From NCBI GenBank assembly GCA_039908345.1, contig JAMOBD010000042.1:1-50599 (forward strand): 50,599 bases of DNA, read 5' to 3'. The stretch comes from Magnetospirillum sp. WYHS-4 (GTDB lineage: Bacteria; Pseudomonadota; Alphaproteobacteria; Rhodospirillales; GLO-3). The notes below the pieces were generated by a model. That model did not search any database and was not told the origin of the DNA. It saw only the letters and a program-made list of their open reading frames with translations. A program made the position numbers and the translations under genes. Positions 1 to 50,599 of this stretch are shown here, in pieces. Numbering within the stretch: position 1 is the first letter of the stretch; every line of letters begins with the position of its first letter.

Positions 1-392
1 GGAGTATGTGTCATGAGTCTTTTCTGGAGCGACGACGTGGATAACAACGGGAACGGCGGCTTGGGCTTGGGAGAAGACGACGATGACGATACGTTCTTCA
101 GCCGCGCCCGCCCCGCCAGTTGGAAGTCTTCGTTTTCTGGCAGTACCAACCGGCAGAGAGCAAGTTCAAGGCGGACACTACAGGCAAAAAACGTCTCCAA
201 GGCGCACCTCGGCGTAACGGGATTGCCAATGCACCGGCTGGTCGTGATGGCGGGGTCCCAGGAAACCACATGCCACTTGTCCGGCGGGTCGGGCTTGAAA
301 TCCTTGGACGACGGCCCGGCAGCCCGCACTTGGCCTCCGGCCAGAAATCCGGAAAGAAGGAGAGAAACAAGAACCGCTCGCCGTAAATGCAT
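1..392 (-). CDS. Secreted protein of unknown function, 3' end outside window
   Basis: An open frame on the minus strand starts at ATG 392 and runs off the left edge without a stop (at least 130 codons). The product starts MHLRRAVLVSLLL and has a clear Sec signal peptide (basic n-region, hydrophobic h-region, AAG-type cleavage region near residue 27). The mature part begins with a Pro/Asp/Lys-rich segment, then WHVVSWDPAI, and carries several cysteines (IGNPVTPRCALETFFAC), so disulfides in the periplasm are plausible. A Ser run and a Pro/Lys stretch follow near the edge. I do not recognise the family. The signal peptide and the absence of stops in a codon-biased frame support it as a real gene; forward frames over the same stretch show no protein-like pattern. 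No strong ribosome-binding site is visible. Confidence 0.6.
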   Translation of the reverse strand, partial: MHLRRAVLVSLLLSGFLAGGQVRAAGPSSKDFKPDPPDKWHVVSWDPAITTSRCIGNPVTPRCALETFFACSVRLELALCRLVLPENEDFQLAGRARLKNVSSSSSSPKPKPPFPLLSTSSLQKRLMTHT

Positions 393-584
393 GGGAGAAT
401 TATGCTTGCGTGCCTGGCGACGGGCAAGGGCTGTGCGCGGAAATCGGGGGACACAATACGTATTCGCCGCCTGCTCAGCGCGGGTTCCGTCCCGCCTAGA
501 AGAAATCAGTATGATTTGTGACGTCAGGCATCAGTCCTCTCCCTTAGAGAACTGTCCCTTTTTTTACTGTCTCATTCCAGGGGG

Positions 585-887
585 CATTCCAGCAGTATCA
601 ACCAGATTTTCAAGGAAGCGGGACATCCCTATCCCTACACTCCCAGCCGCGATTTCCCGGCGGCGGCCGAAGGGGGCAGGATTCCCTTCCGCGAGGTCAA
701 GCCCGACGAGCGCCGGCCCGGCGACGTGGTCGTCTACGACAAGGCCGGCCACATGGCCGTGTACGCCGGCAACGGAGACGTGTATTCTGCGCGTAGGGAG
801 GGACGGCCGTTCGGCAGATTGCCTGCGGATGAATTCGGAGGCCGTCCCCGCTACTACCGATATCAGGAACATGATACGGATGGTTGA
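585..887 (+). pseudogene. NlpC/P60-like cysteine peptidase, 3' remnant
   Basis: The frame reading HSSSINQIFKEAGHPYPY, then ERRPGDVVVYD, GHMAVYAGNG and a C-terminal SARREGRPFGRLP matches the second half of an NlpC/P60 (cell-wall endopeptidase) domain. The GDVVVYD strand and the catalytic-His motif GHMAVYAGNG are intact. Upstream of about 580 the frame turns into unrelated residues and meets a stop at 519-521, so the DCS catalytic-cysteine segment and any signal peptide are missing. There is no plausible start codon with a ribosome-binding site. I read it as a gene whose 5' part was lost by deletion or insertion; the left border is approximate. It stops with TGA at 885-887, upstream of acpP. 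Confidence 0.6.
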
Positions 888-1207
888 TTCGTCGCCGCGG
901 AATGCGTCAGGGTGGGGCTGTGCGGAGAGGCGGAAGGCGTTTCATCCGGTCACCGATCCGCTGATCGTCGTTGCGCACTGGGCAATCCGGAAGCATGTCC
1001 AGGAAGAGCATGACAATATATGCGCAACTTTACGATAGCAATTCCAGCGGCCCCGGCGCGAACTTCCAGGGCAATCGGGCGGGTGTTTCATCGCTGGTCA
1101 AGTCCGCCAAAGTATGTTACGTACGGGCCGGAATTCGCGTGCGGCCTTTATGTGCCGAAGCCTAAGCCATTCTGTAGCAACGAAACTTCGAATCGAGGAA
1201 ACCGACC
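888..1207. other. Intergenic region upstream of acpP
   Basis: These 320 bases hold no frame with convincing protein character. A short frame from ATG 995 to 1165 has no ribosome-binding site and no recognisable product. A locally AT-rich stretch around 1008-1040 is where an acpP promoter would be expected, with a TACGAT hexamer at 1031-1036, but no well-spaced -35 is evident. I see no tRNA, repeat or terminator. Confidence 0.4.
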
Positions 1208-1444
1208 ATGAGCGACGTCGCCGAGCGCGTTAAGAAGATCGTCATCGAGCACCTGGGCGTCGACGAGGCCAAGGTCGTCGAGAACGCCAACTTCATCGAC
1301 GATCTGGGCGCCGACAGCCTGGATACCGTGGAGCTGGTCATGGCCTTCGAGGAAGAGTTCGGTTGCGAGATCCCGGACGACGCCGCCGAAAAGATCCTGA
1401 CCATCAAGGATGCGATCGACTACATCAGCAAGCACGCTTCCTGA
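1208..1444 (+). CDS. acpP: Acyl carrier protein
   Basis: A 78-aa acidic protein with the typical four-helix acyl carrier pattern. It is the cytosolic carrier of growing acyl chains in type II fatty-acid synthesis and also donates acyl groups for lipid A and lipoate. The phosphopantetheine attachment motif GADSLDT is present with Ser37. The length matches the bacterial norm. ATG 1208 is preceded by a GAGGAAA ribosome-binding site. fabF follows after 95 bases, the usual acpP-fabF order. A strong hairpin separates the two and may make acpP mRNA more abundant than fabF mRNA. Confidence 0.98.
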
Positions 1445-1470
1445 TCGCGTTCCGGTCGCTGGGATGAATT

Positions 1471-1502
1471 GGGGGACGGCGGCCGGGCGGCTGCCGTCCC
1501 CC
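1471..1502 (+). terminator. Strong hairpin between acpP and fabF
   Basis: A perfect 10-bp GC stem, GGGGGACGGC (1471-1480) with GCCGTCCCCC (1493-1502), encloses a 12-nt loop. No T-run follows, so it is not a standard intrinsic terminator. It could cause partial termination or stabilise the 3' end of an acpP transcript. The structure is seen directly; the role is inferred. Confidence 0.45.
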
Positions 1503-1539
1503 CTGCGTTAAGCCACCTGGAAAAGATGCGCGAGGTATC

Positions 1540-2799
1540 ATGCGGAGAGTTGTGGTCACCGGTCTCGGTCTCGTGACGCCCCTTGGCTGCGGCGTCGAAC
1601 CCACATGGAAGCGGGTGCTGGAATCCCAGTCGGGCATCAGGCCGATCGCCCATTTCGACGTTTCCGACATCCCGGCCAAGATCGCCGGCACGGTGGCCGA
1701 AGGACCGACGGCGGAAGGCCTGTTCCATGCTGACGACTGGGTGTCGCCCAAGGACCGGCGCCGCATGGACCGCTTCATCGTCTACGGCTTGGCCGCCGCC
1801 CAGCAGGCGGTCGAGGATTCGGGCTGGAAGCCCACGGTCGACGAGGACCAGTGGCGCTCCGGCGTGCTGATCGGCTCCGGCATCGGCGGCCTGCCCGAGA
1901 TCGAGAAGGGGTCGCTGACCGTCAACACCGAGGGCGTGCGGCGCCTCAGCCCCTTCTTCATCCCGGCCAGCCTGATTAACCTGGTGTCGGGCCATGTTTC
2001 CATCAAGTACGGCTTCAAGGGCCCCAACCACGCGGTGGTGACCGCCTGTTCGACCGGCGCGCATGCCATCGGCGACGCGGCCCGCATGATTATGCTGGAC
2101 GATGCCGACGTGATGGTGGCGGGGGGAGCGGAGGCCGCCTGCTGCCGGGTCGGCATGGCGGGATTCGCCCAGGCCCGCGCCCTCAGCACCAACTTCAACG
2201 ATACGCCCAGCAAGGGCTCGCGCCCCTGGGACAAGGATCGCGACGGCTTCGTCATGGGCGAGGGCGCCGGGGTGGTGGTGCTGGAGGAATACGAGCACGC
2301 CAAGAAGCGTGGCGCCAAGATCTACGCCGAGGTGGTGGGCTACGGCATGTCGGGCGATGCCTATCACATCACCGCGCCTTCCGAGACCGGCGACGGCGCC
2401 TTCCGTTGCATGACCATGGCGCTCAAGCGCGCCGGCATGAAGCCGGAAGACATCGACTACATCAACGCCCACGGCACTTCGACCCCGTTGGGCGACGAAA
2501 TCGAGTTGGGGGCCATCAAGCGCCTGTTCGGTGACCATGCCTACAAGCTTTCCATGTCCTCCACCAAGTCCTCCATCGGCCATCTGCTGGGGGCGGCGGG
2601 CGCGGTGGAAGCCATCTTCTCCATCCTCGCCATCCGCGACCAGGTGGCGCCGCCGACCCTCAACCTGGACAATCCTTCCGACGGCTGCGACATCGACCTG
2701 GTGCCCCATGTGGCGAAGAAGCGGACCATCCGGGCCGCCCTGTCCAATTCGTTCGGCTTCGGCGGCACCAACGCCTCGCTGATCGTCAAGGCGGTCTGA
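1540..2799 (+). CDS. fabF: 3-oxoacyl-[acyl-carrier-protein] synthase II
   Basis: A 419-aa beta-ketoacyl-ACP synthase II, which condenses malonyl-ACP with acyl-ACP in chain elongation. The catalytic triad is intact: Cys170 in TACSTGAH, His311 in NAHGTSTPLGD and His348 in STKSSIGHLLGA, with the conserved Lys343. The C-terminal SFGFGGTNASL strand is complete. Length is normal for the family (about 410-420). ATG 1540 lies just after a GCGAGGTATC segment. It follows acpP and is 4 bases upstream of mltG, so fatty-acid and cell-wall genes appear cotranscribed. Confidence 0.97.
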   Translation: MRRVVVTGLGLVTPLGCGVEPTWKRVLESQSGIRPIAHFDVSDIPAKIAGTVAEGPTAEGLFHADDWVSPKDRRRMDRFIVYGLAAAQQAVEDSGWKPTVDEDQWRSGVLIGSGIGGLPEIEKGSLTVNTEGVRRLSPFFIPASLINLVSGHVSIKYGFKGPNHAVVTACSTGAHAIGDAARMIMLDDADVMVAGGAEAACCRVGMAGFAQARALSTNFNDTPSKGSRPWDKDRDGFVMGEGAGVVVLEEYEHAKKRGAKIYAEVVGYGMSGDAYHITAPSETGDGAFRCMTMALKRAGMKPEDIDYINAHGTSTPLGDEIELGAIKRLFGDHAYKLSMSSTKSSIGHLLGAAGAVEAIFSILAIRDQVAPPTLNLDNPSDGCDIDLVPHVAKKRTIRAALSNSFGFGGTNASLIVKAV

Positions 2800-2803
2800 T
2801 CCG

Positions 2804-3811
2804 GTGGTCGGCGAGCAGGGCGTCGGCGCCGGGCGGCTGGCGCTCCGGTTTCTGTTCGTTCTGCTGGTTCTGGCCCTGGCGGGACTGGCGGCGGTCGGCT
2901 GGGTCTATTCCCGCTTCATCGCGCCCGGGCCCCTGGACATGCCACGCGTCGTGGTGGTTCCCAAGGGGGCCGGCCTGATCGGCGTCGGCGAGACCTTGAT
3001 GCGCCACGGAGTCATCGACAATGCCGATATCTTCAAGCTGGGTGTGCGGGCCCTCAAGCTCGGCCATCGCCTGAAGGCGGGCGAGTACCAGTTTCCCGCC
3101 CGCATCAGCCCCCGCGACGCGGCATGGATACTGGAATCCGGCAAGACCGTGGTGCGCCGCCTGACGGTGGCCGAAGGACTCACCACCCATCAGGTTCTCG
3201 GCCACGTCAACGCGGCGGAAGGCCTGGAAGGAGCCCTCGCAGTCTCGCCGGGGGAAGGGACTTTGCTGCCCGAGACCTACCATTTCTCCTACGGCGACGA
3301 ACGGGCCGAGATCCTGCGCCGCATGAAGGACGCCATGGACAAGACTCTGGCCGAACTTTGGGCCAACCGGGCATCGGACCTGCCCTTCAAGACCCCGCAG
3401 GAGGCCCTGATCCTGGCATCCATCGTGGAAAAGGAAACTGGCCTGGCGGCGGAGCGTCCGCGCATCGCGGGCGTTTTCGTCAACCGGCTGCGGAAAGGCA
3501 TGAAGCTGCAATCGGACCCCACGGTGATCTACGGTGTGAACAACGGAGCGGGGCCCATGGACCGGCAGATAAGCCGCGCCGACCTGAAGCAGCCGACGCC
3601 GTACAATACCTACGCGATCGATGGGCTGCCGCCGGGGCCGATCTGCAATCCGGGGCGCGACGCCATTGCCGCGGTGCTCCGGCCGTCGGCCACCGAGGAA
3701 TTGTACTTCGTCGCCGACGGGACGGGCGGGCACGTCTTCGCTCGCAGCCTGGACGAGCACAACCGCAACGTGGCCCGCTGGCGCAAGATCGAGAAGGAGC
3801 GCCAGGAATGA
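2804..3811 (+). CDS. mltG: Endolytic murein transglycosylase MltG
   Basis: A 335-aa inner-membrane lytic transglycosylase (YceG family) that cuts nascent peptidoglycan strands. Residues 14-34 form one membrane anchor; a LysM-like subdomain follows (about 45-115), then the catalytic YceG domain. The active-site Glu lies in ASIVEKETG (Glu209), and downstream motifs LQSDPTVIYG, PYNTY and GLPPGPICNPG are intact. GTG 2804 is 4 bases after the fabF stop. The start is somewhat uncertain because no clear ribosome-binding site precedes it, but the reading gives a natural cytoplasmic n-region before the membrane segment. Alphaproteobacteria commonly carry mltG after fabF. Confidence 0.93.
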   Translation: MVGEQGVGAGRLALRFLFVLLVLALAGLAAVGWVYSRFIAPGPLDMPRVVVVPKGAGLIGVGETLMRHGVIDNADIFKLGVRALKLGHRLKAGEYQFPARISPRDAAWILESGKTVVRRLTVAEGLTTHQVLGHVNAAEGLEGALAVSPGEGTLLPETYHFSYGDERAEILRRMKDAMDKTLAELWANRASDLPFKTPQEALILASIVEKETGLAAERPRIAGVFVNRLRKGMKLQSDPTVIYGVNNGAGPMDRQISRADLKQPTPYNTYAIDGLPPGPICNPGRDAIAAVLRPSATEELYFVADGTGGHVFARSLDEHNRNVARWRKIEKERQE

Positions 3812-4251
3812 GCGGCCTCTTGATCGTCGGTGTCGGCAACCGATTCCGCAGCGACGACGGAGCGGGGCCCCGGGTGGTCGACCTGCTGCTTGCCCAAGGA
3901 ATCGAGGCGATGGAACTGGCGGGCGAGGGAGCGGAACTAATCGAATCCTGGGCGGGGGCGAGCGATGTGGTGGTTATCGATGCCGCCAAATCGGGGGCGA
4001 AGCCCGGCACGGTGTACCGCTTCGAGGCGGCGAGGAAGCCTCTGCCGGCGGGCTTCTTTCATTATTCCACCCATCAGTTCGGCGTTGCGGAAGCCATCGA
4101 GACGGCCCGTGCCTTGGGCCGTCTGCCCGCTTCCATGACCGTCTACGGCATCGAGGGCAGGTGCTTTTCCTTCGGCGAGGACCTTTCGCCGTCCGTCGCC
4201 GCCGCTTGCGAAGCCGTGGCGGCGGAAATCATTGCAGGCAGTCGCCGATAG
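3808..4251 (+). CDS. Hydrogenase-maturation-type protease (HyaD/HupD family)
   Basis: A 147-aa protein that starts with ATGA overlap on the mltG stop. It opens with the family motif LLIVGVGNRFRSDDGAGP and has the acidic and histidine residues that bind nickel in hydrogenase maturation endopeptidases: Asp17 (Glu16 in E. coli HybD), Asp58 in VVVIDAA, and His89 in HYSTHQFG. Family members remove a C-terminal peptide from the large subunit of [NiFe] hydrogenases after metal insertion. No hydrogenase gene occurs in this window, so the substrate may be encoded elsewhere or may be another protein. The frame continues open upstream to 3124, but that part is a shadow of mltG. It overlaps the 3' end of znuA by 23 bases. 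Confidence 0.85.
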   Translation: MSGLLIVGVGNRFRSDDGAGPRVVDLLLAQGIEAMELAGEGAELIESWAGASDVVVIDAAKSGAKPGTVYRFEAARKPLPAGFFHYSTHQFGVAEAIETARALGRLPASMTVYGIEGRCFSFGEDLSPSVAAACEAVAAEIIAGSRR

Positions 4252-5131
4252 CCCCGGCCAAGCCTTCCATCAGCTTCGGATAAAGACCGGGACCCGCTTC
4301 GAGAGCGGCGCCCAAAGGATCGAGCTGGCCCAGGCGGGCACCGGTGCCTTCCGCCAGGACCTCGCCCAGCTTGGGATCGAACTGGGGTTCCGAGAACAGG
4401 CAAGCAGCCTTCAGGGTCTTGATCTTGTCCCGCAGGGTGCTCAGGCGCTTGGCGCCCGGCTTGCGCTCCGGCGACACGGTCACGGAACCAACCGCCTTCA
4501 GTCCGTAGCGGGATTCCAGGTACTGGTACGCATCGTGGTAGACCACGAAGGGCCTTCCCGCCACCGGGGCCAGGCGGGTCTTGAGGGACTCGTCCAGGGC
4601 GCGCAAACGCTCGATGGCCTTGGTCCGGTTGGCCTCGTAGGCGAAGGCATTGGCCGGATCGGCCTGGGCGAGCCCGGCTGCGACGGCATCGGTCATGGCG
4701 ATGGCGTTGGCCGGGTCCAGCCAGACATGGGGATCGAAGGCGGCATGGACGTGCTCGTGTTCGTCGCCATCCCAGGAGCCGCCTTCGCGGGCATCGAGGC
4801 GGCGGACGCCGGGCGCCTTGGCAAGGCGCACCACCCGGGCCTTGCCGGCCAGAGCCTTCAGCGGCTTGCGGAGAAAGCTCTCCAGGCTCTCGTCGATCAG
4901 GAAGACCAATTTCGCCTTGTCCAGGGACGAGGCATCCGACGGCTTTAGATTATAGGTGTGGGGCGACCCGCTGCCGCGCACCAGTTGGATTGGCATCCCG
5001 ACGCCTTCCATCACCGCCGCGACCAGGGAATGCACCGGCGCGATGGACGCCACCACCGTCGGGACATCGCCCGCCCAGGCCTCGGGTCCGCAAAGGATCA
5101 GTGCCATCGTCAGGTATGCCCGTCGCCGCAT
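4229..5131 (-). CDS. znuA: Zinc ABC transporter periplasmic binding protein ZnuA
   Basis: A 300-aa periplasmic metal-binding protein of the ZnuA cluster (A-I family). A signal peptide (residues 1-20, ending AWAG) is followed by VVASIAPVHSLVA. Likely Zn ligands are His58 in SPHTYNL, the His in FVVYHDAYQYLE and a late acidic residue near SEPQFDP. A short His/Asp/Glu-rich loop (DGDEHEHVHAAFDPHVW) is typical of zinc rather than manganese members. The ribosome-binding site AAGGAGGG precedes ATG 5131. No znuB or znuC is nearby, so permease and ATPase must lie elsewhere. A perfect palindrome 23 bases upstream of the start codon supports zinc repression. Confidence 0.9.
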   Translation of the reverse strand: MRRRAYLTMALILCGPEAWAGDVPTVVASIAPVHSLVAAVMEGVGMPIQLVRGSGSPHTYNLKPSDASSLDKAKLVFLIDESLESFLRKPLKALAGKARVVRLAKAPGVRRLDAREGGSWDGDEHEHVHAAFDPHVWLDPANAIAMTDAVAAGLAQADPANAFAYEANRTKAIERLRALDESLKTRLAPVAGRPFVVYHDAYQYLESRYGLKAVGSVTVSPERKPGAKRLSTLRDKIKTLKAACLFSEPQFDPKLGEVLAEGTGARLGQLDPLGAALEAGPGLYPKLMEGLAGAIGDCLQ

Positions 5132-5153
5132 GTTGCACCCTCCTTGAACCTAT

Positions 5154-5167
5154 TATGTTATAACATA
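5154..5167. promoter_or_regulatory. Zur-like operator (14-bp palindrome)
   Basis: TATGTTATAACATA is a perfect 14-bp inverted repeat located 23-36 bases upstream of the znuA start and 85 bases upstream of the divergent TRAP binding-protein gene. It matches the AT-rich TGTTATAACA style of Zur/Fur-family operators known in proteobacteria. Binding here would cover the znuA promoter and could also affect the rightward gene. The palindrome is seen; the regulator is inferred from the target gene. Confidence 0.75.
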
Positions 5168-5251
5168 TCATTTCGTGGACGGGATGCAAGTCGACGTTCG
5201 GCCTCCGGATGCGCTACCATGCCGGCAAGCCGATCACGGAAGGACCAAGCC

Positions 5252-6340
5252 ATGGACCGTCGCAAGTTCCTACAGACCGCGGGCATCGGGGCTGCCACCG
5301 CCACCATTGCCGGGCCGGCGCTTGCCCAGGGCCAGCCCGAAATCAAGTGGCGCATGCCGTCCAGCTATCCCAAGAGCCTCGATACCCTGTTCGGCTCCGG
5401 GACCCTGGTGGCGCGCCGGGTAGCCGAATTGACGGACGGCAAGTTCCAGATCCGCCATTTCGCCGCCGGGGAACTGGTGCCCGGCCTTCAGGTCTTCGAT
5501 GCCGTGAGGGACGGCACCGTGGAATGCGGCCAGTCGGTTTCCTACTATTACGTGGGCATGGACGAGACCTTCGCTTTCGAGACCGCGCTGCCATTCGGTC
5601 TCAACGCCCGCCAGCAGAACGCCTGGCTCTACCACGGCGGCGGGTTGGAGCTGCTGCGTGACTTCTACAAGGGCTACAACGTCATCAACTTCCCGGCCGG
5701 GAATACCGGTGCCCAGATGGGCGGCTGGTTCCGCAAGGAGATCAAGACGCCCGAGGACCTGAAAGGCCTCAAGATGCGCATCGCCGGCATGGCCGGGCGG
5801 GTGTTGCAGGAAATGGGCGCGGTGCCGCAGCAACTGGCCGGCCCCGATATCTATCCGGCCCTGGAAAAGGGAGCGCTGGATGCCGCCGAGTGGGTCGGCC
5901 CCTACGACGATGAGAAGCTGGGATTCCACAAGGTGGCGAAATACTACTACTACCCCGGATTCTGGGAGGGCGGGCCCACGGTGTCGCTCTACGTCAACCT
6001 GGACCAGTGGAACGCCCTGCCGAAGCTTTACCAATCCGCCTTCGAGGTCGCCTGCGCCGAGGCCAACCTCGACATGCAGGCCAAGTACGACGTCCTCAAT
6101 ATCGCCTCCCTCAAGCGCCTGGTAGGGGCGGGGGCGGAATTGCGTGCCTTCCCGCGTCCGGTAATGCAGCAGGCCCAGGCCATCGCCTTCCGGCTGTATG
6201 ACGAGATCGCCGCCCGCAATCCCCGGTTTGCCAAGGTCTACGGGCCCTGGCGGGCCTTCCGCGACGACGTGCATCTCTGGTTCAAGGCCGCCGAATTCAA
6301 CTTCGACGACTTCGTATTGCGCAATCCCGTCAGGAAATAG
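5252..6340 (+). CDS. TRAP transporter substrate-binding protein (TakP-like), copy 1
   Basis: A 362-aa DctP-family periplasmic solute receptor. MDRRKFLQTAG and the hydrophobic stretch ending GPALAQG form a twin-arginine (Tat) signal peptide, so it is likely exported folded. The blocks PAGNTGAQMGGWF and [14 protein letters not shown], followed by a Tyr-rich KYYYYPGFWEGG, are those of the TakP-like subgroup, which binds 2-oxo carboxylates with sodium. ATG 5252 has a GGAAGGA ribosome-binding site; the longer open frame from 4958 is a shadow. The next gene is a close paralogue, giving a tandem duplication. The membrane partners are probably the convergent dctM/dctQ at 7588-9625. Confidence 0.9.
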   Translation: MDRRKFLQTAGIGAATATIAGPALAQGQPEIKWRMPSSYPKSLDTLFGSGTLVARRVAELTDGKFQIRHFAAGELVPGLQVFDAVRDGTVECGQSVSYYYVGMDETFAFETALPFGLNARQQNAWLYHGGGLELLRDFYKGYNVINFPAGNTGAQMGGWFRKEIKTPEDLKGLKMRIAGMAGRVLQEMGAVPQQLAGPDIYPALEKGALDAAEWVGPYDDEKLGFHKVAKYYYYPGFWEGGPTVSLYVNLDQWNALPKLYQSAFEVACAEANLDMQAKYDVLNIASLKRLVGAGAELRAFPRPVMQQAQAIAFRLYDEIAARNPRFAKVYGPWRAFRDDVHLWFKAAEFNFDDFVLRNPVRK

Positions 6341-6378
6341 TTCAACCACTTGATTACGGGCGGTGGGCGATCATGTAA

Positions 6379-7521
<1,143 letters not shown>

Positions 7522-7538
7522 CTTCCTCGATCCGGAAG

Positions 7539-7570
7539 GGCCGCCGCGGGTTTCCCTGCGGCGGCCTTTT
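7539..7570 (+). terminator. Intrinsic terminator after TRAP binding-protein genes
   Basis: A perfect 9-bp stem, GGCCGCCGC (7539-7547) with GCGGCGGCC (7558-7566), is followed at once by TTTT (7567-7570). It lies 18 bases after the stop of copy 2 and before the convergent dctM stop. Confidence 0.88.
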
Positions 7571-7587
7571 CGTTGTGCCGGCCGGTA

Positions 7588-9063
7588 TTACTTGGCGGGA
7601 GAGGAAGGGGGCTCGGAAGCGAAGGGCTCGACCGGTCCATAGTCCTCGTGGGGGACTTCGATGCGGATCTGGCTGGGATCGACCCTGCGGTCGCCGTCCA
7701 GCCCGCCGGTCACCAGGTCGGGGAAGGCGATCACGATCACCACCATGATGACCTGGATGACGACGAAGGGTACCGCGCCCCAATAGATATCCCCCGTGGT
7801 GACCTTGGGCATCAGGCGGCCGGTCACCTTGTCCAGGTAGTCGCTGCGCGGTGCCACGCTTCGCAGGTAGAATAGGGCGAAGCCGAAGGGGGGGTGCAGG
7901 AACGACGTCTGCAGGTTGACGCCCAGCAGGACGCCGAACCAGATCAGGTCGATTCCCAGCTTCTCGGCCACCGGCCCCAGCAAGGGCACCAGGATGAAGG
8001 CCAACTCGAAGAAGTCGAGGAAGAAGGCCAGGATGAACATCAAGGCGTTGACGAAAACGAGGAAGCCGAGCGGACCGCCGGGCAGGGCGGTCAGCAGATG
8101 CTCGACCCACAGATCGCCGTCGACGCCGCGGAACACCAGGGTGAAGACCGTGGACCCCACCAGGATGAAGATGACGAAGGTCGACAGCTTGGCCGTGGCG
8201 TCCAGGGCTTGGCGCAACAGGGACAAGTTGAGCTTCCGCTTGGCCAGCGCCAGGATCAGCGCGCCGGTGGCGCCCATGGCGCCGCCCTCGGTCGGGGTGG
8301 CGACGCCGATGAAGATGGTGCCCAGTACCAGGAAGATCAGAACCAGGGGTGGCATCAGCGAAAACACCACCCGGGCCAGCAGCTTCATCCCGTGCAAGCT
8401 GCGGGCCTCGCGCGGCAGGGCGGGGGCGGCGTTCGGCCGCACCAGGCTGATGATCAGGACATAGCCGGCATAGAGACCGGCCAGGGTCAGGCCGGGAATC
8501 ATGGCCCCCTTGTACATGTCGCCGACCGACTTGCCCAACTGGTCGGCCATGATGATGAGCACCAGGCTGGGCGGTATGATCTGGGCCAGCGTGCCCGATG
8601 CGGCGATCACCCCGGTGGCCAATCGGCGGTCGTAGCCGTAGCGGAGCATGATGGGCAGGGAGATCAGGCCCATGGAAATCACCGAGGCGGCGACCACACC
8701 CGTGGTGGCGGCCAGAAGGGCGCCGACGAAGACCGCGGCGAAGGCCAGGCCGCCGCGCACTGGGCCGAACAACTGCCCCACGGTGTCCAGCAAGTCTTCG
8801 GCCATGCCGCTGCGTTCCAGGATCAGGCCCATGAAGGTGAAGAACGGAATGGCCAGCAGGGTGTCGTTGCGCATGATGCCGAACACCCGCTGCGGCAGAG
8901 CCTGGAGCAGTTCCGGCTTGAACAGGCCCAACTCGATGCCCAAGACGGCGAAGCCGATGCCGATGGCCGAAAGGGCGAAAGCCACCGGATAGCCGAGCAG
9001 CAGAAACACCACCAAGGAGGAGAACATCAAGGGAGCCATGTTGGCGACGATCAGGTCCACCAC
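7588..9063 (-). CDS. dctM: TRAP transporter large permease subunit DctM
   Basis: A 491-aa very hydrophobic inner-membrane protein with about 12 membrane segments. It has family signatures such as IPFFTFMGLILERSG and TPTEGGAMGATGAL, plus a TGVVAASVISMGLISLP segment. DctM forms the sodium-coupled transport path of TRAP systems. At about 490 residues it belongs to the longer type that usually works with TakP-like receptors. It starts at GTG 9063, four bases after the dctQ stop, with GAAGGA upstream. The gene is convergent to the two binding-protein genes, an arrangement that separates receptor and membrane transcripts. Confidence 0.95.
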   Translation of the reverse strand: MVDLIVANMAPLMFSSLVVFLLLGYPVAFALSAIGIGFAVLGIELGLFKPELLQALPQRVFGIMRNDTLLAIPFFTFMGLILERSGMAEDLLDTVGQLFGPVRGGLAFAAVFVGALLAATTGVVAASVISMGLISLPIMLRYGYDRRLATGVIAASGTLAQIIPPSLVLIIMADQLGKSVGDMYKGAMIPGLTLAGLYAGYVLIISLVRPNAAPALPREARSLHGMKLLARVVFSLMPPLVLIFLVLGTIFIGVATPTEGGAMGATGALILALAKRKLNLSLLRQALDATAKLSTFVIFILVGSTVFTLVFRGVDGDLWVEHLLTALPGGPLGFLVFVNALMFILAFFLDFFELAFILVPLLGPVAEKLGIDLIWFGVLLGVNLQTSFLHPPFGFALFYLRSVAPRSDYLDKVTGRLMPKVTTGDIYWGAVPFVVIQVIMVVIVIAFPDLVTGGLDGDRRVDPSQIRIEVPHEDYGPVEPFASEPPSSPAK

Positions 9064-9067
9064 CGGC

Positions 9068-9625
9068 TCATTCCTTCTCGGCCAGCAGGTTGCCGTGGCC
9101 GCCCTGGGTGCCCGGATCGGGCAGGCGGCCGGCCAGGATGGCGACTTTCTTGATCAATTCCGACAGGCCCTGCAGGAGAAGCAGGGAAAATCCGACCGGA
9201 ATCAGCAGCTTCACCGGCCAGCGCACCAAGCCGCCGGCATCGCCCGACATTTCCGCCCCGGTGAAGGATTCCGTGAACATGGGCCAGGACAGCACGGCGA
9301 TGATGGCCGCCATGGGGAAGAGAAACAGCAAGGTGCCCACCACGTCGATCCAGAGCTGGACCCGGCGGGGAAAGCGCCCGGCCACCACGTCGATGCGGAT
9401 ATGCTCGTTACGCAGCAGGGTATAGCCGGCACAAAGCAGGTAGACGGCGGCGAACAGGTACCACTGCACTTCCAGCCATGCATTGGAACTCATGTTCAGG
9501 GAATAGCGGATGGTGGCGTTGCCGGCGCTGATCAGAACCATGACCAACACGAGCCAGTAGGCTCCATGGCCGACCCGTTCGTTCAGAATATCGATCCAGC
9601 GGCTGACGGCGAGCAACGCTTTCAC
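9068..9625 (-). CDS. dctQ: TRAP transporter small permease subunit DctQ
   Basis: A 185-aa four-helix inner-membrane protein. Hydrophobic segments lie at roughly 22-40, 52-70, 92-112 and 134-155. It contains the LEVQWYLFAAVYLLCAGY block and the NEHIRIDVV motif typical of DctQ. It pairs with DctM, whose gene begins 4 bases downstream. The start is GTG 9625; the ATG slightly upstream in the other frame hits a stop after four codons, so GTG is preferred. The gene lies 33 bases downstream of bpt, so bpt-dctQ read-through is possible only from the right. Confidence 0.92.
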   Translation of the reverse strand: MKALLAVSRWIDILNERVGHGAYWLVLVMVLISAGNATIRYSLNMSSNAWLEVQWYLFAAVYLLCAGYTLLRNEHIRIDVVAGRFPRRVQLWIDVVGTLLFLFPMAAIIAVLSWPMFTESFTGAEMSGDAGGLVRWPVKLLIPVGFSLLLLQGLSELIKKVAILAGRLPDPGTQGGHGNLLAEKE

Positions 9626-9658
9626 GAACCGGTCTCCATTCCTCCGCGAGCCTCGTCC

Positions 9659-10402
9659 TCAGAGGGACGGCGAATCGGGGCCCAGCAGGCGCCAGCCCTC
9701 GGGCGTCAGATGCTCGACGGGCCGGAAACGACTTTTATACGACATCTTGCGGCAGTCCTTGATCCAGAATCCCAGATAGACGTACGGCAGGCCAATGGAT
9801 CGCGCCTGTTCCACCAGCCAAAGAATCATGTAGCTGCCCAGACTGTGCCGATCCAGGGCCGGATCGGGATCGAAGAAGCTGTAGACGGCGGAAAGGCCGT
9901 CTTCGAGAAGGTCGGTCAGGCAGGCGGCGATCAGGCGGCCGTCGGCATCGCGGAATTCGGCGACCCGGGTGTTGATCGGGGTGTCCTCGATCAGGGCCCG
10001 GTAGTCGGCCATGTCCATGCGGTTCATGTCACCGTCGCCGTGGCGGGTCTTCTGGTAGCTGGCGAACAGGGAAAACTGTTCGTCGGTGGCGGTCGCCGAC
10101 ATGAAGGCCGCCGTCACGTCCGCGTTGGCGTTGTGCACGCGCCGCCACGTCCGGGACATGGCGAACCGGTCCGCCACGATCCGCACCGGAATGCAGGCAG
10201 AACAACCAGGACAGGCGGGGACATAGGCCACCCCATGGCTGCGGCGGAATCCGGCAAGGGAGAGAAGATCGTGGAACCGCCCCGCTTCGCGCCCGGTCAA
10301 CTCGGTGACCACCCGACGTTCGAGACGGTCGGGAAAATAGGGGCAGGGCAGGGGCGTCGTAACGAAAAAGAACCGAGTGCGCTGGAGCGGTTCGTGCTTC
10401 AT
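9659..10402 (-). CDS. bpt: Aspartate/glutamate leucyltransferase
   Basis: A 247-aa aminoacyl-tRNA-protein transferase of the Bpt/Ate1 family, which attaches leucine from Leu-tRNA to N-terminal Asp or Glu and so marks proteins for ClpS/ClpAP degradation. The N-terminal domain has the cysteine cluster ACPGCSACIPVRI. The C-terminal GNAT-like half has SQ/TRHGDG, AVYSFFDPD, SLGSYMILW and YVYLGFWIKDC, the last being a family signature. Length is normal. ATG 10402 lies 15 bases downstream of motB and probably shares its transcript. Confidence 0.95.
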   Translation of the reverse strand: MKHEPLQRTRFFFVTTPLPCPYFPDRLERRVVTELTGREAGRFHDLLSLAGFRRSHGVAYVPACPGCSACIPVRIVADRFAMSRTWRRVHNANADVTAAFMSATATDEQFSLFASYQKTRHGDGDMNRMDMADYRALIEDTPINTRVAEFRDADGRLIAACLTDLLEDGLSAVYSFFDPDPALDRHSLGSYMILWLVEQARSIGLPYVYLGFWIKDCRKMSYKSRFRPVEHLTPEGWRLLGPDSPSL

Positions 10403-10417
10403 GAATCCTATCTTGGC

Positions 10418-11524
10418 TCAGCGGCCCGCCGGTTTCAACGGAATGATGATCTGCTGGGTCGCGCCGCCCGCTCCGGAGTTGGAATCACCGGGAGAGAATG
10501 TGGCCGGCGGAAGGGCGGGGGCCGGCGGCTGGGGAAGGGGTGTCGAAGGCGGCGGCTGCGCCACGCCTCCCGTGGCTTCGCGGGCCTTTTGCAGGCCAGG
10601 CAGGACCTCGGGCTTCGGTTTTGCGGCAGCCCCTTGGGGGCCGGACCCTCGCATCAGTACGATGGACAAGCGCCGATTGCTGGGATGGCCAGGGTCTTCC
10701 GGACGCAGGGGATCGGACTCGGCCTTGCCGACCACCCGGCTCAGACGATCGTCCCCGATCCCCAGGTGAACCAGGTAGCGGCGGGCGGCATTGGCGCGGT
10801 CTGCCGAAAGCTCCCAGTTCGTATAGGCCGCGTCGGGGGCGTACTTCGTAGCGTCGGTATGGCCGGAAACGGCGATCTTTTGCGGCATGGCCTGGATCAC
10901 CTTGGCGACCAGTTCAAGTACTTTCTTGGTGTGCAGATACAGTTCGGCGCCGCCACGAGGGAACATGGCCAAGCCTTCCTGATCGACGATCTGGATGCGC
11001 AGGCCCTCGGCGGTATTGTCGATCAGCAGGCTTTTGGCGAGTTGTTTGAGATTGGGCTGGCTGTCGATGGCGTCCCGTAGTGTCTTTTCGGCGTCCTGGA
11101 ACTGCTCCTCCTCCTTCTTCTTCAGGATCTCCTCGGCCTGTTCCTTGGAGACGTTCTCAGGAGCTTGGTCGGTCTGTTCCGAAGAGCCTTGGCCGGCCTT
11201 CGGCGGGGGCAGATCCATGGTCACCTTGGGGCGCGAGGCGACGGTTTCCAATGCACCCTGTTCGCCGGCCACCTTGCCGCCGCCGATATCGCCGCTGCCG
11301 CTTTGGGATTTTGAGGGCGCCACCGGGGCAAAGTAGTTGGAGATGCCTTCCAGCTGTTCCTGGGTAACCGCGTTCAGCAGCCACAACAGCAGGAAGAAGG
11401 CCATCATGGCGGTGACGAAGTCGGCGTAGGCGATTTTCCAGGCACCACCATGGGCGGCCCCGTGGCCGCCCTTCTTCTTCTTGATGATGATCGTCGCGCC
11501 GCCGCCGCCGCCCTTATCCGCCAT
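10418..11524 (-). CDS. motB: Flagellar motor stator protein MotB
   Basis: A 368-aa stator subunit. The N-terminus is basic and glycine-rich, followed by one membrane helix (about 30-52) that contains the proton-carrying Asp35 in WKIAYADFVTAMMAFFLL. A long, low-complexity linker (about 70-170) leads to an OmpA/MotB peptidoglycan-binding domain with VSGHTDATKY and ELSADRANAARRYL. A Pro/Gly-rich tail of about 60 residues follows. The linker suits the type with a cell-wall-anchored plug. It starts 13 bases after the motA stop, and the pair forms the stator complex that drives flagellar rotation. Confidence 0.96.
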   Translation of the reverse strand: MADKGGGGGATIIIKKKKGGHGAAHGGAWKIAYADFVTAMMAFFLLLWLLNAVTQEQLEGISNYFAPVAPSKSQSGSGDIGGGKVAGEQGALETVASRPKVTMDLPPPKAGQGSSEQTDQAPENVSKEQAEEILKKKEEEQFQDAEKTLRDAIDSQPNLKQLAKSLLIDNTAEGLRIQIVDQEGLAMFPRGGAELYLHTKKVLELVAKVIQAMPQKIAVSGHTDATKYAPDAAYTNWELSADRANAARRYLVHLGIGDDRLSRVVGKAESDPLRPEDPGHPSNRRLSIVLMRGSGPQGAAAKPKPEVLPGLQKAREATGGVAQPPPSTPLPQPPAPALPPATFSPGDSNSGAGGATQQIIIPLKPAGR

Positions 11525-11537
11525 CAGGCCCTCGCCG

Positions 11538-12401
11538 TCACGACGCCGCAGGCAGGCTGGAGACCATCTCCTCGACCTCGGCGAAGGTCGGACGTACGTT
11601 CGAACTCAGGGTCTTGCGCGCGAATTCCACCGAGACCTGCGGCGCATAGCCCTGCATATGGGCGATCACCGCCGCCTTGATGCATTTCATGTAGTGGTGG
11701 TCGGCGTTGAACACGGCTTCCAGGTTGCGCCCGATGGGAGCCACGAATCCGTACGAGATCAGGATGCCGCTGAAAGTTCCGACCAGGGCGCCGCCGATCA
11801 AGTGGCCCAGCACTTCCGGGGGTTCGGTGATCGAGCCCATGGTATGGATGACGCCCAGCACGGCGGCAACGATACCCAGCGCGGGAAAGGCATCGGCAAG
11901 AGTCAGGACGGCGGCTCCAACGTCGCTGAGTTCCTTGTGGTGTATCTCCAGTTCCTCGTCCATGATCGCCTCGACCTCGTGGGGATTGTTCGTCCCCAGC
12001 GTCAGCAGGCGAAGATAGTCGCAAAGGAATTCCACCGAGTGATGGTCGGAGGAAAACTTCGGGTAGTTGCTGAACAGCGGACTCTCATCCGGCTTTTCCA
12101 CATGGCTTTCCAGCGCCAGATCGCCCTTGGTCTTGGCCAGCTTGAACACCGCATAGAGGACCCCCAGCAGCTCCAGGTAGGCGTCCTTCTTGTACTTCGG
12201 TCCGCCGAGAACCTTGGAGAAGTTCTTGGCGATGCCGCTGAGTACTGTCGCCGGATTGCCGATGATCGTGGCGCCGATGCCGGCACCGAAGATGATGAGG
12301 AATTCGAAGGGCTGCCAAAGCACGGAAAGATGGCCACCGGAAGCCATATAGCCGCCGATCACGCTGCCAATAACCACCAACGCGCCAATAATGAAAAACA
12401 T
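11538..12401 (-). CDS. motA: Flagellar motor stator protein MotA
   Basis: A 287-aa inner-membrane stator protein with four membrane helices (about 2-20, 30-50, 168-190, 200-222) and a large cytoplasmic loop between the second and third that contacts the rotor. The conserved prolines are in LADAFPALGIVAAVLGVI and TEPPEVLG. Length and layout match MotA of the proton-driven type. No other flagellar genes lie in the window, so motAB is a separate locus, cotranscribed with bpt downstream. The 217 bases upstream contain no gene on either strand. Confidence 0.96.
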   Translation of the reverse strand: MFFIIGALVVIGSVIGGYMASGGHLSVLWQPFEFLIIFGAGIGATIIGNPATVLSGIAKNFSKVLGGPKYKKDAYLELLGVLYAVFKLAKTKGDLALESHVEKPDESPLFSNYPKFSSDHHSVEFLCDYLRLLTLGTNNPHEVEAIMDEELEIHHKELSDVGAAVLTLADAFPALGIVAAVLGVIHTMGSITEPPEVLGHLIGGALVGTFSGILISYGFVAPIGRNLEAVFNADHHYMKCIKAAVIAHMQGYAPQVSVEFARKTLSSNVRPTFAEVEEMVSSLPAAS

Positions 12402-12618
12402 CCGGTACTCCCGAAGAGTCCTGCCCCAGCCTTTTGCTATCCGCCGGCTTCCGGTTCTTCCACTCCGCCTGGCGGCGCGGTATAAGGCCCTACTGCCTGC
12501 GGCATCCTACCCGGTGCCCTTGGCCGAAAGAAGACGACGAAAACCGATACCCATTGCCCGATCGGTTCACACTTCCCTATCTAATTCAATTACCGCCGTC
12601 ATTCCAGGGATTCTCGAC

Positions 12619-13107
12619 ATGAGCATCGATGCCAAGGCATTTAGGCAGGCACTCGGACAGTTCGCTACAGGAATTGCCGTCGTTACGGGGCGGGATCGCG
12701 AGGGGCGGCCGATTGGCGTGACCGTCAATGCCTTTTCTTCGGTTTCTCTCGATCCGCCGCTGGTCTTGTTCTGCCTGGGGCGGGAGTCCGCAAGCCATCC
12801 GGCCCTCGTCGAGGGCGAACGATTCGCGGTCAATGTCCTGGCCAGAGACCAGCAAGGCCTGTCCGACCGGTTCGCCGGCAAGGCCGCGGACAAGTTCCTG
12901 GGATTGGACGTCGATGGGGGCTTGGGCGAGGTCCCGCTCTTGCGCGGTTGCCTGGCCCGGATCGAATGCCGTCGCGAGGCCACGCATCCCGGCGGCGATC
13001 ACGACATTCTGGTCGGCCGGGTGGAACGGTTGGCGGTGAACGAGGGCGCCGGGGAGCCCCTCTTGTACTTCCGCGGAGACTACCGCCATCTTGGTCCAAC
13101 ACTCTGA
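12619..13107 (+). CDS. Flavin reductase-like FMN-binding protein
   Basis: A 162-aa protein of the flavin reductase (HpaC/ActVB-like) family that binds FMN and usually supplies reduced flavin to a monooxygenase. The first helix FRQALGQFATGIAVVTGRD, the core VTVNAFSSVSLDPPLVLFCL and the late GDHDILVGRVERL are the family blocks. ATG 12619 fits homologue starts; the same frame is open upstream to 12391 but that part has no protein character. No monooxygenase partner is adjacent. The methyltransferase that follows overlaps by 17 bases. Confidence 0.85.
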   Translation: MSIDAKAFRQALGQFATGIAVVTGRDREGRPIGVTVNAFSSVSLDPPLVLFCLGRESASHPALVEGERFAVNVLARDQQGLSDRFAGKAADKFLGLDVDGGLGEVPLLRGCLARIECRREATHPGGDHDILVGRVERLAVNEGAGEPLLYFRGDYRHLGPTL

Positions 13108-13855
13108 ACGACCGACGATTCCGCTGATCCGGGCCGTCCTGGCGCAGGCGGCCGGAGCGGCGGTTGCGTTCGGTGCGACGGCAATCCTGGGGATCGACGG
13201 TCCGTTGGCCGCCATCCTGGCGGGGCAGGGAGCGGTCGCGGCGCTCATCGGTACCCGGATCGGTTTGGCGCGGTGGTGGATTCCCCTCAATCTATCGCTG
13301 CCGCCGTTGATCCCTCTGGTTCAGTCCTTGGACCTGCCGCCCTGGCTGTTCGCCGGCGCCTTCGTGGGATTGCTGCTGGTCAACGGGAACAGCGTCGGCG
13401 AGCGGGTTCCCCTCTACCTGACCAACCGCCGGACCTGGGCAGCCCTTGCGGGCATTTTGCCCGACCATGCCGGCTTTTCGGTTCTCGACCTGGGCAGCGG
13501 TTTAGGCGGCACACTTCTTGATCTGGCCTCCCGGCGGCCCGGCGGGCACTACGTCGGCATCGAATCGGCGCCGGTTCCCTTCGGCTTGGCACACCTCCGC
13601 CGATGGCTCGCCGGGCGGCGCGATGTCGAGTTGCGCTGGGGGGATTTCTGGGGCGAGGATCTGTCGCGCTACGATCTGGTCTATTGCTTCCTGTCGCCGG
13701 AACCCATGCCTCGCCTGTTCGCCAAGGCCAAGGCGGAAATGCGGCCGGGCAGCCTTCTGGTCAGCAATTCCTTCGAGGTCCCCGGCCATCCCGCCGACCG
13801 CATCGTCGAGGTCGAAGACCGTCGGCGGACCCGGCTTCACATCTGGCGGATGTGA
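13091..13855 (+). CDS. Membrane-anchored class I SAM-dependent methyltransferase
   Basis: A 254-aa protein with two parts. The first 110 residues contain three or four hydrophobic helices (about 13-32, 35-52, 60-80, 84-98). The rest is a Rossmann methyltransferase domain with motif I LDLGSGLGGTLLDLA, motif II YVGIES and the DLVYCFLSPEPM strand. The glycine motif should bind S-adenosylmethionine. The substrate is unknown; membrane anchoring suggests a lipid, quinone or membrane protein. The start is TTG 13091 inside the flavin reductase gene, so the two are translationally coupled. Confidence 0.75.
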   Translation: MVQHSERPTIPLIRAVLAQAAGAAVAFGATAILGIDGPLAAILAGQGAVAALIGTRIGLARWWIPLNLSLPPLIPLVQSLDLPPWLFAGAFVGLLLVNGNSVGERVPLYLTNRRTWAALAGILPDHAGFSVLDLGSGLGGTLLDLASRRPGGHYVGIESAPVPFGLAHLRRWLAGRRDVELRWGDFWGEDLSRYDLVYCFLSPEPMPRLFAKAKAEMRPGSLLVSNSFEVPGHPADRIVEVEDRRRTRLHIWRM

Positions 13856-13886
13856 TCGAAATCAACCGGCGATAGCCATAATGAAA

Positions 13887-13908
13887 TCCTAATCTTTCTG
13901 GATTAGGA
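13887..13908. promoter_or_regulatory. Inverted repeat upstream of CZB chemoreceptor gene
   Basis: TCCTAATC (13887-13894) and GATTAGGA (13901-13908) form a perfect 8-bp dyad with a 6-base spacer, in an AT-rich gap 54 bases upstream of the chemoreceptor start. No T-run follows. It may be an operator or a weak terminator of the preceding pair of genes. Confidence 0.4.
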
Positions 13909-13961
13909 ATCCGGCGCTAAATCTGCTAGTGAGAAAAAAACCGTTCGAGAGGGAGAGTGGC

Positions 13962-15284
13962 ATGGGTGAACAGGACAACGGCTGCAGCGAGGAGCTCCTC
14001 GGAATTCTGGCGAGCGGCGACTATGGCAAGATCCGGGACGGTCAGGTCCAGGTTCCCGCCTCGATCCGCAAACTGGCGGAAGGCTTGGAGCGGCATGATC
14101 GCGACACGCTGAAGGGCAACGTTCAGGTTTCCATCGAATGCGGCGAGGCGATGATCTCCATCGCCGAGATGACCCGTGCGGTGGCGGAGGTCAACAACCG
14201 CGCCCAAGCCATCGCCGCCGCCGCCGAAGAAATGGTTGCCTCGGTCAAGGACATCGCCACTACATCGGATGCCGCTGCCCATGATGCCAACGGCGTCGAG
14301 GTCAGTGCCCGTCAGGGCATGCAGGCGGCCGAAAAGGCGGTTTCCACCATGCGCAACATCGCCCGCGCCGTCGAAGATGCCGCAGCCAAGGTCAATAGTT
14401 TGGCCGAGGCTTCGGCGCAGATCGGCGAAATCGTCGATTCCATCGAGGCCATCGCCAAGCAGACCAACCTTCTAGCCCTGAACGCCACCATCGAGGCGGC
14501 CCGGGCCGGCGAGGCCGGCAAAGGCTTTGCCGTGGTTGCGGGCGAGGTCAAGAATCTGGCCAACCAGACCGCCAAGGCCACCGACGACATCCGCAACCGC
14601 ATCGAACGCCTGCGCACCGAGATGGCGACCATCGTCAAATCCATGGAACAGGGCGCCAAAGCCGTGGCGGAGGGCGAGGAGGTCATCGTCGCCACCGGAG
14701 ACGGCATGCGCGCCATCGGCAACCAGATCACCGGCGTGACGTCGAAGATGCAGGACATCGCGTCCATCCTGTCGCAGCAAAGCGAGGCCTCCTCGGAGGT
14801 GGCCCAGGGCGTGTCGATGATCGCCGACATGGCGAACCACAACGCCAACGAGATCGTCCACGTGGCCGACGCGATGGATAAGGCCAGCAGCGTCATCGCC
14901 GAGCGCGTCAATGCCGTGGTCCAACGCGACATCCTCTACAAGGTGGTCCACGTGGCCAAGGCCGATCACGTCACCTTCAAGAAGAACATCATGGACGTGG
15001 TCATCGGCCGCAAGTCGTTGAGAGCCGACGACGTGGCCGATCACCACGGCTGTCGCCTGGGCAAGTGGTATTATTCGGTTACCGACTCCCGCATCAAGGA
15101 CCAATCCGCCTTCCGCCGCATGGAGGACCCGCATGATCGCGTCCACCGCTATGGCAAGGAAGTTCTGCGGGCGATGGCCAAGGGCGACATGGACAAGGCC
15201 GTCGCGGATGTGGGGAAGATGAACAGCGCTTCCCACGAAGTCCTTGAATTGCTCGACGAACTGGCCAGAAGCCTGAACGCTTAA
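13962..15284 (+). CDS. Soluble methyl-accepting chemotaxis protein with C-terminal CZB zinc domain
   Basis: A 440-aa cytosolic chemoreceptor with no membrane segment. A short N-terminal region (1-60) leads into the coiled-coil signalling domain, whose hairpin tip is [21 protein letters not shown] (about 164-184, quoted in part). Residues 322-400 form a chemoreceptor zinc-binding (CZB) domain with the 3His/1Cys ligand set His336, Cys364 ([11 protein letters not shown]), His391 and His395 (DPHDRVH). CZB receptors sense zinc or zinc displacement by oxidants such as hypochlorite. ATG 13962 is chosen for its GAGGGAGAG ribosome-binding site over a GTG at 13929. Its stop shares bases with the convergent acylase stop. 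Confidence 0.92.
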
Positions 15285-17647
15285 GGGGTCAGGGTCAGGC
15301 GCCCCTGGCCGTTACGTTCCAGGTCGCCCCAAGTCAATCCAAGGCGCAGGTAGCGGCCATCCCGCCATTCCGGCAGAAGATCGTCGAAATGGCGGGACAG
15401 CGGGTTTCCCGACTGGCCGGTGGCGATCATGAATCGTGCCCGGTCGAGATCGGCGAGATCGTAGATGGCTCTCAGTCCCGCGCCATGGACATGGTCGAAG
15501 GGGCGGGATTCCGTGGCGATGCGGCTGGTGCCGCGGTTGACCGTGTCGTCGCCTCCGTCGGTGGGTGTCTCCAACCTTCCAATTCCATAGGCGGCCAGAA
15601 GGGGATGGTGGAAGCGCGCCATGTGGGCGGCCCCCCAGCGCCATTGTGGATAGCCCCCGCCGTGGTGCCGGCCCAGGTTGTCCAGGGCCGTTCGCAAGGC
15701 CAGTTCCAGTCGGGATGGGCAGTCCTCGCGGATTTCCGCCGTTGTGACGTCGTCGCACCATTCATGGTGTCCGTTGAGCACCTCCGCCACGAACCCGGGA
15801 CGCAGGCTCCAGACGTCGGGGAACAATTCCCCCGTCTCGTCAGCGTAGAGGGCGCGGTTCAGTTCTCTCAGCCAGGCGACGAAAATCAGGGGTTCAGGGC
15901 GGCGGGACGTCATTTCGCCGTTCCAATGGGCCAACAGCTTAACCACCTGCTGCTCGCGCGTTTCCGAAGGCCTGAAGGCGGTCATCAGCGGCAGAAGCTC
16001 CTGGGACATCGAAGAAAGGTGGTCGCGCTGCTGAGCCGACAGGGTATCGACGGAATGGGAGGGGCTGGCGTCCAGCATCTGGTGGATGCGCCGGGCTCGA
16101 TAGCCAGGCGCCCAATCGTCGGAGATGAATGGCTCGTAACCTTCCGGTACGATCTTCTGGTTGGCGGCCACCAAGCGCCCGTCGGGGGGATTGACCGACT
16201 GGGGCAGATCGCGGAAGGGAATGAACCCCGTCCAGTCGGCCTCTCCGGTCCAGCCGGGTTGGGGCGTCCAGCCGCGGTCGCCACGCCGGACCGGGATCTT
16301 GCCCGTTACCTGCTGGGCGATTCCTTTGGTATCCGCATAGACGACCGTCAGCGGCGGTGCGTGGAAATCGGCCAAGTTGGCGCGGAAGGACTCCCAATCG
16401 CCCGCCTTGACGAAACCGTGCAAGGCTTGTGGCGTCAAATCGCCGTCGCGCAGCCAAGTCGCGGACAGGGACAGCAGGCTTCCCTGCCCGACGGCTTGGC
16501 GGGCCTTGTCCAGAATGTCCGATATCACCGGTCCGTGCCGGGTCTGGCGAACCTCCAGAACCGAGTCGGCGCTTCCCCGCACCTTGATGATTTCGCTACG
16601 CGTGACGAAAGGTTGGGGGCCGTCGGGGGTCAGGTAGCGGGTCTGGTCGGCAGGGTCCACCTGCTCGACAAACAAGTCGGAAACATCCGCCTCCGTGGAG
16701 GCGAATCCCCAGGCGGCCTTGCCGTTATGGCCCAGAATCAGGAAAGGAACTCCTGGAATGGTAGCTCCTGTCGCCGATAGGTCGGGAGCTTCCATCCTCG
16801 CCAAGTACCAGGGAATCGGGGCCTCGAAGCCCAAATGGGGATCGTTGGCCAGGAGCGGCTTGCCGGTGACGCTGTGGGCGCTGTCCAGGGCCCAGGCGTT
16901 GGAGGCTCCGCGTGGGGAAATCCTCCATTCCTTGGGCAGGGCTTCCGCCAGAGCCTCGTAAGGGAGGGCGGAAGCGGTGGTGCGGTGGTCCCGGGGCGGC
17001 CGCCCCCAGAGAAGGTCGATGGCCTCCGCAGGCAAGCGCTTGGCCAAGCGGGAACGTAGGATCTCGTCCTGCCAGTTGCGGCCCAGCTTCAAGGCCATGA
17101 GCTTGCCCCAGACCAAGCTGTCGGCAGGGCGCCAAGGCTCCGGCGACAGGCCCAGCAGCAAGAACTCCAGGGGCAGGGCGCCTTCATGCCCTTTGAGGTA
17201 GGCGTTGACCCCGGCCGCATAGACTTCCAGTACCCGGCGCGTCTCGGGGAACAGGCGTTCGATCTGCCGTTCGGCCAGGGCGTAGAGTCCCAGGGTGCGC
17301 ATCAGGCGGTCGGTGTCCAGCGTTCGCTCGCCCAAGACCTCGGATAGGCGACCGGCACCGGTGCGCCGCATGGACTCCATCTGCCAGAGGCGATCCTGGG
17401 CGTGGGCGAACCCCAAGGCGAAATAGGCGTCGTCCGCCGACTTGGCGTTTATATGGGGGACGCCGTGGCCGTCACGGTAGATATCGACCGGCGCCACGAG
17501 TCCGGATTCGGCGCCGATCGTCACGTTGCCCGAAAGCGAGGGCAGGGACGAACGCAGAAAAATAAACGCAGCCAATCCCGCAGCCAGCATGACACAGGCC
17601 GCGCCAGCCGCACCCCATCCGAGTATCCGTCCAAGACCAAGTGGCAT
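15281..17647 (-). CDS. Penicillin acylase family Ntn-hydrolase
   Basis: A 788-aa precursor of the penicillin/AHL acylase family, normally self-cleaved in the periplasm into alpha and beta chains. Residues 8-31 are a membrane anchor or signal segment. The alpha-chain block [12 protein letters not shown] and the [20 protein letters not shown] motif are clear. The nucleophile is Ser249 in GASNAWALD, exposed after cleavage at Gly247-Ala248/Ser249; the beta-chain motif [10 protein letters not shown] follows. The substrate cannot be told from sequence; acyl-homoserine lactones and lipopeptides are known for relatives. Length is normal. Its TAA overlaps the TAA of the convergent chemoreceptor gene (bases 15281-15284). 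Confidence 0.9.
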
Positions 17648-17834
17648 GTGACCAGTCTCTTCAGGGAACTACAGGTGTCTTCTTGCGTTTCGCCCCGAGA
17701 TCATAGTGTCGTAGCGGATCATCCGCATGCTGGCTTCCCTCGGTTGTTCTTCCCTGCACTATGACATGCCGCGGCGTTCGCGGAAATCCCTCTATTCCGC
17801 CGACAATGCGTAGAAGAAAAAGAAAGGTGCCGAA

Positions 17835-17852
17835 TTCCCCTATGGAGGGGAA
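17835..17852 (-). terminator. Possible terminator after hemerythrin gene
   Basis: TTCCCCT (17835-17841) and AGGGGAA (17846-17852) form a 7-bp stem with a 4-base loop in the 247-base gap between the acylase and hemerythrin genes. On the minus strand a T-rich stretch follows about ten bases after the stem, not directly, so termination is possible but not certain. The rest of the gap shows no gene. Confidence 0.35.
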
Positions 17853-17894
17853 GCCTTGGTATTTCCGGCGCTTCCCCAGGAACGGGCCGCGACA

Positions 17895-18377
17895 TCAATA
17901 GGCGTCGGTGGCGTCCGCCGATTCCCCGTAGCTGCCGTGGTGCAGGAAGGCGCGGTGGGCTTCGGCGATCTGCTGTTCCTTGCCGACCATGGCCGGCGCA
18001 TAGTTCTTGTCGTGGCCCATGATGTGCCGGACCAGCCATTGGGTGAGGAATGCCAGGACCTCATCGGTCAGCGCCTTGGCCGGTTCCCGCTTGAAATGCT
18101 CGGCGATGTTATGGACCTCGGTCCGCAGCTTCTCGTGCACCTTGCGGTGATCGTCCAGTCCGGCATAGCCGCAGGCCTCCATCATGGATTCCTCGCGGAC
18201 GAAGTGGAAATCCACATATTCGTCCAGCGCCACCAGGACCTTGGCGATCTGGTCGTGGGGGCGCTTGGATTCCGCGGCGGCGACCACTTGGTTGATAAGG
18301 TCGATCAACATCTTGTGGTCGGCGTCGACGACGTGGACGCCGACGCTGAGATCGTCGGTCCAGGAGACGGCTGGCAT
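17895..18377 (-). CDS. Bacteriohemerythrin
   Basis: A 160-aa single-domain hemerythrin, a cytosolic four-helix bundle that binds O2 at a di-iron site. All iron ligands are in place: His21, His58 and Glu62 (HFVREE), His77 and His81 (DDHRKVHEK), His118 and Asp123 (WLVRHIMGHD). About 30 residues extend past the core. It follows the membrane chemoreceptor by 58 bases on the same strand, without a terminator between, so they probably form a unit. Hemerythrins in motile microaerophiles store or deliver oxygen and often accompany aerotaxis receptors. Confidence 0.94.
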   Translation of the reverse strand: MPAVSWTDDLSVGVHVVDADHKMLIDLINQVVAAAESKRPHDQIAKVLVALDEYVDFHFVREESMMEACGYAGLDDHRKVHEKLRTEVHNIAEHFKREPAKALTDEVLAFLTQWLVRHIMGHDKNYAPAMVGKEQQIAEAHRAFLHHGSYGESADATDAY

Positions 18378-18435
18378 GGTGGTCTAACTCCCCGGCAATG
18401 GTGAAATATCCAATCGAGGCCATACTAGCCCATCG

Positions 18436-20349
18436 TCAGGCAGTCTTGAAGAACCCGATCAGACGCGTGAGATGGCGGGCCTGTTCTTCCAGTGACCGGG
18501 CGGCGGCCGTGCTTTCCTCCACCAGGGCGGCGTTGCGCTGGGTCATCTCGTCCATGTTGTTGACCGCGGTGTCCACCTGGGCGATTCCGGAAGCCTGCTC
18601 GCGGCTGGCGGCGGCGATTTCCGCCACCAATTCCGCCACCTTCTTCACCGAGGCCACGATATCGCGCAGGGTGCCGCCGGCCTGCTTGACCAGGTCGGAG
18701 CCCACCTTGACCTCCTGGGTGCTGGCCAGGATCAGGCCCTTGATTTCCCGCGAGGCCGATGCCGAACGCTGCGCCAAGTCCCGGACTTCCTGGGCCACCA
18801 CGGCGAAACCGCGGCCGGCGTCGCCGGCTCTGGCCGCCTCGACCGCGGCATTGAGGGCCAGCAGATTGGTTTGGAAGGCAATTTCGTCGATAAGGCTGAC
18901 GATTTCCTCGATCTTGCGCGACGAGGACTCGATGCGCTCCATCGCCGCCACCGCCTGCAAGGCCACCTGGCCGCCGCCTTCCGCCGTCTGGCTGGCGGTG
19001 CTGGCGAGTTGGCTGGCGTGTTGGGCGTTGTCCGCATTGTGGCGAACGGTGGCCGAGATTTCCTCCATGGAAGCGGCCGTCTGTTCCAGGCTGGCGGCCT
19101 GTTGTTCGGTCCGTTCCGACAGATCCGAGCTGCCGGCGGCCACTTCGCCGGCCGCGTTGGCGATCTCGCCGGCCGAGCGCTCGATTTCGGTGACGGTACC
19201 GGACAAGGTGTCCGCCGTTCGGTTAAGGTCATCCTTCAGGCGTCCGAATAATCCGCCGTAGCTCTTTTCGATGCGGTGGGTGAGGTCGCCGCCGGCGACG
19301 GCGCCCAAGACGTCGGCCACGTCGCGGATGGCGGCTTCCGTCTGGCCGAGCAGTCCGTTGATGTCCTGGCAGAGCGTCAACAGGAAACCATCCTTGCCCG
19401 CCAGGTCGATGCGTTGTTGCAGATTGCCCTGGCTGGCCGCCTTGGCCACCCCGGCGACCTCGGCCACGATGGCGGTTTCCCGCGTCCTCTGTTCCTCCAG
19501 GGCCCTGCGGCGTTCTTCTTCGTGGCGGCGCTGCCTTTCCTCCAGGTCGCGCTTGGCGAGGGCATTGTCTTTGAAGACTTGCACGGCGGCTGCCATTTGG
19601 CCGATCTCGTCGCGGCGCTCCAGGCCCGGAATCTTCACAGAAACGTCGTCGGCGGCCAAGCCGGCCATGGAATCCTTGATGCTCGACAAAGCGCGGAACT
19701 GACGCCGCGCCAAAAGAATGCTTAGCGCGCCGACCGCCAGGATCACCACCGCGGCGTCGATGGCCAGGGTCCGGGTGAGACTGTCGAGAATCTGGAAGAA
19801 TTCGCTCTGCTTGATGCCGACGAACAGGATGCCGACGATATTGCCGTCCGCGTCCAGGATCGGGTCGTAGCCCGTGTAGTACATATGGCCCAGGATGGCG
19901 TTCTTGCCGCGGTAGGGTTTCTTGTCGCGGAAAATGGCGTCGTGGGCGGGGCCGGCCGCCAGCTTGGTGCCGATGGCCCGCGAGCCGTCGTCCTTCTTGA
20001 CGTTCGTGGTGACCCGGGTATCCCCCATGAAGATGGTGGCGACGCCGCCCATCAGGTCGCGGACCTTGTCCACCACTTCGTAGTCGCCGTTGATCTTGTG
20101 GTCGCCGACATAGAGGTTGCCGTCCTTGACGGCAAACCCGGTACCCTTGGCCTTCAGCATGGTCCAGGCGACTGCCATGCTGCTGTTCTGCTTTTCGATG
20201 GCTTGGCGTTCCATTTCGTCGCGCACGCCGATGAAGGCGAGGACCGTCAGCGACAGGCCGAGAACGAGAAGCCCGAGGATTGTTTGGATGCCGAACTTCG
20301 CGGCCAAGCCCATAACGGGAAGCCGCCGGGCATTGCGGGTAGGTCCCAT
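18436..20349 (-). CDS. Membrane methyl-accepting chemotaxis protein with Cache sensor
   Basis: A 637-aa chemoreceptor. Transmembrane segments at about 19-41 and 195-214 flank a single-Cache type periplasmic domain containing the [24 protein letters not shown] strand (quoted in part), which resembles lactate/small-acid sCache_3 sensors. HAMP (about 216-270), a charged coiled coil, a second HAMP-like region and the signalling domain with [20 protein letters not shown] tip follow. No C-terminal CheR-docking pentapeptide is present. ATG 20349 has GGGGAAG upstream; the frame is open back to 20886 but that part lies opposite tatD. Likely cotranscribed with hemerythrin. Confidence 0.92.
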
Positions 20350-20481
20350 ACTTATTCTTCCCCATGTTCTCTTGTATCGAGCGGGGTAACCATATCCGCC
20401 GTATGGGCATCTGGCAACGTGGACCGGCCGACCCCTGAACAGGGGCTGTTCTCCGGGGCCGCGATGGGGTAGGGAAGGACG

Positions 20482-21288
20482 ATGGACGACCGACTCGCCG
20501 CCCGGCTGGTGGACAGCCACTGCCATCTCGATTTTCCCGATTTCCAGGCCGACCTGGACGGGGTGATGGAACGCGCCCGCGCGGCCGGGGTCGGCTGCAT
20601 GCTCACCATCGGCACTCATGTGACGCGGGCGTCTCAGGTGCTGGCCGTGGCCGAACGGTTTCCCAATATCTTCTGCACGCTGGGCATCCACCCCCACGAG
20701 GCGGCACGGGAGCCACGGGTGACGGTCGACGATCTGGCCCGGCTGGCGGATCATCCGCGGGTTGTCGGCCTGGGAGAGACGGGCCTCGACTATTACTACG
20801 ATCATAGTCCGCGCGAGATCCAGCAGGAGCAGTTCCGCACCCACGTCCGGGCGGCCCGGACTTTGGGCCTGCCCCTGGCGATCCATACCCGTGACGCGGA
20901 CGACGACATGGTCCGCATTCTGAGGGAGGAGGCGGAGCAGGGGGCCTTCGCCGGCCTGTTACACTGTTTCAGTTCCACGCGCGCGGTGGCCGAGACGGCC
21001 ATCGAACTGGGGCTTTACGTCTCCCTTTCCGGGGTGGTGACTTTCAAGAATGCCGATGGTCTGCGCGCGATCGTCCGCGATTTGCCCCTGGACCGCCTAC
21101 TTGTCGAAACGGATGCCCCTTACCTGGCGCCGGTGCCTCATCGCGGTAAGCGGAACGAACCGGCCTACGTGGCCCATACCGCCGCTCGGGTGGCGGAACT
21201 CAAGGGGATGGCTTACGAGGACTTCGTCCGGGCGACGACCGCCAACTTCTTTCGCCTGTTCCGCAAGGCCGCGGAGGCCCTGGCATGA
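20482..21288 (+). CDS. tatD: TatD family metal-dependent deoxyribonuclease
   Basis: A 268-aa TIM-barrel hydrolase. The metal ligands are visible: His13 and His15 (DSHCHLDF), the Glu in [12 protein letters not shown], His in LAIHTRDA, His in LLHCFSS and Asp in [10 protein letters not shown]. The family acts as 3'-5' DNase in DNA repair and turnover. AGGGAAGG precedes ATG 20482. It overlaps the next gene by ATGA. In many alphaproteobacteria this pair follows metG and holB, which are absent here. Confidence 0.95.
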
Positions 21289-22061
21289 GGGTCCGCGTCC
21301 TGGGCTGCGGCGGTTCGAGTGGTACGCCGGCCCTTGACTGGGGCTGGGGGCGGTGCGATCCGGATAATCCTCGGAACCGGAGGCTGCGGCCGTCGATCCT
21401 GGTGGAGGAGGGGGCAACCCGCATCCTGGTCGATACCTCGCCCGACCTGCGTCAGCAGCTTCTCGAGGCCCAGGTCGACGATCTGGATGCCGTGGTACTC
21501 ACCCATTACCACGCCGACCATCTGCATGGCATCGACGACCTGCGGCCGATCAACCGGTTGAAGAACGGTCCGATCGACTTGTTCGGGGACCCGGCGACCC
21601 TGCAGCAGGTGCGGGAACGCTTCGGCTACGTTCTGGAGCCCTTGGCCGACGGGGCTGGGGTCTATTACAAGCCGACTTTGACCCCCCATGAAGTCCATGA
21701 CCGGGAAGTTTTTCGGGTGGGGAGCATCGAGGTCTCGGCCTTCGTCCAGGACCATGGCTACTGTGAAAGCCTGGGGTTGCGCTTCGGGCCGGTCGCCTAT
21801 TCGACCGACGTGGTCAACCTGCCGGACCATGCCTTCGCGATGCTGGATGGGATCAAGATTTGGATCGTCGGCGTGCTGGCCCGCGATCCTCATCCGACCC
21901 ACGCACATCTTGCGAAGGCTCTCGACTGGATCGCCCGCGTGAAGCCGGAGCGGGCGTACCTGACTCATCTGAGCGGGTTGTTCGATTACGCCGCCTTGCT
22001 GGCCGAGTTGCCGTCGGGGGTGGAACCGGCCTTCGACGGCTTGATCATCGAATATCCATAA
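21285..22061 (+). CDS. MBL-fold metallo-hydrolase (PhnP-like)
   Basis: A 258-aa metallo-beta-lactamase-fold protein. The di-metal motif is H74-Y-H76-A-D78-H79, with later ligands in QDHGYCESLG, YSTDVVNL and AYLTHLSG. The opening GCGGSSGTPALDWGWGRCDPDNPRN (in part) is typical of the PhnP/RNase Z-like group that follows tatD. PhnP itself is a cyclic phosphodiesterase; the substrate of this branch is not known. Start ATG 21285 overlaps the tatD stop, so translation is coupled. Confidence 0.88.
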   Translation: MRVRVLGCGGSSGTPALDWGWGRCDPDNPRNRRLRPSILVEEGATRILVDTSPDLRQQLLEAQVDDLDAVVLTHYHADHLHGIDDLRPINRLKNGPIDLFGDPATLQQVRERFGYVLEPLADGAGVYYKPTLTPHEVHDREVFRVGSIEVSAFVQDHGYCESLGLRFGPVAYSTDVVNLPDHAFAMLDGIKIWIVGVLARDPHPTHAHLAKALDWIARVKPERAYLTHLSGLFDYAALLAELPSGVEPAFDGLIIEYP

Positions 22062-22181
22062 CCAACTACCCATCAACGATGATCTTTGATTTTCCATAAT
22101 ATACATTCACCAAGCGCCTGCGTTCCGCCTCGCCGCTCCCGACCAAAATGCCGCGAGCCAAGATTTTTAGATTGATCTAAG

Positions 22182-23831
22182 TCAGGCCCGCTCGCGAGTC
22201 GTCAGGAAGCGGAGATCGGACCAGTCCTCGATGACACGCCGCAATTCCCAGATATTGCGGGCCAGGAACACCGGGGCGTCGTCGCGGTCTTCCGCCATGT
22301 TCCCGCCATGGCGCTCGATGAACCGCTTGACCAGCGCGGGGTCGTCACCGGATATCCAGCGCGCCGTCTCGAACGGGGCATCCTCGAAGCCGACGTCGAT
22401 CTTGTATTCGGAGGCGATCCGCGACGTCAGCACGTCGAGCTGCAACGGACCGACGACGCCGACGATCCACTGCGCTCCCAACAGAGGCCGGAAAACCTGA
22501 GTGACCCCCTCCTCCGCCAGGTCCTCAAGGGCGCGCCGAAGCTGTTTCGCCTTGATGGGATCGTCCAGACGCACGCGGCGCAGGATCTCCGGGGCGAAGT
22601 TGGGAATCCCGGTAAAGCGGATGTTCTCGCCCTCGGTCAGCGTATCGCCCACGCGTAGGGTGCCATGGTTGGGGATGCCTATGATATCGCCTGGCAAGGC
22701 TTCCTCAGCCAGTTCCCGTTCCTGCGCAAAGAAGAAAATCGGATTCTGCACGGCGATCGTCTTGCCGGTTTGCGTCTGGCGCAGCTTCATGCCCCGGCGG
22801 AAACGGCCCGAACAAAGGCGGAAGAAAGCGACCCGGTCGCGATGGTTAGGGTCCATGTTGGCCTGGACCTTGAAAACGAACCCGGTGACATTGTTCTCGT
22901 CCGGCTCGACGTGGCGCGGTTCCGCGGGTTGAGGCTGGGGCGACGGCGCGACGGCGGCCAAGGTTCCCAGAAGTTCCCGGACGGCGTAGTCCTTGAGAGC
23001 GCTGCCGAAAAAGACCGGAGTCATGTGGCCGGCCCGATAAGACTCGGGATCGAGTTGCCCATAGGCGGACGACGCGAGCGCCGCGTTCTCGCGGAAGGTC
23101 GACAGGATGTAATCCGGCACTAGCCGGTCCAGCGCCGGGTCGTCGAGCCCCCGGCATCGGACATCTTGCCGGAACGCTCCTCCCCGACCGTCGTCCGAAG
23201 TCAGGAAAAGGTCTTCGCGCAGATCGAAGCAGCCGTGAAAATCGACACCCATGCCGACCGGCCAAGTCATTGGAATGGCATCGAGAGCCAGAGAGCTTTC
23301 GATCTCGTCCAGGATGGCGAAAGGGTCCCGGCTTTCCCGGTCGATCTTGTTGACGAAGGTGATGATCGGAATGTCGCGCAGACGGCAGACTTCGAAAAGC
23401 TTGCGCGTCTGGCTTTCGATTCCCTTGGCGGCATCGATAACCATGATCGCCGAATCGACGGCGGTCAGCGTGCGATAGGTATCCTCGCTGAAATCCTCGT
23501 GGCCCGGCGTATCCAGCAGATTGAAGACGATTCCGTCGCGCTCGAACGTCATTACGGAACTGGTTATCGAGATGCCCCGAGCGCGCTCGATCTCCATCCA
23601 GTCGGACTGGGTGCGGCGTCGTTCCCCGCGCGCCTTGACATGGCCCGCCATGCGGATCGCGCCGCCGAACAGCAGCAGCTTCTCCGTCAGGGTCGTCTTG
23701 CCCGCGTCCGGATGGGAAATGATGGCGAAGGTGCGCCGCCGACGCCAGGGCTGGGCTTCGTTCCGAAAATCAAGCGGCGCCTTCGAAAGGTTTGACGACA
23801 CGTCGTCCCGTTCCTGGTTGGAGATTGTCAT
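22182..23831 (-). CDS. prfC: Peptide chain release factor 3
   Basis: A translational GTPase that recycles RF1/RF2 after termination. G1 is SHPDAGKTTLTEK, G3 DTPGHEDFSEDT, G4 VNKIDRE. Domain order and C-terminal VFRPLLGAQWIVGVVGPLQLDVL agree with RF3 rather than EF-G. From ATG 23831 it is 549 aa, slightly longer than the usual 525-535, because about 30 residues precede RRRTFAIISHPDAG. In-frame starts also exist at ATG 23858 and GTG 23867; none has a strong ribosome-binding site, so the start is uncertain. RF3 is not universal in alphaproteobacteria. Confidence 0.94.
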   Translation of the reverse strand: MTISNQERDDVSSNLSKAPLDFRNEAQPWRRRRTFAIISHPDAGKTTLTEKLLLFGGAIRMAGHVKARGERRRTQSDWMEIERARGISITSSVMTFERDGIVFNLLDTPGHEDFSEDTYRTLTAVDSAIMVIDAAKGIESQTRKLFEVCRLRDIPIITFVNKIDRESRDPFAILDEIESSLALDAIPMTWPVGMGVDFHGCFDLREDLFLTSDDGRGGAFRQDVRCRGLDDPALDRLVPDYILSTFRENAALASSAYGQLDPESYRAGHMTPVFFGSALKDYAVRELLGTLAAVAPSPQPQPAEPRHVEPDENNVTGFVFKVQANMDPNHRDRVAFFRLCSGRFRRGMKLRQTQTGKTIAVQNPIFFFAQERELAEEALPGDIIGIPNHGTLRVGDTLTEGENIRFTGIPNFAPEILRRVRLDDPIKAKQLRRALEDLAEEGVTQVFRPLLGAQWIVGVVGPLQLDVLTSRIASEYKIDVGFEDAPFETARWISGDDPALVKRFIERHGGNMAEDRDDAPVFLARNIWELRRVIEDWSDLRFLTTRERA

Positions 23832-23957
23832 GCCCGGTCCGACACCTGGGCCGGCCATGGTTTCCACCGGGAATCGTCCGGGCGCAAGCCTTTTTGCTCC
23901 GGGATCGCTTTTTCATGACAGGAAGAGGTATAATTCCGGCGGCATCGGGGAACGTAC

Positions 23958-24734
23958 ATGGGGCGGGACACTGCGACGCAACACCAGGGGCGGCCCGGAA
24001 GCGGGATGCTGCCGGTTCTGGCGCTTGCCGGCTTTTTCTGGGGGGCGCCCCTGGCTGCCGGGACGCTTCCGGAAATCGAATACGCCTACCCCGACCAGTC
24101 CGTCTGGACCACCAAGGTCACTCCCCAGGGCGAGCCGGACAATCCCCTGCTTCGCTTGGCCGAGTCGTTGTTCGCCCAGGCCGGCATTCCCTGGCGCGGC
24201 CGCGCCTACCCGGCCGCCCGCATGTTCAACGCCCTGCAGGATGGAACGGCCCAGTTTTCCTTGCTGGTCAAGGCCCCTCGCCTTCAGGAATGCTGCCTGC
24301 TTAGCCGCGCCCCGGTGGTGGGTACGGAACTGAGGGCCTATCGCCGGGCCTCCGTACCTCCCATCGCGACCGAAGCCGATCTTGCCGGCAAGCGGATCAT
24401 CGTCATCCGCGGCTACAGCTACGCCGGGTTGCGGGACTTCATCGCCGATTCCCGGAACGGCGTGGAGAGCCACGCCGCCGGCACCCACGAGGAAGCCTTC
24501 GCCATGCTGGAGCGCGGGCGGGCCGATTATCTGCTGGACTACGCGGGACCGGCCACCGAGGTCCTGGCCGCCCATCCGGTCGGGGATTTGCGGTATACGG
24601 TGTTGTCGCGTCTGGACGTCCATCTGGTTTTGGTCAAGACCTACCCCGACGCCCAAAAGGTGCTGGATCGCTTGGAAGCCATCGCCGCGGCCCTGGACAA
24701 GCGGGAGATCATCGGCCTTTCCCCCCGCCCTTAG
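23958..24734 (+). CDS. Periplasmic solute-binding protein family 3
   Basis: A 258-aa secreted protein of the extracellular solute-binding family 3 fold (amino-acid-binding type), with strands EIEYAYPDQS, LAGKRIIVIRGYSYAGLRDF and GRADYLLDYAGPA. The N-terminus has a signal peptide core LPVLALAGFFWGAPLAAG; ATG 24006 is an alternative start giving a shorter n-region. The conserved Arg/Asp ligand pair for amino acids is not obvious, so the ligand is unknown. No ABC permease or ATPase is adjacent; the convergent neighbour is a histidine kinase whose stop codon shares bases with this one. Confidence 0.78.
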   Translation: MGRDTATQHQGRPGSGMLPVLALAGFFWGAPLAAGTLPEIEYAYPDQSVWTTKVTPQGEPDNPLLRLAESLFAQAGIPWRGRAYPAARMFNALQDGTAQFSLLVKAPRLQECCLLSRAPVVGTELRAYRRASVPPIATEADLAGKRIIVIRGYSYAGLRDFIADSRNGVESHAAGTHEEAFAMLERGRADYLLDYAGPATEVLAAHPVGDLRYTVLSRLDVHLVLVKTYPDAQKVLDRLEAIAAALDKREIIGLSPRP

Positions 24735-26689
24735 GCGGCGGAAACGGAGGGCGATTCCGCCGCCGGGACGGTGAAATGGAAGACCGATCCCTTGTCCGGC
24801 TCCGATTCCACCCAGATTCGTCCGCCGTGGCGCTCGGCGATACGCTTGCAGATGGCCAATCCGATGCCGGTGCCCTCGTAGACGTCCTGGGTGTGAAGGC
24901 GCTTGAAGATCAGGAAGATGCGCTCGAAATACTCGGGCGCGATGCCGATGCCGTTGTCGGCCACCGATATCCGCCAATCCGCTCCTTGCCGTCGTGCCGA
25001 AAGGCGGACCTCCGGCACCCGATCGGGCGCCCGGTACTTGATCGCGTTGCCGATCAGGTTCTGCAGGAGCTGGGCGAATTGCCGCGGGGCAACCTGTACC
25101 CAGGGGAGACTTTGCTCGACGATCAGTCTGGCCCCCGACTCGCGGATGGCCGCATCCATGTCGAGGAGTACCGTCTCCAGTACCCCCATCCCATCGGTCG
25201 CCATGATCTCGCCGCCCTGGGAGGCGACGCGGGAAAACAGCAACAGATCGTGGATGAGCGCCGAGGCCCGCTTGGCGCTGCCGGTGGCGATTTCCAGGAA
25301 TTCCCTGCCCTCCTCGTCAAGTCGGTCGCGGTACCGCCGGTCGATCAGTTGGACATAGTTGCTGACGTTGCGCAGCGGTTCCTGCAGATCGTGGGAGGCG
25401 ATGTAGGCGAATTGCTCCAGTTCGGCGTTGGAACGGGTCAGGGACTCCTCGAGTGCCTTGCGGGCCGAGATGTCCTGGAGCACGGCGACGAAAAAGTCGG
25501 GACTGCCGTCCGCCTTGCGTTGGACCTGCACCGACATGATGGTATGGACCACTTGCCCGTCCTTGCGCAGGAACCGCTTTTCCATCGAATAGCCATCGAT
25601 CTCGCCGGCCAGGATGCGCGCGAACTGGGCAACATCGGCGGCCAGATCGTCCGGATGGGTCAATTGGGCCCAGGTCAGTTCGGTCAGTTCGCTGCGCTCG
25701 TATCCCAGCATCCGGCACAGGTTCTCGTTGACCCGTACCCATCCCTTTTCCAGGGATGTCTCGGCCAGGCCCACCAGGCCGATCTCGAAATAGCTGCGGA
25801 AGCGTGCCTCGCTTTCCGCCCGATGCCGTTCGGCCCACTTCGCTTCCTCCGCCGATGCCTGTGCTTTCCGCAAGGCCGAAATGGCGAAAGCCAGGACCGT
25901 CGCCATGATGAGGCCGAACAGAAGGACGAGATCGTCGGCCGGAAGGGCCAGCGATGTCCCCCAGGCCCCGGTCCCCATCACGTGCAGCGCTTGCCAGAGC
26001 GCCAGGGCCAGGGTGGCTGCTCCGGACCAGACGACGGACGGCAGCCATGTCGGCGGTAGTTGGGAATTCCGGCACTCTTCCCGCCAGGCTGCTGCGGTCA
26101 GCCCGATCCCCAGAAGGATGAATCCGACGGAGGTATGCAAGGCCATCTGGGTAAGTCTTCCCCAGCCATAGGCGGTCGGCAGGCTCAAGGCATAGCCGGA
26201 AAGGGCGACCAAGCCGAGCCCCGACACGATGGCTCCTATGATGCCGAGGACTCCCCATCGTATGCCCAGGTGGCGGATGTTGCCGGCGATCAAGGCCAGT
26301 CCGGAGAGTGCGAAGCACAAGGCCGTATTGGGTGCCATGCGTCCGGGATGGGATGTCGCGACCGTGATGTCGTGGGTCATGAATATCTGGTCGATGCCGA
26401 TTTCGGCGCCGGTTCCGTATTCGACGAGCGTCAGCAGGCCGAGGAGCCCACCACCCGCCCCGCCGCCGAGGGCAGCCCAGCCGTGGCGCCCCATGACCAG
26501 GGCCAGAAGCCCCGCCCCGCACAGCAGAAAGGCAAGCGCAGTGTTATACTGCATGGGAACCAGGGCGGGCGCCACCTGGACCAGAACCGGGATGCCGGCA
26601 TGCCAGCCCACAAGCACGACAGCCCCCAGGGCAACGGCCGCCAGTCCGCCTCCGAGCGCCAAGAACTTCAATTTTCGACCCTGCATCAT
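24731..26689 (-). CDS. Multi-pass membrane PAS histidine kinase
   Basis: A 652-aa sensor kinase. The first 270 residues hold about eight membrane helices with two similar blocks, YNTALAFLLCGAGLLAL (about 48-64) and PNTALCFALSGLALIAG (about 120-136), pointing to an internal duplication. A PAS domain (about 295-410) with a PAC tail follows, then HisKA with the phospho-acceptor His433 in ASHDLQEPLRN and an HATPase domain (LLQNLIGNAIKY, DNGIGI, GTGIGLAICKRI). No receiver domain or response regulator is nearby. The initiator is taken as ATG 26689; a TTG three bases before is possible. Its TAA overlaps the convergent binding-protein stop. Confidence 0.9.
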   Translation of the reverse strand: MMQGRKLKFLALGGGLAAVALGAVVLVGWHAGIPVLVQVAPALVPMQYNTALAFLLCGAGLLALVMGRHGWAALGGGAGGGLLGLLTLVEYGTGAEIGIDQIFMTHDITVATSHPGRMAPNTALCFALSGLALIAGNIRHLGIRWGVLGIIGAIVSGLGLVALSGYALSLPTAYGWGRLTQMALHTSVGFILLGIGLTAAAWREECRNSQLPPTWLPSVVWSGAATLALALWQALHVMGTGAWGTSLALPADDLVLLFGLIMATVLAFAISALRKAQASAEEAKWAERHRAESEARFRSYFEIGLVGLAETSLEKGWVRVNENLCRMLGYERSELTELTWAQLTHPDDLAADVAQFARILAGEIDGYSMEKRFLRKDGQVVHTIMSVQVQRKADGSPDFFVAVLQDISARKALEESLTRSNAELEQFAYIASHDLQEPLRNVSNYVQLIDRRYRDRLDEEGREFLEIATGSAKRASALIHDLLLFSRVASQGGEIMATDGMGVLETVLLDMDAAIRESGARLIVEQSLPWVQVAPRQFAQLLQNLIGNAIKYRAPDRVPEVRLSARRQGADWRISVADNGIGIAPEYFERIFLIFKRLHTQDVYEGTGIGLAICKRIAERHGGRIWVESEPDKGSVFHFTVPAAESPSVSAA

Positions 26690-26776
26690 CAAGGTTCAGG
26701 TTAGCGCGTTTGAGCTTCAGTGACCATGGCATTCAAGTCCCATACGGGTTATTGATCGCCGCCGGAGGTATCCACC

Positions 26777-27571
26777 TTGAGCCGCAATATCGACCGTCTG
26801 ATCGAGATCATGGCCCTGCTGCGCGATCCCGTCGGGGGCTGCCCTTGGGACGTGGAGCAGACTTTCGCCACCATCGCTCCCCATACCATCGAGGAAGCCT
26901 ACGAGGTCGCCGACGCCATCGAGAAGGATGACATGGCGGCGCTGGAGGACGAGTTGGGCGATCTCCTTCTCCAGGTCGTCTTCCATGCCCGTATGGCCGA
27001 AGAGCGAGGCTTGTTCGGTTTCGATGTCGTGGCCGGGCGCATCGTCGACAAGCTGGTCCGCCGCCATCCCCACGTGTTCGGCGACGCGGTCGTGGAAAAC
27101 TCGGCGGCTCAGACCGCGGCCTGGGAAGCCCTCAAGGCCCGCGAGAGGAAGGAAAAATCCACCCATGGCGCCCTGGAGGGAGTGGCGGCCGGGCTCCCTG
27201 CCCTCACCCGCGCCCTCAAACTGCAAAAGCGGGCGGCCAGAGTCGGCTTCGACTGGAACGACGCCACAGGAGTCATCGCCAAGCTGCGCGAGGAAATCGC
27301 GGAGGTCGAGGAGGAGATTCAGGGCGGCGGGTCCCCTGCCCGCCTGGATTCGGAAGTTGGCGACCTGTTGTTTTCCTGCGTTAACTTGGCCCGCAAGCTG
27401 GAAGTCGATCCGGAAGGTGCGCTCCGGCGAGCCAACCTGAAGTTCGAGACCCGGTTCGGACGCATGGAATCTCTGCTGGCCGAGGACGGCCTGGCCCTCG
27501 AAAGCGCGTCCCTGGACGACATGGATGCCCGCTGGGAACGGGCCAAGACCCAGGAAAAGGGTCCGGAATAG
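26777..27571 (+). CDS. mazG: Nucleoside triphosphate pyrophosphohydrolase MazG
   Basis: A 264-aa tandem MazG protein (E. coli form 263 aa) that hydrolyses NTPs to NMPs and lowers ppGpp or non-canonical nucleotides. The first repeat has CPWDVEQTFATIAPHTIEEAYE and the EELGD-type helix ALEDELGDLLLQVVFHA (quoted in parts); the second has KLREEIAEVEEEI and DSEVGDLLFSCVNLARKL. KRRHPHVFGD-type RRHPHVFGD is present. TTG 26777 is the start, with GGAGG ten bases upstream. A perfect palindrome begins at the last base of its stop codon. Confidence 0.95.
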   Translation: MSRNIDRLIEIMALLRDPVGGCPWDVEQTFATIAPHTIEEAYEVADAIEKDDMAALEDELGDLLLQVVFHARMAEERGLFGFDVVAGRIVDKLVRRHPHVFGDAVVENSAAQTAAWEALKARERKEKSTHGALEGVAAGLPALTRALKLQKRAARVGFDWNDATGVIAKLREEIAEVEEEIQGGGSPARLDSEVGDLLFSCVNLARKLEVDPEGALRRANLKFETRFGRMESLLAEDGLALESASLDDMDARWERAKTQEKGPE

Positions 27572-27585
27572 TCTACTAGTAGATA
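27571..27585 (+). promoter_or_regulatory. 15-bp element with 12-bp palindrome, copy 1
   Basis: GTCTACTAGTAGATA contains the perfect palindrome TCTACTAGTAGA (27572-27583). It ends 55 bases upstream of the lipoprotein start. The identical 15-mer occurs once more in the window (30264-30278, minus strand), also directly upstream of a gene and in the same orientation to it. CTAG is rare in GC-rich genomes, which makes the match notable. The likely role is an operator or promoter element shared by the two genes. Confidence 0.55.
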
Positions 27586-27640
27586 AAATCCGGCAGTGGG
27601 GGCTTGAACCTGCCCGCGCGGGCGGTAAGGATGGCGCGTC

Positions 27641-28249
27641 ATGAAAAAGACACTGGCACGCCTGGGGATGATGGTCGTCGCGGTTCTCGCCTTGGGGAGC
27701 TGCTACTTCCCGGTCTATTTCGACGCCGAGATCGAACTCAGCCGGCAGGGGTACTACCGGATGATCTTCGACGGCTACTTGGCCGACATCTCGCTCTACC
27801 ACGAACTCAAGGAAAAGAAGATCACGCCCGACGAGGAAAAGCGGAAGATCAAGCAGATCCGCACCGACTTCGAACGTGATCGGTCGACCAAGGAATTCAA
27901 GTATCACAAGGAAGGCGTCTTCAAAGTTCAGTGGGAAAAATCGGGTGACCTGCTGAAGGTCAAGGCGGTGACCTTCTTTCGGCGCAACGAGCCGGTCCTC
28001 ATCCTCCGCTATTCCAAGGAAGACCGTGCCGTTTACTTGCAAACCACCCCCATTTCCAAGATCCAGCAGGAACAGTTGAAGAAGATGGGCCTGGGGATGG
28101 AAGGCGAAATCCGGGTCAAGACCGACGCCAAGGTCCTGGCCCACGACGCCAGCCAAGTGCGCAAGACGGACAATCCGGCCGAAAGGATGTACGTCTGGAA
28201 GATCCGCGACCTCGCCGACCGCGCCCACATGACCGTGGAAATGCGCTGA
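27641..28249 (+). CDS. Putative lipoprotein of unknown function
   Basis: A 202-aa protein with a lipoprotein signal peptide; lipobox LGSC gives lipidated Cys21. The mature part starts YFPVYFDAEIELSRQGYYRMIFDGY, beta-rich, followed by a charged helix (about 55-80) and a series of strands ending MTVEMR. No catalytic motif is seen and I do not recognise the family. Its codon use matches neighbours. The gene stands alone: mazG ends 69 bases upstream and the next gene is convergent, 15 bases away. A 15-bp palindromic element upstream links it with the small gene at 29988-30254. Confidence 0.8.
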   Translation: MKKTLARLGMMVVAVLALGSCYFPVYFDAEIELSRQGYYRMIFDGYLADISLYHELKEKKITPDEEKRKIKQIRTDFERDRSTKEFKYHKEGVFKVQWEKSGDLLKVKAVTFFRRNEPVLILRYSKEDRAVYLQTTPISKIQQEQLKKMGLGMEGEIRVKTDAKVLAHDASQVRKTDNPAERMYVWKIRDLADRAHMTVEMR

Positions 28250-28264
28250 CCGCCCCCCTCCCCC

Positions 28265-29128
28265 TCAGCGCAGGAGGCGAATCAGGCTGGAGGTGTCCAG
28301 GCGTCCGCCGCCCCAGGCCTGGACTTCCGCGTAGAACTGATCCACCAGGGCGGTGACCGGCAGGCGGGCGCCGTTGCGCCGGGCTTCCGCCAGGCAGATG
28401 CCCAGATCCTTCCGTATCCAGTCCACCGCGAACCCGAAGTCGAAGCGGTCCTCCAGCATGGTCGCCGCCCGGTTGTCCATCTGCCACGACTGGGCCGCCC
28501 CCTTGCCGATGGCATCGACGACCTTCGGTCCATCCAACCCCGCCTTTTCCGCGAAGGCCAAGGCCTCGGCCAGGGCCTGGACCAGGCCGGCGATGGCGAT
28601 CTGATTGACCATCTTGGTCAACTGTCCGGCGCCCGGCCCGCCCATGTGGGCGACGGCGCGAGCGTAGGCGCGCATCACCGGTTCCGCCCCCGCGAAGGCC
28701 GCCTCGCCGCCGCCGGCCATCACCGTGAGGGTGCCCCTTTCCGCCCCCGTTTGGCCGCCCGAGACCGGAGCGTCCAGGAATGCCAGCCCTCGGCTGACGG
28801 CTTCGTCGCCCATCTCGCGGGCCAGATCGGCCGAGGTGGTGGTGTGGTCGACGAACACCGCCCCCGGCTTCATGCCGGCGAAGGCGCCGTCGGGGCCCAG
28901 GGCCACGGCGCGGACGTCGTCGTCGTTGCCGACGCAGGCGAAGACCAAGTCGGCTTCCGCCGCAGCTTGGCGGGGACTCGGGGCCCAAGCACCCGAATGG
29001 CGGCCTCGCCAGGATTCCACCTTTGCCGGACTGCGGTTGAACACGGTCACCCGATGGCCCGCCGTCGCCAAATGGCCGGCCATCGGAAAGCCCATCGTCC
29101 CCAGCCCGAGAAAGGCCACGTCAGCCAT
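28265..29128 (-). CDS. NAD(P)-dependent beta-hydroxyacid dehydrogenase
   Basis: A 287-aa enzyme of the 3-hydroxyisobutyrate / tartronate-semialdehyde reductase family. The Rossmann motif FLGLGTMGFPMAGHLA starts the protein; substrate motif DAPVSGGQTGAERGTLTVM and the catalytic Lys in GQLTKMVNQI are intact. The C-terminal helical domain includes DLGICLAEARRNGARLPV. Substrate could be 3-hydroxyisobutyrate, 2-hydroxy-3-oxopropionate or a related acid; sequence alone does not decide. It lies 17 bases downstream of the IMPase-like gene on the same strand and is probably cotranscribed. Confidence 0.9.
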   Translation of the reverse strand: MADVAFLGLGTMGFPMAGHLATAGHRVTVFNRSPAKVESWRGRHSGAWAPSPRQAAAEADLVFACVGNDDDVRAVALGPDGAFAGMKPGAVFVDHTTTSADLAREMGDEAVSRGLAFLDAPVSGGQTGAERGTLTVMAGGGEAAFAGAEPVMRAYARAVAHMGGPGAGQLTKMVNQIAIAGLVQALAEALAFAEKAGLDGPKVVDAIGKGAAQSWQMDNRAATMLEDRFDFGFAVDWIRKDLGICLAEARRNGARLPVTALVDQFYAEVQAWGGGRLDTSSLIRLLR

Positions 29129-29145
29129 AGAAGTCTCCGTCCTAT

Positions 29146-29955
29146 TCAGCCGGTTGTCAGGATTTCCTCACAAATCGCATTCCAGCATTCCCGGTCCGGG
29201 GCGCCCAACAGGGCGGCTTCCTGGATGCCGGCGCCGGGGTGGTAGGGACGGCCGTCGGCCACCAGGGCGGCATGGCCGCCGGCCTCCCGGTGCATGAGCA
29301 CACCGGCCGCATGGTCCCAGGGCTTCAGCTTGCGGTCGTAATGGGCGAAATGAAGGGCGCCCCGCGCCATGTCCATCCAGTCGAGCCCTGTGCAGCCGAC
29401 GCGCAGGATCTTGGCCGGCAGACGGGCACCGGAACGCTTGCGCAAGGCCTTGACCGCGCGAAACCCGAGGGAGCCAACCATTTCGCCCCAAGGGGCCGAC
29501 GGGGCGGCGCGCAGGCGTTGGCCGTCGATCCAGGCCCCCTCGCCCGCCGCCGCCCAGGCCAGGCGGCCCACCACGGGTTCCAGAATCCAGCCCATCAGGG
29601 TCTCGCCGCCCCGGCAGAAGGCGACGATCACCGCGAAGCGCGGATCGGCGTGGGCGAAATTCAGGGTGCCGTCCACCGGATCGACCAGCCAGCAAGGCGC
29701 GTCGCCCGCCAATGCCGCCACCAGGGCGGGGGATTTCTCGCAGGCTTCCTCCCCCACCACGACGCTGCCCGGCACCAGGGCGCCCAGGGCTTCCGCGAGC
29801 CGGCGTTCGGCGATCACGTCGGCGGTGGTCACCAGGTCGTGGGGATGGCTTTTGATCGTCACTTCGTCGGGCCGCAGATGGCCGAAGCGGGGTAATATCT
29901 CCTCCGCCGCCACGGCCCGAACGATGTCGGCCACCAGGAAAGGATCGGGAATCAT
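29146..29955 (-). CDS. Inositol monophosphatase family protein
   Basis: A 269-aa lithium-sensitive-phosphatase-fold enzyme. Metal-binding motifs are VVGEEA, WLVDPVDGTLNFAH and KPWDHAAG, all complete. Such proteins dephosphorylate inositol phosphate, histidinol phosphate or PAP; this one has no clear marker for a specific substrate. ATG 29955 has AAGGGCG upstream; the longer open frame to 30228 is a shadow of the next gene. The unit runs with the dehydrogenase downstream and the small gene 32 bases upstream. Confidence 0.9.
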   Translation of the reverse strand: MIPDPFLVADIVRAVAAEEILPRFGHLRPDEVTIKSHPHDLVTTADVIAERRLAEALGALVPGSVVVGEEACEKSPALVAALAGDAPCWLVDPVDGTLNFAHADPRFAVIVAFCRGGETLMGWILEPVVGRLAWAAAGEGAWIDGQRLRAAPSAPWGEMVGSLGFRAVKALRKRSGARLPAKILRVGCTGLDWMDMARGALHFAHYDRKLKPWDHAAGVLMHREAGGHAALVADGRPYHPGAGIQEAALLGAPDRECWNAICEEILTTG

Positions 29956-29987
29956 GGCGCCCTTATGCCACGATTCCCTCTTGTCCG

Positions 29988-30254
29988 TCAGGCGTAAATG
30001 TCGCGGTCCGCGTGGTAGGTAGTCCGGAAGATATCCAACAGTTCGGCAATCTCTGGATCGAAGGTGGCGCGCTGGACCAAGGCCTTGGTGGCGAAGGCGG
30101 CAAAAGCGACGGCTTCCGCCTTGCCGCGCAGTTCGAAGTCGCGGGCGATGTCGTCCAGGTAGCCGTGCACCAGCTTGCGGGCCGTCACGTTGAGCTGGGT
30201 CTTCACATAGCGGTGCTTGTCGCGCCATTTGCGCTGGCTGGCCGTTGTCGCCAT
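29988..30254 (-). CDS. Small ribbon-helix-helix-like protein, putative regulator
   Basis: An 88-aa basic protein. Residues 17-62 fit a ribbon-helix-helix fold: a strand KTQLNV, helix A TARKLVHGYLDDIARDF, and helix B KAEAVAFAAFATKALV. The C-terminal part (DPEIAELLDIFRTTYHADRD) is acidic. I do not recognise the family by name. The ribosome-binding site GGGGAA lies between the start codon and the 15-bp palindromic element, so the gene could repress itself. It may be the first gene of an operon with the IMPase-like and dehydrogenase genes (gap 32 bases). DNA binding is an inference from the pattern. Confidence 0.65.
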   Translation of the reverse strand: MATTASQRKWRDKHRYVKTQLNVTARKLVHGYLDDIARDFELRGKAEAVAFAAFATKALVQRATFDPEIAELLDIFRTTYHADRDIYA

Positions 30255-30263
30255 GGATTCCCC

Positions 30264-30278
30264 TATCTACTAGTAGAC
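30264..30278 (-). promoter_or_regulatory. 15-bp element with 12-bp palindrome, copy 2
   Basis: Read on the minus strand this is GTCTACTAGTAGATA, identical to 27571-27585. The palindrome TCTACTAGTAGA occupies 30266-30277. It ends 9 bases before ATG 30254, so a bound protein would block the ribosome-binding site region or the transcription start. Confidence 0.55.
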
Positions 30279-30411
30279 CAATTCGTTAATCCATGGGCGA
30301 GCGAGGGTCAAGCATTTCGGTATCTGCGAATTATTCGTATTGAAAGATATGGGCTCCGTTCCAATATGCCGTTTGCCACCCAATGATAGCCAAGTCCAAG
30401 GAGCAGACGCC

Positions 30412-30708
30412 ATGAACCTGAACGTGAGCATCGACAACGACGGTTTCCTCAGCAATCCCTCAGACTGGTCGGAGATCATCGCGCGCGAAATGGCGGCGGA
30501 CGACGGTTTCGACATCAACGACGAACACTTGCGGCTCATCCATGAGGCGCGCGCCATGTACGAGCGCGACGGCGTCGTACCGCCGCTTCGGCGCTTCTGC
30601 AAGGACCTGGGCGTGACCAAGGACGCCCTCTATGGCCTATTCCTCACCGGCCCCATGAAGCTGATCTGCAAGTATGGCGGCCTGCCCAAGCCCACAGGCT
30701 GCACCTGA
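30412..30708 (+). CDS. dsrC: DsrC/TusE family sulfur-carrier protein
   Basis: A 98-aa protein of the DsrC family with the typical helix WSEIIAREMAADDGFDIND and PPLRRFCKDLGVTKDALYGLF. The C-terminal arm ends CKYGGLPKPTGCT, so both redox cysteines are present (penultimate Cys and the Cys 11 positions before it). TusE proteins of tRNA thiolation have only the penultimate one, so DsrC, a sulfur carrier for dissimilatory sulfite reductase, is the better name. No dsrAB or tus genes are in the window. AAGGAG precedes ATG 30412; the upstream in-frame ATG at 30340 is less likely. Confidence 0.88.
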   Translation: MNLNVSIDNDGFLSNPSDWSEIIAREMAADDGFDINDEHLRLIHEARAMYERDGVVPPLRRFCKDLGVTKDALYGLFLTGPMKLICKYGGLPKPTGCT

Positions 30709-30734
30709 CCCGGCCATTTGGCCTCGCCGTCCTC

Positions 30735-30764
30735 TTGTGGGAATTTGTCACAAAGAGCTAGAAT
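30735..30764 (+). promoter_or_regulatory. Possible sigma-70-type promoter for the binding-protein/kinase operon
   Basis: TTGTGG (30735-30740) and TAGAAT (30759-30764) are 18 bases apart, 42 bases upstream of ATG 30806. Between them lies the symmetric TTTGTCACAAA (30744-30754), a candidate repressor or activator site. This is pattern reading only. Confidence 0.35.
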
Positions 30765-30805
30765 GGCTTTGGGACAATTCCAAAGGCACGGAAAGGCGGG
30801 GTCTC

Positions 30806-31774
30806 ATGTCCAGGGTGGCTGTGGCAGCAGGGGCCGTGGTGGCGCTGCTCGCCCTGGCGGGAAGCGGCATGGCGGAAACGCTCCCTTCGCGGACTTGCCT
30901 TTACGTTTCCTCCTATCACCCCGGCTACCATTGGAACGACGGGATCGAGCGGGGCCTGGAAAAGTCCCTGGCCGGCGTCTGCCGGCTGGAACGCTTCTAC
31001 ATGGACACCAACCGCAATCCGGCCCCCGAATTCTCCCAGGCCAAGGGAGCCGAGGCCAAGGCCCTGATCGAGGCGGCGAAGCCCGATCTGGTTGTCGCCT
31101 GCGACGACAACGCCTCCAAGGACCTGGTCAAGCCCTTCCTCAAGGACGCCCCGATTCCGGTGGTCTTTTGCGGCGTCAACTGGACGGTCGCCGAGTACGG
31201 CTACCCTTATGCCAATACCACCGGCATGATCGAGGTCGCCCCCAACAAGGAAGTCGTCCAGGAAGCGAAAGCCCTGCTCAAGGGGGCCAGTTCCTTCGCC
31301 TTCCTGGCCGCCGACGTGCCGACCCAGCATAAGGAAGTCGCCCGCCTGGACGTCATCGCCAAGCGCGAGTCCCTGGAAATGCAGGCCCTTCTGGTCAAGA
31401 GCTTCGCCGACTGGCAGGCCGCCTTCCGCCAGGCCCAGGAACGGGATTTCGTCGTCCTCGGCAATCCCGTCGGCATTCCCGACTGGAACGGCCCTCTGGC
31501 AAAGACCTTCGTGGCTGCGGAATCCCGCAAGCTGACCACCTCCTTCGGGATCTTCATGCGGCCCTATTCCGTCTTTTCCATGGTCAACGTTCCCGACGAG
31601 CAGGGCGAGTGGGCGGGCGAGGCGGCCAAGCTGATCCTGGACGGCCGCAAGCCCGCCGACATTCCCATCGTCGCCAACCGGCGCTGGGACCTGTTCTTCA
31701 ATCCGGCCCTGGCGGCCAAGGCCGGCATCCACCTTCCCGACCATATCCTGCAGCGGGCGGTGAAGATTGACTGA
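30806..31774 (+). CDS. ABC-type substrate-binding protein (ABC_sub_bind family)
   Basis: A 322-aa periplasmic protein. The signal peptide covers residues 1-23 (LLALAGSGMAE). The mature chain begins LYVSSYHPGYHWNDGIERGL, and has DLVVACDDNASKDLV and IPVVFCGVNWTVAEYG, the two-lobed pattern of the tryptophan/tyrosine-type ABC_sub_bind family (YSCG-like). No permease or ATPase follows. Instead the stop overlaps the TTG start of a CHASE-domain histidine kinase by 8 bases, which suggests that it hands ligand to the kinase. ATG 30806 has AAGGCGGGG upstream; the frame from 30674 begins inside dsrC and is not used. Confidence 0.85.
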   Translation: MSRVAVAAGAVVALLALAGSGMAETLPSRTCLYVSSYHPGYHWNDGIERGLEKSLAGVCRLERFYMDTNRNPAPEFSQAKGAEAKALIEAAKPDLVVACDDNASKDLVKPFLKDAPIPVVFCGVNWTVAEYGYPYANTTGMIEVAPNKEVVQEAKALLKGASSFAFLAADVPTQHKEVARLDVIAKRESLEMQALLVKSFADWQAAFRQAQERDFVVLGNPVGIPDWNGPLAKTFVAAESRKLTTSFGIFMRPYSVFSMVNVPDEQGEWAGEAAKLILDGRKPADIPIVANRRWDLFFNPALAAKAGIHLPDHILQRAVKID

Positions 31775-33620
31775 AGAAAGAAAGACCGGTTTCTGGTATG
31801 CCGCAGCCGCCACCGCCGTGGCGGGCTTGGTGACGGCCGGTTTCCTCTTCGCCGCCCTGGCCTTCGTCCTCCAGGAAAGGCAAGCCGCCTTCCGCGCCGA
31901 TGCCGGACACCACGAACGCACCATGGAAGGCCAGCTATTGCGCCTGCTGGACGCCATGGGCCAGGCGATGACCTTCCACCAGACGATCCCCCGCGGCGGC
32001 TCCGACGATTTTCGTCTCTTTTCCCGGCAGATCATGCGCCGCTTTCCGTTCGTCGGCGGGATGGCCTTCGCGGTTGCGCTCGAGGGGGCGGACCGGGCCG
32101 CCTACGAGGAAGGCCGTCGCGAGGAAGGCATGCCGACCTTCGCCATCCGCGATCGATCGGGCGAACGGTTTGCCGTCGCTTCCGGCCGGGAAAGCTACAT
32201 GCCGCTCCAGTTCGCCGAACCCTTCGGACCCGATGTCGCGGTGCTGCTGGGCCTGGATCTTGCCCAAACCGAAGGTTTTCGCGAGGCCTTGCGGCTGGCG
32301 GCCACGGCGGGCAAGCCCATGCTGGTCCGCCTGCCCGGCCTCTTTTCCGAGTGGCACGAGTTCTGGATGATGCAGGCCGTCTACCGCGGCCGCGACCTGC
32401 CGGAGGCGGAAGCGGAACGGCTGGCCCGCTTGGGCGGGGTCCTGATGGTCCGGGTCGAGCCGGAAAAGGCCATCGCCCGCGAACTGGAACGCCTCGGCAA
32501 CATCGAATTCACCCTGCTCGCCTTGTCGTCCGACGGCAAGCCGATGTCCATCGTCGCCCACCGCGACGCCCGCAAGGCCCATGAACGCGCGTCGCCCATG
32601 CGCATGCTGACCCAGGAGGATACGGTGGCCGTGGGCGGCGTCGACCTGCAGTTCCGCTTCCGGCGCGACCTGCGCTATGCCGACCTGATGGGACCGCCGG
32701 TCTGGCTGGCGCTGGGGGCGGCGGGGGTGGTATCCTTGTTTCTCGCCCTGCTGACCCGGGAACACCTGCGCCGCCGTCGGGCCTTTGCCGCCCTGGACGA
32801 GCATCGGGCCCAATTGGAAATCCTGGTCGAGCAGCGGACGGCGGAACTGAAGCGCCAGAACGAGCGCTTGGAAGAATCCGCCCGCTTCGACCGCGAGGCG
32901 CGCTCCCAGGTCGAGGCCGCGCAGAAGGAGTTGCAGGAAAGCAACCAGGAACTGCAGCAGTTCGCTTACGCGGTTTCCCACGATTTGCAGGAGCCCCTGC
33001 GCACCGTTACGAACTACATGCAGATGCTGGAACGTCGCTTTTCCGACACGTTGGGCGACGACGGCCGCGAATTCATCGGCTTCGCTGCGGACGCCAGCCG
33101 GCGCATGCAGTCCATGATCCGCGATCTGTTGGAATATTCGCGCATCCAGACCCGTGCCGGCGACCTGAGGCCCGTCGACCTGGACAAGGTCCTGGCGGAG
33201 GTGGAACGGAACCTGGGGATGTCCATCGACGAGGCCGGGGCCAAACTGACCGTCAACCGCCCTCTGCCCATCCTGGTGGCCGACGAGACCCAGTTGGTTC
33301 GCCTGTTCCAAAATCTGATCGGCAACGCCATCAAGTACCGGCCGACCGACCGGACGCCCGAGATCGAGGTTCGGGCCGAGCAGATGGGCCACGAGTGGCG
33401 GTTCTCGCTATCCGACAATGGTATCGGGATCGATCCCAAGTACTTCGGGCGCATTTTTGGCGTTTTCACTCGGTTGCATACTCGCGAGGAGTATCCGGGG
33501 ACCGGGATCGGGCTCGCCCTGTGCAAGCGCATCGTCGAACGGCATGGCGGGAAAATTTCCGTGACATCGGAACCCGGCCGGGGGAGCACCTTCACCTTCA
33601 CCTTGCAGTCAAATGCGTGA
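31767..33620 (+). CDS. CHASE-domain membrane histidine kinase
   Basis: A 617-aa sensor kinase. Membrane helix about 10-36, periplasmic CHASE domain about 45-230 (FPFVGGMAFAVAL, REEGMPTFAIRD, ESYMPLQFAEPFG), second helix 311-330, then a long coiled coil (335-398), HisKA with His405 in YAVSHDLQEPLRT and HATPase (NLIGNAIKYRPTD, DNGIGIDPKYF, GTGIGLALCKRI). CHASE domains bind small ligands outside the membrane. It starts at TTG 31767 within the end of the binding-protein gene, so the two are translationally coupled. Its kinase core closely resembles that of the kinase at 24731-26689. No response regulator is adjacent. Confidence 0.9.
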   Translation: MTEERKTGFWYAAAATAVAGLVTAGFLFAALAFVLQERQAAFRADAGHHERTMEGQLLRLLDAMGQAMTFHQTIPRGGSDDFRLFSRQIMRRFPFVGGMAFAVALEGADRAAYEEGRREEGMPTFAIRDRSGERFAVASGRESYMPLQFAEPFGPDVAVLLGLDLAQTEGFREALRLAATAGKPMLVRLPGLFSEWHEFWMMQAVYRGRDLPEAEAERLARLGGVLMVRVEPEKAIARELERLGNIEFTLLALSSDGKPMSIVAHRDARKAHERASPMRMLTQEDTVAVGGVDLQFRFRRDLRYADLMGPPVWLALGAAGVVSLFLALLTREHLRRRRAFAALDEHRAQLEILVEQRTAELKRQNERLEESARFDREARSQVEAAQKELQESNQELQQFAYAVSHDLQEPLRTVTNYMQMLERRFSDTLGDDGREFIGFAADASRRMQSMIRDLLEYSRIQTRAGDLRPVDLDKVLAEVERNLGMSIDEAGAKLTVNRPLPILVADETQLVRLFQNLIGNAIKYRPTDRTPEIEVRAEQMGHEWRFSLSDNGIGIDPKYFGRIFGVFTRLHTREEYPGTGIGLALCKRIVERHGGKISVTSEPGRGSTFTFTLQSNA

Positions 33621-33662
33621 AGGCACCTCGCTCGAAACAGGCAAGAAGGCTATGATGGGCCG

Positions 33663-36257
33663 ATGATACGGAGGTACTTGGCGTCGGCGCGGGAGAAACC
33701 CAGCGCAGCCGCGCTGTTGGCGGCTGTGCTCGGGCTTTCTTGGCCGGCACTTGGGGCCGAATCGCGCATGAGCCCCGACCAGTACCTGTTCGAGGCGGTG
33801 CGCCGGAACGATCTGGCGGCCGCCCAGGCGGCGATAAGGGCGGGAGCCCGCGTCGATACTTTGGACGAGTGGGGCCTGACGGCGGCCGATGTCGCCCTCG
33901 ACAAGGGCTATTTCCCCATCGCCCGCTACCTGATGGACATGAAGGGAGACAGTGCGCCCGCCCGTCCGGTTCCACCACCGCCAGTTCCGGCGGTCGCAGC
34001 CGCTCCCCGCCCGTCGCCGTTTCCACCGACGCCTCCCGTATCCCCTCCTCCGATCGCCGTGGTGGAGCCGCCGCCGGTTCCCCTCCCGGCTGAAGCCGCC
34101 GTGACGGCGCCGTCTCCGCCGGTTCCTGTTCCGGTGGCACCTGGCGTCACGTTCCTGGACCGCCTGCAAGGCGAACTGCGGCGTGTTCTGAGCCTGGAGA
34201 CATCAATTCCTCCCCCCTCTCCGGAATCGGCCGACGGGCCGCCGCGTCTCCCGCCCGCCAAGACAGAGATAGCTCGACACGATCATCCGCAACCGGAACC
34301 GGCGCCTGTGGCGAGGGAAGGCTGGGCGCCCAAGGAGCTTAAGATCGCCACCCCGTCCGTTCCGCCCCCGCCGCCAGATACTTCGACCAAGGCCGAGGAG
34401 GCGCCAAAAAGGGAGGAGCCGGAATCCGCCGTCGTCGCCGAGTCCCCCGCTCCGGAGGCGCGTCGAGACGGGTTCTTGGCGCGGCTGTCGTCGGAATTGC
34501 GGCGGGTGATGAAAATCGATCCGTCGGCCAGCGTGGCCTCTATCGATTTACCCGAAGCGAAGGAATCCTGGGCCCCTAAGGCCGTGATCGTGCCCCCCGC
34601 TCCGGTTATCGAGACGCCGGTTCAGGTGACGGCCCCTCCCCCTGTCCCGCCTTCCCCTTCTCCGCCGTCGCCCACTACGGGAGAAGAGCCGGCGGTAACA
34701 AGGCAGGAGCCGGCTCCGGGACTTTTGTCGCGCCTGTTCTCCGGGCTCAAGGAGTCCCGGGGTGGGGACAAGGCTCCGCCACCAGACTCCGAGGCCAAGG
34801 ACGCATGGGCGCCTAGGACTGTGACGACTGAGCTCCCTTCCGAGCCTCCTCCCCAGCAGGTGGCCGCCCTCCCTCCCCCCACTTCCCCGTCTCCCGTGCC
34901 TACTCCGGCGGCGGAAGAGCCGGCGGCCAAGCCGGAACCGGGCCCCGGTCTGCTGTCGCGCCTGTTCAGCGGTCTCAAGGAGACTTTCGGCGGCGAAAAG
35001 GCGAAGCCTGCGACCGTTCCTGAATCCAAGCCTGCCCCGAAGCCGAAAAAGCGTTGGCTGCCCGTGGCCGAAGACCCCATCGCCACCGTCCCGCCGGAAG
35101 GGGGCGGGACGACGGGCTCTGGAAAGGTCCCGTCGGCTCTGACCAAGCTGGGCATTCCGGATATCGAGCAATACCTATCCGACGAGCCTTACCATCCGGG
35201 CGGGGTCGCCCAGACCGGGAGAGGGAAGCTTCCTCCCGCCTCCCAGGTGCCGCGTGACCCCTTCAGTCCCGGCATGCCGGTGGCGGGCGGTGTCCCCGGC
35301 CAACCCCCGGCCAGTGGCTTCGATCCACGTTTCGAACGGGGAGAGTCCCGGCGCGCCCCAGGGAACGGCGGCGGGTTAGCCGATGCCTTGGCTCCTTTGG
35401 AAGCGGGCGGCGGGACCGAGGCCGCCCCCCCCCAGGGTAGCGGCATCTTCGATCGCCTGAGCGAGTTCCTGAAGCCGCCCAGCCGCGAGCCTAACCGGAA
35501 AGCAGCCCCGCCTTCCGGCCTGTTCGAGGAAGCAGCCAAGGATTCGCCTTCCGAAAAGCCGGTTCAACTCGCCAAAGCCGCGTCCAAGGACAGGGAACCT
35601 GTCCCTCCTCCAGCCTTGCCGGCGGCTTCGGGAAGCATTATCGGATTGCCCTTCGTCCTTGCCGGGTCCTATAGCCTGGGCAAGGCTCTGCCGGACGGCA
35701 TCCAGGTTTCGACCACGGCCTACGGTCAGGCCTGCCTGTCGAAGGAACGGGGAACCGTCGTCTTCTGCCTGGAGCCTCTGGCTTGGCCCACCGGCATGCA
35801 GGTCCATTTCGACGTCAACACAGTTCTTTACCAGGGATTCCAGACCATCGTCCGCTACGACGCGGGCAAGGCAACCGCCTTCCATACCCTGTTCCAGGCT
35901 GGTTCCTTCGAGGCGGTGGTGGCCCATTTCACCGAGCTTTACGGCCCGCCGACCGATGCCTGGATGCGCCGGATCGCACCCCTGGGGTCCCCCGGCCAGG
36001 ATAACCCCTCCGTCTCCTGGCGCAGTCACGACGTGACCACGGGGCGGGTGTCATCCCTTGAAATCCGTGCTTTCGACGACTCTCGGGGCGGTTTTCCCGA
36101 TATGAACCACGGCGTCGTGTTGTTGCGCGATTCCCAGGGCAAGCCGATCTTCCCGCGCCTGTCCAACCTGGACTTGATGGTGATGAAGCCGGCTCCTGCC
36201 AAGCCGGGACCGGCGATCAGTAGCGCCCCCGCAATCCCCGTGCAAAAAGGCGAATGA
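33663..36257 (+). CDS. Large secreted ankyrin/proline-rich repeat protein
   Basis: An 864-aa protein I cannot assign to a known family. Residues 1-32 are a signal peptide. Residues 38-95 make up an ankyrin-like unit (YLFEAVRRNDLAAAQAAIRAG, DEWGLTAADVALDKGY, in part). About 100-650 is a Pro/Ala/Glu-rich region with a periodic pair of motifs: an amphipathic helix (FLDRLQGELRRVL 164, FLARLSSELRRVM 271, LLSRLFSGLK 354 and 430, IFDRLSEFLK 595) and a tryptophan site (WAPK 221 and 303, WAPR 382, WLPV 465) spaced 82, 79 and 83 residues. The last 200 residues look globular (GIQVSTTAYGQACLS, VHFDVNTVLYQG). Possibly a periplasmic scaffold that binds several partners. It overlaps the convergent next gene by 41 bases. 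Confidence 0.85.
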   Translation: MIRRYLASAREKPSAAALLAAVLGLSWPALGAESRMSPDQYLFEAVRRNDLAAAQAAIRAGARVDTLDEWGLTAADVALDKGYFPIARYLMDMKGDSAPARPVPPPPVPAVAAAPRPSPFPPTPPVSPPPIAVVEPPPVPLPAEAAVTAPSPPVPVPVAPGVTFLDRLQGELRRVLSLETSIPPPSPESADGPPRLPPAKTEIARHDHPQPEPAPVAREGWAPKELKIATPSVPPPPPDTSTKAEEAPKREEPESAVVAESPAPEARRDGFLARLSSELRRVMKIDPSASVASIDLPEAKESWAPKAVIVPPAPVIETPVQVTAPPPVPPSPSPPSPTTGEEPAVTRQEPAPGLLSRLFSGLKESRGGDKAPPPDSEAKDAWAPRTVTTELPSEPPPQQVAALPPPTSPSPVPTPAAEEPAAKPEPGPGLLSRLFSGLKETFGGEKAKPATVPESKPAPKPKKRWLPVAEDPIATVPPEGGGTTGSGKVPSALTKLGIPDIEQYLSDEPYHPGGVAQTGRGKLPPASQVPRDPFSPGMPVAGGVPGQPPASGFDPRFERGESRRAPGNGGGLADALAPLEAGGGTEAAPPQGSGIFDRLSEFLKPPSREPNRKAAPPSGLFEEAAKDSPSEKPVQLAKAASKDREPVPPPALPAASGSIIGLPFVLAGSYSLGKALPDGIQVSTTAYGQACLSKERGTVVFCLEPLAWPTGMQVHFDVNTVLYQGFQTIVRYDAGKATAFHTLFQAGSFEAVVAHFTELYGPPTDAWMRRIAPLGSPGQDNPSVSWRSHDVTTGRVSSLEIRAFDDSRGGFPDMNHGVVLLRDSQGKPIFPRLSNLDLMVMKPAPAKPGPAISSAPAIPVQKGE

Positions 36258-36906
36258 GACCAAGCGTTCCCCGTTGGGTCCGGTCCGGACGGGCCAGATA
36301 GGTCTCGGCCAAGGTGGCCGGCAGCAAAGCCGGCAAAGCGGCTTTCGGCGGACGTGGCGCCAGTCGGCGCGCCTCGGCGAGATGGCCTAGGGCGAGCGTC
36401 GTCTCCCAAGGAATTCGCCCCCGCCGCGCCAAGTCCACCAATCCCCAGGCGATGCCCACCCGATGGCCGGCCTCGGCCACCGGGCCGTCGCGGACCCCCA
36501 GGACTTGAAGGGCCAACAGCGTCAGTGTACCGGCCGTCGCCTGGGCCAAGCCTTCCGAATCGTCCGGCGGCCCGTCGGCCAAGTCGGCTTGATGACCATC
36601 CAGCAGGCGGTCGAACAGAGACCGCTCCAGGCCGTGGCGGGCGATGGTCTCGGCCAAGGCCTCTGCGGTCGGCTGGCGGGGCGGATGGCCGGCGAAGACG
36701 GATTCCACGGAATCCCGCCACCATTGCAACCGGATCTGCCGTAGCAGCGGTTCCCGCGCCCGGTGGCGGATCTGGAACAATTCGGCCCCCAGAGCCAGAA
36801 GGGCGAAGAGGCCTTCCCGCTCCACCGCCGGGGCGGCCAGGGCACAAAGAAAGCGGTCGTTGTCGAGGCGGCGGGCCAGGGCGCCGCAAGGGGACAGGGA
36901 AGCCAT
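36217..36906 (-). CDS. Squalene/phytoene synthase-like protein (NDUFAF6-like)
   Basis: A 229-aa helical protein of the squalene/phytoene synthase fold. The segment NDRFLCALAAPAVEREGLFAL and REPLLRQIRLQWWRDSVESV match the short family that includes mitochondrial NDUFAF6, a complex I assembly factor. The Asp-rich DxxxD motifs needed for prenyl-diphosphate chemistry are not visible, which argues against a real synthase. It is also shorter than the usual 270-290 residues. Complex I assembly is thus inferred. It overlaps the tail of the repeat protein by 41 bases and is divergent from sodB. Confidence 0.78.
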   Translation of the reverse strand: MASLSPCGALARRLDNDRFLCALAAPAVEREGLFALLALGAELFQIRHRAREPLLRQIRLQWWRDSVESVFAGHPPRQPTAEALAETIARHGLERSLFDRLLDGHQADLADGPPDDSEGLAQATAGTLTLLALQVLGVRDGPVAEAGHRVGIAWGLVDLARRGRIPWETTLALGHLAEARRLAPRPPKAALPALLPATLAETYLARPDRTQRGTLGLIRLFARGLRGRY

Positions 36907-37002
36907 GGGCGAAAAGTGGGACGAGACCCTTTAAAACGCAAGCCGGAGGCCATACCTTTGGGGCGAGTTTATCGCATTCTTTTTTGCCAGGGAGAGCACA
37001 TT

Positions 37003-37602
37003 ATGGCTTTTGAACTTCCGCCCCTGCCCTATGCGGCCAATGCGCTGGAGCCGCACATCACGGCCAACACGCTGGGCTTCCATCACGGCAAGCATCACAA
37101 CGCCTACGTCACCAACTTGAACAACCTGGCTAAGGACGGCCCGCTGGCCACCCAGAGCCTGGAAGACGTCTGCAAGGCGGTGGCCGGCGATGCCGCCAAG
37201 GCCGGAATCTTCAACAACGCCGCCCAGGTCTGGAACCATACCTTCTATTGGAACAGCATGAAGCCGAACGGCGGCGGCAAACCCTCGGGCGACTTGGCGG
37301 CGGCTATCGACCGCGACTTCGGCTCGCTCGACAAGTTCAAGGAGGAATTCAAGGCGGCCGCCGTCGGCCAGTTCGGCAGCGGATGGGCCTGGCTGGTCAA
37401 GGAAGGCGGCAAGCTCAAGGTGACCAAGACCGGCAACGCCGATACCCCTATCGTGCACGGCCAGACGCCCCTGCTCACCTGCGACGTCTGGGAACACGCC
37501 TATTACCTGGACTTCCAGAACCGCCGCCCCGACTACGTCCAGACCTTCCTGGACCATCTGGTCAACTGGGATTTCGCCGCGGCCAACTTCGCCAAGGGCT
37601 GA
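37003..37602 (+). CDS. sodB: Superoxide dismutase [Fe]
   Basis: A 199-aa cytosolic iron superoxide dismutase that converts superoxide to H2O2 and O2. Metal ligands are His27 (GFHHGKHH), His79 (VWNHTFYW), Asp161 and His165 (DVWEHAYY). Gln75 in NNAAQVWNH is the active-site glutamine position of the Fe type. ATG 37003 follows GGGAGAG; the open frame further upstream to 36763 is a shadow of the neighbour. A strong terminator follows 26 bases after the stop, so it is a single-gene unit. Confidence 0.97.
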   Translation: MAFELPPLPYAANALEPHITANTLGFHHGKHHNAYVTNLNNLAKDGPLATQSLEDVCKAVAGDAAKAGIFNNAAQVWNHTFYWNSMKPNGGGKPSGDLAAAIDRDFGSLDKFKEEFKAAAVGQFGSGWAWLVKEGGKLKVTKTGNADTPIVHGQTPLLTCDVWEHAYYLDFQNRRPDYVQTFLDHLVNWDFAAANFAKG

Positions 37603-37627
37603 GTATCCGAGGACCGCAAAGGGAATG

Positions 37628-37660
37628 GAAGGCCCGGCCGTCGTGCCGGGCCTTCGTCTT
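37628..37660 (+). terminator. Intrinsic terminator after sodB
   Basis: An 11-bp perfect stem, GAAGGCCCGGC (37628-37638) with GCCGGGCCTTC (37645-37655), and a 6-base loop precede GTCTTT. It ends at the convergent argC stop, so it may also serve argC from the other side, although the T-run is only on the sodB side. Confidence 0.85.
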
Positions 37661-38716
37661 TCAGGGGAACAGCGGCGCCTGTTCCAGGGCGGTGGTTTCG
37701 GCGAAGCCGCAGGCCAGGTTCATGTTCTGAACCGCCTGGCCCGACGCGCCCTTGACCAGGTTGTCGATGGCCGAAATGACGATGGCCCGGCCGGGCAGGC
37801 GGTCGTCGAAAACGCCCATGACGCAGTGATTGGACCCCCGCACGTGCCGGGTGGCCGGTAGCGCGCCTTCCGGCACCACGCGCACGAAGGGCTCGCCCGC
37901 GTAACGCGCCTGAAGTTCCGCCCGTAGCGTGGCTGCCGACGCGCCCTTGGCGAGTTTCACGTACATGGTCGACAGGATGCCCCGGTTCATCGGCATCAGA
38001 TGCGGCGTGAAGGTGACCAGCACCGGCTTGCCGGCGGCGCGGCTGAGGCCCTGCTCGATCTCGGGGGCATGGCGGTGGCTGGCCACGCCGTAGGCATGGA
38101 TGCCTTCTCCCACCTCGGCGTAGAGCGAGCCTTCCTTGGCCGCCCGGCCGGCGCCGCTGACCCCCGACTTGGAATCGATGACGATGTCGCGGGTCTCGAT
38201 CAGCCCGGCCTCGATCAGGGGCACCAGGGGCAATTGGGCCGAAGTCGGATAGCAGCCAGGGCAGGCGATCAGGCGCGACTTGCGGATGGCATCCCGGTAC
38301 AGCTCGCTTAGGCCGTAGACCGCCTGCTTCTGCAGCTTGGGCGCCCGGTGTTCGTGGCCGTACCATTCGGCATAGACCTTGACGTCGTCGAGCCGGAAAT
38401 CGGCCGACAGGTCGATCACCGTCAGGTGTTCGGGCAGCTTGGAGATCACCTCTTGCGTCGTGCCGTGCGGCAGGCAGCAGAAGGCCACGTCGTGGGCGGC
38501 CCAGTCCACCTGCTCCAGGTTCACCAGGTCGGGAAGGCGGGCGCCCGCCAGATGCGGGAACACGGCGCCCATGCTCTGGCCGGCCTTGCGGTCGCCAGTC
38601 AGGGTCGTCATCTCCACGCCGGGATGGCCGAGCAGCAGGCGCACCAACTCGGCGCCCGTGTAGCCGCTGGCTCCAATGATGGCGACGCGCCGCCGGGTGC
38701 TGTTCCGCTTGGCCAT
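37661..38716 (-). CDS. argC: N-acetyl-gamma-glutamyl-phosphate reductase
   Basis: A 351-aa enzyme of arginine biosynthesis that reduces N-acetylglutamyl phosphate to the semialdehyde with NADPH. NADP motif VAIIGASGYTGAELVRLL, catalytic Cys155 in ACPGCYPTSAQL, and the His region ASHRHAPEIEQ are intact. Length fits the long (type 1) ArgC. CAGGAGCG precedes ATG 38716. It lies downstream of the glycosyltransferase and mgtE on the same strand (63-base gap). Confidence 0.97.
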   Translation of the reverse strand: MAKRNSTRRRVAIIGASGYTGAELVRLLLGHPGVEMTTLTGDRKAGQSMGAVFPHLAGARLPDLVNLEQVDWAAHDVAFCCLPHGTTQEVISKLPEHLTVIDLSADFRLDDVKVYAEWYGHEHRAPKLQKQAVYGLSELYRDAIRKSRLIACPGCYPTSAQLPLVPLIEAGLIETRDIVIDSKSGVSGAGRAAKEGSLYAEVGEGIHAYGVASHRHAPEIEQGLSRAAGKPVLVTFTPHLMPMNRGILSTMYVKLAKGASAATLRAELQARYAGEPFVRVVPEGALPATRHVRGSNHCVMGVFDDRLPGRAIVISAIDNLVKGASGQAVQNMNLACGFAETTALEQAPLFP

Positions 38717-38779
38717 GGTCCGCTCCTGGAAATAAGGGTGGTGCCCTTGTAGCAGAAAGTTCCCCCGGTTCGGAAGTCT

Positions 38780-39637
38780 CTACCCCCCGCGGCCCAACAG
38801 GCGGAAAGCAATGCGGAAGCCCTCCAGGTAGGTGGCGTTCTGCACCACCAAGTCCGCATAGGAGCGATCGACGTCTGCGGTGAAGTGCATGAACCAGCAG
38901 TTCGACCATCCCGCATTCACCGCCATGGCGACCAGCAGCGGATTACGGCGAGATTCTTCCAACATCAGGAAGGGATAGTGTTCCACCATGAGGTGATACC
39001 AAGCCGTGTTGAAGCGGCTGTCCAGGCCTTGGGCCAGGCCGCTATTGAAGATGGCATGGCTGAGGCAGGCCTCTTCCTTGGCGGTGAAGGGATTTTCCTC
39101 GTAGCTGTCATAGACGTGGCGCAGCAGCGCCGCATGGCGTTCCGGTTTCAGCACCAGGACTCCGGTATTGGCGTAATCGTCCACCTCCCCCGACAGGCCG
39201 GCCTTCAGGTAGCGTTCGCGGCAGTCCTTGGGTAGGTCCGGCCGTCTCGACTCGGGAACCAAGTCGGTGCGCCGCGCCAGCAGGTTGTCGCGGATGGCGG
39301 GCGAGCCATAGTCCTGTTCGCGGCTGCTCACCAACCCGATCCGCCCCGGTTCGGTGGCCGAGACGATGCAGGGCGCCGTATGGTGGTTGATCATGATGTC
39401 GGCATCCAGCCATACGACATCGTCGTAGCGTCGGACCCGCTCGTCTTCCAGGATCAGGCATTTTTGCCAATGGGGGGTGCGTTCGCGGCCGCGCGGGCCC
39501 TTGTCGATGTAGTCGTCGACCGTCACGACGTCGTAGCCATGGCGAGCGGCGTAGGCTTGCCAAGAAGGCGCCATGCGCCGCTTCCACAGGGCCTGGAAGT
39601 CTTCTCCGATGAGGATGGTGGCCAGTGCCTTCGACAT
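38780..39637 (-). CDS. GT-A-fold glycosyltransferase-like protein
   Basis: A 285-aa protein with the GT-A pattern of hexosyltransferases: VDDYIDKGPRGR, KCLILED, and the nucleotide-sugar motif VVWLDADIMINH (DxD). The middle block DDYANTGVLVLKPERHAALL and the end SNCWFMHFTA resemble the galactosyltransferase GMA12/MNN10-type fold. There is no signal peptide, so it acts in the cytosol. Substrates are unknown and no polysaccharide genes are near. It begins 13 bases after the mgtE stop and probably shares its transcript. Confidence 0.75.
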   Translation of the reverse strand: MSKALATILIGEDFQALWKRRMAPSWQAYAARHGYDVVTVDDYIDKGPRGRERTPHWQKCLILEDERVRRYDDVVWLDADIMINHHTAPCIVSATEPGRIGLVSSREQDYGSPAIRDNLLARRTDLVPESRRPDLPKDCRERYLKAGLSGEVDDYANTGVLVLKPERHAALLRHVYDSYEENPFTAKEEACLSHAIFNSGLAQGLDSRFNTAWYHLMVEHYPFLMLEESRRNPLLVAMAVNAGWSNCWFMHFTADVDRSYADLVVQNATYLEGFRIAFRLLGRGG

Positions 39638-39650
39638 GCCGGCGAGGCTA

Positions 39651-41075
39651 CTACAGCAGGAACAAGGTCGCCAGTCCCAGGAAGGCGAAGAAGCCGATGG
39701 AATCGGTCAGCATGGTCAGGAAGACGCTGGAGGCCACGGCGGGGTCGATCTTGAATCGGTTGAGCAGAAGGGGAACGGTCGAGCCGGCCAAGCCGGCGAC
39801 CACCAGATTGACCACCATTGCGGCGCCGATCACCGCGCCGATCTGCGGCTTGCCGTAGACCGCCCAGGCGAAAGAGCCGACCAATACGGCGAAGGCCAGT
39901 CCGTTGATGCAGCCAACCAGGAATTCCTTGCCGATCACGCGCCGGGCGTTGGTCGGCGTCAGTTCCTTGGTGGCGAGCGCGCGCACCGCCACGGTCAAGG
40001 TCTGGGTTCCGGCGTTGCCGCCGATGGAAGCCACGATGGGCATCAGGGCTGCCAGGGCGACGATCTTCTCGATGGTGCCCTCGAACAGGCCGATGATGGT
40101 CGAGGAAAAGAAGGCCGTGCCCAGGTTGACCAGCAGCCATGTGGACCGGGCCTTGGTGGTGTCGAGCACGGCGCTGTAGAGGTCGGTCTCGCGCACGCCG
40201 GCCAGCAGCATGAGGTCTTCCTCGTTCTCTTCGTCGATGACGTCCACCACGTCGTCGATGGTGACCACACCCACCAGGCGGCCGGCGTCATCCACCACCG
40301 GCGCGGATACCAAGTCGCGTTGACGGAACAGGAAGGCCACTTCCTCCTGGTCGGTGGTGGCCGGGATGGCTTCGAGGCCGGTTTGCATGATCTCGGTCAG
40401 GGACTTGTCGCCGGCTGTCCGCACCAACAGGGCCAGGGGTACGGTGCCCAACGGCCGGTGCGCCGGATCGACCACGTAGATGTCGTAGAAGGTCTCGGGC
40501 AGCGGATCGCCGTCGTAGTCCACGCCGCCGCGCACGAACCCGATGGTCTGATCGGATGTCCAGAAGCTGGGCACGGCCACGAAGTCGTGCTGCATCAGGC
40601 GGCCGGCGCTATCTTCCGGGTAGGACAGGCTTTCCTCGATGAGGGTGCGTTCCTCGGTCGGGATGGCGTCCAGGATCTCCTTCTGGTCCGCCTCGTCCAG
40701 TTCCTCGATGACCGCCACGGCATCGTCGGTGTCCAACTGGGTGAGGGCGAGGGCCAGTTGTTCGGGGCGGAAATAGGTGAAGATTTCCTCGCGGACCGTA
40801 TCGTCCAATTCGGCCAGGATGTCCGGATCGAAGTCGTCGGAGATGTAGCGGACCAAGGTCCGCCGGTCTTCCGGGCGCAGGCGTTCCAGCAGGTCCGCCA
40901 TGTCGGAGTAGTGCAGCGGCGCGACCAGTTCCTTGACGCGTTCGGGTTCGGCTTCCGCCAAGGCGTCGACCACATCCTGTTCGACGGTCGGCGCCAAAGC
41001 GAACGTCTCCTCGTCCGGGACGGATTCCGCCCCGGCCGGCAAGGCCCGAGTCTGATCGTCGGGTTCGGTCGCCAT
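39651..41075 (-). CDS. mgtE: Magnesium transporter MgtE
   Basis: A 474-aa magnesium channel. The cytosolic N-domain (superhelical, about 28-150, e.g. [20 protein letters not shown]) is followed by two CBS domains (about 155-275; [21 protein letters not shown] in part) that sense Mg2+, then five membrane helices with the selectivity region [18 protein letters not shown]. All domains are complete. ATG 41075 has GGGAGGGCG upstream; the extra in-frame 18 codons to 41129 overlap the terminator of the tRNA gene and are rejected. Confidence 0.96.
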
Positions 41076-41097
41076 GGCGCGCCCTCCCGCGGAAACC

Positions 41098-41126
41098 AAA
41101 AAGGCCCGGCGCTGACGGCGGGCCTT
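41098..41126 (-). terminator. Intrinsic terminator of tRNA-Leu
   Basis: On the minus strand AAGGCCCGCCG (41126-41116) pairs with CGCCGGGCCTT (41111-41101) and runs into TTTTT formed by the A-run that ends at 41102. It sits 11 bases after the tRNA 3' end. Confidence 0.8.
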
Positions 41127-41137
41127 CAAGGGATGAA

Positions 41138-41222
41138 TGGTGCGGTCGGGGAGACTCGAACTCCCACGTCTTGCGACACACGCACCTCAAGCGTGCGCGT
41201 CTACCAATTCCGCCACGACCGC
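41138..41222 (-). tRNA. tRNA-Leu (GAG)
   Basis: The minus strand folds to a class II tRNA of 85 nt including an encoded CCA (41138-41140). Acceptor arms are GCGGTCG (41222-41216) and CGACCGC (41148-41142) with discriminator A. The D-loop reads GGCGGAATTGGTAGACGC, the anticodon stem CACGC/GCGTG closes the loop TTGAGGT with anticodon GAG, and the long variable arm and T-arm GGGAGTTCGAGTCTCCC are typical for leucine. It decodes CUC/CUU. Confidence 0.96.
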
Positions 41223-41302
41223 GAAACTCCTTGCAACGGCTCCCTCGATTGCCGTTTGATGCGGGGGGAATAGCAAATCCCGGCATGGGGATCAAGCGCG
41301 GT

Positions 41303-41968
41303 ATGGAAATCCTTCCCGTCGAATGGCGGACCAGCCCCCATCCGGTCTCTTATCCCGAGGCCATGGCGTTCATGGAAGCCAGGGTGGAAGCCATTCGCGC
41401 CGGCCACGCCGCCGAGTGCGTCTGGCTGCTGGAGCATCCTCCCCTTTACACCGCCGGCACCAGCGCCGATCCTTCGGAACTGCTGGAGGCGCATCGATTC
41501 CCGGTTTTCTCGGCCGGACGCGGCGGGCGCTACACCTACCACGGGCCGGGACAGCGGGTAGCCTACCTGATGCTCGACCTGACTCCGCGGGGCCGCGACG
41601 TCCGCGCTTTCGTGCAAACGGTGGAAGAATGGACCATCCGCAGCTTGGCCCGCCTGGGCGTTGTCGGTGAGCGGCGGGAGGGACGAGTGGGCATCTGGGT
41701 GGCACGGGGCGGCGGACGCGAGGACAAGGTGGCCGCCATCGGCATCCGCGTGCGCCGCTGGGTGTCCTTCCATGGGCTGTCGATCAACGTGAATCCCGAT
41801 CTGTCCCACTTCAACGGCATCGTGCCATGCGGTCTCGCCGGGTATGGAGTGACTTCCCTGGCCGATCTCGGAGTCGCGGCCGGCATGCCCGAGGTCGACG
41901 CGGCGCTCCGCGCCACCTTCGCCGAAACCCTCGGTTTCGGTGAAACGATTGCCTCCGGCCTCGAGTGA
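41303..41968 (+). CDS. lipB: Octanoyl-[acyl-carrier-protein]-protein transferase
   Basis: A 221-aa enzyme that moves octanoyl groups from ACP to lipoyl domains. Signature [21 protein letters not shown], Lys142 in [13 protein letters not shown] and catalytic Cys176 in [13 protein letters not shown] are present. ATG 41303 ([11 protein letters not shown]) agrees with homologues; ATG 41285, in frame, would add six residues. The frame is open back into the tRNA gene, which is a shadow. The diguanylate cyclase gene follows after 16 bases. Confidence 0.96.
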
Positions 41969-41984
41969 TGCCAGGGTTTCCGAC

Positions 41985-42911
41985 ATGCCGCACCGTCGCC
42001 CCGTCCTGCCTCCCCCCGTCACCACCCAGGATATCCTGGAGGAATTGGATCGTGCGGTGAACGATCACTTGGCTTGGCTGGGGCAGTGGCACCGGTCCCT
42101 GCTCTGCCCCGGCGAGCCCTCGCCCCACGATCTGGCCTACGATCCCCATCATCTTTGCCGTTTCGGCAGTTGGTACGTGAAGCACCAGCACCAGGGCTTG
42201 GTCAATCAGCCGGCCATCCGCAATCTGGCACGCCTGCACCGGGAGATGCACGACCGGGCGGCCGGGTTGGCCGCCACCGCCGGGCGAGGCCAAACCCTGG
42301 CGCGGGTCGACTACGACGCCTTCATGGACCAGACCCGGACCTTCGTCGCCCAGACCCGGCGGCTGGAAAAGGCTTTCGCCCACGCCTCGTCGGACCTGGA
42401 CCCCTTGACCGGCTTGAACAACCGCCAGGCCATGTTGCGCGACCTGGACCGGGAACGCGAGCGAGCCTTGCGCACCGGCCAGCCCTGTTGCATCGGCTTG
42501 GCCGACCTGGACCGCTTCAAGAGCGTCAACGATACCTTCGGCCATACGGCGGGCGATGCGGTACTGCTGTTCGCCGCCGAGTGCTTCCTGGCCCACGTGC
42601 GGCCTTACGACTCGGTCTACCGCTACGGCGGCGAGGAGTTCCTGTTCTGCCTTCCCGACACCGACCTGAAGGCGGCGCGGGTGGTGCTGGAACGCGTCCG
42701 CCACGAACTGGAAAAACGCCCGGCCCCCTTACCCTCCGGCGAGGACCTACCGGTGACGTCTTCCTTCGGAGTGGCGGAAGTCCATCCTTCCTGCAGCCTC
42801 CAGCGCACCATCGAACTGGCCGATCAGGCGCTCTACGAGGCGAAGGAAACCGGCCGCAACAAGGTCGTGGGCTGGGATGGGGCCCCCGAACCGGACGCAT
42901 TGGCGGAATAG
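41985..42911 (+). CDS. dgcZ: Zinc-sensing diguanylate cyclase (CZB-GGDEF, DgcZ-like)
   Basis: A 308-aa cytosolic cyclase that makes c-di-GMP. The N-terminal CZB domain has ligands His28, Cys58 (HHLCRFGSWY), His85 and His89 (LHREMH), with exactly the spacing of E. coli DgcZ (His22, Cys52, His79, His83), where zinc inhibits activity. The GGDEF domain (about 138-300) has a complete active site GGEEF at 215-219, and the inhibitory I-site RPYD (206-209) five residues upstream. ATG 41985 is preferred to GTG 41940 inside lipB. The symbol is by domain analogy. It is probably cotranscribed with lipB. Confidence 0.9.
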   Translation: MPHRRPVLPPPVTTQDILEELDRAVNDHLAWLGQWHRSLLCPGEPSPHDLAYDPHHLCRFGSWYVKHQHQGLVNQPAIRNLARLHREMHDRAAGLAATAGRGQTLARVDYDAFMDQTRTFVAQTRRLEKAFAHASSDLDPLTGLNNRQAMLRDLDRERERALRTGQPCCIGLADLDRFKSVNDTFGHTAGDAVLLFAAECFLAHVRPYDSVYRYGGEEFLFCLPDTDLKAARVVLERVRHELEKRPAPLPSGEDLPVTSSFGVAEVHPSCSLQRTIELADQALYEAKETGRNKVVGWDGAPEPDALAE

Positions 42912-42977
42912 CGCGGAAAGCGAGGCCGGCATCCGATCTGGATGGCGCTAAACAGCGCATGGTGCTATATATCGCTC

Positions 42978-43328
42978 ATGATTACGTCCGAACAGGTCCG
43001 CGCCGCCAGAGCGCTTCTCCGCATCGGGCAGGATGATCTGGCTCGTCGCGCCCATATTTCCGCCGCCACCATTCGTCGGCTGGAGGCGTTCAACGGCGTT
43101 CAGCGGGTCTCTCCCGGCACGGTGAAAGAGGTTCAGCGGGCGCTGGAGGAGGCGGGGGCGGAATTCATCGACGACGGTGTTCGCCGCCGCCCGGCACGGG
43201 ACCGCGCCAGGGCGGATGAACTGTTTGCCGACATCATGGCGATTGCCCGTCACGGAGCGGCCCGTCCAGTGATCGATCCCGGCTTTTCCGAGGCGGATCT
43301 CTACGGCGACGACGGCCTGCCATCGTGA
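42978..43328 (+). CDS. Chimeric antitoxin: XRE helix-turn-helix plus VapB-like tail
   Basis: A 116-aa protein. Residues 2-65 form an XRE-type helix-turn-helix (SEQVRAARALLRIGQDDLARR, in part, then ISAATIRRLEAFNG and TVKEVQRALEEAGAEF). The basic middle RRRPARDRARADELF and the end ARPVIDPGFSEADLYGDDGLPS (in part) look like the toxin-binding tail of VapB antitoxins (pattern DPRSPDEILGYDEHGLP). The upstream in-frame ATG 42942 is an alternative start. The stop overlaps the toxin start by four bases. It should bind the promoter of the pair and block the toxin. Confidence 0.75.
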   Translation: MITSEQVRAARALLRIGQDDLARRAHISAATIRRLEAFNGVQRVSPGTVKEVQRALEEAGAEFIDDGVRRRPARDRARADELFADIMAIARHGAARPVIDPGFSEADLYGDDGLPS

Positions 43329-43720
43329 TCGTTCTCGACACCTCCGCCGTGGTGGCGTTGCTTCGGGGCGAGGACGACGCACCGCGGATTGCGCGGGCCA
43401 TCGCCGATGCCGATGGCTGTATGCTGTCGGCGGTCAGCCACCTGGAAGCCGCCATGGTGCTGATCGGTCGGTCGGGAGCCGGCGCCGCCGATGACCTCGA
43501 CACCCTGATCGAGCGGGTCGGAATCGAGGTGATGCCGTTTGATCGTCGTCAGTCCGAGCTTGCCCGCGACGCCTTCCTGCGGTTCGGCAAGGGGCGTCAC
43601 CCTGCCGCCCTCAACTTCGGCGACTGTGCCGCCTACGCCCTTGCTGCCGGGCGTGGGTTGCCGCTGCTGTTCAAGGGCAACGATTTCTCCCAGAGCGATA
43701 TTCAGGCCGTCCTGGCATAG
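43325..43720 (+). CDS. vapC: PIN-domain ribonuclease toxin (VapC type)
   Basis: A 131-aa PIN-domain protein. The acidic active site is complete: Asp5 (IVLDTSAVVALL), Glu41 (SAVSHLEAAMVL), Asp100 (NFGDCAAYALA) and Asp120 (KGNDFSQSD). VapC toxins cleave tRNA or rRNA in the cytosol and stop growth until neutralised. GTG 43325 overlaps the antitoxin stop (GTGA). The pair sits between lipB/dgcZ and a convergent gene, 66 bases after dgcZ; such a setting is typical for an inserted TA cassette, though no mobile-element ends are visible. Confidence 0.92.
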   Translation: MIVLDTSAVVALLRGEDDAPRIARAIADADGCMLSAVSHLEAAMVLIGRSGAGAADDLDTLIERVGIEVMPFDRRQSELARDAFLRFGKGRHPAALNFGDCAAYALAAGRGLPLLFKGNDFSQSDIQAVLA

Positions 43721-43729
43721 CAAGAGCGA

Positions 43730-44059
43730 TCAGGGCTCGGTGGTGGCGGTGACGGGGGGCATGGGAGGTTCGGCGGGAATCAGCTTGAGCCCCGGAGGAA
43801 TGCCGGCATGGGAGTCATGGTCGACATGACTGCGGTGCCAAGCCTCGAAGCTTGCCTGGTCAACCCAATGAGTGACCAGCCAGAGTTCTTGCGGCCGATC
43901 CTTGGGGTCGAGAACATCCATACGGACGAATCCGGCCGCCATTTCCGCCAAATTGGGCCGGTTGCGGAAGGCTTCCTTGATAGAATCCTCCATGCCGTCG
44001 GCTATCGAGAAACGGGTCAAGGCCACGAATTCGCGCTGTTCCGGGTCTTGCCGTCCCAT
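43730..44059 (-). CDS. Antibiotic biosynthesis monooxygenase-like (ABM) protein
   Basis: A 109-aa protein with the ferredoxin-like ABM fold: FVALTRFSIADGMEDSIKEAF, FVRMDVLDPKDRPQELWLVTHWVDQASFEAWHRS (in parts). The W-x-D-x-x-S-F-x-x-W-H pattern is typical. Family members are cofactor-free monooxygenases or heme-degrading enzymes, or have no known activity. The start is uncertain: ATG 44059 has GGAG ten bases upstream; ATG 44083 is also possible. The stop is 9 bases from vapC, convergent. Confidence 0.8.
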   Translation of the reverse strand: MGRQDPEQREFVALTRFSIADGMEDSIKEAFRNRPNLAEMAAGFVRMDVLDPKDRPQELWLVTHWVDQASFEAWHRSHVDHDSHAGIPPGLKLIPAEPPMPPVTATTEP

Positions 44060-44212
44060 CGCCGGGAAACTCCGCTTGCCCATGCCTGCAAGCAGACTAG
44101 TCCACCCGCTCCTCAATGGAAACCGCCAAGCATGCCGCTCTCTCGGTCTTGAAGTCGTCTCCGGCCGGACATACCATTCCGGGCCCCTTGGTTCCCGATA
44201 AGGAATACCTTC

Positions 44213-44668
44213 ATGATCGCCCTGCTGGCCGCCCTCCATGCCCTGGCCGCCGTGGTCTGGGTGGGCGGCATGTCCTTCGCCCACTTCGCCCTGCGCCCGT
44301 CGCTTCCGGTGCTGGAATCCCCCCAGCCGCTGCGCCTGTGGCAGCAGGTCTTTCCACGCTTCTTCCGCCTTGTCTGGACGGCCATCGTCACTCTTCTGGC
44401 AACGGGTTACGGACTTATTTTCACAATGTACGGCAGCTTCGCCGCCGCCCCCCTCGCCGTCCATCTGATGCAGGGAACGGGGTTGGCCATGATGGGGCTG
44501 TTCGTCTTTTTGTTCACCCGACCCTACGCCCGCTTCCGGGCGGCGGCCGTTGCCGGGAACTGGCCGGAAGCGGCGAAGCACCAGGCGCAGGTCCGCGGCA
44601 TCGTCCACATCAATCTGTATCTGGGACTGGCGACCGTCGCCCTGGGGGCCTCCGGCCGTTTCTGGTGA
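44213..44668 (+). CDS. CopD-like integral membrane protein
   Basis: A 151-aa protein with four membrane helices (about 2-25, 50-72, 80-100, 128-148). It starts MIALLAALHALAAVVWVGGM, which with HFALRPSL is typical of the CopD superfamily of small membrane proteins. CopD proteins act in copper uptake; the short free-standing forms have no proven role, and conserved His residues here (His9, His24) might bind metal or heme. AAGGA precedes ATG 44213. It ends 3 bases from the convergent NUDIX gene. Confidence 0.72.
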   Translation: MIALLAALHALAAVVWVGGMSFAHFALRPSLPVLESPQPLRLWQQVFPRFFRLVWTAIVTLLATGYGLIFTMYGSFAAAPLAVHLMQGTGLAMMGLFVFLFTRPYARFRAAAVAGNWPEAAKHQAQVRGIVHINLYLGLATVALGASGRFW

Positions 44669-44671
44669 GGG

Positions 44672-45304
44672 CTACAAGAGGCCCTTCAGCCGCGCCCGGA
44701 GAAAGGCGATCAGGGTGAAGGAGTCGGTGATGCGGCCATCGGACGCCATCGCCTCGAACTCGGGTACCGAGACCGTTAGAATATCGCGGATGGCTTCCGC
44801 CTTCTCGGGCAGGCCGACGGATTCCAACCGCGCCAGAAAGAAGGCTGCGACCTCGTCCGACAGGCCCGAACTCAGATAAGCCTGGCCAAGATCGATCATC
44901 TCCGTGATCTTGGCGCCGATTTCTTCCTCCAACTCCAAGCGGGCCCCCTCCTCCGGGCTCAGGCCGGGCGTACCGAAACCGCGCGGCGTTTCCAACAGGA
45001 AAGCCCGCAACGGGTGGCGGAAGATGCGGATCAGGACGATTTTGTCGCCCAGCAGCGGCAGGGCGGAGACCGCCGGCAGGTATTCCGGACGCACCACTAC
45101 CCGGTGGTAAGTCCCGACGTGTCCATCGGGAAAGCGCACCGGATCGCGGATCACCCGCCAGAACTGGTTTTCCTCGCGCAATCCCAGGGCGGCGTAATCG
45201 GCAGGATGGCCGGCTGCCACCAAGCGGGCGGCGCTGGCTTGGCGGGCCACCTCGGCTTCTCCGGGGTCGGTGAGAATCTCGATGATGCCGTCGTTGTCGG
45301 TCAT
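44672..45304 (-). CDS. NUDIX-fold hydrolase-like protein
   Basis: A 210-aa protein with the ADP-ribose pyrophosphatase-like NUDIX pattern: VVVRPEYLPAVSALPLLGDKIVLI, FLLETPRGFGTPGLSPEEGA, and LELEEEIGAK (in parts). The NUDIX box keeps the three acidic residues near its end (LELEEEIG) but the usual Arg is replaced by Leu and the first Glu by Leu, so activity is doubtful or altered. ATG 45304 overlaps the hflX stop (ATGA), so it is coupled to hflX. The role may be binding rather than hydrolysis. Confidence 0.78.
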   Translation of the reverse strand: MTDNDGIIEILTDPGEAEVARQASAARLVAAGHPADYAALGLREENQFWRVIRDPVRFPDGHVGTYHRVVVRPEYLPAVSALPLLGDKIVLIRIFRHPLRAFLLETPRGFGTPGLSPEEGARLELEEEIGAKITEMIDLGQAYLSSGLSDEVAAFFLARLESVGLPEKAEAIRDILTVSVPEFEAMASDGRITDSFTLIAFLRARLKGLL

Positions 45305-46590
45305 CGCACCGGTCGGCCGCGGAAGCGGGCCGCGTTGTCGCTGTCGAGGCGTACGGTCAGGTGAAGGGCTCCATCCTCGCCGGATTCCCGCGATACCACT
45401 TCGCCATGGCGGTAGAGCCATGCCAGGGTTGCACCATCCTCGGGAGGAAGGACCACTTCCAGGGTTTCGGCTGCGGCCGCCAAGCGGGCGTCGATGGCCG
45501 CCAGCAGGTCGGCGCAGCCCTCACCGGTATGGGCGGAAACCAGGGCGACGGCAGGCTCCTCCCGCCGCGCCTTGTTGCCGAGAACCTCGCGTTCCTCGGG
45601 GGGCAGCAAGTCGATCTTGTTCAGGACCTCGATCAGGCGGCCCGGCAGGGATGGCTCCAGCCCCAGTTCCTTCAGCACGTCTTCCACGTCCTGGCGCTGT
45701 GCCTCGGCATCGGGGTGGGAGGCATCGCGGACGTGCAGGACGATGTCCGCCTCCTGGACCTCCTCCAAGGTCGCGTGGAAGGCATTGACCAGTTCGTGGG
45801 GCAGATCGGAGATGAACCCCACGGTATCCGACAAGATCGCCATGCGGCCGGAAGGCAGCGCCAAGCCCCGCATGGTGGGATCAAGGGTGGCGAAAAGCTG
45901 ATCCTTGGCAAAGACTTCCGACAAGGTCAGTCGATTGAACAGAGTCGATTTGCCGGCGTTGGTGTAACCCACCAGCGCGACGACGGGATAGGGGACCCGA
46001 CGACGCGCCTTGCGGTGGAGGCCGCGGGTGCGCGCCACCTCCTCCAACTCCTTCTTGAGGCGGACGATGCGTTCGCCGATCAGGCGGCGGTCGGTCTCGA
46101 TCTGGGTTTCACCGGGACCGCCCAGGAACCCGAATCCGCCCCTCTGGCGTTCCAGGTGGGTCCAGGATCGCACCAGGCGGGACCGCTGGAAGGTCAGGGA
46201 AGCCAACTCGACCTGCAGCCGCCCTTCACGGGTGCGGGCCCGAGCGCCGAAGATTTCCAGGATCAGGCCGGTGCGGTCGATGACCTTGCACTTCCAGGCC
46301 CGCTCCAGGTTGCGTTGCTGGACCGGCGACAGCGGCCCATCGACCACCGCGACCGCAACCTCGAAATCCGCGATCAGCCCGCCCAGACGCTCCACCGCCC
46401 CGCTACCCAGGAGGGTGGCGGGCCGGATATCGGAGACGTTGACGACCTCGGAATGGACGATCTCCAACCCGATGGCCTCGGCCAGTCGCATGGCCTCTTC
46501 CAGCCGCGCGGCTGGCGCACGACGCGCTTCGCCGGCATCGTAACGGCCGGCCTTGACGTGCGGATGCACGACCACACAACGCTCACCCAT
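45301..46590 (-). CDS. hflX: Ribosome-associated GTPase HflX
   Basis: A 429-aa GTPase that splits or rescues ribosomes under stress. The N-terminal HflX domain has NVSDIRPATLLGSGAVERL and VDGPLSPVQQRNLERAW; the middle helix region GFGFLGGPGETQIETDRR is a family signature; the G-domain carries GYTNAGKSTLFN (G1), LFATLDPTMR (G2), LSDTVGFISDLPH (G3) and NKIDLL (G4). All are complete. It lies 39 bases after hfq, the conserved order. Confidence 0.96.
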   Translation of the reverse strand: MGERCVVVHPHVKAGRYDAGEARRAPAARLEEAMRLAEAIGLEIVHSEVVNVSDIRPATLLGSGAVERLGGLIADFEVAVAVVDGPLSPVQQRNLERAWKCKVIDRTGLILEIFGARARTREGRLQVELASLTFQRSRLVRSWTHLERQRGGFGFLGGPGETQIETDRRLIGERIVRLKKELEEVARTRGLHRKARRRVPYPVVALVGYTNAGKSTLFNRLTLSEVFAKDQLFATLDPTMRGLALPSGRMAILSDTVGFISDLPHELVNAFHATLEEVQEADIVLHVRDASHPDAEAQRQDVEDVLKELGLEPSLPGRLIEVLNKIDLLPPEEREVLGNKARREEPAVALVSAHTGEGCADLLAAIDARLAAAAETLEVVLPPEDGATLAWLYRHGEVVSRESGEDGALHLTVRLDSDNAARFRGRPVR

Positions 46591-46629
46591 GGGGCGGCGT
46601 ATCCTGTCGTGCCGGGAAAACCCCGCCGG

Positions 46630-46887
46630 TCAGGTGGAACTGCCCGCCACTTCGGCTTCCGGCTCGAAGAGCTGAACCGGGGTCGAAGGCATCACGGTCG
46701 AGATGGCGTGCTTGTAGACCAGTTGGGTATGCCCATCTCGCCGCAACAGGACCGAGAAATTATCGAACCAGGTGACCACGCCCTGCAGCTTCACGCCGTT
46801 GACCAGGAAGATGGTGACGGGTGTCTTTTGCTTCCGGATGTAGTTCAAAAAGACGTCTTGTACGTTTTGCGAACGCTCGGAGGACAT
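46630..46887 (-). CDS. hfq: RNA chaperone Hfq
   Basis: An 85-aa Sm-like protein that forms hexamers and pairs small RNAs with mRNAs. The N-terminal [19 protein letters not shown] and the Sm2 motif [11 protein letters not shown] are intact, with the rim Arg pair in LLRRDGH. A purine-rich GGGGGAGAA ribosome-binding site precedes ATG 46887. The 98-base gap upstream separates it from the HAD gene and is a plausible promoter region, though no clear box is visible. Confidence 0.97.
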
Positions 46888-46985
46888 TGGTTTGTTCTCC
46901 CCCCCTTTTTTTCGGTTATCCCACCGGAACCTGACGGAAAACCGAAAATTGCTCCCCCCGATTTCCCGCCGATGGTCGGCGCACC

Positions 46986-47645
46986 TTACAGGCTTCTGAC
47001 CAGAATGGAAAGGGCTTCGCAGCTACCCACGTGAATTGCGGGGGGAAAGGCTGAGAACTCCTCATCGATAGGCGGGGTTTCCCGGACCAGGACCGGGATA
47101 CAACCGGCATTGAGGCCGCATTCCATGTCGACCCCGGTGTCGCCGACGAACCAGACGTCCGGGCCGGCCTGCACGCCGCTGCCTTCCAGGGCGAGGTAGA
47201 CGGGTTCGGGAGCCGGCTTGTCGCGGTCGGCGTCGAAGGCTCCGACGATGCGCCCGAAGAAGCCGTCCCAGCCCAGGTGGCGGGCCTCGTCGCGCAGGTA
47301 GTCGCCCTTCTTGTTGCTTACCACCCCCAGGTAGAACCCGGCGGCCCGCAGGGCGGCCAGCATGGCCTCGGCCCCCGGCAGGGGCGTCACTGTCACCAGG
47401 TGGCGGGCGGCGAAGCGTTCGTAGAATACCCTTCCGGCCTCCTCCCACCGGTCTCCGAACAGTTCCGGATAGCTGTCGCGCATGGACTTGCGCACCCGGG
47501 CCTTGGTTTCCTCGAACGTCCAGGGCGGCAGGCCAAAGGATTCCAGGGTATGGTTGTTGGCGTCGTGGATGGCCGGCCAGGAATCGATCAGGGTATTGTC
47601 CCAATCGAAGACCAGGGCGCGCGGACGCTGCCGGGAAGAGGTCAC
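46986..47645 (-). CDS. HAD-family phosphatase (phosphoglycolate-phosphatase-like)
   Basis: A 219-aa haloacid dehalogenase hydrolase. Motif I is [11 protein letters not shown] (nucleophile Asp and acid Asp), motif II VVSNKKG, motif III K in [13 protein letters not shown] and motif [13 protein letters not shown], so the enzyme should be active. A helical cap (about 20-80) resembles Gph. Substrate unknown. It starts at GTG 47645, overlapping the aminotransferase stop by four bases. Confidence 0.88.
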
Positions 47646-48499
47646 GGGAGGCGCCCCTCCATATGCTCGACGTAGAGGTCGAGCAGCCGAAGGGCCACCG
47701 GGCCCGGCTTCCCGTCGCCGACCTTCTTGCCATCCAGGGAGACGATGGGCTTCACCAGGGTAGTGGACCCGGTGGCGAAGGCTTCGCGGGCTACCTTGGC
47801 CTCGGCCATGGTGAACGGACGCTCGGCGAAACGGATGCCTTCCTCCTTCATCAGGCGCAACAGCACGGCGCGGGTGATGCCGCCCAAGATACCTTCATCC
47901 AGATGCCTGGTGACCAGATCCCCGCCCTTGGTGACGATCCAGGCGTTGGAGGACGACCCCTCGGTGACGCGGCCTTCGGCGTCCACCAGCCAAGCCTCAT
48001 AGGCCCCCTTCTCTTTGGCCGCCTGCTTGGCCATCACATTGGCAATCAGCGATATCGTCTTGATGTCGCAGCGCTTCCAGCGAATATCCGGGACGGTGAC
48101 CACGGCGACGCCTTTGGCTTGGACAGCCTTGTCGAAAGGTGGACGCCGACGCACCGTGACCACCAAGCTGCTTCCGGCATGGGCGGGAAAGGCGTGATCG
48201 CGGGGCGCCACGCCGCGCGTCACCTGAAGGTAGAGCGTGGCGTCGCGAAAGCCGTTGCGCCGCACCACCTCGGACAACACCACGCCCAAGGCCCGGCGTC
48301 CCAGAGGCCAAGCCATGCGCATCTCCCGAAGGGAACGGTCGAGGCGGTCCAGATGGCCGTCGGTGTCCACCAGCCGGCCGCCGTGCACGGCGATAACCTC
48401 GTAGACTCCGTCGGCAAACTGATAGCCGCGATCCTCGATATGGACCACGGCCTCCCCATGGGGCACGTAGCGCCCGTTGACGTATGCGGTTCTCGGCAT
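47642..48499 (-). CDS. dat: D-amino-acid aminotransferase
   Basis: A 285-aa fold-type IV PLP enzyme that interconverts D-alanine and D-glutamate with their 2-oxo acids, which feeds peptidoglycan synthesis. PLP Lys147 in KRCDIKTISLIANV is the Dat-type motif; HIEDRGYQFADGVYEVI and TEGSSSNAWIV are the other signatures. A branched-chain aminotransferase is less likely given DIKT. It lies 4 bases after trkA and overlaps the HAD gene by four bases, so all are one operon. Confidence 0.9.
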   Translation of the reverse strand: MPRTAYVNGRYVPHGEAVVHIEDRGYQFADGVYEVIAVHGGRLVDTDGHLDRLDRSLREMRMAWPLGRRALGVVLSEVVRRNGFRDATLYLQVTRGVAPRDHAFPAHAGSSLVVTVRRRPPFDKAVQAKGVAVVTVPDIRWKRCDIKTISLIANVMAKQAAKEKGAYEAWLVDAEGRVTEGSSSNAWIVTKGGDLVTRHLDEGILGGITRAVLLRLMKEEGIRFAERPFTMAEAKVAREAFATGSTTLVKPIVSLDGKKVGDGKPGPVALRLLDLYVEHMEGRLP

Positions 48500-48503
48500 C
48501 GGC

Positions 48504-49880
48504 TCAGAAGAACTCCAACTGGACGGCGAACATCTTTTCCACCTTGCGCACCGCGGCGGCGGCGGCGAACATCACGACCCGGTCCTTGTCCTCGATCACC
48601 GTGTTGCCCCGCGGGCTGATCACCTCGGTGCCGCGCACTACCGCGCCCACCAGGACGCCATCGGGCAGCTTGACGTCACGCAAGGGCTGCCCGACCAGGC
48701 TGGATGTCTCCATGGCCTCGGCCTCGATCACCTCGCCGAAATTGTCGCGAAGGGAGTGGACCGCATGGATGCGGCCGCGGCGGACATGTTGCAGTACGGT
48801 GGAAACCGTGATGTTTCTGGGGCTTACCACGACATCCACACCCAACGACGAAATCAGCGGCTCGTAGGCACCCTTGTTGATCAGAGTGATGACGCGCGGA
48901 CATCCGTAGCGCTTGACCAGCAACGAGGAAAGAATGTTGGTCTCGTCATCGTTGGTCACCGCCACCACGGTTTCCACGGCATGGACGTTGGCCTCTTCCA
49001 GGATTTCCGGGTCAAGGACATCTCCGTGGATTACCGCCGCATTCCGTAGAAGGGGCGCGATTTCTTCGGCGCGCTTGGCGCTCTGTTCGACGATCTTGAT
49101 ATTGACGCCCGGATGCTCGCGCTCGATCTCCTGGGCCAGGAACAGGCCGATGTTGCCGCCGCCGAAGATCAGGACGCGGCGGGCTTCGGATTCCTCGTGG
49201 CCGAAGGCGGCCATGGCGCGCGGCAGTTGCTTGGCGTCGACAACGAAATAGACTTCGTCGCCGGCCAGCATCAGGTCGTCGCCGGACGGCACGATGGTCT
49301 TGCCGTCGCGCAAGATGCCGATCACCACCATGTTGAGATCGGGGAAAAGCTGGGAAAGTTGGCGCAAGGGGGTGCGGAGCACCGGACAGGCCGGGCCGCA
49401 ACGCACGCCGACCAGCTTCACCTTGTCCTCGACCAGCGAGATCATCTCGAAGGCGCCCGGCACCCGCAGACGCCGCACGACGGCGCGCGCCACCTCGATT
49501 TCGGGCGAGATGATGACGTCGATGGGTAGGTGCTCACGGGTGAAGAGGTTGGCCCACATGGGGTCCAGGTAGCTCTGGTGGCGGATGCGGGCGATCTTGG
49601 TCGGAACCTCGAACAGCGAATGGGCGACCTGGCAGGCGACCATGTTGACTTCATCGGCATAGGTCACCGCGATGATCATGTCGGCATCGGTCGCCCCTGC
49701 CCTCTCCAGCACGTCCGGATGGGAGGCATGGCCGATGATTCCCTGGGCATCGACGGTATCGCCGATGCGCCGGATCAATTCGGGGGACTGGTCGATGACG
49801 GTGACGTCGTTGCCTTCCAGGGCCAACTGGCGGGCGATATTGAATCCGACCTGGCCGGCGCCGCAGACGATGACCTTCAT
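48504..49880 (-). CDS. trkA: Trk potassium uptake regulatory protein TrkA
   Basis: A 458-aa cytosolic protein with two RCK units that bind NAD(H) and gate TrkH/TrkG K+ channels. Each half has a Rossmann motif (VCGAGQVGFNIARQL at 4, IFGGGNIGLFLAQEI at about 238) and a TrkA-C domain (e.g. LVGVRCGPACPVLRTPL). Length agrees with E. coli TrkA. ATG 49880 overlaps the ntrX stop (ATGA). This ntrX-trkA linkage is common in alphaproteobacteria. Confidence 0.96.
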   Translation of the reverse strand: MKVIVCGAGQVGFNIARQLALEGNDVTVIDQSPELIRRIGDTVDAQGIIGHASHPDVLERAGATDADMIIAVTYADEVNMVACQVAHSLFEVPTKIARIRHQSYLDPMWANLFTREHLPIDVIISPEIEVARAVVRRLRVPGAFEMISLVEDKVKLVGVRCGPACPVLRTPLRQLSQLFPDLNMVVIGILRDGKTIVPSGDDLMLAGDEVYFVVDAKQLPRAMAAFGHEESEARRVLIFGGGNIGLFLAQEIEREHPGVNIKIVEQSAKRAEEIAPLLRNAAVIHGDVLDPEILEEANVHAVETVVAVTNDDETNILSSLLVKRYGCPRVITLINKGAYEPLISSLGVDVVVSPRNITVSTVLQHVRRGRIHAVHSLRDNFGEVIEAEAMETSSLVGQPLRDVKLPDGVLVGAVVRGTEVISPRGNTVIEDKDRVVMFAAAAAVRKVEKMFAVQLEFF

Positions 49881-50599
49881 AATTCCTCCCCAGGACCGGG
49901 GCCGGTCTGTACGCCCAAACCCTTGAGCTTGCGATGCAGGGCCGACCGTTCCATGCCGACGAAGGCGGCGGTGCGCGAGATGTTGCCGCCGAAGCGATCC
50001 ATCTGGGCGAGCAGGTATTCGCGTTCGAAGATTTCGCGGGCTTCGCGCAGGGGCAAAGCCATGATCTCGGCGCTACGCCCGAAATCGGCGTTCACCGGCG
50101 CCGATCCCGCGATCTCGGACGGCAGCATGTCGGCGGTGATGACGGCGTCGGCTCCGCCTTCCGGGGCGGTAATCAACACGCGCTCGACCACATTGCGCAA
50201 TTCTCGGGCATTGCCGGGCCATTCGTAGCTTTGCAGCAGGACCATGGCCTCCTCGCTCACCGGGCGCGGCGGGCGTCCGTTGGCCTCGGCGATCTTCTGC
50301 ATGAAATGACTGACCAGTAGCGGAATATCCTCGCGCCGTTCCTTAAGAGAAGGAACCAACAGTGGGACGACATTCAGGCGGTAGAAAAGGTCTTCGCGAA
50401 AGCGCCCGGCGGCGATCTCGTTGGCCAGATTGCGCGAGGTGGCTGCCACCACCCGCACGTCCACCTGGACCTTGGTCGATCCGCCGATGCGGTGGAAGAC
50501 CTGTTCCTGCAGGACGCGGACGATACGGCCCTGGGTCTCGAGGGGCATGTCGGCGACTTCGTCGAGGAACAGGGTGCCCATATGGGCCGTCTCGAAGGT
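49877..50599 (-). CDS. ntrX: Nitrogen-response regulator NtrX, C-terminal part
   Basis: At least 240 codons of a sigma-54-dependent activator; the start lies beyond the right edge. Present are the AAA+ Walker B region GTLFLDEVADMP, the arginine-finger region FREDLFYRLNVVPLLVPSL, sensor II ...SYEWPGNARELRNVVERVL and a Fis-type helix-turn-helix at the end (NISRTAAFVGMERSALHRKLKGLG). The HTH wording and the ntrX-trkA order favour NtrX over NtrC. The receiver domain, GAFTGA loop and partner ntrY are outside the window. Confidence 0.93.
   Translation of the reverse strand, partial: TFETAHMGTLFLDEVADMPLETQGRIVRVLQEQVFHRIGGSTKVQVDVRVVAATSRNLANEIAAGRFREDLFYRLNVVPLLVPSLKERREDIPLLVSHFMQKIAEANGRPPRPVSEEAMVLLQSYEWPGNARELRNVVERVLITAPEGGADAVITADMLPSEIAGSAPVNADFGRSAEIMALPLREAREIFEREYLLAQMDRFGGNISRTAAFVGMERSALHRKLKGLGVQTGPGPGEEL

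Follow-up and report, generated by a model that had tools for sequence, protein, structure and literature searches.

A predicted exported proline-rich protein of Magnetospirillum with repeated helix and tryptophan motifs belongs to an unnamed protein family of an alphaproteobacterial order

The stretch of DNA analysed here, referred to as the window, comprises 50,599 nucleotides from Magnetospirillum sp. WYHS-4. It carries an open reading frame on the forward strand that begins at the first start codon past an upstream stop and encodes a protein of 864 amino acids. This protein is composed of a signal peptide, a two-repeat ankyrin unit, a 557-residue proline-rich linker and a C-terminal domain of approximately residues 657-846. 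The gene, its principal parts and the gene that follows it are located as listed.

33663-36257, plus strand: whole gene, 864 amino acids (open reading frame; orthologues in related genomes)
33663-33758, plus strand: Sec-type signal peptide, residues 1-32 (sequence itself; homologues alike)
33774-33950, plus strand: ankyrin unit of two helix pairs, residues 38-96 (AF2 and the Ank_4 profile)
35631-36200, plus strand: C-terminal domain, residues 657-846 (alignment of 39 sequences; structure prediction)
36217-36906, minus strand: squalene/phytoene-synthase-family protein, convergent neighbor (Pfam SQS_PSY, 5.3e-30)

The coding regions of the 864-residue protein and of its SQS_PSY neighbor overlap by 41 bases in the window. 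Among the homologous loci fetched, 23 show the same tail-to-tail arrangement, with 24 family genes, and in 20 of these the 3' gap to the SQS_PSY gene measures -20 to 170 bases. Genes for trmFO (GIDA family), DUF498, SecF, SecD and YajC, and often superoxide dismutase, lie nearby in the relatives' loci. This conserved gene place establishes that the genes are orthologous, and relatives share the architecture as well. Because the SQS_PSY gene is convergent, the two genes are not co-transcribed and form no operon, and synteny served only to establish orthology; a functional link between them was considered and rejected, since opposite orientation gives no reason to infer joint function. The SQS_PSY-family and DUF498 neighbors presumably resemble NDUFAF6 and NDUFAF3, two assembly factors of mitochondrial complex I. 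Directly upstream, at 30674-33620 on the plus strand of the window, the gene for an ABC_sub_bind periplasmic protein overlaps that of a CHASE-domain histidine kinase, and the two are likely a sensor pair; this pair is not conserved beside the homologues.

A search of 60 related genomes found the protein in 44, and a profile of the C-terminal domain detected it in 106 of 248 genomes and 57 of the 101 genera sampled in the order. In a class-wide draw the family appeared in 5 of 385 genomes, one of which was the window's own. The named records are mostly Rhodospirillales, Rhodospirillaceae, Thalassospiraceae and Magnetovibrio assemblies. A scan of genome contigs with the single protein gave no matches because several of its patterns were drawn from the variable linker; the scan required an alignment of the C-terminal domain, the first of which, with 14 rows, was too diverse to use. 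Phage or plasmid origin was rejected, as no family match was found on plasmids or phages. The nearest relative (L031/L071) comes from a genome of the same taxonomic family (G001) and groups with the window protein at 98% SH-aLRT in a quick tree. The window gene is therefore a member of an unnamed bacterial family that is spread across the order and has a motif and a domain of its own. Our literature search found no papers on this family, in agreement with the preliminary description of the locus, which knew of no described family with such a layout.

More than one family gene was noticed in two genomes. A second, divergent copy in the window's own genome (G000) is divided between contigs C45 (L064:3-968, minus strand) and C35 (L063:2-1147, plus strand); its 5' part stops at one contig edge and its 3' part at another, so that this is apparently one gene cut by the assembly, and it has helices of the GLFDKIKGVF and GIMDRLKGIF types. 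Another genome (G026) encodes two members in tandem (L045:5789-6802 and 6854-9388), the first with an acidic Asp/Glu-rich stretch ahead of the C-terminal domain.

The signal peptide, read by eye, shows a basic n-region, a AAALLAAVLGLSW core and an A-x-A-like site, and is likely cut after ALGA (PALGA-ESR). The ankyrin unit that follows is predicted by AF2 as four helices (residues 38-47, 51-59, 74-80 and 84-96) with pLDDT of 94-97 over residues 41-90. The Ank_4 match of the window protein alone has an E-value of 0.0057 and 17.4 bits, under the Pfam cut-off of 22.7; the same Pfam profile matches 15 of 17 family members, at best with 1.2e-7, so the ankyrin assignment is weak for the window alone and firm for the family. 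An ankyrin unit at the start, as originally described, is thus present in the window protein but absent from one branch (L053, L054, L055 and L056), which leaves three constant parts in the family: signal peptide, motif string and C-terminal domain. The four members of this branch start instead with (D/N)PFxPxxxxPxxP segments, repeated in L056, and the gene following L053 encodes a subtilase (Peptidase_S8).

The C-terminal region was expected to be globular, and it is indeed predicted to fold as one domain, with pLDDT 86 and pTM 0.82 when modeled from 39 sequences and pLDDT near 90 in the full-protein AF2 prediction. Over the 39 sequences it has 22 invariant columns, which include a Cys pair (C691/C702) as well as R, D, N and E residues, and it contains the charged stretch L-E-x-R-x-F-D-D-x-R-G-G-F-P-D. 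The domain probably holds a disulfide. The signal peptide and the invariant Cys pair both suit the periplasm, and it is these two features that suggest a periplasmic location. No profile in Pfam, NCBIfam or PHROGs matches the domain. Nothing significant was found in PDB either by sequence (best E-value 0.086) or by fold (best Foldseek E-value 0.066, TM-scores under 0.35), and the assignment of a named fold was dropped for this reason.

The linker carries two kinds of short motif, which are listed in order along the protein.

34152-34190, plus strand: helix motif 1, FLDRLQGELRRVL, residues 164-176 (pattern; AF2 helix)
34323-34349, plus strand: tryptophan motif 1, WAPKELKIA, residues 221-229 (pattern; family comparison)
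34473-34511, plus strand: helix motif 2, FLARLSSELRRVM, residues 271-283 (pattern; AF2 helix)
34569-34595, plus strand: tryptophan motif 2, WAPKAVIVP, residues 303-311 (pattern; family comparison)
34722-34760, plus strand: helix motif 3, LLSRLFSGLKESR, residues 354-366 (pattern; AF2 helix)
34806-34832, plus strand: tryptophan motif 3, WAPRTVTTE, residues 382-390 (pattern; family comparison)
34950-34988, plus strand: helix motif 4, LLSRLFSGLKETF, residues 430-442 (pattern; not helical in AF2)
35055-35081, plus strand: degenerate tryptophan site, WLPVAEDPI, residues 465-473, not WAPK (pattern)
35445-35483, plus strand: helix motif 5, IFDRLSEFLKPPS, residues 595-607 (pattern; same place as SLFDQLGNILKPL in the relative L031)

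All five helix sites noticed previously are real: (F/L)LxRLxxxL is matched exactly at residues 164, 271, 354 and 430, while the site at 595 is a close variant, IFDRLSEFLK. Of the four WAP(K/R) sites reported with them, those at 221, 303 and 382 stand, but the one at 465 reads WLPV. There are four W-P sites in the window linker, where 0.17 are expected in shuffles. The large hydrophobic residues (F/L/I/M/W/Y) of this linker total 67, with 26 in the 65 helix-motif positions, 9 in the 36 tryptophan-motif positions and 32 in the remaining 456 residues. When full-protein AF2 was run on the window protein with 16 relatives, it placed helices at residues 164-176, 266-282 and 354-363 within an otherwise coil linker; the helices at 430 and 595 were not predicted, and pLDDT was low throughout the linker, between the folded ends.

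Self-alignment of the approximately 80-residue unit revealed significant periodicity when compared with composition-preserving shuffles (n=500). The pairs u3-u4 (z=10.9), u2-u3 (z=7.1), u1-u2 (z=4.7) and u1-u3 (z=4.7) were each reached by 0 of 500 shuffles, and the weaker pairs u1-u4 (z 2.9) and u2-u4 (z 2.7) by 7-8 of 500. The shuffle comparisons, together with the motif model described below, reject chance periodicity. A ribonuclease E match at residues 383-457 (E-value 0.0017, 16 bits against a cut-off of 908) was dismissed as compositional. No DNA-level tandem repeat is left in the gene, and the repeats are therefore old.

A 12-position model built from the window's five helices only identifies 48 sites in the remaining linkers of the family (the window and L071 left out of the count), compared with 1.5 on average in shuffled linkers and 6 in 93 globular neighbor proteins of similar total length. 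At the first step of iteration the motif is found in 38 proteins, in linkers too diverged to align. Upon iteration the model settles on G-F-[FL]-D-[RK]-L-x-[DGN]-[LF]-[FL], returns exactly the five reported sites in the window, and finds 192 sites in 65 of 75 linkers, a number inflated by training and shared ancestry, for which reason the window-trained count is the fair test. For the tryptophan motif, W-[ASTG]-x-[KRT]-x-[VIL], there are 38 sites among 26 other members versus 2.8 in shuffles, and in many members one copy lies 10-15 residues ahead of the C-terminal domain. Copy number varies: there are 4 tryptophan sites in the window and 7 in the nearest relative, helices reach seven in L056, L107 and L109, and, by pattern, the helix motif is scarce or missing in some members. 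A third short motif, [ND]-P-F-[ADSP], was seen 42 times in 22 linkers (for example in L037, L051 and L056) versus 3.6 times in shuffles.

Both motifs are thus present in the homologues in varying number, a result in favor of the preliminary description, which had suggested this check. Its proposal of four or five copies of an 80-residue unit holds within the window, where most unit pairs exceed all shuffles, but a family-wide unit of this length is unsupported: the short motifs alone are kept across the family, and only the window's lineage shows the strict 80-residue unit. The original observation is confirmed, and its interpretation is supported and widened from one protein to a family.

These data bear on the possibility that the linker is only a spacer under low selection, whose motif periodicity reflects local duplication without function. 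Proline/alanine-rich sequence tolerates duplication, and the nearest relative has a recent-looking one, with QSWAPKVVPDPAP present twice. However, the helix motif is retained in linkers that can no longer be aligned, and it stays in the window gene where the DNA repeats are gone; this explanation is already disfavored and we consider it very improbable.

In our best reading, the 864-residue protein is an exported, periplasmic multivalent scaffold, a proposal that we regard as about equally balanced between being right and wrong. Once the signal peptide is removed, two folded ends, an ankyrin head and a C-terminal domain that probably holds its disulfide, would be joined by an extended proline-rich chain, the few hydrophobic residues of which are concentrated in the amphipathic helix and in a peptide of the form W-[AST]-x-[KRT]-x-V. 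Each of these motifs could dock weakly on a folded partner, with avidity and reach across the envelope arising from repetition. The family-wide motif, the placement of hydrophobic residues, the coil linker between folded ends and the varying copy number favor a scaffold, while the low AF2 confidence of the linker, the two of five helices that were not predicted, the members with few motifs and the convergent neighbor count against it.

The charge of the motifs is relevant to a different role, in which the amphipathic helices are membrane anchors and, as weak repeated targeting helices, lay the chain along the periplasm-facing leaflet. The helix motifs have hydrophobic moments of 0.28-0.72 and moderate hydrophobicity, the copies in the window and L071 are mostly net positive (+1 to +4, with window copy 5 at 0), and GLLSRLFSGLK in the window is presumably similar to the MinD tail and other short helices that target bacterial membranes. 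Across the family, however, Asp is the commonest residue at motif positions 2 and 6 and many copies carry a net charge close to zero, which is unusual for binding to acidic lipids, and this role leaves the tryptophan motif unexplained; we think it unlikely, if worth keeping in mind. Conserved Asp and R/K set between hydrophobic residues, with near-zero charge in many copies, seem to speak more for a protein groove than for simple lipid binding.

The motifs might also be intramolecular or self-association ligands that dock on the protein's own C-terminal domain or on neighboring copies to build networks or clusters. Three members that lack the ankyrin head (L053, L055 and L056) keep helices and C-terminal domain together, so that no folded part other than this domain is constantly available, and it has many invariant charged residues. 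On the other hand, AF2 confidence is not raised for the helix nearest to the domain, and in some members the domain is accompanied by few helices or none. We judge self-association rather improbable, and return to a scaffold as the preferred reading. In its most novel form, this reading would make the family a class of periplasmic multivalent scaffold not described before and general within one alphaproteobacterial order: GFFDRL-type helices and tryptophan peptides, adjustable in number along a disordered chain, would assemble an envelope complex, and the C-terminal domain would have a new fold; we offer this only tentatively, as a possibility more doubtful than the scaffold reading itself.

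Family libraries read the window protein only as a weak ankyrin match. It shares two canonical N-terminal helix pairs with the ankyrin repeat families (Pfam Ank_4, Ank_2), but it appears to be exported, has two repeats only, which make up less than one tenth of the protein, and belongs to a family in which one branch lacks them. The C-terminal domain resembles two predicted phage proteins, the lipoprotein BFVD A0A5Q2F5G3 and A0A8S5T817, with Foldseek E-values of 5e-4 to 1e-3 and a probability of 1.00, but with TM-scores of only 0.33-0.43 and 10% identity, and no sequence relatives were found in phage records. TonB-like periplasm-spanning proteins carry a folded C-terminal domain on a proline-rich chain in the periplasm, as is proposed for the window protein. 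In contrast to their uncleaved N-terminal anchor, the start of the window protein looks by eye like a cleavable signal peptide; it also has an ankyrin head and repeated helix and tryptophan motifs, and scans of Pfam and NCBIfam detected no TonB C-terminal domain. Eukaryotic signaling offers well-known examples of disordered chains bearing repeated short linear motifs, which are, to our knowledge, little documented in the bacterial periplasm. The window family is like such scaffolds in general in its weak repeated motifs, proline-rich spacing and variable copy number, and differs from them in that its motifs, apparent exported location and C-terminal domain are undescribed. Here one motif-bearing chain persists throughout an order while its motif number varies; it provides an exact motif that can be searched for, and a "proline-rich hypothetical protein" becomes a testable binding hypothesis.
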